In this document: positions 1 to 64,000 of the stretch, in pieces
Layout of the letters: the number at the start of each line of letters is the position of its first letter
Numbering within the stretch: position 1 is the stretch's first letter
Notes under the pieces: generated by a model
Seen by the model: only the letters and a program-made list of their open reading frames with translations
What the model was told of the DNA's origin: nothing
The model's database searches: none
NCBI RefSeq assembly: GCF_001640025.1
Contig: NC_031672.1
Coordinates: 5,270,001 to 5,334,000 of the forward strand
DNA length: 64,000 bases
Direction of reading: 5' to 3'
Source of the DNA: Sugiyamaella lignohabitans
Lineage: Eukaryota > Ascomycota > Dipodascomycetes > Dipodascales > Trichomonascaceae
Made by a program: the position numbers and the translations under genes

Positions 1-412
1 TTTCCACTGATCCCGGTGATCAGGTCCCAGCAAATTGTTGGTACATCTAGGTAAATATGAGAATGGTGTAAAGAATAGTCAATAAATTAGATTTCATATC
101 ACATTCGTATCATGACGGTTGAGGTCAGTGTTGCATCAGTTGTGAAGTAAGGCTCAAGGGGATCCTACCACAGGAATTCTTAGAACTTGGCCAACCGCTA
201 CGACTGATAACAGCATCTTCTTCGTATGTACCATCGCAGCAGCATTCATATACTAATATTCAATCTATTAAATTTGGAGATAATGTAATTTTAACACTAA
301 CCAGCGTGTCATATGCTAAGTAATATTGAGTGAACAGTGTGGACAAGCTATAAATGAGATCACGGGGTCCTGATCTAGGTTTTCTCCATACAGTTACGGA
401 TATACAAATCTA
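1..412. other. Intergenic edge, no gene seen
   Basis: AT-leaning sequence at the left edge, downstream of the small secreted-protein gene. I see no open frame with coding character on either strand. An upstream neighbour may lie outside the window. Confidence 0.6.
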
Positions 413-794
413 CTATTGACTAGTAGCAGTTGTAATTGTTTCAAATTTTGTCGGCTTAATAACACCGATTTCGCCTTTTATTGTGCCCAGACCAATAGAT
501 CCCACTGGTGGAGTCTCCACCGTTTCGTACATAGATGTGAACTCTTGTGTGAAAGTTACTGGGTTTGTTTGTAATTCTCCGCCTGGTAGCGTAATAGTTG
601 TATAAACAATGGTAGGCGCTGGCGGCGAAGGAGTGATTGATTTTGGAAGAGGAACAGATGTCCTGTCGATTTCAGCTTGTTTGGTTAGTTATCAAATCCC
701 AAATCATTTAAAAGAATAGCTGCTTTTAGCATTACTTACCCGCAGCATTACCCAACAATAGGACAACAGTTGCTACTAAACCAAAAGCCTTCAT
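413..794 (-). CDS. Small secreted KRE1-like cell-wall protein, two exons
   Basis: Two exons: 794-740 (55 nt) and 675-413 (263 nt), joined across a 64-nt intron (676-739). The intron has a GTAAGT donor, a TAACTAAC branch site and an AAG acceptor 8 nt later. The 105-aa product begins with a clear signal peptide (MKAFGLVATVVLLLGNAAA) and ends in a module with core PPVGSIGLG...GEIGVIKPT. That module resembles the C-terminal part of S. cerevisiae Kre1 and of small wall proteins such as YDR524C-B, as I recall them. No hydrophobic GPI-anchor tail is visible, so it is probably secreted or wall-associated, unlike anchored Kre1. A clear paralogue lies at 28975-29310. A role in the cell wall is inferred; biochemical function is unknown. 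It diverges from the VNX1-like gene across 1.2 kb. Confidence 0.8.
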
Positions 795-1966
795 CGCGGT
801 TGTGGATTATGAATATACAAATCTTTTTTTGCTCTGTCCTGACTTCTTTCCCGGCGCGAAGAACTTCAAATTGCGCAAGTTGCAAACAAACCGTATTATT
901 GTATAGGGTTTAAACGAAAGTGGTTTTATGTTGATGAATAAAGGCTCCTCCTGTCCAAGCTTCCTATTCGAGCTATGACTAGTATAATCCAACAGTTGCA
1001 CTGTGCTTGTTTAGAAATTGTTTTTGAAAACTGAAAATAAACGCAATATCTCTCATTTCCAGTTTCAACGCGAACGGCTAAATCAAAGGAATTTAACACA
1101 AAAGCCACTTACTTACTGTATATTTATCGATAGCTTGCAAATGCATCTTGTCACGCTTAAATATGGCTAAATGCACATGCTTCTATCGAGATACAACAAG
1201 GTTGCCAGGGCGAAAAGCAGAAGCTGCTTTATCAGGTTTATCGGGGTTGGGAAAAGTTTTTTCATCACCGGCTCTATGATACAATAGTACATATCTCCAG
1301 GAATTGATCAAACTGAGATATTTTTTAGATACATGGCTTTCATGCTTGTCTAGTGAGTGACCGCGGCTACAACAACATGGGTGAAATCACTATATTAAGG
1401 ATTACTACTCGTTCATTTTCGCAACTGTTTGGTAATTTTATCGAGTTAGCATAGTTCCCTGGGATATATCTCACTCAGATACTGCTGGAATTTACTCACT
1501 GGCTGTTTTGGCCCTTGCCTCAATCTCCCATTCGATTTGCAGACTGTTGCCCGATGTTGACATAAGAGTTGCATAGAACGGCAAAAAGGGGCAATTGAAC
1601 CCTAATCACATTCCCAAAAGAGATAGACACTAAAGCGAATAATAATACATACAATAACGATTTTATATCCCAATTCCTTAGCTTTACTCCTGTATAATAG
1701 ACGTAGGTGATATTGGAATCGTCAATACATCCCAATAGGCTACGTTTTATTCCTCACAGGTGGGACTGGTCAGAAGATCTGGATGTAAAAAGTTTTCATC
1801 CAATTGCTTGATCTTAATTGTTTGAGTGGTCTTATATTGGGTAAGCACCTGCGTTGAGTGCCATCAAATCCACGTGCTACTAACTAGGTATTGAATAATT
1901 TTATTGTCATAATTTTAAATTCCCTTTATTAACAATTTCCAGAACCGCAGAATTCACAACCCATCG
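795..1966. other. Intergenic region between two divergent genes
   Basis: 1.17 kb shared upstream region of the KRE1-like gene (minus) and the VNX1-like gene (plus). Only short frames without ATG starts or coding character are present. A possible leader intron of the VNX1-like gene is suggested by a GTAAGC donor near 1841 and TACTAACTAG near 1880, but this is weak. Confidence 0.5.
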
Positions 1967-4900
1967 ATGTCTGATAGTAGGACTATAGGTGGTTCTGGAC
2001 CTACTGGCACTGGGTCTGACAATAGAGCGAGTGTCAGTAGTGATGTTCCCGACAACAATCCTGATAAGGGCCTACCTCCTGTGGCACCAACTCCCCTTAT
2101 TGGTAATCATGGTCATAATCCAATGGGTTCGATATCTGGAACCACGAAAACAGGTTCTCCAAGGTCAAAGATCTATAATCCACATCCCAGAAGTGGTTCT
2201 GTCAATCCAGTCTCCGATAGCTCTTCACAGCATCCATCGCGTCCACAGAGTCCAGCCATTAGACCACAACCAAGATGGCGAGGGTCTAGTGGACCAAATT
2301 CTTCTGGTGGTGCGTTATCTTTAAGAAAGTATAAATACAGCACAGAAGATGATGAAGACGAAGTTGAGGCTGATCTTGAACGAGAATACTATGAAGGTTA
2401 CTCAGATGGTTTAAAGGAGAAAATTAGAAGATCCACTATTAAAGCAGATCGAGAGCAGCTGCTACAGCAGCTCAAAGATCATAGGGAACAGAAGGATCAA
2501 TTACAACCTTCACTCCAACTTCCATCACTTAGCATTGGCCCGAGCTATGAATCTCAGCAGCAAGCGCCACGCAGGACTGATTCGCCGTCGATAACAAGTG
2601 CTGCCTCTACTACTGCGCTTTTAGGCACACCAAGACTAGAGGCAACTGATGAGGGAATTTTACGACATCGCAAGAGTGAATTGATAGCTGATTTGCTTGC
2701 CGATGACGATGGTGGAAACACTGTTGAAGCCGCGAAAGAGCTACTTGGCGATGATCCACATCGCCATTACCAGACACATCAACGTCTTCACTCAATTCAT
2801 CATCATCATGACGACCATAGTGTACGAAGTTCAAGTGAACACGGTGGACCAAGATCTCGAGATGCTCCGAGTGTAAAGCTTGATAAACGGTTTGTTCCAG
2901 AGGATGATGATCGTGGATATAATGAGCACGGCCATGAAGAGGGCGAAAACAATGGTGACGATGAAGACGGTGAAAATGATGATGACGATGATGATGATGG
3001 TGCCAGTATTGCTAGTAATGAAACGTTCACTCTACGCGAACGTCAGGACGCTATTAACACTACACATCCATTTGGTATTCGTATTTGGAAGCCAGCTGTG
3101 TATAAAAAGGTCCGGTCAGTACAGCGGATCGCAGAAGGAGATTTGCACTCCACTCCAGGAAAAGATGTGCAGTGGACTGTATGGATGGGAAATATTTTGT
3201 GGACAGTATTATTTGGAACAATCTTGTTTATCACATGTGGCCTTGGATCTGTTCTGTGCTTAATTTTTTTTTGGAGCGAGTCTGCTCAATTATATGGAGT
3301 AGCTCTCTTCAAACTTGGTACCTACTTTTGGTTTCCTTTTGGTCATTATGTGGAATTGGCCCAAGATGAGAACTATTTGGACGAGGATGAAGGAGAAGGT
3401 TTGAGTATTGCTGACTACCAAAGGTGGCAAGCTGGAGATGTCGAGTATGGAAGACTGTTTTTTGGCCCTGCCAGCAGTTCGCGAGACAATAACACTGGTA
3501 GTAATGGTGATGCTGGTAGTAATGTAAACTCTCCGTCAGCGAACATTAATATCCAATCCAATACCGGCGCCGGCTCTGATGGTATTTTGGCGGACCCTAG
3601 CACCCCTGCGCCGGAGACCCATGATGAGTCTATCCCATTATTAAGATCGCCAGGTTCAGGAGAGTTTCGGAGAAAGCGACGGCTTTTTGGTAGAGGTGAA
3701 TGGAATTTAGGTAGGGTTTTATTTTATCTATGGTTTTACGTCGTTGTATGTCCAATACTCTATACCATTTCACTTGTCTGTTGGTTGGGCGTTTTCTCAA
3801 TCCCTATGGCCCGGGTGGCAACAATTCTCATCCCTCACCTTAGAAGACACCCATTAGCATTGTCATTCAAGCCGGCATCGTCGTTCTTTTCTGAGGAACA
3901 TGGTCCAGACAGAACTTCAAGCATAATTCTTTGTACCTACAGAGCGTGGGGTTGGAACTACTACAAGTACACCATTGATGGTACAAATGTGATTATCATC
4001 AACCTGATGCTACCAGTGCTATTTGTAATTTTTGACTATTTTGTTCTCTACGAAACACTACACATCGACAATTTCATCACTAATCCAGCTACTGTGTTCA
4101 GTCTCAGTTTGGCTTCTATTGTCCCGTTAGCTTATTTCATTGGACAAGCAGTCGCCTCTATCTCTGCGCAGTCTTCCATGGGAATGGGTGCTGCTATTAA
4201 TGCATTCTTTTCAACTGTTGTAGAAGTATTTCTCTATACTGTTGCTCTTTCCCAAGGCAAAGGAGATCTTGTGGAAGGCAGTATTGTGGGTAGTATTCTT
4301 GCTGGTGTACTACTGCTGCCAGGGACATCTATGTGTGCTGGAGCAATACGTCGAAAGACACAAAGATATAACCCAAGGTCTGCGGGTGTTAGTTCAACTA
4401 TGTTGGTATTTGCTGTCATTGGTGCTTTTGCTCCTACTGTTTTCTATCAAATATACGGTTCTTACGAGTTACGGTGTGTTCCATGTCCCATTGAGGCTGG
4501 TGCACTGGCTCCTAGTTGTCGCAAATGTAGATTCGAGCAGCTGCCTTTGGTGGAAAATGAGTTTTTCCTCAATGTGATTCAACCATTCAGTGTAACATGT
4601 GCATTTTTGCTTTTCGTGTCGTATGTTATTGGGCTGTGGTTTACATTGCGCACACATGCTGCAATGATTTGGGCGACTCCAACTGTTTCAGAACAACCTA
4701 TGTTTCAACATTTACAAAATATTATCCCTTCTGCTACGACCCAGCAAGTTGTGCCAGCAGGTTTGTTAACGGGAACTCAGCCTTTTGTTCCTCCTACAAC
4801 CCCTGTTAATCCATCTCAGCAAGGTTCAGTGCGCCGGCAGAGTACCAAACATGTTGCGATGGCTGTTCCCCCAGTTGCTCATGTGAAAGAAGACATGGCT

Positions 4901-5515
4901 CCTGAGTCTGAAGGCGGGGGTCACGATGCCCCTAATTGGGGTCGTTTGAAGAGTTCTGTTATTCTTCTGGGTGCCACTGTGCTGTACGCTATTATTGCAG
5001 AAATTTTGGTTGATACTGTCGATGTGGTTCTCAAGAATTTTGCTATTAGTGAGAAGTTCCTTGGAATAACAATTTTCGCACTTGTTCCAAACACAACCGA
5101 ATTTCTTAACGCCATTTCTTTCGCAATACATGGCAATATTGCTTTGAGTATGGAGATTGGTTCTGCTTATGCTTTGCAGGTATGCCTTTTGCAAATCCCC
5201 GCACTTGTTTTCTATTCAATCTACAGTGCTAAGGGTCTGGTTGGACCTATTCACGAATTCGCATTCACTCTAGTATTTCCTCGCTGGGATCTCTGGGTCG
5301 TGATTTTTTGTGTTTTTCTCTTTTCATACATCTATGCTGAGGGCAAAAGTAATTATTTTAAGGGATCTATCCTTATTCTCGCGTATCTCGTCGTTATGGC
5401 AGGATTTTTCTTTTCTGACGTCGAGATCGCAAACGGTATTTTGGGGAACTACGGAACATTTGTTCTCCCTGAATTGAATTATATACCACCACCTGCATTG
5501 AGTATTCAAAACTGA
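1967..5515 (+). CDS. VNX1-like vacuolar cation/H+ exchanger (CAX superfamily)
   Basis: Predicted 1182-aa polytopic membrane protein. The first ~350 residues are hydrophilic, Ser/Pro-rich, then strongly acidic (a run of Glu/Asp near residues 320-345). A conserved motif THPFGIRIWKPAVYKK (about 365-380) precedes a short membrane module that resembles the YccF family (PFGHYVE). Two Na+/Ca2+-exchanger halves follow. The first contains INAFFSTVVEVFLYTVALSQ and GSIVGSILAG, the second PNTTEFLNAISFAIHGN and GSAYALQVCLLQIPAL. These are the acidic alpha-repeat helices that carry cation in CAX proteins. S. cerevisiae Vnx1 (908 aa) is the closest relative I recognise; it exchanges Na+ or K+ for H+ at the vacuole. 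The extra length is mostly the N-terminal extension. Single exon; the first ATG after an AT-rich leader was taken. Confidence 0.85.
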   Translation: MSDSRTIGGSGPTGTGSDNRASVSSDVPDNNPDKGLPPVAPTPLIGNHGHNPMGSISGTTKTGSPRSKIYNPHPRSGSVNPVSDSSSQHPSRPQSPAIRPQPRWRGSSGPNSSGGALSLRKYKYSTEDDEDEVEADLEREYYEGYSDGLKEKIRRSTIKADREQLLQQLKDHREQKDQLQPSLQLPSLSIGPSYESQQQAPRRTDSPSITSAASTTALLGTPRLEATDEGILRHRKSELIADLLADDDGGNTVEAAKELLGDDPHRHYQTHQRLHSIHHHHDDHSVRSSSEHGGPRSRDAPSVKLDKRFVPEDDDRGYNEHGHEEGENNGDDEDGENDDDDDDDGASIASNETFTLRERQDAINTTHPFGIRIWKPAVYKKVRSVQRIAEGDLHSTPGKDVQWTVWMGNILWTVLFGTILFITCGLGSVLCLIFFWSESAQLYGVALFKLGTYFWFPFGHYVELAQDENYLDEDEGEGLSIADYQRWQAGDVEYGRLFFGPASSSRDNNTGSNGDAGSNVNSPSANINIQSNTGAGSDGILADPSTPAPETHDESIPLLRSPGSGEFRRKRRLFGRGEWNLGRVLFYLWFYVVVCPILYTISLVCWLGVFSIPMARVATILIPHLRRHPLALSFKPASSFFSEEHGPDRTSSIILCTYRAWGWNYYKYTIDGTNVIIINLMLPVLFVIFDYFVLYETLHIDNFITNPATVFSLSLASIVPLAYFIGQAVASISAQSSMGMGAAINAFFSTVVEVFLYTVALSQGKGDLVEGSIVGSILAGVLLLPGTSMCAGAIRRKTQRYNPRSAGVSSTMLVFAVIGAFAPTVFYQIYGSYELRCVPCPIEAGALAPSCRKCRFEQLPLVENEFFLNVIQPFSVTCAFLLFVSYVIGLWFTLRTHAAMIWATPTVSEQPMFQHLQNIIPSATTQQVVPAGLLTGTQPFVPPTTPVNPSQQGSVRRQSTKHVAMAVPPVAHVKEDMAPESEGGGHDAPNWGRLKSSVILLGATVLYAIIAEILVDTVDVVLKNFAISEKFLGITIFALVPNTTEFLNAISFAIHGNIALSMEIGSAYALQVCLLQIPALVFYSIYSAKGLVGPIHEFAFTLVFPRWDLWVVIFCVFLFSYIYAEGKSNYFKGSILILAYLVVMAGFFFSDVEIANGILGNYGTFVLPELNYIPPPALSIQN

Positions 5516-5962
5516 TATCTCTTTCATATACACATTCATAGTTTTTTATTTATTGTTACATTTTCATATTCTTTCTCCTTATAAGATTTCTAGCTACTTT
5601 TTCGTGCACTATAAGGAACAGCTCTTTGACATCAATAGGATGCTTAACATACTCCGAGTTTCCTACGGCGCCAAAAAATGAAATGCTTTTGCCCCCAAGT
5701 TTCGGATACGACTTAAACATGATCACACTGGTTATTTGTTCCGTTGTCTCGTATATCCATCATCGCACGTTACATTATCCAATGCTTGCATGCATCTTGT
5801 ACGTATTGTGGGGTAATCAGGAATATATTTCCGTAATATTGAAGTCATATGGCAAATCAGATAAGCATCCCCAAATATATAAATAGCCAAATATTTGTGT
5901 AGTTAGGTATTAAATACAATTTTTAAAATTAAATTATATTTTTCTCTCGATTCTCAATAATA
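5516..5962. other. Intergenic, no gene seen
   Basis: Spacer between two co-directional genes. It holds one 86-codon open frame without a good ATG start and with no recognisable features, which I treat as chance. TATA-like AT-rich sequence precedes the downstream gene. Confidence 0.6.
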
Positions 5963-6874
5963 ATGTCTAAACCGGTTGTGGCAGTTGTTGGCTTTAATGG
6001 TAATCTCGGCCGTCCTATTGTCAACGCTTTGACAAGTCACCTATTCAGAAATAATTTCTCTCTACCTGTGAGAGTCATTACAAGGGATTCGTCTAAAGTG
6101 AAAGAGGACGAGTATCCTGCTTCGGATGTGAAGTTTTATGAAGCACACGACCTGGACACGTACGTTAAGGCTTTGACAGGGGTTAATGCTGTCCTCGATG
6201 TCAGAGCGGTCGCTGCGCTGGCAGATCTTTCATTGATTGAGGCTGCTAAAAAGGCTGGTGTCACACTATACTCACCCTCGGACTATGGGGTTGACTATTA
6301 TAAGGCGGGAGAATTTAGGACCCTTTTCAAGCGCAAGTTGGATAGTGCTGCACATGCTAAGGCACTGGGCCTTCAGGTGGTACAATTTCATACTGGATTC
6401 TTCTTAGAAGGCGCTTTGAAGGCAGTCCCTAAACTTATATTTGTTGACCCAACTAATAAGACCGCAAATTATCCAGGCGACGGGTCCCAGGAGGTTACAT
6501 TTACTTCCCTCCGCAATATCGGACAGGCGGTTGCAGGAGTCCTGTCGCATCCTTTCAACGAGATCCCTGAGCAGGTATATATAGGAGGAGATATTCGTTC
6601 CATCAAAGAGACCGTTCAAACTTATGAGCAAGTAACCGAAATTTCCTTGCAACATCAATCAAAGAGTGTTGAAGATTTTGTAAAAGTCGCTCAGGATCAT
6701 GCCGCAAAGGGTACCCTGTTGGCAGGTTTCCAGGATGTTCTTCTTGCTCTTGCTGTCTCGACCAATTCAGCCAACTTCAGTGATAGAGTCAGCAACAAAC
6801 TTGCAAACCCTGGAGACCTATTTGAGTGGGATACTGTGTCTAAGATTGCACCTACACTTCTGTCACAAAAATAG
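5963..6874 (+). CDS. NmrA-like / isoflavone-reductase-like NAD(P)-binding protein
   Basis: 303-aa soluble protein. The N-terminus VVAVVGFNGNLGRPIV is a beta-alpha-beta nucleotide-binding fold with a GxxGxxG loop (residues 10-16). This is typical of atypical short-chain dehydrogenases of the NmrA / isoflavone-reductase-like type. The motif SPSDYGVDY (around residues 106-114) occupies the place where this group often has an S/P-S-E/D-F/Y-G segment. The canonical YxxxK catalytic pair is not obvious, as is common in NmrA proteins that sense NAD(P) rather than catalyse. Either a quinone/aldehyde reductase or a redox-sensing regulator is possible. Single exon with AATA before the ATG. The neighbour TSC13 converges on it with only ~100 bp between the stops. 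Confidence 0.75.
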   Translation: MSKPVVAVVGFNGNLGRPIVNALTSHLFRNNFSLPVRVITRDSSKVKEDEYPASDVKFYEAHDLDTYVKALTGVNAVLDVRAVAALADLSLIEAAKKAGVTLYSPSDYGVDYYKAGEFRTLFKRKLDSAAHAKALGLQVVQFHTGFFLEGALKAVPKLIFVDPTNKTANYPGDGSQEVTFTSLRNIGQAVAGVLSHPFNEIPEQVYIGGDIRSIKETVQTYEQVTEISLQHQSKSVEDFVKVAQDHAAKGTLLAGFQDVLLALAVSTNSANFSDRVSNKLANPGDLFEWDTVSKIAPTLLSQK

Positions 6875-6978
6875 TCTCAGAATTATGACAATATGTTTTC
6901 TAGTTTTATTTAATACATCATGTTTCAGAGGTTGTAATATGTGATATCTTCGCGCTCCCCTTGATGTTTAACCCTTTA

Positions 6979-7965
6979 TTAAATCAAATAGGGTACGTAG
7001 ATCTTACGATCCTTGGGGTAATCGGGAAATTCCTTTCTATAACGACGGTGTTTCTTAACAGCCCAGACCCACATTTGGGCGGTGGCAACAACGAAAAAGA
7101 CCAGAGCAGACCAGTTTTGTGAAAGTAGGAAGATTGCGAGCCATCCGACGCTTTCAAAAAAGTAATTGGGACAAGAGACAAGATTGAATCCAAAACCATA
7201 TGGAATCTTGCGTTCAGTTGAACCGGTGGTTCGGAGATTACTAAGAATCACATGAGTTCTGTAGTTGGCGAGCTCAGCGAATACCCACAAGAAAGAAATT
7301 GCCAAGTACGAGATCTCACTCAACTCAAACAATGATTGTCTGCTGAACAAGTATTTGGACAAAGTAGAAGCATGTGAGCTAAAAAATGAGCTTGGTGCAT
7401 AAGTGAAGTATCCTAACAGAATACCAGATAGACCCCAGTAGTGACCTGAATTTTTGAATACATTGAAGAGTGGCATAGTAGCCAAAGAGAATTTGTGAAC
7501 AAAAACAGTTTCAAACTCACGTTTAAGGAAGTGCAAAATAACAAATCCAAAAATCAGAGCCTGCTCCCTAGTATGCTCAAATTCAGTACCATACACCAAG
7601 GTCTGAGCAAAATAGAAAAACGGGTGAATGAATAATGGGCCGAAATACTCGATAATGAATACGGTTCTCCAAGCCAATTGTGGACCAAGATCTTTAACAT
7701 TGATGGTGATAGTGTCTTCGGTTCCAAAATAATCACCGATATTTTCTTTAGGGTCCAAAGCGATATCAGACTTCTTCTTATCCTTTCCGGCTGTTGGTTT
7801 ACCATCAGCCGGTGGAATAGACAACCGGAGGCGATTCTGAGACAATCCTGTGGCCTTGGATAGCAAACGAGTAATTTCCTTCACCGGAGTACCAGAGCTC
7901 AAATCCAAATTCTCCGGTAAACGCGTAATGCGCTTGCCCCGCGATTTGAATAGAATGTTTACCAT
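6979..7965 (-). CDS. TSC13: Very-long-chain enoyl-CoA reductase TSC13
   Basis: 328-aa ER membrane protein, using the ATG at 7965 (MVNILFKSRGK). An open frame continues to a further ATG at 7995, but the shorter form fits the family start better. The first ~90 residues form a ubiquitin-like domain. The C-terminal half is the steroid 5-alpha-reductase-type membrane domain, with NYFFESVGW and the terminal KDRKIYVPYLI. In the family the enzyme reduces trans-2-enoyl-CoA with NADPH in the last step of very-long-chain fatty acid elongation, feeding sphingolipid synthesis. Yeast Tsc13 is 310 aa, so the length is normal. Tandem AACCCTAACCCTAA about 90 bp upstream is a possible general-regulator site. 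Confidence 0.92.
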   Translation of the reverse strand: MVNILFKSRGKRITRLPENLDLSSGTPVKEITRLLSKATGLSQNRLRLSIPPADGKPTAGKDKKKSDIALDPKENIGDYFGTEDTITINVKDLGPQLAWRTVFIIEYFGPLFIHPFFYFAQTLVYGTEFEHTREQALIFGFVILHFLKREFETVFVHKFSLATMPLFNVFKNSGHYWGLSGILLGYFTYAPSSFFSSHASTLSKYLFSRQSLFELSEISYLAISFLWVFAELANYRTHVILSNLRTTGSTERKIPYGFGFNLVSCPNYFFESVGWLAIFLLSQNWSALVFFVVATAQMWVWAVKKHRRYRKEFPDYPKDRKIYVPYLI

Positions 7966-8547
7966 CTTTATTGATCCTTGGGCAATGTGTCTCACCCGAA
8001 ACTTAGCAACAATTATTCTTCGACATCTCTAGCACAAATTGGGGACTGTTTAACCCTAACCCTAAATTTGATGCTATAACAACAAGTGCAAGCCAAGGGT
8101 GTTTCTGGCAGTCGAGAAATTGATAGAGGATAATTGTGGAAATGTCTTTCGTTATATTCTACTAGGGGAATCCCCATCACTCAATTAATTATAAAGTATT
8201 GATGTACCATATATTATATGCTTTCCTGGCTAAAAATATAAATCAGGGGTAGACGCACTTTGCACGGCTGACTGAACGGGAAGCTGTCTGTCGAACGCAC
8301 CACCTGCATTCTGTGTGCAAGTGGTAATTTAATGGTGGGTCGGGGTATTTGGTCTCCTTATTTTTCTTCTGATATAGATCGAAACCTTAATATTACAAAA
8401 GTTGGCTCAATCGATAGTGGATTTTAAAGTTTGGTGGATTGTGTGGCCGCTATTGTATGCCACTTAATCGCAGCATATCTAGTTTTTACAGTAGGGAGGC
8501 TAAACCTGATCACTCTGTTTAGATGACCCGGTTTGTAAACAAGAATA
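7966..8547. other. Divergent promoter region TSC13 / kinase
   Basis: About 580 bp between divergent starts. It contains the telomere-like AACCCTAACCCTAA at 8052-8065 and otherwise nothing I recognise. Confidence 0.6.
8052..8065 (-). promoter_or_regulatory. TTAGGG-type site upstream of TSC13
   Basis: AACCCTAACCCTAA on the plus strand, two TTAGGG units on the TSC13 strand, 90-100 bp before its ATG. This matches the recognition sequence of Tbf1-type Myb factors (RCCCTAA). Similar single or double sites recur upstream of other genes here (14809, 24657, 50710, 53811, 60177). Confidence 0.4.
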
Positions 8548-11133
8548 ATGTATGGAACAGTTGATAGAGTCAACGCCCAGAATGCAAAGGCAAAACTGGC
8601 AGACTCTTATACAAAACTGTTACGCGAAATCACTACGCCTACAATTTCTTCTGGTACGTTTTCCATAGGCAACTATTCCATTATCCGTCTTATTGGTACT
8701 GGCAGTTTTGGCAAAGTGTACCTTGCTAGCCACAAGTTTACGAAATCAAAGGTGGTATTGAAATCATCACCTAAAGAACAGCCGAATTTGGTACGTGAGA
8801 TCCATCATCATCGACAATTTAAACATCCTCATATTGCTAGACTGTATGAGATTATTGTTACCGAGACTTCAGTATGGATGGTTTTGGAGTACTGTCCAGG
8901 GGACGAGCTATATACATACCTGGTGAACAATAATGGACAGCTGAAACCAGACGAGACCAAGAAGATATTCTCTGAACTCTGTGGTGCTGTAACCTATACA
9001 CACTCAAAGAATTGTGCCCACAGAGATATTAAACTTGAGAATACACTATTAGACAAACGCCATAATGTGAAATTAGTGGATTTTGGGTTTACAAGGGAAT
9101 ACGAGAACAGTCGGACCATGCTTGATACCGTGTGTGGTACCAGTTGTTATATGGCTCCTGAGATCTTGATGGGAAAGAAATATTCTGGTGAAGCTATTGA
9201 TGTGTGGTCATTGGGCGTCATACTGTATACTCTTTTATATGGCGAAATGCCCTTTGAGGAAGAAACTGATGTTGATACTAGGATGAAGATTATAAATGAG
9301 GAGCCTAGTTATGGAGATTTTGTACGTGGTAAGCCAGTTCCAGAGGATGGCAAGAACCTCGTCAAGTTATTATTATCTAAGGACCCTAAACAGAGACTGG
9401 CTCTAGAGGAAATATTACAGCATCCATACCTGGAAGACTACGGATTATTGCAACGCAATATATTGGCCACCAAAGAGCCCAAGCCATTTTCAACTAAATC
9501 AGAGAAAAAGGTTTTACGGAGTTTGAAATCTTCTAATATCGACATCAGTAATTTGGCTGAATCAGTTCTTTCTCAAAGCTGTGATTCATTAGCAGGGTTT
9601 TGGGCTCTCGCTGTAGAACGACAAACTAAAATTGATCTTAAGAAACACAGACGCTCAAGCTTGGGTATAAAGCTTACGAAGCGTGATGGTATAGAAAAAG
9701 ACGGTGGTGACGATGAAAGCAGGGGACCGGCATCTCCCAAAGGTAGTGTGCATGGGGTCAGCCGATTCAGATCCCCGAGTGCTCCTCATTCGCCTCGGTC
9801 TCCCCTTGGTAAATTTGCGTCTTCTATTCGCTCTTCGAGTGATCGGGAGAGGTCGGATAGAATTGACCGGATGGAAAGGGCCGACAAACTTGTTGAAATG
9901 AATAGCAGCCCTATAAATGGTACAGCAGATAGTCATCTAGCTGAAGTTTCTAATGACCCACCGGCGAATATTGGTGAGATTAGTTCTAGTGTTGGAAAAA
10001 GTAATCCTCATAACCAACAAGCGGCCGAATCTGGGAACACCAAATCTGGCTTAGATGGCCCGTCCAGTTTAACGGTTTCCAATCAGTCTATCAACGATTT
10101 TCCAGAATTAACGACCCATCCATCAATTATCGAGCGTACAAAAACCAAGGCATCTTCAACTTCGCGTGATATAAGGGCCTCTCTTAAGGCTACGATGATG
10201 AAAATAATTCTTATTGGTAGTTTAAGGCGACGCCAATCTGTTATTGATGTCGATGGCGCCCCCTCTACTGTTTCTGCATCAAGTACGCTAAAGTCCGCCC
10301 AGTCCAACCCTTCGCAATCTAACGTTCGTGGTCTCGATATACATGACGAATCAGGAGGAGAGATCGGTGGGCTCAACTCCTCCGACCGTCAACCAACTAC
10401 GCTTATTATTCAACCTGATAGTGACAAGGATGAAATTGATCAACAGTCTCTCGTCGATCCAAATCAAAGTCGAAAAGAAAGGTCTAGCTCCGACTTCAAT
10501 GATACTCTTGGTAGTTCTCAGAGTCGTGGTAAGCCGAGTCGTAAGCTTGCTGTTCTGGCGCGCCCTATTTCACAAATCTCACAAATCTCTCAGATTTCTG
10601 CATTTTCACAACTATCTCAATATTCAACGAATTCACAAATCTCGGCAGCACCGTCCCAATTATCACAAGAAAAAATAAACCAAGCATTCAATAAACCCCA
10701 GAGCGAGGGCAGTTCGCGACCAAAATATTCCCGTCGTTCCACATCTTCATCAATTTCATCATTAATTTCGAGACACCGTAAAACACACTCCAAAGCATCC
10801 AGCACCTCTAGTGCTTCTCTCAAATCAGCTCCGGGTAGCCCCAGAAGGGTAGCCTCCCCCGTACCGGGTTCACATTCTCCATTTCCAAGGGCACGAGGAC
10901 GATTTAGTGAACATAGTGTTTTCCCCTCATCCAAGCTTGAAAGCCCAAGCTCACGAGTAAGACTTCGCAGAAAGTCTCCTTTTGCTGGGATCACTTCATA
11001 TGGTCGTAGGCAATCCAACTCCAGTACGCGAAAAGCAGCGGCTGCAAAAGTTATAGAAGAAGGTGAAGAAGGCGAAGAAGACAATGTATACGAAGACATT
11101 GATCTAGATGACGACATTTTAAAACAAGAATAG
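8548..11133 (+). CDS. Serine/threonine protein kinase, YPL150W-like
   Basis: 861 aa with an N-terminal kinase domain (about residues 40-297) and a long disordered Ser-rich tail. All key residues are visible: glycine loop GTGSFGKV (50-57), Lys72 in VVLKSS, HRD at 158-160, DFG at 178-180, APE at 203-205. The opening NAKAKLADSYTKLLREIT and the motif REIHHHRQFKHPHI resemble S. cerevisiae YPL150W (901 aa), an uncharacterised kinase of the CAMK/AMPK-related group. The tail contains a dense SQ repeat near residues 672-708 and an acidic C-terminus (EEGEEGEEDN...DLDDD). It is probably active; the substrate is unknown. Single exon; first in-frame ATG used. Confidence 0.85.
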   Translation: MYGTVDRVNAQNAKAKLADSYTKLLREITTPTISSGTFSIGNYSIIRLIGTGSFGKVYLASHKFTKSKVVLKSSPKEQPNLVREIHHHRQFKHPHIARLYEIIVTETSVWMVLEYCPGDELYTYLVNNNGQLKPDETKKIFSELCGAVTYTHSKNCAHRDIKLENTLLDKRHNVKLVDFGFTREYENSRTMLDTVCGTSCYMAPEILMGKKYSGEAIDVWSLGVILYTLLYGEMPFEEETDVDTRMKIINEEPSYGDFVRGKPVPEDGKNLVKLLLSKDPKQRLALEEILQHPYLEDYGLLQRNILATKEPKPFSTKSEKKVLRSLKSSNIDISNLAESVLSQSCDSLAGFWALAVERQTKIDLKKHRRSSLGIKLTKRDGIEKDGGDDESRGPASPKGSVHGVSRFRSPSAPHSPRSPLGKFASSIRSSSDRERSDRIDRMERADKLVEMNSSPINGTADSHLAEVSNDPPANIGEISSSVGKSNPHNQQAAESGNTKSGLDGPSSLTVSNQSINDFPELTTHPSIIERTKTKASSTSRDIRASLKATMMKIILIGSLRRRQSVIDVDGAPSTVSASSTLKSAQSNPSQSNVRGLDIHDESGGEIGGLNSSDRQPTTLIIQPDSDKDEIDQQSLVDPNQSRKERSSSDFNDTLGSSQSRGKPSRKLAVLARPISQISQISQISAFSQLSQYSTNSQISAAPSQLSQEKINQAFNKPQSEGSSRPKYSRRSTSSSISSLISRHRKTHSKASSTSSASLKSAPGSPRRVASPVPGSHSPFPRARGRFSEHSVFPSSKLESPSSRVRLRRKSPFAGITSYGRRQSNSSTRKAAAAKVIEEGEEGEEDNVYEDIDLDDDILKQE

Positions 11134-11254
11134 CATTTTGATAATTTAACTTGACCTTTAGTAATAAAAGCATAGACAAGGCTAAATTATTAGTTTATTT
11201 AATTAATTTCTTAATATCACATTTTTTTCTAAATTTGGCTTCAATCTAAATGCA

Positions 11255-14200
11255 TCAGATGTTGGCGATGACAATAGCGGGTTGTCCAGGAACAGCTTCC
11301 TGGACTTGCTTAACAGATGGAACCTCGACTTCCTCGCCAGAAATGATGTCCTTACCCTTCGTATTATCGTTTTCATCAATGGCAATAAGTTGAATCTCCT
11401 CGATTTTTGTAGCTTGAGGACTCTTTTTCAGAAGAGTAACAGTTGTCTTTACGGTATCAACCTCGCTAAAAGTCAGCTTACGATTAAAAACGGTGTTGGG
11501 GGGGAGCTTCTCAACCGTCAATTTAGTCTTTAAAGTATTGACAAATTGCATACCACGTTTAACATCACCAATCTTAGCAATCTTCTGTTTGAAATCTGGA
11601 GTGAAGTCGAGCGATAAGTTCTCAAAAGCATCTCTGACAACTTCAATGTATTCATCTTGCCATTTGGGAAATGCTAACGAAATGTAAAGGGACAATTTAG
11701 AAGGCTTCTTGGGATCAAAGTCATTACCCTTCTTCTTCTTCTTGAGTAAAGCACCTTCAGTTTCACGTGCAGATCTCGAAAGATTTCGGACATAGGCAAG
11801 AGCATCAGAAATTGACTTGTTGATGGGGCTATCAACCTTTGGGAAGTGGGCGTATTGCACCGACTCATTCTTTCCCAAGATATCACGCCAAACATATTCA
11901 GCAAAATGAGGGGCAATAGGAGTAAGGAGAAGAGCTTGAACCTCGATATATCTGCGGACAAGCTCTTTGTGCATACCTGTACCAACAGATGTAGTAGACT
12001 CCCGGTAATAATCACGAGCACTCTGGAAATCAAATAATCCAGACTTAAGGGCACCCTTGTACCAAGCATTCTCGTAATTATCCTTGGTAGCAGCAATGAG
12101 TTCATTCATTTCATTAGCAAAAGCTAAGTCAAAGAAGTTGTACTCATCAGCGCTGCCGGTACGAAGCTCAGAATCATTCTTAATGACCTCTTCCATCCAT
12201 TCCTTCAGGTTATACAAACGCAAGATAGCAGCGTTAGCGTTGCTCTCATCAAAGTTGGCATCTTCAAATGTATCACCAGCATCGGCCAGAGCAATTCTAG
12301 CGGCATCAGCACCAAATTTTTTGACTATTTCTTCAAGAGTCATGAAGTTACCAGTAGATTTGGACATCTTTTCGTTGTTGAGCATCAAGTGACCATTAGC
12401 ACGGATACCGCGGGGCCAAAATTCTTCAGGAAAGATAGCAGTATGTACGTAAATGAAAAATGTCAAATGATTGGGTATAAGATCCTTACCAGACACTCTG
12501 ACATCTAGAGGATAAAAGTACTGGAATTCATGGCGCATTTTCATAAGCTTGTCTTTAGAAATGGTGGTGTTGAGGTTGCTCATATCATCGGTAGGATTGG
12601 TGAACACGAAATCCCAGACCTCATCAGTCATTTCCTCAACCTTAATATCCAAAAGACCCTTTTCTCTACCGTAAAAGTCGGAGTGAAGAAAGTGGGAAAT
12701 GGTGTAATAAGCCATGTATATTGTGGAGTCTGATAGAGATTCAACCAGATACTGGGGATCCCAAGGAATCTTGGTACCGAGACCATAAGATCTAGAAAGA
12801 GCCCAGTTCTTCAACCAACCAAGTACCTTCTCAAAACCATGCTTGGTCTCGGGACTGTAAGTGTTCATTTGAGAAAGACATTGCTCAGCCTTAGCTCTCC
12901 ATGAGTCCTCACCATAATCAGTATACCACTGGTCTTGAAGAGAAACAACACACTCATCACCACTTCTGGAAATGACCAATCCCTCAGGCTCGTCGTAAAC
13001 AAAAGCTTCATTGCTTGCAATCAAATCAGCCTTCACCTTAGGCTTAGCATCTTCGACCTTTTCACCCTTGTATTTACCAATAACCATAACACCCTGGTAG
13101 AAATCTTCCTTGTATGCAAGTTCTTTGGCTTGGGCAAGAGCATCCTTGTCCTTGGGAGACTTAACCTTCAATTGCTCGATAATAGTTTTAGCGGTAACGG
13201 TACCATAAGTGGGAGTCTCAATAATGGCAACTGGCTCGAAAGAAGCCCACTCCCTTTCAATCTTATAGTACTCAGGCTTATTCTGGAGATCAATTGCAGT
13301 AATATAGTCATCTGGAGAGTTACTTGGAACTGAAGTAACGACACCAGTACCTTTGTTAGCCAAGACGGTCTCCATAGGAAGAACACGCAACTCAGGGTAG
13401 ACGGAAAGAGGGGCCTTGATCTTGGCACCGATAATAACAGAACCAGAAATCTTGGCAGAAGCTTGATAATAACCTCTAACAGGTGTCAAGTCCTGGAATG
13501 ACATGTTCTTGAAGGCACGCTCGGTACAAATGTAATAGTCGTTATTACCAGCATCGAAAATACCATATTCAATTTTAGGGCTAACAAAACAACAGGTCTG
13601 ACCGTACATAGTCTCAGGACGCAGAGTAGCAGCAATTAGGTAGACGCTCTTGCCATTCAAGTCGAATGACTGCTCACTAAGGACCTTTTGTGCAGCCTCG
13701 GGCCATTCAGTAACCTTGATCTTGATAGCAGTGTACTCTTGAGGATTAACTGCCTCGCCAACCTGTCTATCGTGATCCATACATGGCTGATTGTCCTTAG
13801 CAGAAAAGATGGTATAACGCTTACCAAACTTAATCTTACCAGCTTCTCTCAATCTATTCATATTCCAACGAATGAAAGAATCATAGTAAGGGTTAGCATT
13901 AGTAGTAACAAAAGAACGACGCCAGTCAATTCTAGCACCAAAACTATTACAATCTCTTTGACAAAGAGGAGGAAAGTACTCAACCCAATAAAATGGGTCA
14001 GCAAACTTGCTAACTTCTTCACGAGGAATTCCCAACTGAAGCATAATCTCAAATTGGTACTTGGCTCTTCCTTGCTTTGCAACAGCCTTGGACTTCTTTG
14101 CAGTGAACTTTGATGGGTCGGTCTTAGTAGCGGGCTTTTTAGACTTCTCTGCCTCCTCTGCAGCAGCGGCGACAGCAGCCTCCTCTTCAGGAGTCGGAGC

Positions 14201-14697
14201 ATTCTCGAAGTTTTCACCGAACTGCTCGATCTCACGAGTCAACTTGTCAGCACAGGCCTTGATGGGCATACCAGTACAATGAAAACCAAGTGGAAAGAGA
14301 GCATTCTTTCCCAACATTCTTTCATAACCAGTGGCAAACTCGACTTTCGAAAGAGTGAAACAGTGGCCAGCATGTAGAACACCATTCATATATGGATAAG
14401 CCATAGTAGCAAAGAACTTAGGATACTTGGCGCGAAGTTCTTCAGTAGTCAAAGATGAATCCTCGCTCTTAGGAGCGTCAACCTCAAAGACTTTCTCTTC
14501 GGCCCAAACCTTTTGATATTTCTTCTCAATATCGATGAGAGTGTCACGGCGTGCCGTCTAAATTTCACATTGTTAGAAACTTCTCGAATTGTAAATATTA
14601 GATACAGCCATCTCAGCTGTAGCTTTACAAAATGCTTCTTACTTACGTTCTCCATCTTGAGAGTCTTGGCCTCTGGGGCCGGTTTTGAATCAGACAT
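11255..14697 (-). CDS. CDC60: Cytosolic leucyl-tRNA synthetase CDC60, two exons
   Basis: Exon 1 is 14697-14647 (17 codons, MSDSKPAPEAKTLKMEN); exon 2 is 14557-11255. The 89-nt intron has a GTAAGT donor, a TTCTAAC branch site and a TTTAG acceptor. Joining restores the family N-terminus TARRDTLIDIEKKYQKVW. The 1117-aa product matches the usual eukaryotic cytosolic LeuRS size. Class I signature motifs are visible: HAGH (the HIGH motif) near residue 79 in PYMNGVLHAGH, and KMSKS near residue 746. The large insert between them is the CP1 editing domain. The enzyme charges tRNA-Leu and in yeast also signals leucine to TORC1. GGGTTAGGGTA lies about 115 bp upstream of the ATG. Convergent with the kinase gene, about 120 bp apart. 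Confidence 0.96.
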
Positions 14698-15024
14698 TGT
14701 TCCAATTGTGTACAAAACAACAAACAGATGTGTGTCGACAATCTGATCTAAACTGAAAAATTGGTGATGCTTCTGACTCAACCCGACCTCGATCATCCAT
14801 ATTTATGTGGGTTAGGGTATTGTAGTACCGGGGTATCATGCAAGAGCCTTGGGTCGGAGCTTCTAGTACTCACGGTTAACTCATGGTCTCTCTAACGCTT
14901 CTCGCTTTGCTAATATTCCAAGCTTAAAGCTCCAGTCATTACCTGTTCGCCCGGAGTTGCGGGTCTAGGAATGAATTGCGGCTTGGGATTAGAGTCTAGC
15001 CATAAGAAATATATATTACATTAT
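14698..15024. other. CDC60 promoter
   Basis: 327 bp between the CDC60 start and the GCD1 stop (same strand). Holds GGGTTAGGGTA at 14809-14819; nothing else recognised. Confidence 0.6.
14809..14819 (-). promoter_or_regulatory. TTAGGG-type site upstream of CDC60
   Basis: GGGTTAGGGTA, about 115 bp before the CDC60 ATG. Same class as the TSC13 upstream site; candidate Tbf1-like factor site. Confidence 0.35.
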
Positions 15025-16569
15025 CTATGAACGGTCAAAAAGGCCATCATCATCCGAGTCCACATCGTCACCTTCAGAGACTTCCCATTGAGACTGACCG
15101 TCAGATCTGTCATCATCCTCGTCTTCTGAAGAAACAAGGGCATCAGTACCATGTATAGATTCGCCCTCTGAATCGCCATCCAGCAGGCTCTCCATTGTGA
15201 GGTTCTGAAGGGTCTCATTTTTAGCCTGGAAACCTTGAGCAACTTTGTACCCACCCTCGACATTACAAGATACAAGCCTCGCTTTGGACTGGATATTACA
15301 CCCTTTGCCAATAACACAGTTTTCAAGTACAACGTCATCTTCAATCACAACTCCATCAAGGATTACACAACCTGTGATCCGACACTTTTTGCCGATTTTA
15401 CAATCATGGCCAATAATAGTTCTCTTAATGCTAGTTCGCTCACTGACAGTTGTTCTCTCACCCAGAGTAGAATCAGCACCAATGGCAGCCTGTCCCTTGA
15501 CTGCAGGTTGATTGTGTTGAGGACCAAGCTTTTTCGCCTGCAGTCTCATCATATACCTATTAGCCTCTAAGTATGCAGATATAGTGTTGACCCGAATAAA
15601 TGTAGTCGGTTCTGATAAATCGTTCGTAGCGGGGATAATATTCATTGCTACTGTCTCAAGTGGTTGGCGATGGCGCCACGAACGACGAGCTATATCTCTG
15701 ACAACCTTGTCAATATTTTTGTTCTGTGCATTGATTCGAGTGTTATCTTCGCTGTCTGGTGTAAGAAGAGAAAGCACCTTATGAGAACAAAAGAATATCG
15801 ATGCTCGTAAAATTTTGTTTGATACAACGCTGTATGGAAATCGCCATAACATGCTCATCCTAACCTCTAATGCTTTTTTTCCTGAAATCTCTTCTTTATT
15901 GTAGACATCTAGTAGCACTGGATCAGAGCTTTTGTTATCTGGCGTGTGAACAATGTAATCAGCTACTAGCGACTTTTTATCAATAGCTTCCAGGTTATTC
16001 CTATAGTATATCCCAGAAACAAGGGCATTACCACCACCTTGGTTATTCCTATGCACATTAATAAGTGTCTCGGGGTCGATATCTGTAATAAAATCACATG
16101 GTAGAACAACAAAATCGTTGGAGATCTTGCTCGATAACTGCTGAAGAATCTGGCCCGAATGCTTAATATCTTCAACTGCAACCACCTCTATATTTTCTGT
16201 AGTATGAGCTTTTTCCACATAGCACTTGACTTCATCATAATGCCTTGATGATACAGCTACTGTAATTTCTAAGGTCATGTTAGGTTTACCATAACTTTGA
16301 TCCAGTAACCAGACTTGAACCATCAATGCTTTCCAGAGCCTTTTTTAATTTAACTGAGTCAAGTCAAATCCGAACATCACCTCGTCTCTGTACTATCAGC
16401 GTCTATACCTACTATTAAATTTAGCTTTTTCACACCATGACAGAGTATAAGATATCATAGGCTTGTTAGCGATAGGAAGCAAAGGTTTGTAAGTTCCAGA
16501 TGAGCGAACCCCAGAGAATGGACTCAAATTACGACCCTCTCCACAGAGGACAATAGCGTGGAACTCCAT
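15025..16569 (-). CDS. GCD1: eIF2B gamma subunit GCD1, two exons
   Basis: Exon 1 is 16569-16413 (52 codons plus one base) and opens with MEFHAIVLCGEGRNLSPF, the typical eIF2B-gamma nucleotidyltransferase-like start. Exon 2 is 16268-15025. The 144-nt intron has a GTAGGT donor and ACCTAACATGACCTTAG at its 3' end. Only this donor keeps the frame, giving WCEKAKFN-KITVAVSS. The 466-aa product has an N-terminal pyrophosphorylase-like domain and C-terminal left-handed beta-helix repeats (TIIGHDCKIGKKCRITGCVI and following), then an acidic tail. The complex exchanges GDP for GTP on eIF2; gamma pairs with epsilon. Length is close to the human subunit (about 452 aa) and shorter than S. cerevisiae Gcd1 (578 aa). 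Divergent from RPT4. Confidence 0.93.
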
Positions 16570-16953
16570 TATTTCCTAATGCCAAATGATTAAGCCAGTC
16601 AATTGACCTGATTCGTTGCCAGGACTTATAATGACGATGATGCCAATGCGGTTCTTTTTTTCGTTTTGATTCGGGCAAGGGGTCCTGACATGCTTACTCT
16701 AGAAGCACACACGGCTGTGCAGGACACAGATGCGGTTGTGATGGTGAATCGATAGTATGTTTCTCTGTCAGCAAAACGAGTCTCCTTCAGGTTGGTTACA
16801 ATATAACATAAATTTACGGAATTAATCAATAACCCAACTATTTGACTGACTGATACATAGTACACGGCAATTGATCTACTGCTTGTATACGAGATTTACT
16901 GGCACAATTCATACTGGTAATAGCGTTCTGATCACAGCCGCCACCTCACATCC
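16570..16953. other. Divergent promoter GCD1 / RPT4
   Basis: 384 bp shared promoter. GGTGGCGGC on the minus strand (16936-16944), just before the RPT4 ATG, shares the GGTGGC core of the Rpn4 proteasome element GGTGGCAAA but mismatches the last three bases. Confidence 0.5.
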
Positions 16954-18333
16954 ATGTCTGACGAACGAGACCCTTTATTGGCAGCTCTTGAACAAGAGTC
17001 TGGCCAGACCCAGTCTGCAACTTCAGAAATTGATGCCGCTCGTGAGAAGGCTTTAGAAGATTTCAAGAAAAAACTTAAAGACCATAGACAATGGGACGCC
17101 AAATTAAAAGAGCTGAGGCTCAATATTCGTGGCCTTGAGAAGCAATTCGATAAGACTGAAGACGTAAGTATTACACGCTTATAGCTGGATAACTGGTGTC
17201 CTAGTACTTTCTTATTGTTTTCGGCATAACCAGGTGGTAAACCACGAGAGTCCAAAGCTGGTGGTAAGCTCAAACAGAACGTGTACTAACATTCGTAGGA
17301 TATTAAAGCACTTCAAAGTGTGGGCCAAATTATTGGCGAAGTTTTAAAGCAACTTGATGAGGAACGCTTCATCGTCAAAGCATCCAATGGTCCCAGATAC
17401 ATTGTCGGTTGCAGAAACAGCATTAAGAAGGAGTCGCTTAAGCAAGGTGTTCGTGTCGCCTTAGATATGACAACTTTGACCATCATGAGAGTGTTACCCC
17501 GTGAAGTTGATCCTTTGGTATATAATATGACAACTTTTGAACCAGGTAGTCTGACCTTTGGTGGAATTGGTGGTTTAAATGAGCAAATCAGAGAGCTTCG
17601 TGAGGTTATTGAGTTGCCTCTCAAGAACCCAGAACTATTCATTCGTGTTGGCATTAAACCTCCCAAGGGCGTACTTTTGTATGGGCCACCCGGTACTGGT
17701 AAGACTTTACTAGCAAAAGCGGTTGCAGCCACTATTGGAGCTAACTTCATATTTTCGCCTGCTTCTGCTATTGTCGACAAATATATTGGAGAATCGGCGA
17801 GATTGATCCGAGAGATGTTTGGATACGCAAAGGAACATGAGCCTTGTATTATTTTTATGGACGAGGTCGACGCTATTGGAGGAAGACGTTTCAGTGAGGG
17901 TACTTCTGCAGATCGTGAAATTCAGCGTACTTTAATGGAGTTGCTGAACCAAATGGATGGTTTCGATTACCTTGGTAAAACTAAGATCATCATGGCGACG
18001 AATCGTCCCGATACACTTGACCCTGCATTGCTTCGTGCCGGTCGTCTTGATAGGAAGATCGAAATTCCGCTTCCAAATGAGGTTGGTCGTCTAGAAATTT
18101 TCAAGATTCACACTCAAAGCGTTAGCAAACAAGGAGAGTTTGATTACGAAGCAGTGGTCAAGATGAGCGATGGTTTTAATGGTGCCGATATCCGTAATGT
18201 TGTTACGGAGGCAGGTTTCTTTGCTATCAGAGACGATAGAGATTATATTGTTCAAAACGACTTGATGAAGGCTGTCCGTAAGGTCGCTGAAGCTAAGAAA
18301 CTCGAGGGCAAATTGGAATACGAAAAATTGTAG
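16954..18333 (+). CDS. RPT4: 26S proteasome ATPase subunit RPT4, two exons
   Basis: Exon 1 is 16954-17163 (70 codons) and exon 2 is 17299-18333. The 135-nt intron has a GTAAGT donor and TACTAACATTCGTAG at its 3' end. The join [14 protein letters not shown] matches the conserved coiled-coil/OB boundary of Rpt4. The 414-aa AAA+ ATPase shows Walker A GPPGTGKT (about 199-206), Walker B FMDEVDA (about 256-262) and the second region of homology ([19 protein letters not shown]). It is part of the hexameric ring at the base of the 19S particle that unfolds substrates. CTG encodes a conserved Leu in MELLNQMDG, which supports the standard code. The extended N-terminus is shorter than that of S. cerevisiae Rpt4 (437 aa). 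Confidence 0.97.
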
Positions 18334-18531
18334 TTTGTAGAGCCTAAATTTATACTGCTGTTTTATACCGCTGTTGTATGCTTCTATATTTATCAGAATA
18401 AAGCATAGACGTCGCAAGTGGAGGTTCAGCTAATCGGAGCCTTCTCACAAATAATCCGATAACAAAATAGCAAAAATCGTTTATATCATTAGTCATAACA
18501 TCATAAAATTACATAAAAAGAAGAAAAAGAG

Positions 18532-20079
18532 TTATGTCTCGAGCACATTGGAGAGAACATTAAGAAAGGAGTCTCGAATTTTACGAGCTCTCGTCCGCGC
18601 CTTGTCGTCACAAGCAAGGGAAAGAGTGAAGACGGCAGGACCATTATCAAGGGCTACAACATTAAGTGAGAATCCACTGCCAAGAGCATTGTTGTGAACA
18701 GTACTTGGTTGCGAGAATGTCAGCTTATTTAGCATGACCTCAGCATGGGTATTTCTTCTCCCCATTGATATAAGGCCTAAGTTATTCACCTCAAGAAGAT
18801 TTTGCCGTGGCTTTTTCGTCATGGACTGGACTCGCTTTTTCATGTCTTCGGTGCTATTCCACACGGATGGGGTCGAGAGAGCACTTCGACAGAGAGATTC
18901 TGGACTGCTGGAGCTACTTGTTAAATAAGTGTTGAAATTCTTGGCCCATTTTTCAGGGAAAACAAACTGACGAATAGAAGAAGAAAAGTTTTCTAATGAA
19001 TGCGTGATGTCAAGTGAGTAATTTCCTAGAGCTTCCTCATCTATACGACTCCTTAGTAGCGGCCTGGCGTTGACGGGCGTCGTTGTTAGCAGCTCCAACT
19101 CTTCCTGTGATAAAACATAGTTGGGAATATACTCCAGCACACATTGCATAAGAGCAGCATAGAACACTGAGGTCATGGTCACACCTCGGTGTTTTACATT
19201 AGCCATGAGTCTTCGAACAAAAATAGCGGGAATTTCGAATATCAGTGTGGATCCTGTATTTTTCGAGGAGCGTATGTCGGGACCAGCCCAGGCGATTTTT
19301 GGCTTGTTCATTTTCAGCAAACCTTTAAAAGATTGTTTAGTAGGTTTCATGTCGAAGAGATTCGTTAGACTATCGGGAAGGGATAATGGCGACGCTTCAA
19401 CAGTCCAATTGGGTCTAGGCAATACAAGTTTATTTGGGAATGCCATATTCGTAGCGAGCTTTTTGTGAAAAAATACCCCTGAGGATTCGTCAAGGCATCC
19501 TCTGTCGAATACAAACGCAACTTCATATTCTGATAGTACATATAACCTCCATAGCGGTAAGTCGGTCCTATCATATGGGAGCTCGACCCGTCGAGACACA
19601 GTATTAAGAAATTCTCTTAGACTTTCTGTGGGATCAAATGTGACAACCTCCTCTAATTCAAAAGATTCAATTTTCTTCAGAACAAGATTTTTTTTATTTT
19701 GGCCAAAAATATTCGCCCCTAGCATTGGCTCCGAGGAGACCAAGTCTGCTAAAGCGGGGAATAAAATATCTCTAGTTATTGGTACAGAATATGTACCTGC
19801 AACCACGGCGATCGAAGTAGACATATTCATAACATTGTGATAAGCGCGTGATTTCTCAATTGAACTCAGTGAACGAGACTGAACCGGCGACATAATTGTG
19901 GAGGACGAATATAATGACGACCCTAGCGACTCATATGAAGTGGTAGAGCCATTAGACCTCATAGATGACCATGATGCTGTAGAAGAAGTCGATGCTCTGG
20001 ATGACGCCCGTGAAGAACTCCTCAACGAAGCAAATGACTGGTACGATGATATTGACATTCGATTGTTCATTGTTACCAT
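18532..20079 (-). CDS. Alcohol-acetyltransferase-like protein lacking catalytic His
   Basis: 515 aa, single exon. Residues 1-70 are almost pure Ser/Arg/Thr low complexity. From about residue 73 the sequence follows the alcohol acetyltransferase (AATase, ATF-like) family: SSIEKSRAYHNVMNM, LPLWRLYVL, and a C-terminal SLNVVALDNGPAVFTLS. The family HxxxDG motif is replaced by R193-G-C-L-D197-E, so the catalytic His is Arg (AGA at 19503-19501) and the following Gly is Glu. The aligned motif in the neighbouring paralogue (21143-22916) is intact. If the alignment holds, this is a pseudoenzyme, possibly binding or regulatory. The frame is open and shows no sign of decay, so I do not call it a pseudogene. 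Confidence 0.7.
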   Translation of the reverse strand: MVTMNNRMSISSYQSFASLRSSSRASSRASTSSTASWSSMRSNGSTTSYESLGSSLYSSSTIMSPVQSRSLSSIEKSRAYHNVMNMSTSIAVVAGTYSVPITRDILFPALADLVSSEPMLGANIFGQNKKNLVLKKIESFELEEVVTFDPTESLREFLNTVSRRVELPYDRTDLPLWRLYVLSEYEVAFVFDRGCLDESSGVFFHKKLATNMAFPNKLVLPRPNWTVEASPLSLPDSLTNLFDMKPTKQSFKGLLKMNKPKIAWAGPDIRSSKNTGSTLIFEIPAIFVRRLMANVKHRGVTMTSVFYAALMQCVLEYIPNYVLSQEELELLTTTPVNARPLLRSRIDEEALGNYSLDITHSLENFSSSIRQFVFPEKWAKNFNTYLTSSSSSPESLCRSALSTPSVWNSTEDMKKRVQSMTKKPRQNLLEVNNLGLISMGRRNTHAEVMLNKLTFSQPSTVHNNALGSGFSLNVVALDNGPAVFTLSLACDDKARTRARKIRDSFLNVLSNVLET

Positions 20080-21142
20080 TGTTTTTAACTCTTAATAATT
20101 TTTTGGTGATTCAATTTAGTTTTCGGGTTTGACAGTTGGTCGGCTTGTCAACTCCTTGGCCGAGTTGACTTTTATTAAAAATGAATATATATTAAAAATT
20201 TCCTCATCTAGATTTAATGATTCCATGTCTTTCATTATATACCATGCCGGCAACGGGGACAGATGACAAGAGATCTCAGTATTATTTACTATTATAATAA
20301 TTTATACCCCCTCCCCCTCCCTTTCTAACCGCCTAAAGCTGCAGGAGTAATTGTATAAATCCGTGCATACGGGTTTCGGTTCCTAATGCACATCACTGCG
20401 TACCCAAAATAGTATATCGTATATCACAAACGGAACCGGTGAACAGTTTGACTAAGTCACATGGGCCCGCTTCTGTTTGGTTCAGGATCTTGCGCGCGTT
20501 CATTAAAAATGCACATCTCCGTGTGCTGCAGCGAGCTTCGATATTATTTTGATAGATTAAGTGCTTATTTAAGTCTGCTGAAACTATACATACAATACAC
20601 CGAAACAGGAATCTTGCATTTGATACATGCAGTTATACGTACTGATCAACTCAACGATCCCACTCGAATTAGCCCCTTAACCATTTTGGTTAAGTGGGTG
20701 GAGGATTGACTGTCTTTCAATCTCTCAACGTGGTAGTGGAAAGCAGGGGTGAGGGGGGGACATGTATAAAAACACGCTAAACTACTCTTTTTGGGGCAAT
20801 TTCAACGGTGTAAAGGGTCCTGATTAATAAATCTCGAGACGCGTTAATCTCAGATAGAATAGAACAGTAACAAATTAACCTTTCAGACCAAAGCTGTTAG
20901 ACTTCGTTCGTCTGCCATGGGGCCCCACTTGTGAAGCTGCTGGTGCAGCCGTTAGCGGATGCAAACTTTGGTGTTTCGAGTTCTGCTTCTGCTTTTCTCC
21001 TGTTGCTGCTGCTGCGGTCACTGCAGTGTACGTATAAATAAAACAGCAGCATGGCATGGCGGCGGTTCGGAAGATAGTTAGCCGGACAGTCGCGGTCTCC
21101 ATTGTTATGATAATCATTATATGTGGATTGTTGTGCCTACAG
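20080..21142. other. Intergenic between tandem acyltransferase-like genes
   Basis: 1.06 kb. Contains a pyrimidine run near 20309-20325 and a CTG/CAG-like stretch near 20985-21015. A 94-codon minus-strand frame through the CAG region has no recognisable feature and is treated as chance. No RNA gene seen. Confidence 0.5.
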
Positions 21143-22916
21143 TTACTCAATAAGATCACTAAGATAACCTAAAAAATAATCGCGAATTTCAGCACAATGA
21201 GATCTTGTCAACTTGTCATCGTCGCCAGCAACGCTTATTGAAAATGAAAGTGGGCCATTAGGTACACTAACGCTATTGAGCAAAAACGGTGCTCCCAGTG
21301 ACGATGACGCTTGTGCAAAAACAAGCTTGGCGATCGAGAAGGTGCTATTGCTTCCACCAATCCTAGTGCCATTGCTGCTGGAGGCCGACACAGACACGTT
21401 GCCGAGATTTGAGATCTCCGCAAAAGAACGTCTGCCATGTTTCAGAGGCTTCAACAAATACTTACGTACATCTAAGTATCCAAGCATGCCGGCCGTATAA
21501 GCAGGAGATCTATTAATCAGACTTTGACCCAATCCAGATATGAATGTTTTAGCAATTGCTTCCAATGGCTGATCTTTAATATCCGAATCTAATTTAATAA
21601 CATGATCGTAGGAGAAGACATAATTTCCTAGACTTCGGGCGCTCTCGATCTTATCATCGATAAAATATCGACGCGCATTTATGGGACATGCGTAGATCAA
21701 ATCCCGATCTGTGAGGATATTGGAGTTTGCTGCTACATGTGCATACAGCGACTTCATATGTAAAGCAGCCAAAACCCCTGTCAACGAAGTATTATGGTTA
21801 CGGGCGTAAGCAAGGAGTCGTGACAGCTTATCGGCATCAATGTCAAAAAAAACCGTCTGAGATCTGAAGGGACGCAAGGGCTTAGGAGGTTGCCACCCAG
21901 TTTCTTCCTGTGGTTCTGGCTTCTTAAAAAATGTTTCCTGAATCAGTGTTTTGAACATAAAAAAAAACGATGGGCGCATGTCAACCTTATCCTCAATTGG
22001 TTCTGACAGGTTTCTAGGTATTAAGTTAAAGTTAGACTTGATACCGGGGGTATTATCGGCACCGCGGCTCCTGCAGTAGGCCAGTTTCTTCTCCGTCGAG
22101 GCGGTTCCCAATGTAGTAGGTTTACCAGTGCTACTGGTGGTAGTCGCTTCATGTTCAGCTGTAGCTGGCTGAGACACAACTGCAGCGGCATCGGAACTGC
22201 CGTCAATTGCAGCATGTTCTTCTACGCAGACGTTCAATGCCTCTACCAATTTTGCGTGGAAAATTGCACCTGAATTTCCGTCAAATATAGAATGATCGAA
22301 ACCCCACACAACCTGCTGTTCTGTATCTTTCCCAATGATATATAATCGCCAACATGGGCGCAGTTCATCGTCGTACATTGGAGATGATTGTTCCCAATCG
22401 ACGTTAAACAATTTATCATTTACAAATGTTTCGAGATCGGTTTCCTCTGGTAGAAACTCAACTATCAAGTCTAGATTTATTCTCAGGAGTTGCCTTACAA
22501 CTGGATTAGGTTTGGAGTTGTCAGCTGAAATATTAAAAACATTGGCCGTTAATAAAGTGTTTTCCTTCATAATTTTTTCCAGCGCTGGGTAAAGTGTGCT
22601 TTTGGTCAGGGGCTTGTTGTATACCGCTGCTACTATTACCATGGGCATCATCTTTAATACATGCCGATAAGCAGAGTATTTTTCCAAGTTTCCTAAGCAG
22701 TTAGTTAAAATAATAATATGGGACGGCACCCAGACGGTTTGATGCTTGCTTGCTGTTGAGAATAGTTAAAGTTGTCTCCGCTCTCAGCTATTCTCTCAAC
22801 AACATTTCAGTCAATTGTCATTGCCGGTGGCGGGCTAAGCATCTCAATAACTTGCAGGAAAAGGGCAGTTGTAACATGCTATTACGCCTTAGTTACTTAC
22901 CAATTTCACGTTCCAT
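21143..22916 (-). CDS. Alcohol O-acetyltransferase-like enzyme, two exons
   Basis: Exon 1 is only 16 nt (22916-22901, MEREI plus one base); exon 2 is 22692-21143. The 208-nt intron has a GTAAGT donor and AACTAACTGCTTAG at its 3' end. Joining gives MEREIGNLEKYSAYRHVLK, the usual AATase family opening (G-x-LE-x-Y-x-A-x-RH). The 521-aa product has an intact HxxxDG motif: FDHSIFDG with His139 and Asp143. It also has a family-typical C-terminal block (LNSVSVPNGPLSFSIS). A Thr/Ser-rich insert lies near residues 180-215. Members transfer acetyl from acetyl-CoA to alcohols (volatile esters) or sterols (Atf2 type); substrate cannot be told here. Tandem with the His-less paralogue. Confidence 0.82.
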
Positions 22917-23558
22917 TTTGTTTTTACGATACTGATGAATAATTCAAATAATATTTTCAGTTATTTTTCAGTAATTTTTCTTGTCCTTTGATCTGGATCC
23001 ATTATGGCGACAAGAAATGTATGCTGTTTTATAATGTTTTGACTAGCTGCATGTTCGGAAGAGTAGCCCCGTATCGTCTTAACGGGTGGGGCTGACTCCG
23101 ACGAGGAGCTAGATACTGATAGTCTTTGTAGGTCCGATATGTTATTTAATATCATTTAAACCCCCGATTCTAGTTATCAGGTTTTGTAGTTAGTGTTAGT
23201 TGTACATTTGGGAACTTGGTAAGTATGGACAAATTCTGACCGACATGTCCACCCATAACAACTTTCGTCCTGTACGTGCCGTTTAGCTATCGTAATGTGA
23301 TGTCTATGAACTTCTTTCTAACGGTCGACAAAAAGGAGTAAAGCATGCAACCAATCCATTTGTGAAAGGCCCGATATAAATTTGGAAATAGATACACAAT
23401 TATAAAGCAGAGAACTAACCTCAATACGACATTTTTAGGAAGTAGACAATTATCGAACATTTTTGCGTCCGATCCGACAGATCTCTGCAGCTACCCCTGG
23501 ATTTACCGAATCCAACAAGGATGTAAGGGTTAATAGCCCTAAGCAGCGATTCACTACA
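22917..23558. other. Intergenic, one doubtful small frame
   Basis: About 640 bp between the acetyltransferase start and the HNT3 stop, both minus strand. A 64-codon ATG frame is listed separately. ACTAACACTAAC near 23187-23198 (minus strand) resembles a branch site and could belong to a leader intron. Confidence 0.4.
22961..23155 (-). CDS. Doubtful small Ser-rich open frame
   Basis: 64 codons from a true ATG at 23155. It begins MILNNISDLQRLSVSSSSSE and is rich in Ser and charged residues at its end (DPDQRTRKITEK). No family recognised. A branch-site-like sequence lies 30-45 bp upstream, so it could be an exon. Codon content looks plausible but the length is within chance. Confidence 0.2.
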   Translation of the reverse strand: MILNNISDLQRLSVSSSSSESAPPVKTIRGYSSEHAASQNIIKQHTFLVAIMDPDQRTRKITEK

Positions 23559-24407
23559 TTACAACGGGTCGAATCTCTTATTGTATTCGGCAGACAAGTG
23601 TTCTTTTAACGCTTTAAAAGACCGGCCGAAATCCTTCTGACACCAGCAGCAAACAAGTGATTTCTTTCCAACCAAGTTAGTCATATAAGCAGAGTTGTAT
23701 CTCTTGTCAAAGGGATCGAGATTTGGAATATCATCAAAATCAACAAAAAAACTCGTGCTAAATGAGTTGTAATGTTTAGCATTCTTCATCCTCTGCGAGC
23801 ACATATCTTTTGATATGATATGGATATGGAGGTTGCTCAGAGAAGGCACAGCATGAACACCTACTCTTATGTAGTCATAAACTTCCTCCAAATCAATATC
23901 ACTAGAGTTGGTTTTTTCAGCCACATTCTGCTTAATCAGAGAAGAATCCATTAGACCATCAGACAATACGTCACTTCTGTTTTCTTCATTGCTGTCATTG
24001 TTTGCAACTGGCTTAACGTCCAGACTAGACCTGTCACTGTCTATGGCCGTCTCACTACGAATACCTTTCATGAACACTTTGTAAGCCTCCAGACGAAACT
24101 TATCTACTATAACCTTTGTCTTGGCATAAACAGCTTCATTCACGAGACCCTTCAATGGGTGAAGCCGAGTAATCCGTTTGTCTCTTGGCATTACGAGCCA
24201 ATGTACCCTTGCTTTCGGATACGCATCTTTTAATACCACGAAGTCATCATTGTAAAATATAACACCTTCACATTGCTTAGGATCATCAATATACTTTTGC
24301 AGCAAATGCTGAAACTACAGTCGTCAATTAGTTTCTGACTGGTGGATAATACTCATTTCAAAAGCTTAAACACATTGTCAACTTACAGCATTGCGATTTT
24401 TAGCCAT
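23559..24407 (-). CDS. HNT3: Aprataxin-like DNA 5'-adenylate hydrolase HNT3, two exons
   Basis: Exon 1 is 24407-24387 (MAKNRNA); exon 2 starts at 24314 (TAG acceptor) or 24308 (CAG acceptor), both in frame, and ends at 23559. The 72-nt intron has a GTAAGT donor and an AACTAAT branch. The product is 258 aa (or 256). A split HIT domain shows YPKARVHWLVMPRDK and the catalytic triad region HAVPSLSNLHIHIISKD (HxHxH-type). A C-terminal zinc finger follows: CCWCQKDF...LKEHLSAEYNKRF. The family reverses abortive ligation by removing 5'-AMP from DNA ends. The region between the two HIT parts carries a Ser/Asn-rich insert (about residues 105-150). Confidence 0.92.
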
Positions 24408-24859
24408 GGTCTTGTCTACTGCTTATATGGAGCCATACTTATGAAACAAATATACCATTAATGTTTATAGTCCTTCAAACCATAGTTGAATAACACTGCT
24501 AAACACTCAATATGAACTCAAACAAAGACTCTCGCGAGACGGGAAATTAGCGTTTAGCTCACCATCGGTAGCCAAGTGTTAAAGCCCCCAATGATTCAGT
24601 TAAGTTGCAGAATCTCTGGGGGTCTACCATATACAGGCATATACCCCGGCCCTATACACCCTACCCTAATTTTTCACTACGCGATTTAAGCGGGGCGGCA
24701 TGCCTGCCACGTAACTCTCTCTAGCTGCGAGCCCAGTCAGCCTCTCATGCCATCGGCTACGTAACTTCAATCCTCGAAGCACGAAACACTTTACAAATCT
24801 ACGCGGTTGACAAGCACAAGCCTTTATTGAAATTAGGGATCGGTTAACACAAAAGAACA
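24408..24859. other. Divergent promoter HNT3 / SEC61
   Basis: 452 bp. Contains ACACCCTACCCTAA at 24657-24670 (TTAGGG-type). GC-rich patches flank it near 24690-24760. No RNA gene seen. Confidence 0.55.
24657..24670. promoter_or_regulatory. TTAGGG-type site between HNT3 and SEC61
   Basis: ACACCCTACCCTAA, about 190 bp before the SEC61 ATG and 250 bp before HNT3. Imperfect double CCCTAA unit; candidate site of a Tbf1-like factor. Confidence 0.3.
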
Positions 24860-26539
24860 ATGAGTGGTATGTATGATAACTAGAGAGTTCTGAAAGGTAG
24901 AGAGAGTTATGGAGTGGAATCAAATATTCCTTTGGATGATATTTCAGACACTTGGTTTATGACCTGCGGCATTGCTGAACGAGTTACAGATACTGACGAC
25001 TGTTTGTCATTACGATTCATTTCATTTTTAAAATTTATATCTATTTCAACCATCTCTATTATGATTCACATTTTATGGTTCAGCGGACGATTAGATGATT
25101 AGAGGATAGTCCGGAAGAGCACTAGCTAACAAAATGTAGTTCGATTTCTTGATTTGGTGAAACCATTCACCCCGTTTTTGCCAGAGGTGGCAGCACCAGA
25201 GCGGAAGGTGCCATATCAACAAAAGATCATGTGGACTGCAGTGACGCTATTGATATTCTTGGTCATGAGTGAGATGCCCTTGTATGGAATTGTGTCTTCA
25301 GATAGTAGTGACCCTTTACTATGGCTACGTATGATGTTGGCCAGTAACCGTGGTACATTGATGGAGCTGGGTATTACTCCTATTGTTTCTGCCGGAATGG
25401 TTTTTCAACTGCTAGGTGGTACACATTTGATTGAAGTCAACATGGAAGACAAAGCCGACCGTGAATTATTCCAAACTGCTCAAAAGCTTTTGGCTATTAT
25501 TTTGTCTCTTGGTCAAGCTACCGTCTATGTGCTGACTGGTATGTACGGTGTTCCTTCTAGTTTGGGAACTGGTGTCTGTTTGCTTTTGATTCTTCAGCTC
25601 GTCTTTGCTGGCTTGATTGTCATCTTACTTGACGAGTTGTTGCAAAAGGGATACGGTTTGGGTAGCGGTATCTCATTGTTCATTGCTACCAACATCTGTG
25701 AGCAAGTTCTTTGGAAGGCTTTCTCTCCAAACACAGTTAACAGTGGTAGAGGTTTCGAGTTCGAGGGCGCTGTTATCTCACTTGTCCATCTTCTGGTCAC
25801 TAGAAAGGATAAAAAGAGAGCTCTGATCGAGGCTTTTTACCGTAGTAACTTGCCCAACATGTTCCAATTGTTGACCACTCTTGGTGTCTTTTTGGTTGTT
25901 GTCTACTTGCAAGGATTTAGAGTCGATATCCCCGTCAAGAGTACCAAGGCTAGAGGTCCCTATGGAGTCTACCCTATCCGTCTTTTCTACACCAGTAACT
26001 TGCCAATTATGCTTCAGTCAACTTTGACCAGTAATGTTTTCATTATTTCTCAAATGATTTTCTCTCGTTACCCTGAATCTCTTCTTTCTCAATTGATTGG
26101 TGTTTGGGAACCTCGTCCTGGTAGTGCCCAATTGTATGCTGTTTCAGGTTTGGCTTATTACATGCAACCTCCTTTCAGCTGGACCGAAGCCCTTCTTGAT
26201 CCTATCAAGACGGTCATTTATGTAACTTTTGTTCTCTCTGCTTGTGCTGTCTTTTCCAAGACTTGGATTGAGATTTCCGGTACCAGTCCCCGTGACGTTG
26301 CCAAACAATTCAAAGACCAGGGATTGGTAATTGCTGGTCGTAGAGAAACCTCAGTCTACAAGGAACTTAAGCGCATCATTCCCACCGCCGCCGCCCTCGG
26401 CGGAGCGACTATCGGTGCTTTGTCCGTTGTCAGTGATCTTCTGGGAACTCTTGGCAGTGGTACTGGTATTCTTCTTGCTGTAACAACTATTTATGGCTAT
26501 TTTGAAGCTGCGGCTAAAGAGGGCGCTATCAAATTTTAA
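24860..26539 (+). CDS. SEC61: ER translocon channel SEC61, two exons with 7-nt first exon
   Basis: Exon 1 is 24860-24866 (ATG AGT G) and exon 2 is 25140-26539. The 273-nt intron has a GTATGT donor and AGCTAACAAAATGTAG at its 3' end. Joining gives [19 protein letters not shown], matching the yeast Sec61 start (MSSNRVLDLFKPF). Without the splice there is no ATG in a suitable place. The 468-aa product has ten predicted membrane segments, plug-region [15 protein letters not shown] and the cytosolic loop [19 protein letters not shown] that contacts the ribosome. It forms the protein-conducting pore with Sbh1 and Sss1. Yeast Sec61 is 480 aa. Confidence 0.96.
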
Positions 26540-26692
26540 GGGATAGTGTTTAGCACTCGGCGTACCTTTGGTGGCCATATCTAAAATCATGTAAAGGACT
26601 GGAACCCCATAAAAATATAAATAATCAGCAAATATGTATAGCATCTATAGGGAAGGAGTACCAGGGTTCATTCGTTGCATCCTGCAGAAGCT

Positions 26693-26878
26693 TCATATCC
26701 AGAAACTGTCCTCGTTCACTCCACCCGCTGGATAGATAATGTGGGCAACCTCGTAAAGGGAAGATTCACTGTGTATTGTGAGGAGCTCTGAAATGGTATC
26801 GTCGGGAGCATTAATCCCATCAAGATCGGAGATTAGTCCACGCTTGATAGCTTGTATGTTGACCACTTTAGTAACAGA
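26693..26878 (-). pseudogene. Coding-like open frame, unknown, possible exon or remnant
   Basis: 61 sense codons ending in TGA at 26693-26695, without an ATG at the start of the open stretch. The translation reads like real protein (for example DLDGINAPDDTISELL and YEVAHIIYPAGG). A second stretch at 26976-27240 (minus) reads AIDGRVIPMKPAVI...KLPKKGAICRYVHS and carries a GTGAGT donor-like site. I could not join the two with canonical CTAAC-type introns. They may be two exons, or remnants of a decayed gene. Family not recognised. Confidence 0.25.
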
Positions 26879-27415
26879 TCATCGCGTTTAAATTGATCAT
26901 ATACTTTTCGCGTTTGACAGAAGCGTCCATCAAAAGATACAGATGGGCCTATAACAGTGAGCTAGTTTAGACCAGCTAATAATCTTCCGCCACACAGACA
27001 GCGATCGATCGCTGATGTGTACTCTTGTTTTCAAGGCTGCATGAAAGCCACGACGACACCGTCGCAATCCGAATCGTGCAGAATTCGTACATTCTTTCAT
27101 GAACGAACTCACAAGCCACTCCTATTGAATGAACATATCTACAAATGGCGCCTTTCTTAGGTAATTTATGTATCTTCTCTTTTACATGTATAACTGCTGG
27201 TTTCATTGGTATTACCCGTCCGTCAATAGCTAACAAAGAGAAAGATTGACAGGATTAAAGTTCATGGAATCCGCCTATACTGTATGAGGACCCCTGGTAT
27301 GAGCAATGATATTGCCGTCAGTAACGACTAGCCCCTTGATCGCCTGCCGTCACTGTCGATCCACTGATTCTCGAGCAGCGAACGCGGAATAACTCTTTCC
27401 CAGCTCAGGGTCTGG

Positions 27416-27658
27416 TTAAGCGGGAGTTTCGGACTCTATTTCAGTCTCCATTCCTGGTAAACACAATTTACTGATTAGGGATGATAAGAGCCTATTATTG
27501 CCTTGAGTAGGTTCAAATGATTTTCTTCTCTTCAGAATTTCGACTGTTTTGGCCGTGTATGCCGGTTGTTGTAAAGTTAAGTCTGTTTTTGTGTTTACAG
27601 TGATAGGAGCCACGATGCAGATACCAGACAACAGCCTACTACCGCCGTTCAAAACCAT
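27416..27658 (-). CDS. Small hypothetical protein
   Basis: 80 codons from a true ATG at 27658, beginning MVLNGGSRLLSGICIVAP. The N-terminal part is mildly hydrophobic with Arg, which could suit a mitochondrial or secretory leader. The C-terminus is acidic (METEIESETPA). AT-rich TATA-like sequence lies upstream. No family recognised; may be chance. Confidence 0.25.
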   Translation of the reverse strand: MVLNGGSRLLSGICIVAPITVNTKTDLTLQQPAYTAKTVEILKRRKSFEPTQGNNRLLSSLISKLCLPGMETEIESETPA

Positions 27659-28974
27659 AAAAAAAATGTCAAATAGCTATACTATACTTCCCGTAGAGTG
27701 ATTTTTTATTAGATCACAGATATACGAGCTGGAAGGCTACCTCCCTTGGGTTTCAAGACTACGTAATCACTAGCTTATGGCTAGCATGAAAGTAAGCTAA
27801 TGGATGATGCTCACTGGCATCAGCACATGTGGTGCTCTACAAACAGATTTATGCGTCGACGATCCCGTTGAAAGAGAAGTTTTTCCATGCTATGCGACGG
27901 TGGCTTCCCTTAAAAACAGCAATCACCACTACAATACCTAGCATGACAGGTATGACGGACTACTTCAAGGTTTTTGCAAGTGACGTATGAGGCAACGCAA
28001 TTCGAGCGTGCTTCCTTTACTGTTCGGTGCGTGGCTGAGCCCTTAGCGGACCACTCGAAAAGCGGGTGCTATTGATACTCAATCGACGCCCTTGTTTTCC
28101 CGCTCGCAAAAGTGATTTTAAATCTTCGGGCTGTTCTGCCCTGACTCGTATCAGGCTGATATTCTTGTAATCTAGGAACAGCTAAAGGTCATCTACATCG
28201 GAATCTGGTATAGTACATGTATAAAAAGAAACGTGTATATGCACGCATCAACGCCTATGGTGGAGATCACCTTGATCGCATTTTGTGTCCCTCGGTTCCA
28301 CGACCTATTAATACACGCGGTGTATTATCTGCCTTGATGCTTGTCAGATTGAAAAATATATAATGAGCTATAAAACAAGCATGACCATCTGACTATAAAC
28401 GGGTTTAAACTCAAGTGTGTCTATGTACAGATAAGACTGGCAACTACTGTGAACCGAGACAAAGTGCAATGACGGGCTGCGGATCTCATGCTGCTATTAC
28501 TATGCATATCGAGGGGCGGCTATGCAAAGAGAGAGGCAGCAGAAGTGCAGATCAGATGCACACTGGCTGCAACATTTAAGTGAATGTCCTAATTATACAC
28601 ATGAAGCGCCATTTGGAAGTGAAAAATGATGTTAAAAAAAGAAACGCATGAAAAACAAATCAACACCAAAAAAATAATAACAAGTACGCCAAACTCTCGT
28701 AATCACTGTGCTGTGTGTATGAAATATATATGTAATCGATTCCAGCTTGTTTTACATTTTTGGATGTTTTAGTCGAAACTGAAGTACACAAAATATTTAT
28801 TCAGGGGGGCTCTAATAGGTGCAAAAAGGGCTGTTTAAAAGATTCTCTATATCATCATTTGGCTTAAACCTGTTTTTTTTTTTCCCTCGGTCACTACTAC
28901 ACCCAAGTATTTTCAGGGGAACCGGAACCAATATAGCAGAAGAATACTACAACTTAGACATTTGCATTTGGAAA

Positions 28975-29310
28975 ATGAAGCTGCTAGCATCACTTCTCAC
29001 TTTGTCGGCACTGACTCCAGTACTAGCTAAGATTGATTTCCTGCCCACGCCTTGGACTCCAGGGCCGTCAATGCCGGCACCTACAACACAAGCACAAACA
29101 CTTGTATGGTCGACACAGACCCTTGCAAATGGACAGAAGACAACCATCCAGGTCCCTTACACTCAGGTTTTCACACAGAGATTTGTTAGTGTCGACGTCC
29201 CTCCAGCTGGCTCTGTTGGACTCGGAAAGTGGTCTTCCAATGGAGGTAAAGTTGGCGTTGTCAAACCAACTCAATATTTGACCGTCACTACTGCGCGTTC
29301 CAAATCCTGA
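28975..29310 (+). CDS. Small secreted KRE1-like cell-wall protein, paralogue
   Basis: 111 aa from the ATG at 28975. The open frame extends 52 codons further upstream, but the sequence at 28975 starts a clean signal peptide (MKLLASLLTLSALTPVLA). A Pro/Thr linker (TPWTPGPSMPAPTTQAQT) precedes the family module: PPAGSVGLG...GKVGVVKPTQYLTVTT. This module matches that of the gene at 413-794 almost position for position, so the two are paralogues, although this copy lacks the intron. No GPI tail seen. Predicted secreted or wall-bound; exact role unknown. Single exon in an otherwise gene-poor stretch. Confidence 0.75.
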   Translation: MKLLASLLTLSALTPVLAKIDFLPTPWTPGPSMPAPTTQAQTLVWSTQTLANGQKTTIQVPYTQVFTQRFVSVDVPPAGSVGLGKWSSNGGKVGVVKPTQYLTVTTARSKS

Positions 29311-29514
29311 GCATATTTCATATCCTTCTGATAGAGATAAGAAAAACTGCATTCTTCTTAGCATCATTTATCATTATTGCATTATTCCCTCTTCTGTGGT
29401 AAGCGCCGGATCACCATCCTTAGTTGAGGTTCCCTTATATATTTAGTTTAGAACAATATTCATAGTGGCAGTTATAACATTTTTTTTATTCATACTCGTT
29501 ACTTCATATCGATT

Positions 29515-30651
29515 CTAACTTAATAAATAAACTTCGCGTGCTTCGCGAACAACACCAATCCAATTAATAAAACTACTAAACAGTACCTGATAGTCTTCAG
29601 CTGGTAGAAGTATACCTTTGTCATGAAGCGCCAAGATGAATATACAAATTAGCTTAACGCCGTTTTCTGTGAGACTCGTTTGTTGAAGATTGAATGATAC
29701 AAACTCATAAATCAACAAACGAACATCATCTTCGCCTCCTACCAAGTTGCCAAGTATAATCATATGAACAAAATCCACACTGACATTGGTAGCTTTGACT
29801 CTTGTAAGTTGCCTCAAAACCTCAACTCGATATTCTTTTGTGGTATTGGGGCTCACTAGAAATCGCTGAAAAATCTCAGCTGTAACTGAATTGAAAGGGT
29901 TAAAAATAGCCTCCGGGATCGTCACAACAATTCCCGATTTTCGGTTCTCAGCTATAATTTTATCCACCAGCTCATTTACCAGCTCTCTTTCATGACGCGA
30001 GCCATGTTCCTTATTCTCATGTATTCTCTCCAGAGCGGTGAAAGGACCAACAGGATCTAGCACCGTCATAGTCTTGTCTAAAGTAGCTTCATCAATCCAG
30101 TGGGATTTTAAGATACTACGAAGCTTTGAAGTATCAATACTTGCCGGATCATGAACCGTATCCAGGCCCGCCTCTTCCGTGGTCACATTAACGCTTCTGC
30201 AATTACTTCGATCCAGTCTATCAGCCAGAGACGCATTCTGAGATAGAATTGCATATAACAATTTGCCTAGATTCGATTTCCCTAGACCATGCTCTTCAAG
30301 TCTATTAAGCAGTCGTACAAAGTGAACGACGAATGGATTCTTTGCTAGTCCATCTGCCCGGTATAGACGGTACATAACGTACTCTCCAACAACCACTGGG
30401 TAAAAATGTGGACCATCTAGCTCGTCATTATCAGCATGTTTATAATCGCTCAATGTCTCCACACACAACCGTTGTAGTATACTAGCAACTTGGAATCTCA
30501 GCCCATCTTCGTTAGCTGTGATCTTATCTGTACCAGTAGAATGTGTAATTTCTGTATAGACCGAAGACAGAGATCTCAAAGGTTTGCATACAATCTGGTC
30601 AACGGCTTCTTTTATCGCACTCTCCATTGAGTTGCCATCCTGACTAGCCAT
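29515..30651 (-). CDS. NOT11/CNOT11-like CCR4-NOT subunit candidate
   Basis: 378 aa from the first in-frame ATG (30651, MASQDGNSM). The frame is open further upstream but only from a TTG. The C-terminal ~190 residues show the pattern I associate with the CNOT11 (C2orf29, DUF2363) domain. These are NPFNSVTAEIFQRFL, the helix with SVDFVHMIILGNLVGGE, then NGVKLICIFILALHDKGIL, and the ending FINWIGVVREAREVYLL. They line up with human LPPEFIHLYISNCI..., VRLVCVFLQSLIRNKI and FSRIREAAGLFRLL. The N-terminal half is helical without known motifs. CNOT11 with CNOT10 forms a module of the CCR4-NOT deadenylase; S. cerevisiae lacks it. Start is preceded by a short overlapping upstream frame. Confidence 0.6.
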   Translation of the reverse strand: MASQDGNSMESAIKEAVDQIVCKPLRSLSSVYTEITHSTGTDKITANEDGLRFQVASILQRLCVETLSDYKHADNDELDGPHFYPVVVGEYVMYRLYRADGLAKNPFVVHFVRLLNRLEEHGLGKSNLGKLLYAILSQNASLADRLDRSNCRSVNVTTEEAGLDTVHDPASIDTSKLRSILKSHWIDEATLDKTMTVLDPVGPFTALERIHENKEHGSRHERELVNELVDKIIAENRKSGIVVTIPEAIFNPFNSVTAEIFQRFLVSPNTTKEYRVEVLRQLTRVKATNVSVDFVHMIILGNLVGGEDDVRLLIYEFVSFNLQQTSLTENGVKLICIFILALHDKGILLPAEDYQVLFSSFINWIGVVREAREVYLLS

Positions 30652-30925
30652 GTCTTGATCCAAGGTTGTATGACATGGCAAGGCTGAGCGACGGGGCCAT
30701 TTGGACCCGTCTAATCCTCGCCTACAGATTTCAAAATGGGAAACCCCACAAAATCAAGGCTAGCTAATCGATAGAACGTAGGCACGAACTATAAGCTATA
30801 TATAGACGTATAGTTACAAATAATATATTTTGCAATTACACAGCAAAAAATACACAGACATTAAAAACGAAATAAACAACTTTGTTTAATTTCCCAAGTT
30901 TTCACGTTTTGTCGTTGTTACTTGT

Positions 30926-31672
30926 TTAAGAGGAAGGAGAAGGGTTGGACTTTCTCTTACCGTTGGTCAAAGTGACATTGACGAAACGACGAGTGTACAA
31001 AATTCTCTTCTTAGCACGTCCCTTAGGAACCTTCTTCTTTTCTTGCTTCTCGACCTTAGGAGTCATGGCCTTAACACGACCGGCACGAGCGAGAGATCCG
31101 TGAACTTTTCCCTGTAGAAGTTAGTATTTGAAAACAACCTAAGCAAGAAGTGCCATAGACTACTAGAATTTCATTTAGAACCAATACAAGACTGTAGGAC
31201 ATGGTAGTATGGAGAATTCAACCACCACAATAACGACAAGCAGAATAGAAAATAATTATCACTATAACTGATTTCAATACTAATTCGGACGGTGAGACCG
31301 GTTTCGGATATTTGATTGCACTTCTCGAGATTTATCGAACTTTTCTTGTTGACTTTCGTACTTTTTGAATAAAGAATATTGATCCCTCTGAGTTGTTCGA
31401 ATGTTGTCAGCTCCTGCCTATATACTCAGCTGGCGAGTGGCTACACATCTGAAAAAGGGCTCTAAATTCAAAACATATTCGTATAAAAACTGGTCAAAAC
31501 CCACATTTCGACGTGAACTTATGATGTTTCATTCTCGAGTATCGCCCGGCGTTGCTGAAAAGATCCAGTTCCACTTATTTGTCTATCCTTGCTTCCGTAC
31601 AGTCTCATACTCATTCTTTTAACTTCATTTTATCGTCTATTAACACAATCGTTCATGGTTTTTACGTACCAT
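30926..31672 (-). CDS. RPS30: 40S ribosomal protein eS30 (RPS30), ATG-only first exon
   Basis: Exon 1 is just the ATG (31672-31670); exon 2 is 31111-30926 (62 codons with stop). The 558-nt intron has a GTACGT donor and ATACTAACTTCTACAG at its 3' end. The 62-aa product starts [14 protein letters not shown] and ends [12 protein letters not shown], very close to yeast Rps30 (63 aa), and is extremely basic. It needs the splice, because exon 2 has no suitable ATG. The S. cerevisiae gene has its intron at about the same place. A perfect 16-bp Mcm1-type palindrome lies about 200 bp upstream. No snoRNA boxes seen in the intron. Confidence 0.96.
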
Positions 31673-32447
31673 TTTGAATTTTTGTTTTAGTTGGCGATAC
31701 GGTTACTGTAAGAGAGAAGGGGCAAATTTCTTGTGTAAGGTGCTGTTGGAAGCGCCTGCTTGGTGACTACACAGGGCAGGGTTAAAATGCCTTAAGAGGC
31801 ATCTGTATTATTGAGTGGGGGCATTGAGTCAGTTAGAAAGGTTTGTGACTGTGACTATGAAGTGCAGTTTCCTAAATAGGAAATCTAAAGTGGAATGTAC
31901 GAGAGCCAGCTTCACAAAAAATAGTAGCTGTTGAGCGGTGACTATAGAAACTGATAGGGCAGTTAGCAGAAGAATAGGATCACAGTAGGAGATAGTTACA
32001 TATTGTAGTGAGAAATATAATTGAATTTATAGCTTGCTAAACCATGCTATTATGCTCTTTACGCTGTTCTCGAATCACGCATGTCAAGTTCTGCAGGGCT
32101 CCGACACCCGAACCCTTATCATCTTATCATGGAGCATAATGGGCGGTTGGGTAAATATAAGAAGATCAAGATGAATATCTTGGTAGGATAAATCACGACT
32201 ACGCCAGGAACTACTGCTATATACATTGAAATAAATAGAGAATAAATAAGGGTAATTGTCGCATCTTCAAAACAGACCCCTGAGCAGTTCGGTTTTAAGC
32301 GACTACTCTAGAGCGTGATGTTGATGTAGGGCAAGTGAAATTTCCAGCACAAAGCTTAAACATTCGGACCATGGGCGCTTCTGTTCAAGGTATGTCTGGA
32401 GTTTCGTAAATTATGCCCTATGGCCAATCAATCAATGACCATAAAGG
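31673..32447. other. RPS30 upstream region
   Basis: 775 bp between RPS30 and the DUF202 gene stop. Contains the Mcm1-type palindrome at 31868-31883 and a short inverted repeat ATGCCT/AGGCAT at 31786-31801. No gene seen. Confidence 0.6.
31868..31883 (-). promoter_or_regulatory. RPS30: Mcm1-type CArG palindrome upstream of RPS30
   Basis: Read on the RPS30 strand it is TTTCCTATTTAGGAAA, a CC(A/T)6GG box inside a longer palindrome. It is nearly the P-box palindrome bound by Mcm1 (TTTCCTAATTAGGAAA). It ends about 195 bp before the ATG. The identical 16-mer in the same orientation precedes RPS24. Confidence 0.65.
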
Positions 32448-32970
32448 CTATATGGTAGAGGGTTGAATATGGACCATGATACCTAGAGCAATGGAAACCA
32501 AGGCAATTGTAATTGAAAATGTTAGAACGATAATTGTCCGGCTCGCTGGAAACTTGTCAGTAAGTAACAAGTGTTGGACAGAGAAATAGCGTATTGCTCC
32601 AAATACAGTGATCAGGATTCCAGTACAGACAAATAATCCACCTAAAGCAGAGCTCATTTTATAAAAAGAGTTGTCTTCTTTGATATTGTGATCAATTTTA
32701 AGCCGAAATAGTTGGGTAAGAGCAACACCTATACTAGCAAATGTCAAGCTAGTTCTTAACCAAGCAAGAAAAGTTCGTTCATTAGCCAGCTTCATTGTTA
32801 GTTCTGCAAATATGTTGATGGATTGGAGGTAGTTTTTTAGTACGAAAACCTACATGATCTCGAGCAACCGAGTTAGTATTCTCAAGTCGGAGAGAACCGA
32901 ACGTCTTCCAAAAGGAGATGTCGCGATTCTGAACGCGGGGCTCTTCGGTTGTTGGTGCAGAGTCAGCCAT
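32448..32970 (-). CDS. DUF202 (YidH-like) small membrane protein, two exons
   Basis: Exon 1 is 32970-32854 (39 codons); exon 2 is 32789-32448. The 64-nt intron has a GTAGGT donor and AACTAACAATGAAG at its 3' end. The join creates ARDHLANERTFLAWLRTSL, the hallmark of DUF202 proteins, which is split in the unspliced frames. The 152-aa product has a hydrophilic ~38-residue N-terminus and three predicted membrane helices. Family function is unclear; the related DUF202 fold is found in Vtc1 of the vacuolar polyphosphate complex, but this copy belongs to the YidH-like branch. Fungal relatives are usually of this size. Confidence 0.88.
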
Positions 32971-35068
32971 TGTCTCAGTCCTAGCTATTGCTTAGAAGTT
33001 GATTCTTAGGATTGGTGGTTAACTTCGTGAAGGTGCCGCGGCAAGGTGATAGCACGTGATGAAGCATGATTTGTTACCCGGATGACCCTATCCCTGTAAC
33101 CGTCCCAAAAACGTTTTTTTGAGCTCGTAGGAATAGTAGACCAGATGGATGGTCTGAATCATGGTCATAGTGAGTAAAGTAAGGATATAAACCCAGTCCC
33201 AACTCAGTCGTCAAATTGATGAAGGTATAGTGTCACATACCATGTGGGCACTAGGTGACGTAAGAGTACGTGGACCTGTGCCGAGACACGAAAGTCGAAT
33301 TTTCAGATTGGCACATGTTGGCTGCTCAGCCCCTCTCCCCACACATAGTAAATGCCGAATAAGACACCCCACCTTTTTGCTTTTGAGCCGATTGTTGCAA
33401 AAGTCTATTAGTCGAAGTTTAAAAGATGGCATGATTCTGTTATCTCAACCTTATCGAGGGTAAATATTAGAGTGTGCATTTAAAGCTATGTACTGATCAG
33501 CCAAAAGGAACTCCACATGCTGCTCGGAATACCGGGTTAGGAGGGAACAATTGACCGCAAGTGCGTGGCAGGTCTGCAGCTTGTTCAACTGGTGCTAGTT
33601 ACAGATCTAGGTCTTCTACAGCCTGTACTCGGAAAAATAACTAATCTGAAGAAATTGTCAGTGCACCCCATGTTTTTTTCACCTGTCTTACATTCGTCAT
33701 CCGGAAACACCGGCCATGCTGGATTGACATTACATTGTAGAGCACACCGTATTAATGCAGCATCTTGAGAAAATCAGCACTGCTTTTTGTGCGTTAGGTG
33801 ACGGTTGACTGCAAGGGTTTATAGCCAAGATGCAACGCTATATGCACTAAAAAAGAAAATTTTGAAGAGAATGCATACAAACAGCCCGATTCGATAAAAC
33901 CTAACAGGCGATCCCCTTACATAACCGTTTCCTGCTTATGTTGGATTCTTCCGCCGGAAATAGGGCACCGTCCATGTTTCATAACTCGTTTTGTTGGCGG
34001 CCAACAAGGGATGCATTTGTTTTTCTTAGCATTCAGAGTAATAGGTTATATCTCATTAAACTCAGGTTTCGGGATCTTTGAGGCTCATATATTGAGGATT
34101 TGCTCGCCATCTGAACTCATCTCATCGCTGCTTACTGCAATACATCTGCAAAAGAAGAAGCTTTTGCACCTTTCACGCCACTGAATAAAATATAATAGAC
34201 ACCGTTTCACGTGCATACAAGCGGGTATTCGAGGCAGGAAGGTCATGTTTTCCTCATTTAGCCAATGAGCTGACCGACCACGCCCAGCCAGTCACATTTT
34301 ACCGCCTATCCTAGCCTACTTTGTCCAGAGTCGAACGGCTTGCAGCATGGAACTCCTTTCAAAATGTTCAAAATGCTGCAAAAGGATAGAGGCTATGGGT
34401 CTCGGTGATACAAAAGTAGTCTATGGGTAGGATAACAAAAAAAAAAAAATAAATCATTATAAAAACTTCACACCCACGATAATAAGGAGGAATTTTATAT
34501 AAAGCCAACCCCACCTGCTATCATTACTCTCCTAGTATGTACATCTCTACACCACTGTAAGATTAGATAATTTAAAAGTTAAAATTCCTGATAGGAGAGG
34601 GTAGGGTCAAGTGCAAGATCATTCCCTATTTTGTTGAGCGTTATAACCGACCGGCGTGTCGGACCGATCTACCTGCCCCCACCTACCGCTGCTTTAACAA
34701 TTTGCGTGCGCGCTTGCCCGACAGAGAGTTAAAGCTCATAGAGATTATCTCGACTCATTCGCTGCTTTACCTGGAATTATTTTCACAACAATTAATGGAT
34801 TGTTTTCTTGACAGATTATAGACAGAATACACAGACCAAAACCAATATCTATATCCAGCAATTATCTAGATTGATTGGATAGGAAACTTTTTACGTCATT
34901 ACATCTTGGCTATTTTACCAGATACTGATTACAAAAACGGTTTCGAAGTATATTTACTTTCAGACCAAATACTACTGATTGAAAAAGACCAGCTACATAC
35001 CAAAAGTAGCACCATATTTCACACTCTAACCAGTGTGAAATATCAATACCGCAAAAGTGCCGTCCCAA
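32971..35068. other. Long gene-poor region upstream of YVH1
   Basis: 2.1 kb. Overlapping sense and antisense frames near 33.2-33.5 kb show no family features and look like chance. Palindromes TTCCGCCGGAA (33949-33959) and CCGAC-N6-GTCGG (34647-34662) could be zinc-cluster factor sites. An A-rich run starts near 34437. CTCTAACCAG near 35027 might end a leader intron. No RNA gene seen. Confidence 0.5.
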
Positions 35069-36742
35069 ATGAATAAGATAACCGATAACATCTACCTCGG
35101 TTCTTTCTATGCTTTATCGGCAACCAAGACCCTCAGACAAAACAATGTTACTCATATCCTGTCTTTGGTAGAAACGGATATCAAGTCTGAGTTTCTTGAG
35201 GGGTTCAAGCATATGAGAGTTCAGATTGATGATATCGAAGATGAAAATATTATTCAATACTTCCCTCGTATAATTGCTTTCATGGATGATGCAATCAATG
35301 CTGGCAACTCCATTTTAGTCCATTGTATGGCAGGTGTCTCCAGATCAGCTACTGCTGTCTGTGCTTATCTCATGAGAACTCATGTATGGACTTCGGAACA
35401 AGCTTTGACATTCGTTAAGTCCAAACGTTCCGTCGCTAACCCTAACACGTCATTTTTGGACCAATTGAAGATATTTTATCTATGCGGATATGAAGTATCT
35501 GAATCCAAGGCGCCATATCGTCAATGGCTGCTCAAACAAAAGGCTACTGATATTGCCATGGCTGGGTCAATCAGGCCCAGTGATATTGTATACACCAGTC
35601 CTGATAGTGGTGGTATTACCAAGGCCTCTGATAAGAGCCCTGAAGAGGAGTCTCTAATCAATGGAATTGCTGCTCTTTCTACTACGACAAGTGTAGATCC
35701 TATATCTTTGCCTCCCAGTCCTGACACTGTTGCTAGCAACAGTTCGACAACTACAACATCTTCAACCGCATCTTCTGTGGCTTCATCTACTACTACCACT
35801 AGTTCTGAGGTACTTACCTCTGCAAATAAGGGCCGCAATGTTTCCAGTAAAAGAAGTACTTGGCGTAATACCCTTCCGGCTCTGCTTTATGTGTTGGGAC
35901 ACCGTCATGGCACCCCAACAGCCAGACCTCAAGAATTGTTGCTGGTATCCGATGACCACCCCGATGGGGTTCAGTTAGATCTAGGTGGAAATCCACAAGA
36001 GGATTTAAAAGGCGTTACGAACCCTACTCTCAAGCTTACAGGATTCTGGTCTTGTGAAATTGTTATTCCTGGTGATCAGTTAATCCCTGGGCTTGCTGCT
36101 ACCACTAGACGTAGTACACAGCTTCGCTGCAAGAAGTGCGCTATGCCGTTAGCGCTATCCACTGCATTTATTCTCCATACTCCTGCTGGTTCTTCCCTTG
36201 GAAAGGGAGCCAAGGACAGCAAGGACAGCAAAGAAAACGGTAGCTCTTCGTTTTATAAACAGGGTGCTTCACAGTCTACTTCTCACTTGAGTAGCTTTTT
36301 CAGAAGCAGTACCAGCAACGGAAGTGCGTCAGTGAATGGTAGTGCATCAGAACGCTCAAGCAGATTCCACTTACCCCATCAGTTGACAAGGTCTCTCAGC
36401 CAAAGGGGTGATCGGGAAACGCGTTCTGCGAACTCAAGTGCTACTTCTTTAGTCGACAACAAGGGCATCAACTTTGCACCTAGAAATGGCATGGCCATCA
36501 ACTCTACTCTTCCTCCTTCGTGTATGTCGTACTTCATCGAGCCAGTAGTATGGATGCGCCCTGAACTCGAGAAGGGCGAGCTTGAAGGAAAACTCAATTG
36601 TCCTGGTTGTGAAGCCAAACTTGGTTCATACAGATGGCAGGGAAGCAAATGTAGTTGTGGTGTTTGGATTACCCCTGCGATTCAGTTACAACGGTCAAGA
36701 GTTGATGAAGTCCAGTTTACTAGAAATACTGCTGCTCTGTAA
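35069..36742 (+). CDS. YVH1: Dual-specificity phosphatase YVH1
   Basis: 557 aa from the ATG at 35069 (MNKITDNIYLGSF). Residues ~1-150 are a dual-specificity phosphatase domain with the active site HCMAGVSRSAT (Cys86, Arg92) and the general acid region around Asp57. The C-terminus carries the YVH1 zinc-binding domain: CKKC near residue 355, then MSYFIEPVVWM and CPGCEAKLGSYRWQGSKCSCG near 511-531. Yvh1 helps release Mrt4 during late 60S ribosome assembly through this zinc domain. The protein is about 190 residues longer than S. cerevisiae Yvh1 (364 aa). The extra length is a Ser/Thr-rich linker and a Ser-rich insert inside the zinc region (about 375-475). Confidence 0.92.
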   Translation: MNKITDNIYLGSFYALSATKTLRQNNVTHILSLVETDIKSEFLEGFKHMRVQIDDIEDENIIQYFPRIIAFMDDAINAGNSILVHCMAGVSRSATAVCAYLMRTHVWTSEQALTFVKSKRSVANPNTSFLDQLKIFYLCGYEVSESKAPYRQWLLKQKATDIAMAGSIRPSDIVYTSPDSGGITKASDKSPEEESLINGIAALSTTTSVDPISLPPSPDTVASNSSTTTTSSTASSVASSTTTTSSEVLTSANKGRNVSSKRSTWRNTLPALLYVLGHRHGTPTARPQELLLVSDDHPDGVQLDLGGNPQEDLKGVTNPTLKLTGFWSCEIVIPGDQLIPGLAATTRRSTQLRCKKCAMPLALSTAFILHTPAGSSLGKGAKDSKDSKENGSSSFYKQGASQSTSHLSSFFRSSTSNGSASVNGSASERSSRFHLPHQLTRSLSQRGDRETRSANSSATSLVDNKGINFAPRNGMAINSTLPPSCMSYFIEPVVWMRPELEKGELEGKLNCPGCEAKLGSYRWQGSKCSCGVWITPAIQLQRSRVDEVQFTRNTAAL

Positions 36743-36962
36743 GTAGCAGAGGCTCCATTATATTTATATTCATGTCTAGTTTATTTACCTTGTTATTTGC
36801 TTTTCCTATTGTTTTGCATAGTATTTGTATTTCTTATATGAATTGTTCGCATATTGATATTTCTAAACTCTGGTCTTACCTAGGCTTATAACCGCACTGG
36901 TGTTGTCGATGGTATACTAGCAATCATTAATTCGACTATTTTTAGTACAAACTTTTATATAA

Positions 36963-39650
36963 CTAAAATTTGTTGTCTTCAAGCCACTTTTCGACAGCAG
37001 TGGTCTCGCGAGCGACCCATTGATACTTGGACTTGATAACATCCAAGGCTTGAGATAATGAACGATCGTAACCCTTGTTGTCCTTTTCACTGAAGAAAGC
37101 GCTAATGTCGTTGTAGTCCTCCTCAGATGCAAACTGACTGACGACGACACGGACAAAACGGTCTAATACAACCATATTACTCGAAAACTTCTTATAAACA
37201 TCAGTCCAGTTGGATTTAATGAATTCCCAAGTTTGCTCACGACTAGCAGGATTAGCTGCTAAGCTAGTTCCGATAGTGTGCACATCTTGGACCGGCACCT
37301 CTCCAGAAAGAATCATTCCCAAGCTCGATTTGATCAGCGATGCATCCTGAACATTACCAAGAGCAAAGGCAGCTAGCTCCCTACCATCAACAGAGGTGGG
37401 ATTAGCTAATTCCTTACGGACCACCTCATAAGCCTCCTGCAATTCAATACCAGTTGCGTACTTAAGAACAGTGGCGAAAATCGCTTTCTTGACACTAGGG
37501 TGAATGACGGTCTTATCACCGGTCTTATACTTATTGAAACGGGAAATTGATTCATCAACCACAGACTTGATACCAACAGTACCACCAGCCAAAATAATCA
37601 AAGCTCTTAATCTTACAGTTAAAAAATCGTCATCCTTTGAGAATTCCCATCCAAGTCTATTCAAGGTTGGGGTAATAAGATGCTCAGTAAATTTAACGAG
37701 CCCGCTGGTAACTTCCTTGGAGTGAAGAGCAAAAACAGAGCGAAGAGTAGCCAATCTCTGAAGAATCTCGGACCAAACAAAGTAGTTTTTCTCCTCCTTA
37801 AGAGCGTCCAAGAAAGCCAACAGGCCAGGGGTAGATCCGACACCAGCAGACGCAGTAGCAGCAGTGTCTGCTACAAGACCAATTTTATCCTTAGCGGAAA
37901 GCCTATTAATAGATTTACCAAGCTTTTCGAGTCTTTCCTCAGAATAACTAACGCGATAAATGGCAGTTTGATCCTTGTTCAGCTTGAAGAAGTTATCTCC
38001 TGATGCAAGGGCTGGGATAGTAATTTCTCTTTGGTCAAGAATGGTTGAGCTGTCAGCTTTGGCATCACTGTCGATAACCAAAGGAATCCACCACTCAGTT
38101 TCGTTTTCGTTCAAACTAACATCTCCAGTGCTGAGGAATCGGTCTTGACGAACAGTGACATCACCGGTATTTTCGTCCTCTTGAACCTTCAACAACGGGA
38201 AACCAATCTTTTCAATCCAATTTTCCATAGCAGCAGCCACATCAACTCCACTGACCTCACTCAAGCTAGCCCACAAATCAGCAGTTCTAGCATTAGAGTA
38301 CGCATGCTTCTTGAGATAGTTAGAGACGCCCTTGAGAAAGGTCTCGACAGTCAATTGGGTACTAAGCATACGAATAGTAGAAGCACCCTTTAAGTAGGAA
38401 ATATGATCAAATACTTGATCGATCTCAAGGCCAGATCTCACTGGAACCTCAATTGGATGGGAGCCACGAAGAGCGTCAAGTGCAAGAGCTCCTTGAAGAG
38501 ATTCGAAAACAAATCCGGTGAAAACATCCCAATCAGGGTACAAATGATCGACTGCAAACCATCCGACCCAAGTAGCAAAACCTTCATTAAGCCATAACTC
38601 ATTCCACCAGTCCATAGTAACAAGATTACCGAACCATTGATGTGCCAGCTCGTGGGCTACCACATAGACGACTCTGGTCTTATATGAACTGTCACTGGTC
38701 AGCTCATCAAACAAGACGGCGGTAGTACGATAAGTTACAAGACCCCAGTTTTCCATAGCACCGTGAGAGAACTCATGCACAGCTAATAGGTCAGCTTTTG
38801 GAAGCATATAGTCAATATCGAAAACTTCGGAGAAAAGATCAATAATCTTAACAGCACTCTCAAGGGCAAGTTGACCCTGCTTGACGAGGCCCTTGGTGGT
38901 ATAAACCCTAACAGGGATCTTCTTACCGTTGTAAGAACGGTCGGTAAAAGCTTCAATGTACTCAAAATCACCCGTAGCCCAAGCGAGAAGGTAAGTACTC
39001 ATGACAGGAGTCGTCTCAAAGGCGACCACTTTCAAACTGGTGCTTCCAGAGGCAGTAGACTCTGCAGAAACAGCCTTCTTGCCATCACCATCAATTGGCT
39101 TGCTAGACACAACAGGCATATTACTCAAGGCAGTCCAATTCTCAGGGACAGTAATCTTGAAGTCGAAAGTAGCCTTCTGATTAGGTTCATCAACACATGG
39201 AAAGGCTCTTCTAGCATCGGTAGACTCGAATTGAGTAGAGAGCATAACAGCGTCCTCGCCCTCTGGAGTCTTATACTTGGACCGGTAGAAACCAGCCATA
39301 TTATCCCAAATCTTGGCTTCATAGTCGACAGACACTTGGATCTTAGTGGCGCCAGGCTGGATTGGTTCAGCAAGTTTTAGAGTAACAACCTCGACCTTCT
39401 CATCGTACGAGATTTCAGTAACTTCGATGGTAGATTCGGTCTTGGCTGCTTGTTGAACCAAAGCAGATCCCTTGGTGACCTTCAAACCCCGGTAATTGAG
39501 ATGAATAGCCTCAACAGAGGACTCAGAAACCAGTTTGAAGTCAATTACTACATTGCCCGAGAAGGTGTATTTTTGACTATCAATGTTAAAAACGGACAGA
39601 GCATAGTGGACTGGCTTAAGGTCCTTGGGCAGGATTTCACGATCAGTCAT
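36963..39650 (-). CDS. M1-family zinc aminopeptidase (AAP1/APE2 type)
   Basis: 895 aa from the ATG at 39650 (MTDREILPKDLKPVHY). Family marks are clear: GAMEN exopeptidase motif near residues 296-300, zinc site HELAHQW near 333-339 and the third ligand in WLNEGFATW. A C-terminal ERAP1-like helical domain follows. It removes N-terminal residues from peptides. Cytosolic Aap1 and Ape2 of yeast are both this size. A spliceable upstream exon (39804-39760) could add a hydrophobic leader in frame; see findings. Convergent with YVH1 at about 220 bp. Confidence 0.93.
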   Translation of the reverse strand: MTDREILPKDLKPVHYALSVFNIDSQKYTFSGNVVIDFKLVSESSVEAIHLNYRGLKVTKGSALVQQAAKTESTIEVTEISYDEKVEVVTLKLAEPIQPGATKIQVSVDYEAKIWDNMAGFYRSKYKTPEGEDAVMLSTQFESTDARRAFPCVDEPNQKATFDFKITVPENWTALSNMPVVSSKPIDGDGKKAVSAESTASGSTSLKVVAFETTPVMSTYLLAWATGDFEYIEAFTDRSYNGKKIPVRVYTTKGLVKQGQLALESAVKIIDLFSEVFDIDYMLPKADLLAVHEFSHGAMENWGLVTYRTTAVLFDELTSDSSYKTRVVYVVAHELAHQWFGNLVTMDWWNELWLNEGFATWVGWFAVDHLYPDWDVFTGFVFESLQGALALDALRGSHPIEVPVRSGLEIDQVFDHISYLKGASTIRMLSTQLTVETFLKGVSNYLKKHAYSNARTADLWASLSEVSGVDVAAAMENWIEKIGFPLLKVQEDENTGDVTVRQDRFLSTGDVSLNENETEWWIPLVIDSDAKADSSTILDQREITIPALASGDNFFKLNKDQTAIYRVSYSEERLEKLGKSINRLSAKDKIGLVADTAATASAGVGSTPGLLAFLDALKEEKNYFVWSEILQRLATLRSVFALHSKEVTSGLVKFTEHLITPTLNRLGWEFSKDDDFLTVRLRALIILAGGTVGIKSVVDESISRFNKYKTGDKTVIHPSVKKAIFATVLKYATGIELQEAYEVVRKELANPTSVDGRELAAFALGNVQDASLIKSSLGMILSGEVPVQDVHTIGTSLAANPASREQTWEFIKSNWTDVYKKFSSNMVVLDRFVRVVVSQFASEEDYNDISAFFSEKDNKGYDRSLSQALDVIKSKYQWVARETTAVEKWLEDNKF

Positions 39651-40418
39651 TATGAGCCAAACAAAAGTTTTAATAAACTAAATCAATGGACGAGAGAAAT
39701 AAATTAGAACTACTCAGTTTAACACTCCACTCGAGGTTAGTTATATAAAATCCACTTACCTGCGGCTGCGACGAAGCCCCAAGAAGACAAACTAGGAAGG
39801 CCATTGCAGCTTAAAACTATGCAATGTACTTTCCTTGTTATATGCAGATGACTACTGTTGATGCGGGGTGAAATTTGTCTGTGATCTCAAAGCCAGCCAT
39901 CACAGAATTTCTCATCAATCAGTGTTAAGACCGGCCAGTAAGCCAGTAATTTACTGAAGTACTGGCCAATACTACTATATCTTGGAGACAAGTAATTTGC
40001 GGGAGAGCACGGCCCTTCATTCTATCGGACTGCGAACGGCATCAATCCCAAAATGCACCTCATCGCGCCGTTTGCTCATCGCAGAAGCTCTCTCCGTCGA
40101 CACCCGCTACAAACTTCCACCCAGTGGTGATGTGCCTTTCACCGATCTACAACCGCTGGAATGGCTGTCTTTTGGTACTTTATTTTGACGGTTACTGATT
40201 TCGGTCATGGTGACCTGCCTGACGGCTTTACCCCAAGGATTAACAAGGACGATTAAGATCTAGGTAGTATTAAGATCTAGAACTACAGTGAATATTCCCT
40301 TATACATGTATTTTTATATATCATTACATAACCAGATAAATAAGAATGGAACAGAGTTCCACTGTCGGCAGGTGTGACGAGCGACAAATAACCGTTTCAG
40401 CGATGGTGACATCTCAAA
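39651..40418. other. Aminopeptidase upstream region
   Basis: 768 bp. Contains a possible upstream exon and intron of the aminopeptidase gene (39804 to 39678) and a 35-bp nested palindrome at 39933-39967. A 68-codon plus-strand frame at 39982-40188 lacks an ATG start and is treated as chance. Confidence 0.5.
39933..39967. repeat. 35-bp nested palindrome
   Basis: Outer arms GGCCAGTA and TACTGGCC (8 bp, perfect) enclose inner arms CAGTAA and TTACTG (6 bp, perfect) around a single T. Three-base spacers (AGC / AAG) separate outer and inner arms. It lies about 130 bp upstream of the possible leader-exon ATG of the aminopeptidase gene. It could bind a dimeric factor or form a cruciform. Confidence 0.75.
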
Positions 40419-41255
40419 CTAGAAAGGGCCTTGATGAGGGACATAGCCAATGAAAGGCTGCTTCTCTTCTTGGTAAACCTCGCGACGACGAGATGATTTT
40501 CCACAACACATGGCCACAAACCACCAAAACGCAGCCCACAAACTTGCGGCAACTGAGACCCAAGTCAACACGTAGGTTCCACCATTCAACGAGGCAACGG
40601 CACCAAAGCTATCTAACTGGTTGTTGAACTCTTTGCGATAAGTAACGAAAATACCGGTTGCAAGAGCAGAGGCCAATAAAAGTGCTAAAAATGCAACTAC
40701 TGAAATGATACTGGCACAACAGGCTGCAAAGCGACTGCATATAGCGAATATACCACTAACTACAGCCAGTGCTGATACGACGATTCCAACTACGTAGCAT
40801 ACCCACATACCCACGGAAGCAGCGTGAAGCACTTTTTCGTAGTCCTTGACCTCACTTGGAAGGTTAATTTGAATACCAGTATTGGTGTTATTTTCCAGGA
40901 TCGATACAAAGTCAAACCAGAATGGCATGTGAGGAGTGAAACACTCGGTAATTACCTGGCCAGTGGTGTTATCAGTCCCCTGACAATAACCATTAGTACC
41001 AGCATCGTAGAAATCACTAATACCCAAAGTTTGCATTATATTTGGAATTTGTTGGTCTACGGCAGCTGCAATATCAGATGGGATCCCCTGAACAGCAGAT
41101 GCCGATATGTTAGACAGATCAATCCTCATGAAATAGATGGACTTCAAACCAGTAGCATGCTCGTATGACCCTAGAAATACAACAAGTGCAAGCACCAGTG
41201 CAACCAGTGAACCCACCATGGGGAATATCGACAAACAAAAATTTCTACAGGACAT
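40419..41255 (-). CDS. SUR7/PalI-family four-helix plasma-membrane protein
   Basis: 278 aa. Hydrophobic segments at about 9-29, 150-172, 178-206 and 227-250 give the four-helix claudin-like layout of the SUR7/PalI family. The first extracellular loop contains the family-like YFMRIDLSNI and two cysteines (YCQG...ECFTPHMPFW). The cytosolic tail has CCGKSSRRREVYQEEKQPF, basic then acidic. Family members sit in eisosome domains (Sur7, Fmp45, Pun1) or act in pH sensing (Rim9/PalI); more divergent ones include Dcv1 and Ina1. I cannot assign it to one. Single exon starting MSCRNFCLSIFPM. Confidence 0.72.
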   Translation of the reverse strand: MSCRNFCLSIFPMVGSLVALVLALVVFLGSYEHATGLKSIYFMRIDLSNISASAVQGIPSDIAAAVDQQIPNIMQTLGISDFYDAGTNGYCQGTDNTTGQVITECFTPHMPFWFDFVSILENNTNTGIQINLPSEVKDYEKVLHAASVGMWVCYVVGIVVSALAVVSGIFAICSRFAACCASIISVVAFLALLLASALATGIFVTYRKEFNNQLDSFGAVASLNGGTYVLTWVSVAASLWAAFWWFVAMCCGKSSRRREVYQEEKQPFIGYVPHQGPF

Positions 41256-42813
41256 TTTGGTTGTTTACAGGAATCAGGTCTCAACTGTATGATGAATGAA
41301 TGCAAATTAATCTGTCCGCACGACTTTCTTTAATCTGGATGTAGAAGTATAACAACGAGCAACCAAAATTTCGCGTCTTCTAGTCAGGGGCTAAACTTAT
41401 CCTCAAGACAAAAAAGTTTGCTTTATTAAAAAAGGATTCAGGCCAAATTGATAAAAATGAAACCACTTTCAACAATTACACACAAAAGTAAAACCAAAGT
41501 TTTTTTTTTCTTTAGTCGTTCTAACTTTGGGTTAAGTTGTTAGTTTCTGTCAGGGACTAGCTCCAGATTCGTCTATTTATTTATCTCCTGAAACATGCAG
41601 TAGACCTTGGGTAGGGGCAGTTACAAAACGCGGTTGACTGATGCCGACAGCCGTTAAATCCATGCATCAGCTAATTACACTGCCGGAGTAGGCTGTACAG
41701 TTCAAAGTCTATTACAGGGTGAAAGAGGGGCTGAAGTAAGTATATGAAAATATATACTCGGGCATATTTTTTTTAGCTAATAATAACGTCAGGGAACTTC
41801 CTTGAAACTAGAACTTCAGTTACAACGACTGTGTATAGAGTGACATAAAAATTTGCTGTTGAAATGACGTAGGGGCCGTTGCAAGCCTTCCACAATACTG
41901 AAGCAAGGTTCGTAAACATCTATGCTAACCTAGGGCACAAGGATTTGAGAGGTTGGTTGTGATAATGTCAGCATGACGTAGCAGAACTGCTGACTATACC
42001 CAGTATGGCTCTATGAGCACCTCTACTAGCACTAGTCGTCAATGCAGCGAAGTATGTGATCTGACATATCCCAACTCAGTGCTCTGTAAACAAGCGCATA
42101 TCTTGAAAAGTAAGATTTTTTGTAGATCATAATGCTAAATTTAGTACAGTTAATAACCTATAGATGAGAACTTGAGCACTGGGAACACCATCTTCAGATC
42201 CAAGCAAATATCGAACCTGACGAAAACTTTACAAGATACTGTTTATTTCCTACAGTCGAAGTGAGGTTTGGATTTATCGCTGCGGCCAACAAGCGAACTC
42301 GAAGTTTGAACTAGTAAAAGACCCAACCCATAAATAGTTCAGTTACTGTTTCAAGATTCAATGGACTTGCTCCTAAACATATTTTCTTTCATGCTCACGA
42401 AATTCCTTCAGTTTAGCTACTATCCTAGCTGGAGCTCTTCTTGCGTTCATGGACTACCCTTACCCAAGTTGACATCAAGCCTCACCGCCGCACAAGTTTT
42501 CACCACGCCGCACAAAAGATAAGATCTGTTTGCATGTTTATTACTTCTTATGTCTTCGATACTTCGCGACCAGTCCTTTAGTAACCAATTCTATACGGTT
42601 TGTTTTGTTTGGCCACCGACCCACTGAAACAAGTAAGGTGGTTCTGAAGTAGGTAAAAATTAGAGATTGCTTGGAAAGCAGGTTTTTTTCTTCAAATATT
42701 ATATTGTGGAACTGATCGAGTCATTACAAACCAGATTACATAAAATATTAGTTGACTAAATTAGCCGTTGACTCTAACTGTTATCTTTAAGACAGAGATT
42801 GAATCGTGTAGGT
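41256..42813. other. Gene-poor region, 1.56 kb
   Basis: No convincing frame. A branch-site-like AACTAACAACTTAACCCAAAG near 41526-41546 (minus strand) could end a leader intron of the SUR7-family gene. GCCGCACAA is repeated at 42487-42495 and 42507-42515. CTCTAACTGTTATCTTTAAG at 42773-42792 (plus strand) looks like an intron 3' end for the next gene. Confidence 0.5.
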
Positions 42814-43806
42814 ATGGGATCTCGGGTACAACGGTCAAGAAGATTTCAAAAGAAAAACAGTATTCGCCACGAGACTATTTTTGGCGATAACCAGGATGGT
42901 AATGGACGTGGCAAAGTGGTGCACGTCAGGCTGCCCGATGGTAAGTCCGCCGATATATGGCGCCACAAACATGATAAAACAGAACAATGCATTTCACCTT
43001 TGCCACGTGTAAAGGAAAATATTGTAATCAGACTCCCTGGCCAAAAAACTGCTGAAAACGTGATTCCAAGTAAGCTTCCAGCGGGTACAGTCGCTGATTC
43101 AGGAAAGTTTTTTGCTTCACCAGCGTCCTTATCAAAAAATGAAAACCAAACCGGTGCTACATTAACTACTGAGTTAATCGAAGAGACCGCAACGTCAATA
43201 ATACGCAGTTCCAGCTCATTGTCGTCTGTTTCTTCATTATTATCTGGAGATGAAGTCTATACTCCCTCGAATTCGAGGTCGGCGACACCTGTGGAAAGAA
43301 CGACCAATGTGTCCCACAACGACAACCTTTCTTTGTCTAAAACACACCAAAATGGTCAAAAGCACGAACCTGTTATTGCTCACTCAGACAACATGTCAGC
43401 TCATATTATCGAAAGACCGGGAATCTCTGGTATAAATCAGGGTTCAACTGGTTATGTCGACTTTAGGAAAGAGACTTTTAATAAAAAAGCTGATTTTCAT
43501 CTCTATCAACAAAATCAGCATTTTCCTTATCTTCGATACGATTATCACCAGTATTCCGATCAACAGGCCATGCAGCCCAATTTCCCGCCCTATTATTACT
43601 ATCCTGCTGCGATTGATCCTAGTGGTATTCCTGTTTCGTACTATGAAGCTCCTATTTATCAGCCTGTTTTTCCATCGCCACCTGACATACCAATGATGCC
43701 AATGATGATTCATCCCGTCATGTATGTCCACCCAGCTTTCACGCCACCACCTTTTCATGATCCAGCATTTGCATATCCGCCTCATTCAAAACCGTCATCT
43801 AGCTAA
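42814..43806 (+). CDS. Hypothetical protein, Pro/Tyr-rich C-terminus
   Basis: 330 aa from the first ATG at 42814 (MGSRVQRSRRFQKKNSIRHE). No family recognised. The basic N-terminus is followed by two similar short motifs (VVHVRLPDGKSADIW and IVIRLPGQKTAENV), then a Ser-rich middle. The last ~100 residues are low complexity rich in Pro, Tyr, His and Met (PNFPPYYYYPAAIDP; PPDIPMMPMMIHP), typical of RNA-binding or prion-like regions. The frame is open upstream of the ATG, and an intron-acceptor-like CTAACTGTTATCTTTAAG sits 22 bp before, so a first exon may be missing from this model. Confidence 0.6.
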   Translation: MGSRVQRSRRFQKKNSIRHETIFGDNQDGNGRGKVVHVRLPDGKSADIWRHKHDKTEQCISPLPRVKENIVIRLPGQKTAENVIPSKLPAGTVADSGKFFASPASLSKNENQTGATLTTELIEETATSIIRSSSSLSSVSSLLSGDEVYTPSNSRSATPVERTTNVSHNDNLSLSKTHQNGQKHEPVIAHSDNMSAHIIERPGISGINQGSTGYVDFRKETFNKKADFHLYQQNQHFPYLRYDYHQYSDQQAMQPNFPPYYYYPAAIDPSGIPVSYYEAPIYQPVFPSPPDIPMMPMMIHPVMYVHPAFTPPPFHDPAFAYPPHSKPSSS

Positions 43807-44282
43807 TATAAGTCCTTCTCACTGTCATTTACAATTGTGTGTGGTCTCGGACCAAAATCATTTGTTATTTATCACGGAACCTGCATGTAGAGTTTCAACC
43901 CGCATATTGAACAGAATTAAGTAAGTTTACTTGGGTGAGATTGTCACAGCTGCACGTGATGAACTCCTTATCATTAATCTTGGGCGAGGGTAAACCCCAC
44001 TTTGATTTGATCAGCCGCGTGAGCATCTCACAGCTGATAACGTGCTTAAAATAAGAGCATACATATATCGACTTAATTGAGTAGTAATCTGTGTAAGTCA
44101 GGCGCTTTTTGCCCCCCTTCCCAATTTTGCTGTTGCCACCTTAGTTATATTTTGACTTACAAAGACATCTCACTCCACATTTTGCTGGATCCAATTGGAT
44201 TGGCTAATTTGATAACATTGTTTTTAGTGTGCTTTGTGCGACCAAGCAATAGTTTGCTACATTGAGAATTTCATTAGAAATC
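43807..44282. other. Intergenic, promoter of the ZZ-finger gene
   Basis: 476 bp. GGTGGCAAC on the minus strand (44132-44140) differs by one base from the Rpn4 element GGTGGCAAA and lies about 145 bp before the ATG. Nothing else recognised. Confidence 0.5.
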
Positions 44283-46616
44283 ATGGCACCCCATTTCAGT
44301 GCTTTTATCGAATATGAGGGCAAGTATCGTATCTCATCGCCCTTTACGATGGATGATGTTCTGGATAAGTACACGCTAAGACAGTGGGTGAACAAAAAAC
44401 TCGCCATTGACCCTATTTGGAATATAGCCGTCTATCGGTATTCAATCTCTAAACAACAGTATGTGATTCTTGAGGAGAAACGGGATTTTGACTCCCTGAA
44501 AAGATGCTTCCGTGTAAAGGCAGTTTTTGATTTTTTGGTTATCAAACTTGAGCCCGGTGCTAAACCGGAGCCGACAATGTGCACTCCGAGGAGTATTGCG
44601 AAGGCGGCTAAACGGCGTTCTGCTGAGGGTCATAGCCGTGGACATGGTCATTCTCGTACTCATGATCATGATCATCATCATCACAAGGAAAAAGGTAAAA
44701 GAAAGGTTCAAGCGGACTCTGTATCAGGAGATAGTACAGCAACAGCCACTGTTACGACAACTGTTAAGCCTGACGCTTCAACTATTGGCATTGATGTTGC
44801 CACTAGTTCAGGTGTGGGGTCTTTGTTGTCTAACCGTTATTCTACCCTTAAAGAATATGAAAAACCAGCAGTCTCATGTCTGTCTGTGAATAGTCTATCA
44901 GGTTCATCTAGCCTACGTGATGCAGCCCTTCAAGGGATGATTTCAGAAGAAACATTGCAACAGCTGGCGGAATTGCTTGTCCAGAATACTAGTTTCAAGG
45001 AATTTGTGAGTGGTTGCATACAAGAGCAACTCGGGACCACTAAGGATAATCATGAATCCTCGGGTGTTTCACATCCCACTGGATCAGCTCCTCCAATTCC
45101 TCCAGTTCCTCCAGTTCCTCCAGTTCCTCCAATTGTTTCACAGTTAGGACCTTCACTGCCAACTTTTGGTTCGGATCTTTCAGAGGTTTCTCCACCATAT
45201 CCACCTAGCAGTTGTGCGGTATTTGATTCGTCTTCTCGAGCGATCCAAATTGGTACCTCTCTTCCTCCACATTGCACTTTACCTCTTGCACAAGATTTGT
45301 CTACGGGCCTATCGAGCGATTGTTTAGCTGATGGAACAGCTCTTGCGTCAGAGAACTCCAAGAAAATTGAGAATGATAGTGACAAAGCAATTCCCGTCAA
45401 GAATGAAGTCCGACATCGGGCCATATGCGACAATTGCAATACATTTATTGTTGGTAACCGCTACAAGTGCATAAATTGTCCGGATTTTGACTTGTGTTCA
45501 AAGTGCAATGAACAACGCTCCACATCACATCCTAGTCATACATTCCTCGAAATTTCTGTTTCTTACAGCAATAGAGCAGACTCGTGGTCTAAGAGTACCT
45601 CTAAGCCTACAGCTGGGCCGTCTTCTGATACTCTGATTTGCATAGAAATGTTATCAGGTAATGAGTACCATAGTGCAGTTTGCGATATCTGCGAGAATTC
45701 AATTAGAGGTGAACGGTACAAATGTATGGATTGCCCGGATTTTGATTTCTGCAATAACTGTTTCCCCCATCGGTCCGTTAATCACCCAGCTCATCGCTTT
45801 GTCAGAATTCGGAATCCTGAAGACTTTTTTGACCCTCATAACTCCAATTTGCGTTATTATTGTGATGGACCGTATTGCAAATCAGAGAAGCTTATTTCTG
45901 GAGATCGATACCAGTGCCAGAATTGTCCAGACACTGATTTATGCATTGATTGCATGTTTTCTAAGGAATTGGAGCATGACCAATCCCATTCTTTCGTCGC
46001 ATTTCATGCGGATGGTGGTCCTGGAAAATTTGTCATCAAGAGAGAAACTGGAGTTGAAAGTGAAGCGCAAGTTGTCAATGAGCGGGTAGTACCGAAGGCA
46101 GAGCAAAAAGATGCCTCTCTAAGTGATCTTAAAATTAAAACTGAGGAGAAGAGTACTCTTGATGAAAGTGACTACATTAAGACGGTGAAGTCAGACTCTA
46201 GAGCTAACTTGGTAAACGGACATCCCGTTGATGACGAGGAAAATGATATAAGCGACGAAAGCGACAAATTGGCAACTGCCTCGTCCAGTTTTCATCTTGA
46301 AAAGGTAACTTCCAACTCGTCTTCAAACGTAATCTTACCACGCCTGCCCAAAGAATCTCCTTTCACGTCCATGGAACTGCCTCAGCAAATTGCAAGACCG
46401 GAATCAGAATCGACTTTTGATTTTGATGCTCCGCTTCCAGTACATGAAAAGGCGGCGTGGACGTCTGAATCTGATGATTTATCGTACTTTAGTGAAGTTG
46501 GTGAGGAAGAATATGATGAGATTCACTTTTCAGAGTTTTCTGATAGGGAAAGTCTTGCGGTTGACTATGAGGACGACACAGCTGAAAATGATTCGGATTC
46601 TAATATCAAAGACTAG
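44283..46616 (+). CDS. Triple ZZ-type zinc-finger protein, NBR1-like candidate
   Basis: 777 aa from the ATG at 44283 (MAPHFSAFIEYEG). Residues 1-90 form a compact domain that may be PB1-like. A His-rich stretch (HDHDHHHHKEKG) and a PPVPPVPPVPPI repeat follow. Three ZZ fingers occur in a row at about 377-422, 462-508 and 523-570 (for example CDNCNTFIVGNRYKC, CDICENSIRGERYKC). The C-terminus is very acidic and holds two candidate Atg8-interacting motifs, YFSEV and EEEYDEI (around 741-751). Multiple ZZ fingers plus such motifs are the layout of NBR1-type selective autophagy receptors (S. pombe Nbr1 has three). I see no four-tryptophan domain. Function is an inference. Confidence 0.65.
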   Translation: MAPHFSAFIEYEGKYRISSPFTMDDVLDKYTLRQWVNKKLAIDPIWNIAVYRYSISKQQYVILEEKRDFDSLKRCFRVKAVFDFLVIKLEPGAKPEPTMCTPRSIAKAAKRRSAEGHSRGHGHSRTHDHDHHHHKEKGKRKVQADSVSGDSTATATVTTTVKPDASTIGIDVATSSGVGSLLSNRYSTLKEYEKPAVSCLSVNSLSGSSSLRDAALQGMISEETLQQLAELLVQNTSFKEFVSGCIQEQLGTTKDNHESSGVSHPTGSAPPIPPVPPVPPVPPIVSQLGPSLPTFGSDLSEVSPPYPPSSCAVFDSSSRAIQIGTSLPPHCTLPLAQDLSTGLSSDCLADGTALASENSKKIENDSDKAIPVKNEVRHRAICDNCNTFIVGNRYKCINCPDFDLCSKCNEQRSTSHPSHTFLEISVSYSNRADSWSKSTSKPTAGPSSDTLICIEMLSGNEYHSAVCDICENSIRGERYKCMDCPDFDFCNNCFPHRSVNHPAHRFVRIRNPEDFFDPHNSNLRYYCDGPYCKSEKLISGDRYQCQNCPDTDLCIDCMFSKELEHDQSHSFVAFHADGGPGKFVIKRETGVESEAQVVNERVVPKAEQKDASLSDLKIKTEEKSTLDESDYIKTVKSDSRANLVNGHPVDDEENDISDESDKLATASSSFHLEKVTSNSSSNVILPRLPKESPFTSMELPQQIARPESESTFDFDAPLPVHEKAAWTSESDDLSYFSEVGEEEYDEIHFSEFSDRESLAVDYEDDTAENDSDSNIKD

Positions 46617-46737
46617 AGAATATAGTTATACCTTAGGGACACCTTAGGGTCCTCTTTCAATCTTAATAACTGACCTTGCTCGACCCATTGTATCCTTTAT
46701 GACTGTCTTGCTCTATTATGCCTTCTATTATTACATA

Positions 46738-46769
46738 TTATTATTATATTATTATTATATTATTGTCAA
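46738..46769. repeat. (TTA)n-like microsatellite
   Basis: Imperfect run of ATT/TTA trinucleotides in the short convergent spacer between the ZZ-finger gene and the RBM42-like gene. Ordinary low complexity. Confidence 0.7.
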
Positions 46770-46853
46770 TCTTTTGATCGGTTTAGGATGAGAATAAATA
46801 AAATTTTCGATTTTTGGCACTGTGTTGTGCCGAGCAGGCCGTAGGCGGTTACA

Positions 46854-47486
46854 TCACTTTCGATCATAGGGCTTAGACCGTGCTTTGACTTTCGTCGGTT
46901 GTAATTCTGTATTCGCTCGCCGAAGCTGGATGGGTCGAAGACCTATGTATTTACCGTTCATTTCCTTAAAGGCCCTGAAGTAGTCATCTGCGTCTTTAAA
47001 CGCAACAAATCCATATCCCTTATTCTTCCCAGTCCGGTGATCCATGACAACTTTACATTTAGACATTGTAGGGTACTTCTTGAAGCCTTGTATAAGATTT
47101 GAATCTGTTACCCCTGGTGATAGATTGCCAACAAATAAGCGAAAGTGGGTCGGATCCCATTCGAGCAAGCTGGAATCTTCCCAAGTTTTACCTCCGCCGG
47201 TTCGCTTAACTGTGACTCGGCTCTTGGCAGACTCGTTCGCTGCTGGTTGCGATGTCTGAGATATCAACTGTCTGCTGTTGTCTTGTCTTATAGCGTAAAC
47301 AGACTGTTGGAGGGCTGCAGCCCTTTGAAACTCCTCATCAGTCAATGGTCCAGTACCTGGAAGTTGGAGTTCAGGCCCTTTAAGTGCTGATGGAGGGGGG
47401 GTGACTGATAATTGTCTTGGAGGTGGTGGGCGGCGACTCTTCTTCTGTTGGAGCTTTAGCTTGAAATTTTCAGCAGCTCTAGACAT
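46854..47486 (-). CDS. RBM42-like RRM protein
   Basis: 210 aa from the ATG at 47486 (MSRAAENFKLKLQQK). The N-terminal half is basic and Pro-rich. The C-terminal ~110 residues carry one RRM with RNP2 FRLFVGNL and RNP1 KGYGFVAF. The flanks are diagnostic: GKTWEDSSLLEWDPTHFR before the RRM and EMNGKYIGLRPIQLRR after it match the RBM42 pattern as I recall it (SWEDPSLLEWDADDFR). In animals RBM42 is linked to the U4/U6.U5 tri-snRNP and hnRNP K. S. cerevisiae has no clear counterpart; an intron-rich yeast might keep it as a splicing factor. Divergent from SPP1 across 152 bp. Confidence 0.82.
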   Translation of the reverse strand: MSRAAENFKLKLQQKKSRRPPPPRQLSVTPPPSALKGPELQLPGTGPLTDEEFQRAAALQQSVYAIRQDNSRQLISQTSQPAANESAKSRVTVKRTGGGKTWEDSSLLEWDPTHFRLFVGNLSPGVTDSNLIQGFKKYPTMSKCKVVMDHRTGKNKGYGFVAFKDADDYFRAFKEMNGKYIGLRPIQLRRANTELQPTKVKARSKPYDRK

Positions 47487-47638
47487 GGTTGTAAAGGAGG
47501 CCAAGAGGTTTGGATTTAACCTAGAAGGATCTCCGCTGCTCTTTCATTAAGCCATGAAGCGGCTCACGCCCCGCAATATGCGGATCGTTCGCCTGTCTGA
47601 GACCCAAATTTACTATCTTTTGACCCCCTAGGCAGACC

Positions 47639-48976
47639 ATGGAGATAAGCAAAATGCTAATAGATCCTGAAGAGGATCCAACAGTGCCGCTGGGTGATAA
47701 TTCACCGTCACTCTCAACCGACCTATTAGATACTCGCAGAACATTCAGCGACGCGAAAGTTCCATCTGAGATGACAGCTGAGATGACAACAGCTATTTCG
47801 ACTTCCATGATACAAGGGCAGCCGATCTCAACCCCACAAGATGAGAAAATTTCTGTATCAAGTATACCAGGTTCCAATCTTGATGAAAAGGAGTTTGCAA
47901 GTGGTATAATTAGTGCAAAGATTGATAATGGTGGCAAGACCTATGAGAATGATACAGATAAAGATATCGAGATGACATCTCTCGCTGGCAATTTGACAAC
48001 AGAAGATACGAAAAAGAAAGTTGTTAGGAAGCCACGGGGCCCATATAGGAAGAGACAGCCCAAAACAGAGATTCAGCGCTCGTCATCTCCAAAGTTAGCA
48101 GGCTCGGTTACTTACACGGAAAGCTCCGATGAGGAGTCGACAGTCTATTGTATATGCCGTACAGGAGACGATGGTAGATGGATGATAGGATGTGATTTTT
48201 GCGATGACTGGTTTCATGGTGACTGTATCAATATGGATACAGTTAAAGCCAAATTAGTTATGAAGTTTGCCTGTCCACTCTGTCAAGAAAAGGGCTATCG
48301 TCCCACATGGCGACGTAAATGTCGTTTGCCAGGGTGTTATAACCTTCCATTCGTAAGCCCCGAGAGTGAATCAATATCCAAATATTGTTCTCGAGAACAT
48401 GGACTATTCTTTATAAAGAGTAGAATAAACAAACTGGTGGGTATATCTTCTCCAGAGATGTCCACATTGGTGAAAGCCATACCTGATGTAAAATCGTTCC
48501 ATGCTCTGGGCACGGAATTGCCAGGTGTTCCAGATGAGGAAATTCAATCTAAACTGGACCAAAAATTAATATCACAGATTCAACTGGAGAAATCTCAAGT
48601 TGAACTTCGGCTGTCGTATTTTGAATCTCGTAAAAAGTACATTAAAATGGCCAAAGATAGAGCCAAGCGAATTAGTGAAGAGATAGCTCAAGAGCAGGGG
48701 GTGAAAAAGCGCGACATATGTGGTATGGATGAATTATTTATTAACGAAAACCATGAAATTATTAAGCAACGAGCGGGTCTGGAGTTTTTACCTGGACGAC
48801 AAGGAATATGCCTTAACGAAAAACGTAAGTGCCTTAAGCATAATGGCTGGGCAGCAATTGTTCTCGATGAGGCTCTTCTTCAGGAGAGACAGTCTCAAGC
48901 GAAGCTCGAGGAACTGAACATACGACTGAATGATCTTTATTACCAAGCCAAGATTGCCATGTTGGAGGCACAATGA
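47639..48976 (+). CDS. SPP1: COMPASS subunit SPP1 (PHD finger, CXXC1-like)
   Basis: 445 aa. A PHD finger at about 170-217 (YCICRTGDDGRWMIGC, CDDWFHGDC, ACPLC) carries the full Cys4-His-Cys3 ligand set. It has the aromatic residues (Trp181, Trp192) expected for an H3K4me reader. A second zinc-binding region follows at 228-255 (RRKCRLPGCYN...SKYCSREHG), as in Spp1/CXXC1. The C-terminal part is coiled-coil (SQIQLEKSQVELRLSYFE) with a further Cys/His pair. An AT-hook-like PRGPYRKRQPK precedes the PHD at 133-143. Spp1 binds Set1 and H3K4me3 and in meiosis tethers hotspots to the axis. Confidence 0.88.
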   Translation: MEISKMLIDPEEDPTVPLGDNSPSLSTDLLDTRRTFSDAKVPSEMTAEMTTAISTSMIQGQPISTPQDEKISVSSIPGSNLDEKEFASGIISAKIDNGGKTYENDTDKDIEMTSLAGNLTTEDTKKKVVRKPRGPYRKRQPKTEIQRSSSPKLAGSVTYTESSDEESTVYCICRTGDDGRWMIGCDFCDDWFHGDCINMDTVKAKLVMKFACPLCQEKGYRPTWRRKCRLPGCYNLPFVSPESESISKYCSREHGLFFIKSRINKLVGISSPEMSTLVKAIPDVKSFHALGTELPGVPDEEIQSKLDQKLISQIQLEKSQVELRLSYFESRKKYIKMAKDRAKRISEEIAQEQGVKKRDICGMDELFINENHEIIKQRAGLEFLPGRQGICLNEKRKCLKHNGWAAIVLDEALLQERQSQAKLEELNIRLNDLYYQAKIAMLEAQ

Positions 48977-49104
48977 ACTGCTAATATTTCGAGTTCCGTG
49001 AATCTCCTATGAAACGAAACGATATGAACAGAGCTATTTATGCCTTCGACTCGACCAAAGCGAGAGTCCGGGGCCCCACCCAGATACCGAGAGATTTATG
49101 CAGA

Positions 49105-49139
49105 CAAAAATAAAATAAAATAAAATAATATAAAGTAAA
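49105..49139. repeat. (AAAAT)n low-complexity tract
   Basis: Run of AAAAT units in the convergent spacer between SPP1 and HAT2/MSI1. Likely part of the 3' ends; no further structure. Confidence 0.7.
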
Positions 49140-49145
49140 ATACAT

Positions 49146-50615
49146 CTAATCTTCCTCGTTAGCCTGCTCTTCTTCCTCTTCAAGAGGTTTGTCAGCAATA
49201 GCACCAGCGACTTTCCAAACTTGTACCACATTATCTTCTGAGGCTGAAGCAATTACCCACGGGAGTTCAGGATGCCAGGAAAAGTCAGATATCTTATTCG
49301 TATGGCCGCCATGTATGAACAGTAGTTCGGGCGGGCCCTCATTTAGCTCCTGCGACGAAAGCTCCACTTCAGAAAGACTGAGATCCCAGATATTTACACG
49401 ACGATCATAGCCAGCAGAAGCAAGTACAGAAGAGTCATGTGGAGACCATTCGACGCCAGATACTTCTGATGAATGTCCCTCAAGCTTGCTGAGAGGCTGC
49501 GAACCCTTTCTCAAATCCCATATACCAACTTGCCCGTCCGATGATGCTGTAGCAAAAATGTGTTCATGAAAGGGATTGAAATCTAGCCCATTAATAGCCC
49601 CTTTGTGGCATTCTTCAAAAGCAAAGACTGACGACCGCAAAGATCTGGTGTCGAAAATACGGATGCTTTGGTCCTCCCCCGCAACACCAAATACTGTCGG
49701 TAGTTTTGGAGACCAGCTCACGTCATTTACAATAGCATCAAAGGTGGTGATAACTTCAATTGGCTTGACAATGGCACCTTCACCTTCTTCCCCACTTTTA
49801 CTTATATCCCAAATAGCCACTGTCTTATCTTCAGAGCCAGTTACCAACTTTCCACTATCGAAAGGGGACCACGACAGGCCCCAGCCTTCACTAGTATGAT
49901 GTTTGAGCCGTAGATAGGGTCTACTAATATGGTCTTCAGACCGCTCTGGTAATCTATGTCTATCGAATATCAAAGTGTCACCGGAAGGTGATAATGTAGC
50001 AATGACATTGGGGCTCTTAGGAGAATAACGAGCCTTGTTCACCTCTCCTTCATGGTCAATTTTCTGAATTACGTCCACTTTGTTTAGAATAGTTCCCTGT
50101 GTACCGTTGTAATCACTCTTGGGGATATCCACTTTAGCGACCTCGACGAAGTCATGATCATTTTGTGATGTATGGGTGCCCAAAAGAAGGCTCGATGTTG
50201 TGAAAAAGTCACTTTGTGATGTTTCTGGGAGCCATTGTACAGTAAGAGTGGGCCATTCTAGTGCTCTTGTGACCAGTACGTCATATAGAAAGGGAGACTG
50301 CTTCTTCCAAATCTTGTATTCTAGAACCTAGTTAGCGCTGATTATGATAAGTGATCTTAGCCACTAAATTTCCAGACATGCCCCTTGCTACGTGCCATTT
50401 GAATTTTAGAGGCTAAACACCAAGCTGCCTAAAGAGCACTCTTCGCTAGTGACTTACCCTCGTTTGCAATCTTTTCGTTGTCCTGGCTCTCCTGCTTCAA
50501 GCGCGCCTCCTCATTTAGCTCTGGCTCGCGTTAGTATCTGCAACTGAGAATCAATTACTCCTGTCGTCCCATGTATAATGGTCTACTCACCGCTATTAGA
50601 CTCTACCCCTGGCAT
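49146..50615 (-). CDS. RbAp48-type WD40 histone chaperone HAT2/MSI1, three exons
   Basis: Exons 50615-50591 (25 nt), 50520-50458 (63 nt) and 50320-49146. Intron 1 is 70 nt (GTGAGT donor, ATACTAACGCGAGCCAG at its end); intron 2 is 137 nt (GTAAGT donor, CGCTAACTAGGTTCTAG). The spliced start MPGVESNSELNEEARLKQE...NEEYKIWKKQSPFLYDVL is exactly the RbAp46/48 histone H4-binding helix. The 420-aa product has seven WD40 repeats and an acidic tail (EEEEEQANEED). Family members are in the HAT1 acetyltransferase (Hat2), CAF-1 (Msi1) and Rpd3-type complexes; sequence alone does not tell me which. TTAGGGTTA lies about 95 bp upstream. Confidence 0.92.
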
Positions 50616-50709
50616 TGTTGTTATCAAGGTCGCCCGTTGCTCACCTTTAGTAGTCCTAATTACTGATGGAAATCGCACAGTTAAGTTCGCGAACTTAACT
50701 GCACACCTC

Positions 50710-50718
50710 TTAGGGTTA
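50710..50718 (+). promoter_or_regulatory. TTAGGG-type site upstream of HAT2/MSI1
   Basis: CTTAGGGTTATG context, 95-103 bp before the ATG. Same class as sites upstream of TSC13 and CDC60. Confidence 0.3.
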
Positions 50719-51424
50719 TGGCTATTCACCGCTTTTAGTAATGCTTTTCGGGCCGCAAAATCACAATCGCCGTTAAACCGTAACTCACAATAATTGAAAC
50801 CAGGATTCACTTTGGCTTTTCAACTCTTGATAAGTAATGGTGAGATTCTAATATTTTCCAGGACTCAAACTAGATAGGCAACAGAAATTGGACCAACATT
50901 TATACGTAGTTTACAAGAACATGGGCACATAACTAGAGCTTTAAATTCCTTGAACGATTGGATTGTCTTCGAGACACCAAACACTATACGTTGCCTTGAT
51001 ATAAAATATCGCGATAGTTCTTTGAAATCTAAATACAGATCCTAGAGACTCTGTATACGTGCTTATCTTATCTTCAGGTACAAATGTCATATTACTCACT
51101 AATCGTGCATGAGTCCATACCATACATACATTTACGGGGGTGATTGACTGATAGTACCGTTATTAATCTCTATTGTCCTATGTTATATAATTAGGTAGAA
51201 TTTATTTTTACTACTAGAAGAATAACTCAAGATATACAGTGAATTGCTTGATCCCTTTCAAGCTTGTACGAATATTAGTTGGCATATAATGCTATAGACA
51301 CAATCTATCTCATTCAAAATAATCACTCAATGCAAACAACAAAACTCCACTCTCTACTTGATGACTATCGGCTCATGCTCAGAACTTTACGGTACCCAAC
51401 CCTCGTCTACATTATAATCCAAAG

Positions 51425-51440
51425 TTTCCTATTTAGGAAA
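51425..51440 (+). promoter_or_regulatory. RPS24: Mcm1-type CArG palindrome upstream of RPS24
   Basis: TTTCCTATTTAGGAAA, ending 162 bp before the ATG. Identical in sequence and relative orientation to the site upstream of RPS30. Confidence 0.65.
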
Positions 51441-51602
51441 TTTGAGTCACAATGCATGCTAGCAAGTACGCCCGTATTATGCAAGTGATTTTCCACTCAC
51501 AGCCAAAGGACTCGAAGAGTATCACTAAACCTGCGAACATAGTACTCAAGTAGTGTACCTTAGTATCTCCGTCGACAGAACCAAAGTATACAACAAATCA
51601 AG

Positions 51603-52446
51603 ATGGTACGTTTAAATCAGGAATGGGTAATAGATATTAGAAAGTATATGTCATGATTGTAGTGAATGTTGATACGAGGATTGAAAGAAGAATTTTCGAG
51701 TAATATTGCGAAGTAACTGGCCGTCCACGATGTACTGCTTCCAGGATCTTTCGAAAATGAATAATTAGAGGATATTAGACAGACGTTTTGCAATGTGGCA
51801 CAATTTTCGTGGACATCCTATTTATTTTTAATCGAATTATAAAGGTACTGCGGTTGAAGTTTAGAGTCGAAGTTATCAAAACTACAAGGAGAGCAACATA
51901 TTCAAAAATTAAACGATAAGCGCAGCTCGCAAGTCAAATATGCCAACCAGCAATCTCTTGTTTACTACCAATTTTCTTGATCTCATACTATTCTAATATC
52001 TGTTACCATAGCGCATACAAAGGCCCTAAAAAGACTAACATTATAATTAGAGTGAGGCTGTTACTATCAGAACCAGAAAGTTCATCAGAAACCCCCTTTT
52101 GGGACGTCGTCAATTTGTTATTGACGTTCTCCACCCCAACAGAGCTAACGTCTCCAAGGACGAACTCCGTGAGAAGCTCGCTACTATCTACAAGACCGAA
52201 AAGGATGCTGTTTCTGTCTTCGGATTCCGCACTCAATATGGTGGTGGTAAGTCCACTGGTTTCGGTTTGATCTACGACTCTGCTGAGGCCCTTAAGAAGT
52301 TTGAGCCTCGTTACCGTCTTGTTAGATACGGTTTTGCCGAGAAGATCGAGAAGGTTTCCAAGATCCAAAGAGCCCAAAAGAAGAACCGTGGTCTTAAGGT
52401 CAGAGGTACTGGCAAGAGACAAGCCAAGAGAACCAGAGGAGACTAA
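51603..52446 (+). CDS. RPS24: 40S ribosomal protein eS24 (RPS24), ATG-only first exon
   Basis: Exon 1 is only the ATG (51603-51605); exon 2 is 52051-52446. The 445-nt intron has a GTACGT donor and GACTAACATTATAATTAG at its 3' end. The 132-aa product starts [20 protein letters not shown] and continues [19 protein letters not shown], nearly identical to yeast Rps24 (135 aa). Architecture matches RPS30 here: ATG alone, then GTACGT. No C/D or H/ACA snoRNA boxes recognised in the intron. Convergent with BIG1. Confidence 0.97.
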
Positions 52447-52713
52447 ATATAATAATTCTTGTGTTATAATTCGTCTTGTGCATGTAATTATTATTGTCTA
52501 AAAAATGAAAAACTGAATGACTCTTAAGCTTCAAGACTGTGCCTCCGGCGTTTTACTGTTAATGTTTTTTTACAACTCAGTCCAGGCTGGCTATAAAGAC
52601 CCACCATTAGAAGCTTGGCTAAGCCATACTTCGATTATGAAAGGGGATATCAGCTCAAATGTCTATGCTAAACTTGGAAATTAGATATATAGATAAAATA
52701 TATGAAAAGGACA

Positions 52714-53661
52714 TTAATGCTTCTCAGAGTACGAAACTGGAGCGGGTTCAAAAGCCTTGTATGATACTTGAAGACTTGAGAGCCATGATAAAGCAATGTA
52801 CAAAATAGTGAGGAAAAGAACAGAAACGAGAGAGCCCATCCATACACCAGGGGAGAAGAACTGGTAGTCGTGAAACAGTGAGGTATATGAAGCAGATGCG
52901 TGAGTTACAGTCAGTTTAGTAGCATCGCTGTTGTTAACTTCACTAGTTTTAGTACTCTCTTCAAGCACATCCTCAACGCTGACCGATATCTTCGGATTCT
53001 GTTGAGATGAATCGCTGAAAATCAAGTTTTCAGGTTGGACTTCACCACTATAGATGACAACAAAATTGGGTGAAGGCAAAGTCGAAATAATGGAGTAAAT
53101 AATGTTATCAGTGTCTCTAACTACCTTGGCGCGAATATCTTTGTCATAGGATTCAATAGGCATCTCCAATTCGTAAAGTCTGGGAGTGGCATCGACATGA
53201 ATATTGGCGTCGACAGATCCTGTATCGCCATCAACACGAACGACTTCAACAGGACAAGTATTGGTAATATAATTCGACACCAGGAACTGGGTCAGATAAG
53301 GAACGTTTTTATCAGAATACAATGACTCGAACTTCTTAGTGTACTTAGCATTATTAGCTAGGTCTGCCAAGTGTGGCATATTGGAGATTGACAAGTCGGA
53401 GTCCTGGGCATTGTACTGTTTGACAACAATATATGTATCATACGAACAAGATTTAACCAACCCCTCTACACCTTCCACAACACTAACCAATGACCACGAC
53501 TTGGGTGTTTCGAGACCAGAGAACTCCGACTGATGCGTGGAAGAAGGCCCTCTAGTGTTGGATATGACAATGAATGGCACCGTATTTTGAAAGGCAGATG
53601 CCAATCCACTCAATGTGCCAATAGAGGCTAGAAGCGTTGGAACCAACACTTTAGGTAACAT
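52714..53661 (-). CDS. BIG1: BIG1-like ER protein (V-ATPase assembly / beta-1,6-glucan)
   Basis: 315 aa. A signal peptide (first ~23 residues, MLPKVLVPTLLASIGTLSGL) is followed by FQNTVPFIVISNTR, the usual luminal opening of Big1. One membrane segment near the C-terminus reads FFSPGVWMGSLVSVLFLTIL, then LSWLSSLQVSYKAFE. This is the Ac45/Voa1/Big1 transmembrane domain. The protein is a type I ER membrane protein; Big1 mutants lack cell wall beta-1,6-glucan and Big1 is related to V-ATPase accessory proteins. Length is close to yeast Big1 (335 aa). Voa1 is the alternative, but it lacks the FxNT luminal start. GGTTAGGGC lies 150 bp upstream. Confidence 0.82.
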   Translation of the reverse strand: MLPKVLVPTLLASIGTLSGLASAFQNTVPFIVISNTRGPSSTHQSEFSGLETPKSWSLVSVVEGVEGLVKSCSYDTYIVVKQYNAQDSDLSISNMPHLADLANNAKYTKKFESLYSDKNVPYLTQFLVSNYITNTCPVEVVRVDGDTGSVDANIHVDATPRLYELEMPIESYDKDIRAKVVRDTDNIIYSIISTLPSPNFVVIYSGEVQPENLIFSDSSQQNPKISVSVEDVLEESTKTSEVNNSDATKLTVTHASASYTSLFHDYQFFSPGVWMGSLVSVLFLTILYIALSWLSSLQVSYKAFEPAPVSYSEKH

Positions 53662-55256
53662 CTATATTTGTCCTTGGATCGATATTCTGCTATTTGCAAA
53701 AGCTTGTACTAATAGGTTCGAGCTTTGATGCCCTCGGGGTTCCTGCTCTTGTCCAATCGTACCTCCCACTATCGACATTGGCTCCTTAGACGATTCATGT
53801 GGTTAGGGCAAATACATTCAAGTTACCCGGCTGTCATCATTCACGTGATCTGGATAGTTTGGCTATGTAGAAAGGACAATTTCTATAGTAAATAGCTGGG
53901 TAAACTTGACGTAATTGACTTCCTCTTGTCCAATTTCATAGAATGGTTTCATTAACTACTGCGATCGAAGGGTATATCCTGAGCCACTGGGTACCTCTTG
54001 AGGGTACCATAATATTGGCCGCTATTGATGGGTGTTCTTATATTGGATAGGGGAATTTCAGTATGGACCACTTTGGGAAAAGCTGAGCTGTGTAAAATTT
54101 TAATTTCATGGGAGCTACAAGCTCGAACTTCAACCTTTCCCCCTGTTTTTGTTCTGAAAATAGGGGCTTATTGGTCGTCTGGCGATCAGGGACGTCGATC
54201 AAGTGTTCCTGCACCGCTTTCTACTTAATACTTGTACAATCAGGTGTCGATGGTTAGTTGTAGGTACACTTTAAGTTTGTAGTTTGGTTTAAAGCCAACA
54301 TTAAATCTTGAAGAAGCTTTCTTCAAAATATAGTTTGAGTGGAAACTATGCGAAAAAAAGGGTGGGCCGCTACCATTATTATGATAACCAAACTTCGGTG
54401 GTGCACCAGATCCACTCTTGGAGCTTATCTGCATGCCTAAGCCATTATCTTACTTGCTTTTTTTTCTTTTCCGACTGTTGTTCTTATAAAATTCTTTCAA
54501 CTTCATTTACCTTGATATATATATTGTTGGCCTTGTGAAAGATAGAAGATCTATTAGTTGTCTTACGATAACGGCTCTGCTAACTGACAACTACGATGCG
54601 CTGAAATAGTCAGCCGTATGTGGAGAAATAGTGTTTAAGCGTGATAAATAAAACTAGTGATTAATGCCTTCCCCTGTGCCGTTTGGTTGCCGTCCGCCTG
54701 TGTTTTGGTTCCCAGTTCTTATTCTTTGTCCAGTATCGGTATACTCTCAAAATTATTTTTGACAAAGATTCTACCCTACATAGGACAGATATTATCTAAT
54801 AATTCCATCATACATTATCAGGATATAATTATCACATTTTTTATTGGTCTCGGCCGTTAGATTCACCCCCAATCTGCATAGTCACCCCCACCACGTCATT
54901 GTCCTGCGCAGTATCCGGTAATGTCAACAACTGGTGAAGTGATATAAGTAGGAGTAATTCGTTAAATTTGTGAAACGAAAGCTAGATTGGAATTTGCTTG
55001 AAGTGGAATTTAGTTTACTCGATTATTATTTGCTTGGAATTTTAAAATATTGTCTTGTTTTTATAGAGGGACGAAGCATTGCTTCATAGAACCAATTAGA
55101 TTCGGCCACCAACAGTTATCTTTAGAGGCCCTTTCAGTTATTATTTCTTCTTTACCTTCTGGTTTCTCCTTTCTTTCTATTTTGTTTCTTTGAGCTATTT
55201 GTTTTTACTTGACATTTGGTTGACCATAGTTTTCAGACATCTACTAATGGAACCTC
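53662..55256. other. Divergent upstream region, BIG1 / Zn2Cys6 gene
   Basis: 1.6 kb. Contains GGTTAGGGC at 53811-53819 upstream of BIG1. The last ~130 bp before the regulator gene is pyrimidine-rich and carries a short overlapping upstream frame (55247-55267). Frames in between show no coding character. Confidence 0.55.
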
Positions 55257-55267
55257 ATGACTGGTGA
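55247..55267 (+). promoter_or_regulatory. Upstream frame overlapping the regulator start
   Basis: An ATG 10 bp before the assigned start opens a 6-codon frame (MEPHDW, then TGA) that overlaps the main ATG out of frame. Scanning ribosomes would meet it first, so it could lower or regulate translation. Confidence 0.5.
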
Positions 55268-57227
55268 TAATACGAGTCCAAAAAAGTCCAAGACTAGTGG
55301 AAATGGGATTAAAAAACAACTACCTTTAAAAAAAGGTAAACCCAGAGGTATTAGGCGGGATCGTGATTGTTTTACATGTCGTCATAGAGGAGTCAAGTGT
55401 GACTTAAATAGGCCATCATGTGCACAATGTGTTGATGCAAATATTCGTTGTGAGGGCTACCCTGCAAGACTTATTTGGAGCACCCCTGTAGAGCACCATT
55501 TGGTGGGTCACCAAAAGAATAAGAATACTCTAAGTGGCACTAGTAATTCAGTCGTTTCAGTGAATCCGACTGCCGGCTCGGATGCCCTCGCAAATGATGG
55601 AAGCCTGGCTGCTCTTAACGCAAGAGGTGACAGTAGTCGCACCTTTAACATTCTCAAAACTCATAGCTTGCCTTCAAACAATATCAGTGATTCACATACT
55701 CAGCTCTCATATAACTATGCATTTGGATCAGTTGCAGTTAAACATGAATCCAATCCATCAATCTCTCCTCCTTCTGCGGTACAAGTATCACACACATGGG
55801 ACAGAAGTTTAACAGTGCCAGACCCACAACAGTCATCTCAAGCAACTACATATTCAACGGGTGTTAATAGCACTGGTAATTCTCGTGGTTCAGAACCATC
55901 CGCTATGCATGTCACTAATCTTCAAGGAACTGCTACTTCTACAAATGATTCAAATGCGGTCGATAATAATGACCCTGGAGAATCATTTTCTTACACATTT
56001 CCAACTACTTCCCCACATCTTGATAAATCATTCTTGCCGGGCATTTCATTTTCATTTAAAAAAGAGGCTGACTCTTTTGACCATTTGGAACTGGCACCAG
56101 ATCATACCCCTACGGCTACTGCTACAACAACCCCTACAACAAGCACTACACCCACATCTACACCTACCCCTGGACCAAATGATAAAAATGACGATAATGA
56201 AAAAAGTAATGAAGACGAAGACGAAGTGGATCCTATGAGAATCTCCAACTTTTTATGGGGAATCAAAGCAATTCTGACGGCATTTAATCATGCTCGGCAG
56301 ACAAATACCAGTGTCAATTCTCACAAGGGTCTTGTCAAATCAGAGACATTATCTACTATATGGAAATTTGTATCATCATGTCTTGATTACACCAACAAGA
56401 ATAACCCTGATGCTGAACTTAATACTCTTCAAATAAGGGCCAACGCAATAGAGGAACTGCAAACTTTCATAAACAATGGGGTTATCGAAGCTATATTTTC
56501 CATTCTTGCATTCACCTATTTCGATGTGTGCCAAGGCTCCTTTGGAAACTGGCATCGCCATTTGCAAGGTGCTCGGTCATTACTAGATCTGCACTGTACA
56601 AACAAACAAGAATTGCTGGAACTTTTCACAAATACTCCAGGTCTTCAACATGCAGTTACACTACTCAATTGGTACGATGTTACAGGCGTGATAGCCACCC
56701 AAGACCGCCCGTTTATTTTTGAGAGTTGGCACCGAGAGGCAATTGATGATAAGTTCTTTTCTCTGGTTGGTTGCCCAAGAAATATTTTCCGTCTGATTCC
56801 AGAAATTTATAAAGATTCTAGAAGTTTGCCCGAAGCGGTGTCGATGGCACTCAATGAAGTTCTTCTGGTTGATCACGCTGAGAATTCTTACATTGATCGT
56901 GCTGGAAATGCGTGGAAATATGCTTCCTTACTGATGGCTCTCGAGCGGTGCCCTTCCACGCGAAGCTATTCAACTTCAATGGAAACGCTTCGAGAGAAAG
57001 TCATTGAAAGTATTGCTGCCATCCCGTTTGATACGGCCTTGTCACAGCACATTGCCGTGATAGTGTATATGACAGCGAGGAAAGTTTCGAAAGACGAGCA
57101 TCGTGATATCATTCGCAGGTACTGGAATTTTTGGTCGTCGGAAAGGTTTCCACTTTATGCTGATGCGCTTTGGCAGTGCGAGCAATGGTGGGCAAACTCT
57201 ACTGACACGACTCCAAATTCTTCCTAA
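55257..57227 (+). CDS. Zn2Cys6 binuclear-cluster transcription factor
   Basis: 656 aa. The zinc cluster is near the N-terminus, Cys38 to Cys65, with spacing CX2CX6CX6CX2CX6C (CFTCRHRGVKCDLNRPSCAQC), after a Lys/Arg-rich stretch (KKGKPRGIRRDR). Residues ~80-320 are Ser/Thr/Asn-rich, with a TPT repeat and an acidic patch (NEKSNEDEDEVDP). From about 330 a helical domain of the fungal-specific type follows (AFTYFDVCQGSFGNWHRHL, GARSLLDLH), like that of Lys14 or arginine regulators. Target genes cannot be deduced. The GYPARLIW element after the cluster is common in this subgroup. Confidence 0.85.
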   Translation: MTGDNTSPKKSKTSGNGIKKQLPLKKGKPRGIRRDRDCFTCRHRGVKCDLNRPSCAQCVDANIRCEGYPARLIWSTPVEHHLVGHQKNKNTLSGTSNSVVSVNPTAGSDALANDGSLAALNARGDSSRTFNILKTHSLPSNNISDSHTQLSYNYAFGSVAVKHESNPSISPPSAVQVSHTWDRSLTVPDPQQSSQATTYSTGVNSTGNSRGSEPSAMHVTNLQGTATSTNDSNAVDNNDPGESFSYTFPTTSPHLDKSFLPGISFSFKKEADSFDHLELAPDHTPTATATTTPTTSTTPTSTPTPGPNDKNDDNEKSNEDEDEVDPMRISNFLWGIKAILTAFNHARQTNTSVNSHKGLVKSETLSTIWKFVSSCLDYTNKNNPDAELNTLQIRANAIEELQTFINNGVIEAIFSILAFTYFDVCQGSFGNWHRHLQGARSLLDLHCTNKQELLELFTNTPGLQHAVTLLNWYDVTGVIATQDRPFIFESWHREAIDDKFFSLVGCPRNIFRLIPEIYKDSRSLPEAVSMALNEVLLVDHAENSYIDRAGNAWKYASLLMALERCPSTRSYSTSMETLREKVIESIAAIPFDTALSQHIAVIVYMTARKVSKDEHRDIIRRYWNFWSSERFPLYADALWQCEQWWANSTDTTPNSS

Positions 57228-57422
57228 CATACTGCCATCTTTATTAGAAAAATACTATCTGCATTATAATATTATATAACTTACTTATTATGGATTTTTT
57301 CGATAGCATTTATTGCGGCGTGCACAATGTCATAACTGATGCATATGCAGGGTCCACGATGGCGATGGACATCTATAAACCAAGATCTCATCACATTAAC
57401 TTTCACGAGACAATCTGCAAAC

Positions 57423-58541
57423 ATGAATTTCAATTTTAGTGCTGTTTCACTGTTATATTTGGGAATACTATGGATTGCATATTATTTTTTTATGGCACCC
57501 ATTGGCCGACTGCTCCCAACTATGGCACGGGAACGGGCTTACTTTGTATACCTACAACACTTCTGGAATGTTGTTGCTGATTTTCAGGTGAGTGGAATTT
57601 TCTCAAGCAGATACGATTGAACTAGAAGCTAACTACTATTAAGAGACAGTCCTTCTCTATCCACGTTTATGGTGATCAAATCAGATTTGCAGAAGCAGCT
57701 GTTGTAATTTGTAGGTTAACGGTTGGAGTAGGAGCACTCTATCAGTATCTAACCACCCAGCTAATCACAGCTCTATTAGTGACTATATTTTATTAGGAAC
57801 CCTGGCCAGAAGCTATGGATTGAATGCGAGATGTCATTTTTTTCAGTGGGCCAGCTGCTTTCGAATACCCCACCCATTGGTCCTCTTCCGGAAATACACT
57901 TTGGGTCCGAATTGGAGTCTGAAGCCAGCAAGAGTCTCTAGATTAATCACATCTGTTACTAATTCAGGGGAACCATGTAAGTTAAAGACCACATCACTTA
58001 TTGTTCTCACGATAGCTAACACTCAACAGTATGGTTCGCAATCTTTCCGGAGGTTGAAACCAGCAGCATGTCAAAAGTCAGAAGACATTCAGAGAGTCTA
58101 AAGGAGAACGGTGCCAAATCACTAGAAAATTTGCTTTATCCCCGCTTTCTAGGCTTCGCGTCATCGTTGCCCTTTCTAAGAAAGTCTGGGGTACCTTACA
58201 TTTACGATATTACAATCACATATTATTTGCGGAAAACAATTAACGACAAAGATCACAGTTCAATCGTAAAATGGGTTGAGCAGGTTCCGACGTTCTGGGA
58301 TTATTTGTTTACTGACAAACCAGCGGAAAACATTCGGGCCGATGTATTTGTGCACAAGTTTGATATGAGGGTTATTCCTAAGAGAAAGCGAAAAGTAGAC
58401 AAATGGCTTGAAAGACGATGGTACGAAAAAGACAAGAGGATTGGCTATAATAGAAAATTAATGCAGAATGCAAAGATATCAGGAGACACAGCAAGATATG
58501 AAGGAAATTTTAATTGGTACGATAGCTGTGCTATTTCCTAA
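57423..58541 (+). CDS. PlsC-type acyltransferase, four exons
   Basis: Exons 57423-57587, 57644-57710, 57761-57976 and 58030-58541, with introns of 56, 50 and 53 nt. All have canonical ends (donors GTGAGT, GTAGGT, GTAAGT; branches AGCTAAC, ATCTAAC, AGCTAAC). The 319-aa product begins with a membrane segment (LLYLGILWIAYYFF). Then come FSIHVYGDQIRFAEAAVVIS and the motif NHSSISD, the NHX4D catalytic pair. The phosphate-binding FPEGT is FPEVE here, split across exons 3-4 (LWFAIFPEVE). YIYDITITYYLR follows. It resembles the CST26/YDR018C group that acylates lysophospholipids. The second exon could start 6 nt later (ACAG). Confidence 0.78.
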
Positions 58542-58647
58542 AATACCTGCCAACAACGTTGGATGCTCAATTATTTATTTTTCATTATCATCAGTAGAAT
58601 TACATACAAATGTCTATCGAATTATAAACGGTTCATACTATGCATTA

Positions 58648-59835
58648 TTAGATAGTCGTCTTTTCGATCTTGGCGGCAAGGTCATCGACTTCGTCGCTCT
58701 TTTCAGGGGCAACGTTTTCTTCCTCTTCTTCTTCTGCATCCTTGACAATATCCTCGAAACCACTCTCATTCTCATCTTCTTCCTCATCTTCATCATCTGT
58801 AAGCTCTTCCATGTCGTCCAACTCATCAATTTCACCAAATCCACGGTCTTCAAAAATTTTAGTGATGCTATCAACAGCCTCATGATCCTCAGAAAATCTG
58901 TTACCATTAATTTCAAGAGTCTTCAGATTGGGCAACTTCTTGGCAATTGCTTCACTGAGCAAATTAATACCATTGGATTCGATTTCATTGTATTGGAGTT
59001 TCAAAATCTCTAAATTGGGGAGCTCTTCGCCATCAACGATGGTCTGAGCAAAAATTTCACCGCCACGAGCTGACAGTAAACAGTCGCTAATACCTAACTC
59101 TTTGAGTTTTTTCCAATTGTGGAAAACTTTACTAAGTGCACGAGCGCCTCTTTCAGTCAAAGTGTTATCCTGTAGATCGAGCTTTTCTAATTCTGGAGAC
59201 TTAGCGAGTCCATTCAAAAACAAATGCTCTAAACCTTCCTGACGAATACCATTCTGATATAATCGTATTTCTTGGATAGATCCATGTGCAGCTAGGAATG
59301 ATGCCCAAGCCTCCATAGAACCGTTTTCCAAACGGTTACGACCACACAAAACAGTCTTCAGGGTAGGGCTGCCGTTGGCTTTTTTCACCTCAGCAAGCTT
59401 TTCCAATGCATTGGCGACTCTAGATCCAGCCAATGGGCCAAATCCATTATTCGATAAAAGTAAATGCTCCAAAGGACTGTGTTTAGCTAAGAATGATTCC
59501 AAAGGATCGATAGTGGCAATGCCAAATGCGTTATCGGAGAGATCAATGGTATGTAACTTTGGGCAGTTCAACAATGCAACAAGGATATCATCCAGGGAAT
59601 CAGGGATTTCACTTCGGATTCTACCAGTAAAAATATCAGATAAATTAGCGACCTCCAGGTCTTTTTTGGATGCAAGGCTCTTAGCGAGGGCTTCACAAGC
59701 TCCTTTACCATAAGAGTTACCAGTAAAATTTACTTCCCTGATATTTTCAAGCTGATCCAGCTTCTCCAAATAGGGTCTGATATCTGCCTCAGTATCAAAC
59801 TTCTTCCCTTGAACTTCAATAGAAAACGACGACAT
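58648..59835 (-). CDS. RNA1: RanGAP RNA1
   Basis: 395 aa from the ATG at 59835 (MSSFSIEVQGKKFD). About eleven leucine-rich repeats of the ribonuclease-inhibitor type are visible (LHTIDLSDNAFG, LEHLLLSNNGFG, LEKLDLQDNTL, LEILKLQYNEI). The conserved arginine-containing loop near GRIRSEIPDSL (residues ~70-80) corresponds to the RanGAP catalytic region. The C-terminus is highly acidic (ELTDDEDEEEDENESGF). It activates GTP hydrolysis by Ran/Gsp1 in the cytoplasm. Yeast Rna1 is 407 aa, so the length is normal. Tail-to-tail with the acyltransferase gene. Confidence 0.94.
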   Translation of the reverse strand: MSSFSIEVQGKKFDTEADIRPYLEKLDQLENIREVNFTGNSYGKGACEALAKSLASKKDLEVANLSDIFTGRIRSEIPDSLDDILVALLNCPKLHTIDLSDNAFGIATIDPLESFLAKHSPLEHLLLSNNGFGPLAGSRVANALEKLAEVKKANGSPTLKTVLCGRNRLENGSMEAWASFLAAHGSIQEIRLYQNGIRQEGLEHLFLNGLAKSPELEKLDLQDNTLTERGARALSKVFHNWKKLKELGISDCLLSARGGEIFAQTIVDGEELPNLEILKLQYNEIESNGINLLSEAIAKKLPNLKTLEINGNRFSEDHEAVDSITKIFEDRGFGEIDELDDMEELTDDEDEEEDENESGFEDIVKDAEEEEEENVAPEKSDEVDDLAAKIEKTTI

Positions 59836-60155
59836 GGTACCTGCTGCTAACAAATGGAGATGATTTGTTTACTTATTAAAAATATTATATAAAGTTCTTT
59901 CTTGCATATGAACACAAAACAACTGTTTTCAGGAGAATCGTGAGCCTCATGCGCCGCTTCTAACCCGCGTCGTCTATTGTTCTCTTCTAGGTTAACAATA
60001 TATAAATAATTAAATAAAAAAACTTATATGTATAAATATATATATAGAAAAGGTTTCTTCGGGATATGGTATGCAATTATATCCTGTGACAGCACCTTTT
60101 CTTGATACCTGTCTGACAAGCTTATCGACTTAGTTGGACTCACCCTTCACCGATG

Positions 60156-60170
60156 TTTCTCGATTGTTCC
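60156..60170 (+). promoter_or_regulatory. AHA1: Heat-shock-element-like site upstream of AHA1
   Basis: TTTCT-CGATT-GTTCC: three 5-bp units in nTTCn-nGAAn-nTTCn order, with GAT for GAA in the middle. It is about 140 bp before the AHA1 ATG. AHA1 is an Hsf1 target in S. cerevisiae, which supports the reading. Confidence 0.45.
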
Positions 60171-60176
60171 AAATAT

Positions 60177-60186
60177 CACCCTAACC
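60177..60186. promoter_or_regulatory. TTAGGG-type site between RNA1 and AHA1
   Basis: CACCCTAACC, one RCCCTAA unit, about 125 bp upstream of the AHA1 ATG and 340 bp upstream of RNA1. Confidence 0.3.
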
Positions 60187-60311
60187 TCCGTCTCATAGAT
60201 GTTATATAGGCTGCCGCTAAATCCTAGGCTAGGTAGTGACAATATTAATCCGACTCCGTAGTTCATACCAAGGGAAACAGCACCGCTCCTCGAATTTAAC
60301 AGAGAATTAAA

Positions 60312-61357
60312 ATGGTTCTTCACAATCCTAATAACTGGTAGGTTCTATAGTTTATTTATATCAGGGATCTTGGCTTGTTTTGAATTGAGAGCCTCAAGTT
60401 AATTGGGATCATGGACTGGACTAACTGAGTAGGCACTGGGTTGACAAAAACTGCATTTACTGGTCTAGAGACTACTTCAGCGAGAAGCTAGTCGGTGTCT
60501 CTGCTGAGTCCTCTGATGGAAAGACCAAAGTGCAAATTACTGAGCTTAAGAGCCTCGAAGGCGACGTGGATGTTTCTCAAAGGAAGGGAAAAGTCATCAG
60601 CTTGTTTGATCTTAAGATGGAATTGACTTACAAAGGTTCCACAACTGATGAGGAGAATGTAACAGGCCAAATTAGCATTCCTGAGATTGCATACGACACA
60701 GAAGAAGACGAGTACACCTTCTCCATTACCATCAACAATGACAAGTCGTCAAAAGAGCCTGTCAAAGCTCTCATCCGTAAACAAATTGTACCCAAACTTC
60801 GCTCTCTACTTGGAAGATTTGGTCCAGACTTGATTGAAACTCACGGAAAGGATATTCAACATCCAGATAGCTCGTTGTCTGCCTCTTCCTCTCAAGCTAC
60901 TAGTGGATCTGCTACTCCCAAGGAACCAAAGTCTGTTGTTGGTACTTCAGCTTATAACACCACTTCATTACACTTTGAACCTGTTTTTAATGCAGATTCT
61001 AATCAAATTTATAATGCTTTGACGAACCCTGAAATGGTTGCCGCTTGGACTCGCTCGAAACCTGACATAGCTCCAGTTGAAGGATCTGATTATTCGCTAT
61101 TTGGTGGTAATATCACAGGTAAGATCCTTAAGCTAAGAGAAAATGAATCAATTGAGCAAACTTGGCGCTTGAGAGACTGGAAGGATGGACACTTTGCTAA
61201 AATGAACCTTAACTTCAAGACTCAAGCGGGAGAGACTACTGTGAAGGTTGACTGGTCTGGAATTCCTGTTGGTCAAGAAGAGGTAGTCGAGAAAAATTTT
61301 GAGGAGTACTATGTCAAATCCATTAAACTGACTTTCGGATTCGGAGCCGTCCTATGA
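60312..61357 (+). CDS. AHA1: Hsp90 co-chaperone AHA1, two exons
   Basis: Exon 1 is 60312-60337 (26 nt) and exon 2 is 60433-61357. The 95-nt intron has a GTAGGT donor and GGACTAACTGAGTAG at its 3' end. The join completes a Trp codon to give MVLHNPNNW-HWVDKNCIYWSRD, the signature of Aha1 (NPNNWHWVDKNC). The 316-aa product has the N-terminal Hsp90 middle-domain-binding region (1-155), a Ser/Thr linker and the C-terminal AHSA1 (START-like) domain (FNADSNQIYNALTNPEMVAAW). It stimulates the Hsp90 ATPase. S. cerevisiae Aha1 is 350 aa. Confidence 0.95.
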
Positions 61358-61518
61358 GTATATAATGAATTATTCAGGATAGACAATAAAAGTAATATTT
61401 ATCGCGATAGATGTTGAATTTTGTGGGTAGGGGTATTTACCATTTGCGTAAGTAATACCCCACTGAATAAAACTTGTAACAGTCTCTACAAATAAATATT
61501 AAAATAAATAACAAATTA

Positions 61519-63501
61519 CTAGCCTGAAAATCCTTCTGGTACGCCATTGGCATGGCGTTGACTATCTCGCAGTCCTGTGTATAAACCTCCAAATTCGCAA
61601 TTCCATGTCAAAAATCCTCTCTTAACAAGACTAAGGATTTTGTATGCCTCCATACTTGAGTATGGGATGGATGTTTGTGGATCCATGTATTTGGATGGAA
61701 GGCCCGTTACTGCACATGGACCCCGATGCTTAGGAGGATGGGGTCTGGTGAGAGAAGCTGGTCCAAAAAGAATGACTTTCGTTTTAGTGTCACTGAGATC
61801 AGTTGATTCTGGGAAATTAACTAAACTGATAGTGTTTTTTGAACGTATTGAATAAGGACCCTGTAACTTCAAAATCTTCGGCACATCAACATCTTCAGGT
61901 TCTTCATTCTCATCCTCAATTTTAACCCTAACTTCATCACTCTCAACATCAGTCTTTGAGTCTTCCTTTATATCTTTGTCGGTTTGGAGCTTCTCGTTAG
62001 ACTCTTGTCCTGACGCTTCGAAAGTAATTGGCTCTGATTCCTTAGAGTCGTCTTGTTGTCCGGTCAATCCCAAGCTACCCACGTCTTTAGAATCTTGCAT
62101 CAGGATATCCTTAGACTGTTCAACTGTCTCAAGACTGGGGTCAGCTTCCAAGTCTTTCTCCACATCTACGATTTCTACCTTGGACTTGACGTGGCTAGGC
62201 TGGTTCTCAATAATCCGAGGTTGAGGTTCAGAAGGATTCTTATCCGATGCATCAATATTTCCGTCTAATACAGAATCAGATGTCCTATATATAAATTGTA
62301 CTTTTGATTTATCATGATTTTGAACAACTTCCATTCTATCATCCATTGGCTCGGTGACGCTACCTCCATCAATTCCTGTACCCGATCCTTCACTTTGATC
62401 TGCGGTTCCTGAGCCCATGACTCCGTCATCTCCTTTATCCTTCTTAGCGGTATAATCACTAGCTTTATGCTCGTCCGTCGTGTCACTGTTTAAGTTGTCG
62501 CCTTTCAAATTTTCCTCGTCCTTCCGTTCAAGTTTACAATCTTCGCTGATAACCTGGATTGCCTTTTCCTTTCCCATATCATGAAATACAGTAATTGGTG
62601 CCCGGCGGTTAAATATTCGTTTAGGGGGGATCAGCTTTGTTGCGCTAATATATCGAATGAACGATTTCATTGGAACTCGTTTGGCAAGCATTGCAGCCCT
62701 TCGTCTTTGTTTTCTCTCCTCTTCTTGGGCAAAAAAATAATTCAAAGAAGCCGTGTTCTTCTCCTCAGTAATTTTCGCTTCAGCTAACTTTTCTTCTTGT
62801 GTCATTTTTCGAACCTTTTTCACCACTGGAGCAACATAATTAGCTTTACGAGCCTCCTGTTCTTGAAGCCGTTCAATGATATCTTGCTTATTTCGAACGG
62901 TCGCTTCACGTTTCGAAACTCTTCGATGTGTTGCTAGTAGATTTTCACTCAATGGCGCAAACTGTTTCTTGAGCTTCGGCGCCTTCTGAACAGTGTGCGC
63001 TTTAGGTTGTTTGAATGTCGGTAATTGGAGCATTTTCTTCTGTTTCAGTTTTTGCTGTTGGCGCTTTTCTTCGCGATTTCTCCTTTGGAGTTCTTTTTCA
63101 CCCTCATCTTCATCTGAGTCACCACCCTCAATAGAGCTGTCATCAGAATCACTGAAATTAGAATCATCTGCGTCGCCGTCTACTTCATCATGCGATCTCT
63201 TGTTTTTCATATGCCTATCTTGACTCTGCGATCCATTCAAAGCTGCTTCATCAACATCTACAGTATCACCTAAGCCTTCATTACCGCTGTCATCTTCTCC
63301 TTCATCATCTTCTCCGTCTTCCCCATCGTCTTCATCCTCTTTAATTTCAAACTCCTGGTCATCTTCAAACTCCATAAAGATATTCTCCTCATCTTCCAAA
63401 GGCTCTTCAGCCTCTAGCAGTGATCTCAGCCGGTTTCCGGCATTGGAACGTCTTGCACGCGTCGCAATTATGCTATCTTCAACAGATAGCTCCTCCTCCA
63501 T
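61519..63501 (-). CDS. VPS72: SWR1-complex subunit VPS72/SWC2 (YL1)
   Basis: 660 aa from the ATG at 63501 (MEEELSVEDSIIATRARRS). The N-terminus follows YL1: TRARRSNAGNRLRSLLE, then a long acidic region (EIKEDEDDGEDGEDDEGED) that binds H2A.Z-H2B. A basic middle follows (KKMLQLPTFKQPKAH). The C-terminus is the YL1_C domain (HRGPCAVTGLPSKYMDPQTS and YSSMEAYKILSLVKRGF). In between, about residues 325-560 form an Asp/Glu/Ser/Lys-rich linker with no motif. The subunit delivers H2A.Z to SWR1. Convergent with AHA1 at about 160 bp. Confidence 0.93.
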   Translation of the reverse strand: MEEELSVEDSIIATRARRSNAGNRLRSLLEAEEPLEDEENIFMEFEDDQEFEIKEDEDDGEDGEDDEGEDDSGNEGLGDTVDVDEAALNGSQSQDRHMKNKRSHDEVDGDADDSNFSDSDDSSIEGGDSDEDEGEKELQRRNREEKRQQQKLKQKKMLQLPTFKQPKAHTVQKAPKLKKQFAPLSENLLATHRRVSKREATVRNKQDIIERLQEQEARKANYVAPVVKKVRKMTQEEKLAEAKITEEKNTASLNYFFAQEEERKQRRRAAMLAKRVPMKSFIRYISATKLIPPKRIFNRRAPITVFHDMGKEKAIQVISEDCKLERKDEENLKGDNLNSDTTDEHKASDYTAKKDKGDDGVMGSGTADQSEGSGTGIDGGSVTEPMDDRMEVVQNHDKSKVQFIYRTSDSVLDGNIDASDKNPSEPQPRIIENQPSHVKSKVEIVDVEKDLEADPSLETVEQSKDILMQDSKDVGSLGLTGQQDDSKESEPITFEASGQESNEKLQTDKDIKEDSKTDVESDEVRVKIEDENEEPEDVDVPKILKLQGPYSIRSKNTISLVNFPESTDLSDTKTKVILFGPASLTRPHPPKHRGPCAVTGLPSKYMDPQTSIPYSSMEAYKILSLVKRGFLTWNCEFGGLYTGLRDSQRHANGVPEGFSG

Positions 63502-64000
63502 AGTTGGCGTGGGCAAGAGTTTGGGTGTAGAACTTATTCAACTTCACTGCAATATCTCGCCAGGGGCAATATCTGCTAGTTATTCAACTGTCATCGGGGA
63601 ATACATAATGAACCGCCAACGTGCATACTATATTTTAGATTTTAGTATTCAAATATCCGTATGATTCTTTCAACAGATCAATTAGGAATAGACTACTGCT
63701 TAGCTCTCTGTGTGTTTCTTTATTTTTTTTTTTTGTACTTGGCTTGCCTTTGAAATTGCTTCACCCGGCGACTCTATTGCTGCATCAACAAGCAAGGTAA
63801 TGGTGTCAACGAGGTTCTCAATTACTGATAGTTGAGTAATCCTATTACTGGACCTGAGAATACTTTGCGCATTTCTTCGCAAAAATAAATAATTATACTC
63901 TAACTTGGCTTGCAGGGATAATAAATAAAATTAATCCCTGCTACATGATGAAGATGCATGCAACTAAAATGGGTACTTTTATACTAGCTCTGTAGTTTCT
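63502..64000. other. Right edge, VPS72 promoter and a possible 3' exon
   Basis: 499 bp. Apart from an open frame listed separately and a short hairpin (63912-63941), nothing recognised. Confidence 0.5.
63700..63930 (-). other. Open frame with coiled-coil character, possible last exon
   Basis: About 76 codons open to a TAA at 63702-63700, with no ATG. The sequence is amphipathic and helix-like (SLQAKLEYNYLFLRRNAQSI; ITQLSVIENLVDTITLLVD) and ends in a Lys-rich tail. It could be the C-terminal exon of a small complex subunit whose first exon lies beyond the window. A CCTGCAAG acceptor is present, but I find no CTAAC branch site close to it. Family not recognised. Confidence 0.3.

Follow-up and report, generated by a model that had tools for sequence, protein, structure and literature searches.

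A candidate Mcm1-type P-box, commonly close to HomolD, upstream of most ribosomal protein genes of Sugiyamaella lignohabitans

Results

Two ribosomal protein genes (RPGs), RPS30 and RPS24, were identified by their Pfam families (PF04758, E 8.5e-27, and PF01282, E 9.2e-39, respectively) in the 64 kb stretch of Sugiyamaella lignohabitans DNA analysed here (the window). RPS30 (eS30) is on the minus strand, with its main exon at 30926..31111, while RPS24 (eS24) is on the plus strand, with its main exon at 52069..52446; both exons include the stop, and both have an approximate 5' edge. The ATG of each gene (31670..31672 for RPS30, 51603..51605 for RPS24) has GTACGT directly after it, which suggests that exon 1 consists of the ATG alone. 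An identical 16-mer, TTTCCTATTTAGGAAA, had been noticed upstream of both genes, at about 195 and 162 bp, with no third copy in the window. An exact search returned just these two places, at 31868..31883 on the minus strand, 195 bp ahead of the RPS30 ATG, and at 51425..51440 on the plus strand, 162 bp ahead of the RPS24 ATG. The word encloses a CC(A/T)6GG box (CCTATTTAGG), is near-palindromic over its complete length and, with its TT/AA flanks, has the form that we take to be the P-box of the MADS-box protein Mcm1. At RPS30, a first HomolD core (AGTCAC, 31851..31856, minus strand) comes 11 bp after the P-box when read on the gene strand, and the core of a second copy follows at a gap of 17 bp, within the octamer CAGTCACA (31844..31851, minus strand), the consensus given for HomolD in PMC10253590. 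Between HomolD and the RPS30 ATG is a GACTCA element (31825..31830, minus strand), which is strand-biased at RPGs (see below). The HomolD-like sequence of RPS24, GAGTCACA (51444..51451, plus strand), has its AGTCAC core 4 bp past the P-box.

Each of the two 16-mers also matches TTTCCTATTTAGGAAA on the opposite strand, with 2 mismatches, and the sole additional place in the window at up to 3 mismatches is 59110..59125 (3 mismatches). This gives a total of five matches at this level, a number reached by 2 of 100 shuffles. The bare core CCWWWWWWGG shows no enrichment in the window (3 matches vs a shuffle mean of 4.9). Across the whole genome (15,932,016 bases, 4 contigs), there are four exact copies of TTTCCTATTTAGGAAA, while about 0.02 are expected from the base composition of the window and the reversed control has none, in keeping with the earlier view that a chance match was very unlikely. 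The remaining two copies are found upstream of RPS28 (PF01200) and of an L27A/L15-family gene (PF00828) that is read as RPL28, and all four exact copies stand before RPGs. The pair in the window does share the same polarity, as originally noted, but this is not general: on the gene strand the centre reads TATTTA at RPS24 and RPS30 and TAAATA at RPS28 and RPL28, a 2:2 split, and shared polarity was dropped as a feature of the element. Polarity means little here in any case, because the word nearly equals its own reverse complement.

The distribution of the P-box was scored (out of 20) over a set of 77 RPGs. Seventy-three were found via queries, and their names are taken from the query position rather than from a family scan; RPS24, RPS30, RPS28 and RPL28 were read at their own sites and Pfam-scanned. 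RPL41, P1 and P2 were outside the search, and ASC1/RACK1, which was found through its site, was left out of the 77. Weak or other relatives (L032, L033, L065, L066, L067 and the matches at C1:5880974 and C1:1614499) were dropped before counting. The stretch scored was the 1 kb that precedes the first matched exon, and hence includes introns; it was full for 51 of the 77 rows and shorter than 1000 bp for 26. For RPL42, RPL35 and RPL37, just ~250-270 bp were scored, around a site known beforehand from a match to a looser pattern.

A strong P-box (score of at least 18) is present upstream of 61 of the 77 RPGs, compared to 0/62 of the 1-kb chunks of the window (excluding the two with TTTCCTATTTAGGAAA sites) and 29/1540 dinucleotide shuffles. 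At a score of at least 19 the corresponding numbers are 50/77, 0/62 and 4/1540, while lowering the threshold to 17 lets in more of the controls (71/77, 5/62 and 137/1540). A second control of 30 upstream kilobases contained no site scoring 18 or more (0/30); 25 of these belong to non-RPG open frames of the window, called mechanically at a length of at least 200 aa and not proved to be genes, and five to dropped relatives (L032, L033, L065, L066 and L067), three of which are read as mitochondrial ribosomal protein genes. When the seven rows found or read through their own site (RPL42, RPL35, RPL37, RPS24, RPS30, RPS28 and RPL28) are left out, 54/70 RPGs have a site at 18 or more, and 43/70 at 19 or more. 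These counts support the original prediction of a shared ribosomal-protein regulon element, and a general absence from other RPG promoters, which would have spoken against it, was not seen. The 16 RPGs with no strong P-box within the stretch scored include RPS31, RPP0, RPL7b and RPL9b. The last two are second matches (RPL7b at C4:1513103, RPL9b at C2:4331084); RPL9a has a strong site and RPL7a a weaker one, a contrast that possibly reflects diverged regulation of paralogues. Two local gene arrangements may be mentioned: RPL24 and RPL30 (L078) form a divergent pair with a common intergenic stretch, and RPS9 and RPL21 (C1:1381531-1384323) are near neighbours, each with a separate P-box.

Pattern searches gave a similar picture, dependent on stringency. 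The strict pattern TTWCCTWWWTRGGWAA occurs at 24 genomic places (reversed control, 4), of which 21 precede an RPG exon by no more than 1 kb. The other three are away from located RPGs: one (L018, C1:1780157) adjoins repeats, with no RPG seen, and the other two (L096, C2:860604; L097, C2:1771857) have no clear gene within ~500 bp. The looser pattern TTNCCNNWWNNGGNAA has 126 genomic places (reversed control, 54), and among the 50 matches listed, 20 have one of the 77 RPGs nearby and 30 do not. Many copies in unrelated places, raised earlier as an argument against a regulon element, are thus a property of the looser pattern and not of the strict one. One of the 30 (L011) precedes ASC1/RACK1, a ribosome-bound protein outside the 77; its P-box (TTGCCTAAAAAGGCAA, L011:1501-1516) has CAGTCACA close upstream. 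Around the 61 strong sites, the bases adjoining the scored 16 are commonly A before (45/61) and T after (49/61). When the flanks are compared in register (1830 pairs), their mean identity is 26% and the highest 41%; because the flanks are unrelated, the strong sites do not derive from a single copied segment. Several loci (L001, L002, L018, L097) share a dispersed, GC-rich repeat, GGCGGCTGGGGCTCCGCCCCAG or a variant of it, and a search of the window for three exact pieces of this type of repeat gave no match.

The top enriched 6-mer around the 61 strong sites is AGTCAC/GTGACT (46/61 vs 13/269 control stretches), which is the core of HomolD, CAGTCACA. In 43/61 cases it is no more than 40 bp away from the P-box, compared to 2.4% of random 96-bp windows, and when the core is written as [AG]GTCAC, on either strand, the count in this range rises to 46/61, with the other 15 lacking one. 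Overall, AGTCAC/GTGACT is found in 63/77 RPG upstream kilobases, its density in the window being 0.28 per kb. Among the 26 same-strand cores within 60 bp downstream of the P-box, 20 are at 3-7 bp and the other six at 9-19 bp; more cores are found upstream of the P-box or on the opposite strand. The spacing is therefore preferred rather than fixed, and HomolD occurs on either side and on either strand. Helical phasing is not claimed, the copies being too few. The composite GTGACTN{3,7}TTNCCNNNNNNGGNAA has 14 genomic places, all of them preceding an RPG exon by 1 kb or less, and its reversed control none. In fission yeast, HomolD serves RPGs as a TATA-like box and requires the TFIIB-like factor Rrn7 (PMC10253590). 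The S. lignohabitans genome encodes an Rrn7-type zinc ribbon at C3:789418, where a 617-aa open frame matches PF11781 over the cut-off, a level found in 0/14 control genomes.

Other elements accompany the pair at some RPGs. In the 120 bp that follow the P-box, GACTCA is found in 31/61 cases on the gene strand vs 2/61 as the reverse complement; none of the papers listed by a literature search for GACTCA in connection with RPGs contained the term. The 100 bp that precede the P-box contain CACGTG, presumably a Cbf1-like E-box, in 17/61 (e.g. L001, L002; random, 1.0%), and in 15/61 this hexamer has the extended form TCACGTGA (random, 0.1%). In the same range, TTAGGG/CCCTAA occurs in 9/61 (random, 3.3%). 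These positions suggest that part of the RPGs have a layered promoter, in the order Cbf1-like E-box, P-box, HomolD, GACTCA and ATG. The heptamer CCCTGCA/TGCAGGG, too, is enriched over the 100 bp ahead of the P-box (13/61; random, 0.7%).

Discussion

The genome has an Mcm1 orthologue (C1:5774041-5774289), with 81% identity to a yeast MADS segment; its translated MADS region matches the Mcm1 chain 1mnm (E 7.5e-43) and the SRF-TF Pfam family. Base counts at the 61 strong sites display the CC(A/T)6GG core, the TT/AA flanks and the near palindrome of a P-box, the CC and GG being partly so by construction. TTTCCTATTTAGGAAA is very probably a near-ideal Mcm1 site through which the RPG regulon is activated from upstream.

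A more trivial origin, by chance or through the dispersal or duplication of a DNA segment, might be suspected from the presence of dispersed repeats at several loci and from the window having no excess of CCWWWWWWGG over shuffles, but it is ruled out by the counts, four exact copies where ~0.02 are expected, all of them at RPGs, with none of the 30 control upstreams carrying a strong site, and by flanks that are at most 41% identical. That a different MADS protein of the MEF2 type (Rlm1/Smp1) occupies the site, tying RPGs to cell-wall or stress signalling, has a basis in the A/T-rich core typical of MADS sites and in the MADS domain that is common to MEF2 relatives. MEF2-type proteins favour CTA(A/T)4TAG, whereas the CC...GG frame and TT/AA flanks found here are those of the Mcm1 P-box, although the invariance of CC and GG among the 61 sites, which bears on this choice, is partly built into the score. 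RPG motifs of this clade have in addition been assigned to Mcm1 in the literature (PMC2253631, PMC6173580), and a MEF2-type occupant is considered very improbable.

Harder to set aside is the division of labour between the boxes. HomolD and the downstream GACTCA could form the true promoter core, with the P-box a minor and partly redundant helper. HomolD directs initiation by itself in fission yeast (PMC10253590), and among the 16 RPGs whose P-box is weak, 8 (such as RPL20) keep a HomolD core no farther than 40 bp from the best match. On the other hand, a strong P-box stands at 61/77 RPGs, 15 of which have no HomolD core in that range, and in Kluyveromyces lactis the scrambling of Mcm1 sites reduced the output of both RPG reporters tested (PMC6173580), so that a helper role for the P-box seems rather unlikely. 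Less probable still is that P-box and HomolD constitute a single composite core-promoter element in place of the usual TATA/TBP start, in which the MADS dimer would abut and directly position the TFIIB-like Rrn7 (or another HomolD factor), the strand-specific downstream GACTCA belonging to the same start machinery.

The reading of the P-box as an activating Mcm1 site leads to the following proposal. With the motif, its concentration at RPGs, the closeness and preferred spacing of HomolD, and genes for both Mcm1 and an Rrn7-type protein in place, we infer that these two proteins bind the P-box and HomolD, respectively, and cooperate through TFIID as a common target. TFIID and RNA polymerase II would be recruited or stabilised by the combined action of an Mcm1 dimer at the P-box and the factor that occupies HomolD, and the ~60 RPGs with a strong site would then be driven together, at a high level. 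Mcm1 of Saccharomyces cerevisiae binds Taf4, a subunit of TFIID (PMC6173580).

The closest precedent is the Yarrowia lipolytica clade, which has the same P-box at the same set of genes. Mcm1-like motifs were found at Y. lipolytica RPGs by Tuch et al. 2008 (PMC2253631), and Sorrells 2018 reports Mcm1 sites to be highly enriched at RPGs of the clade (PMC6173580). In clades without Rap1 regulation of RPGs, the latter paper describes Mcm1 sites as lying at varying distances from Tbf1/Rrn7 sites (Results) and as having a preferred spacing to them (Discussion); the term Sugiyamaella was not found in its main text. What is added here, for one genome, is the spacing to HomolD in bp, both orders of the boxes, and the coverage gene by gene. 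The Mcm1-Rap1 promoters of K. lactis, with Mcm1 sites at 70 RPGs (PMC2253631), and of other yeasts are similar in that most RPGs pair an Mcm1 site with that of a second RPG factor, and cooperation at TFIID has been proposed there as it is here. Their partner, however, is Rap1, with spacing peaks at 54, 65 and 74 bp in pooled species (PMC6173580), while the neighbouring box in S. lignohabitans is HomolD, mostly at 3-7 bp when downstream on the same strand. Schizosaccharomyces pombe likewise has the CAGTCACA octamer at short, variable distances from an activating site, and its HomolD is functional in either orientation (PMC10253590), but the activating neighbour in that species is HomolE (ACCCTACCCT, Fhl1) rather than a candidate Mcm1 P-box.

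S. lignohabitans is, accordingly, a further and clear case of a rewiring known from related yeasts; no description of the Mcm1-HomolD spacing at single-base level, or of the strand-specific GACTCA, was found in the literature searched. The recurrent acquisition of Mcm1 sites by RPGs is a well-studied instance of regulation evolving in parallel, to which the broad RPG regulon of this yeast (61/77) is now added, and the Mcm1-HomolD arrangement, resolved to single bases, makes the proposed cooperativity at TFIID testable with a partner box other than that of Rap1.
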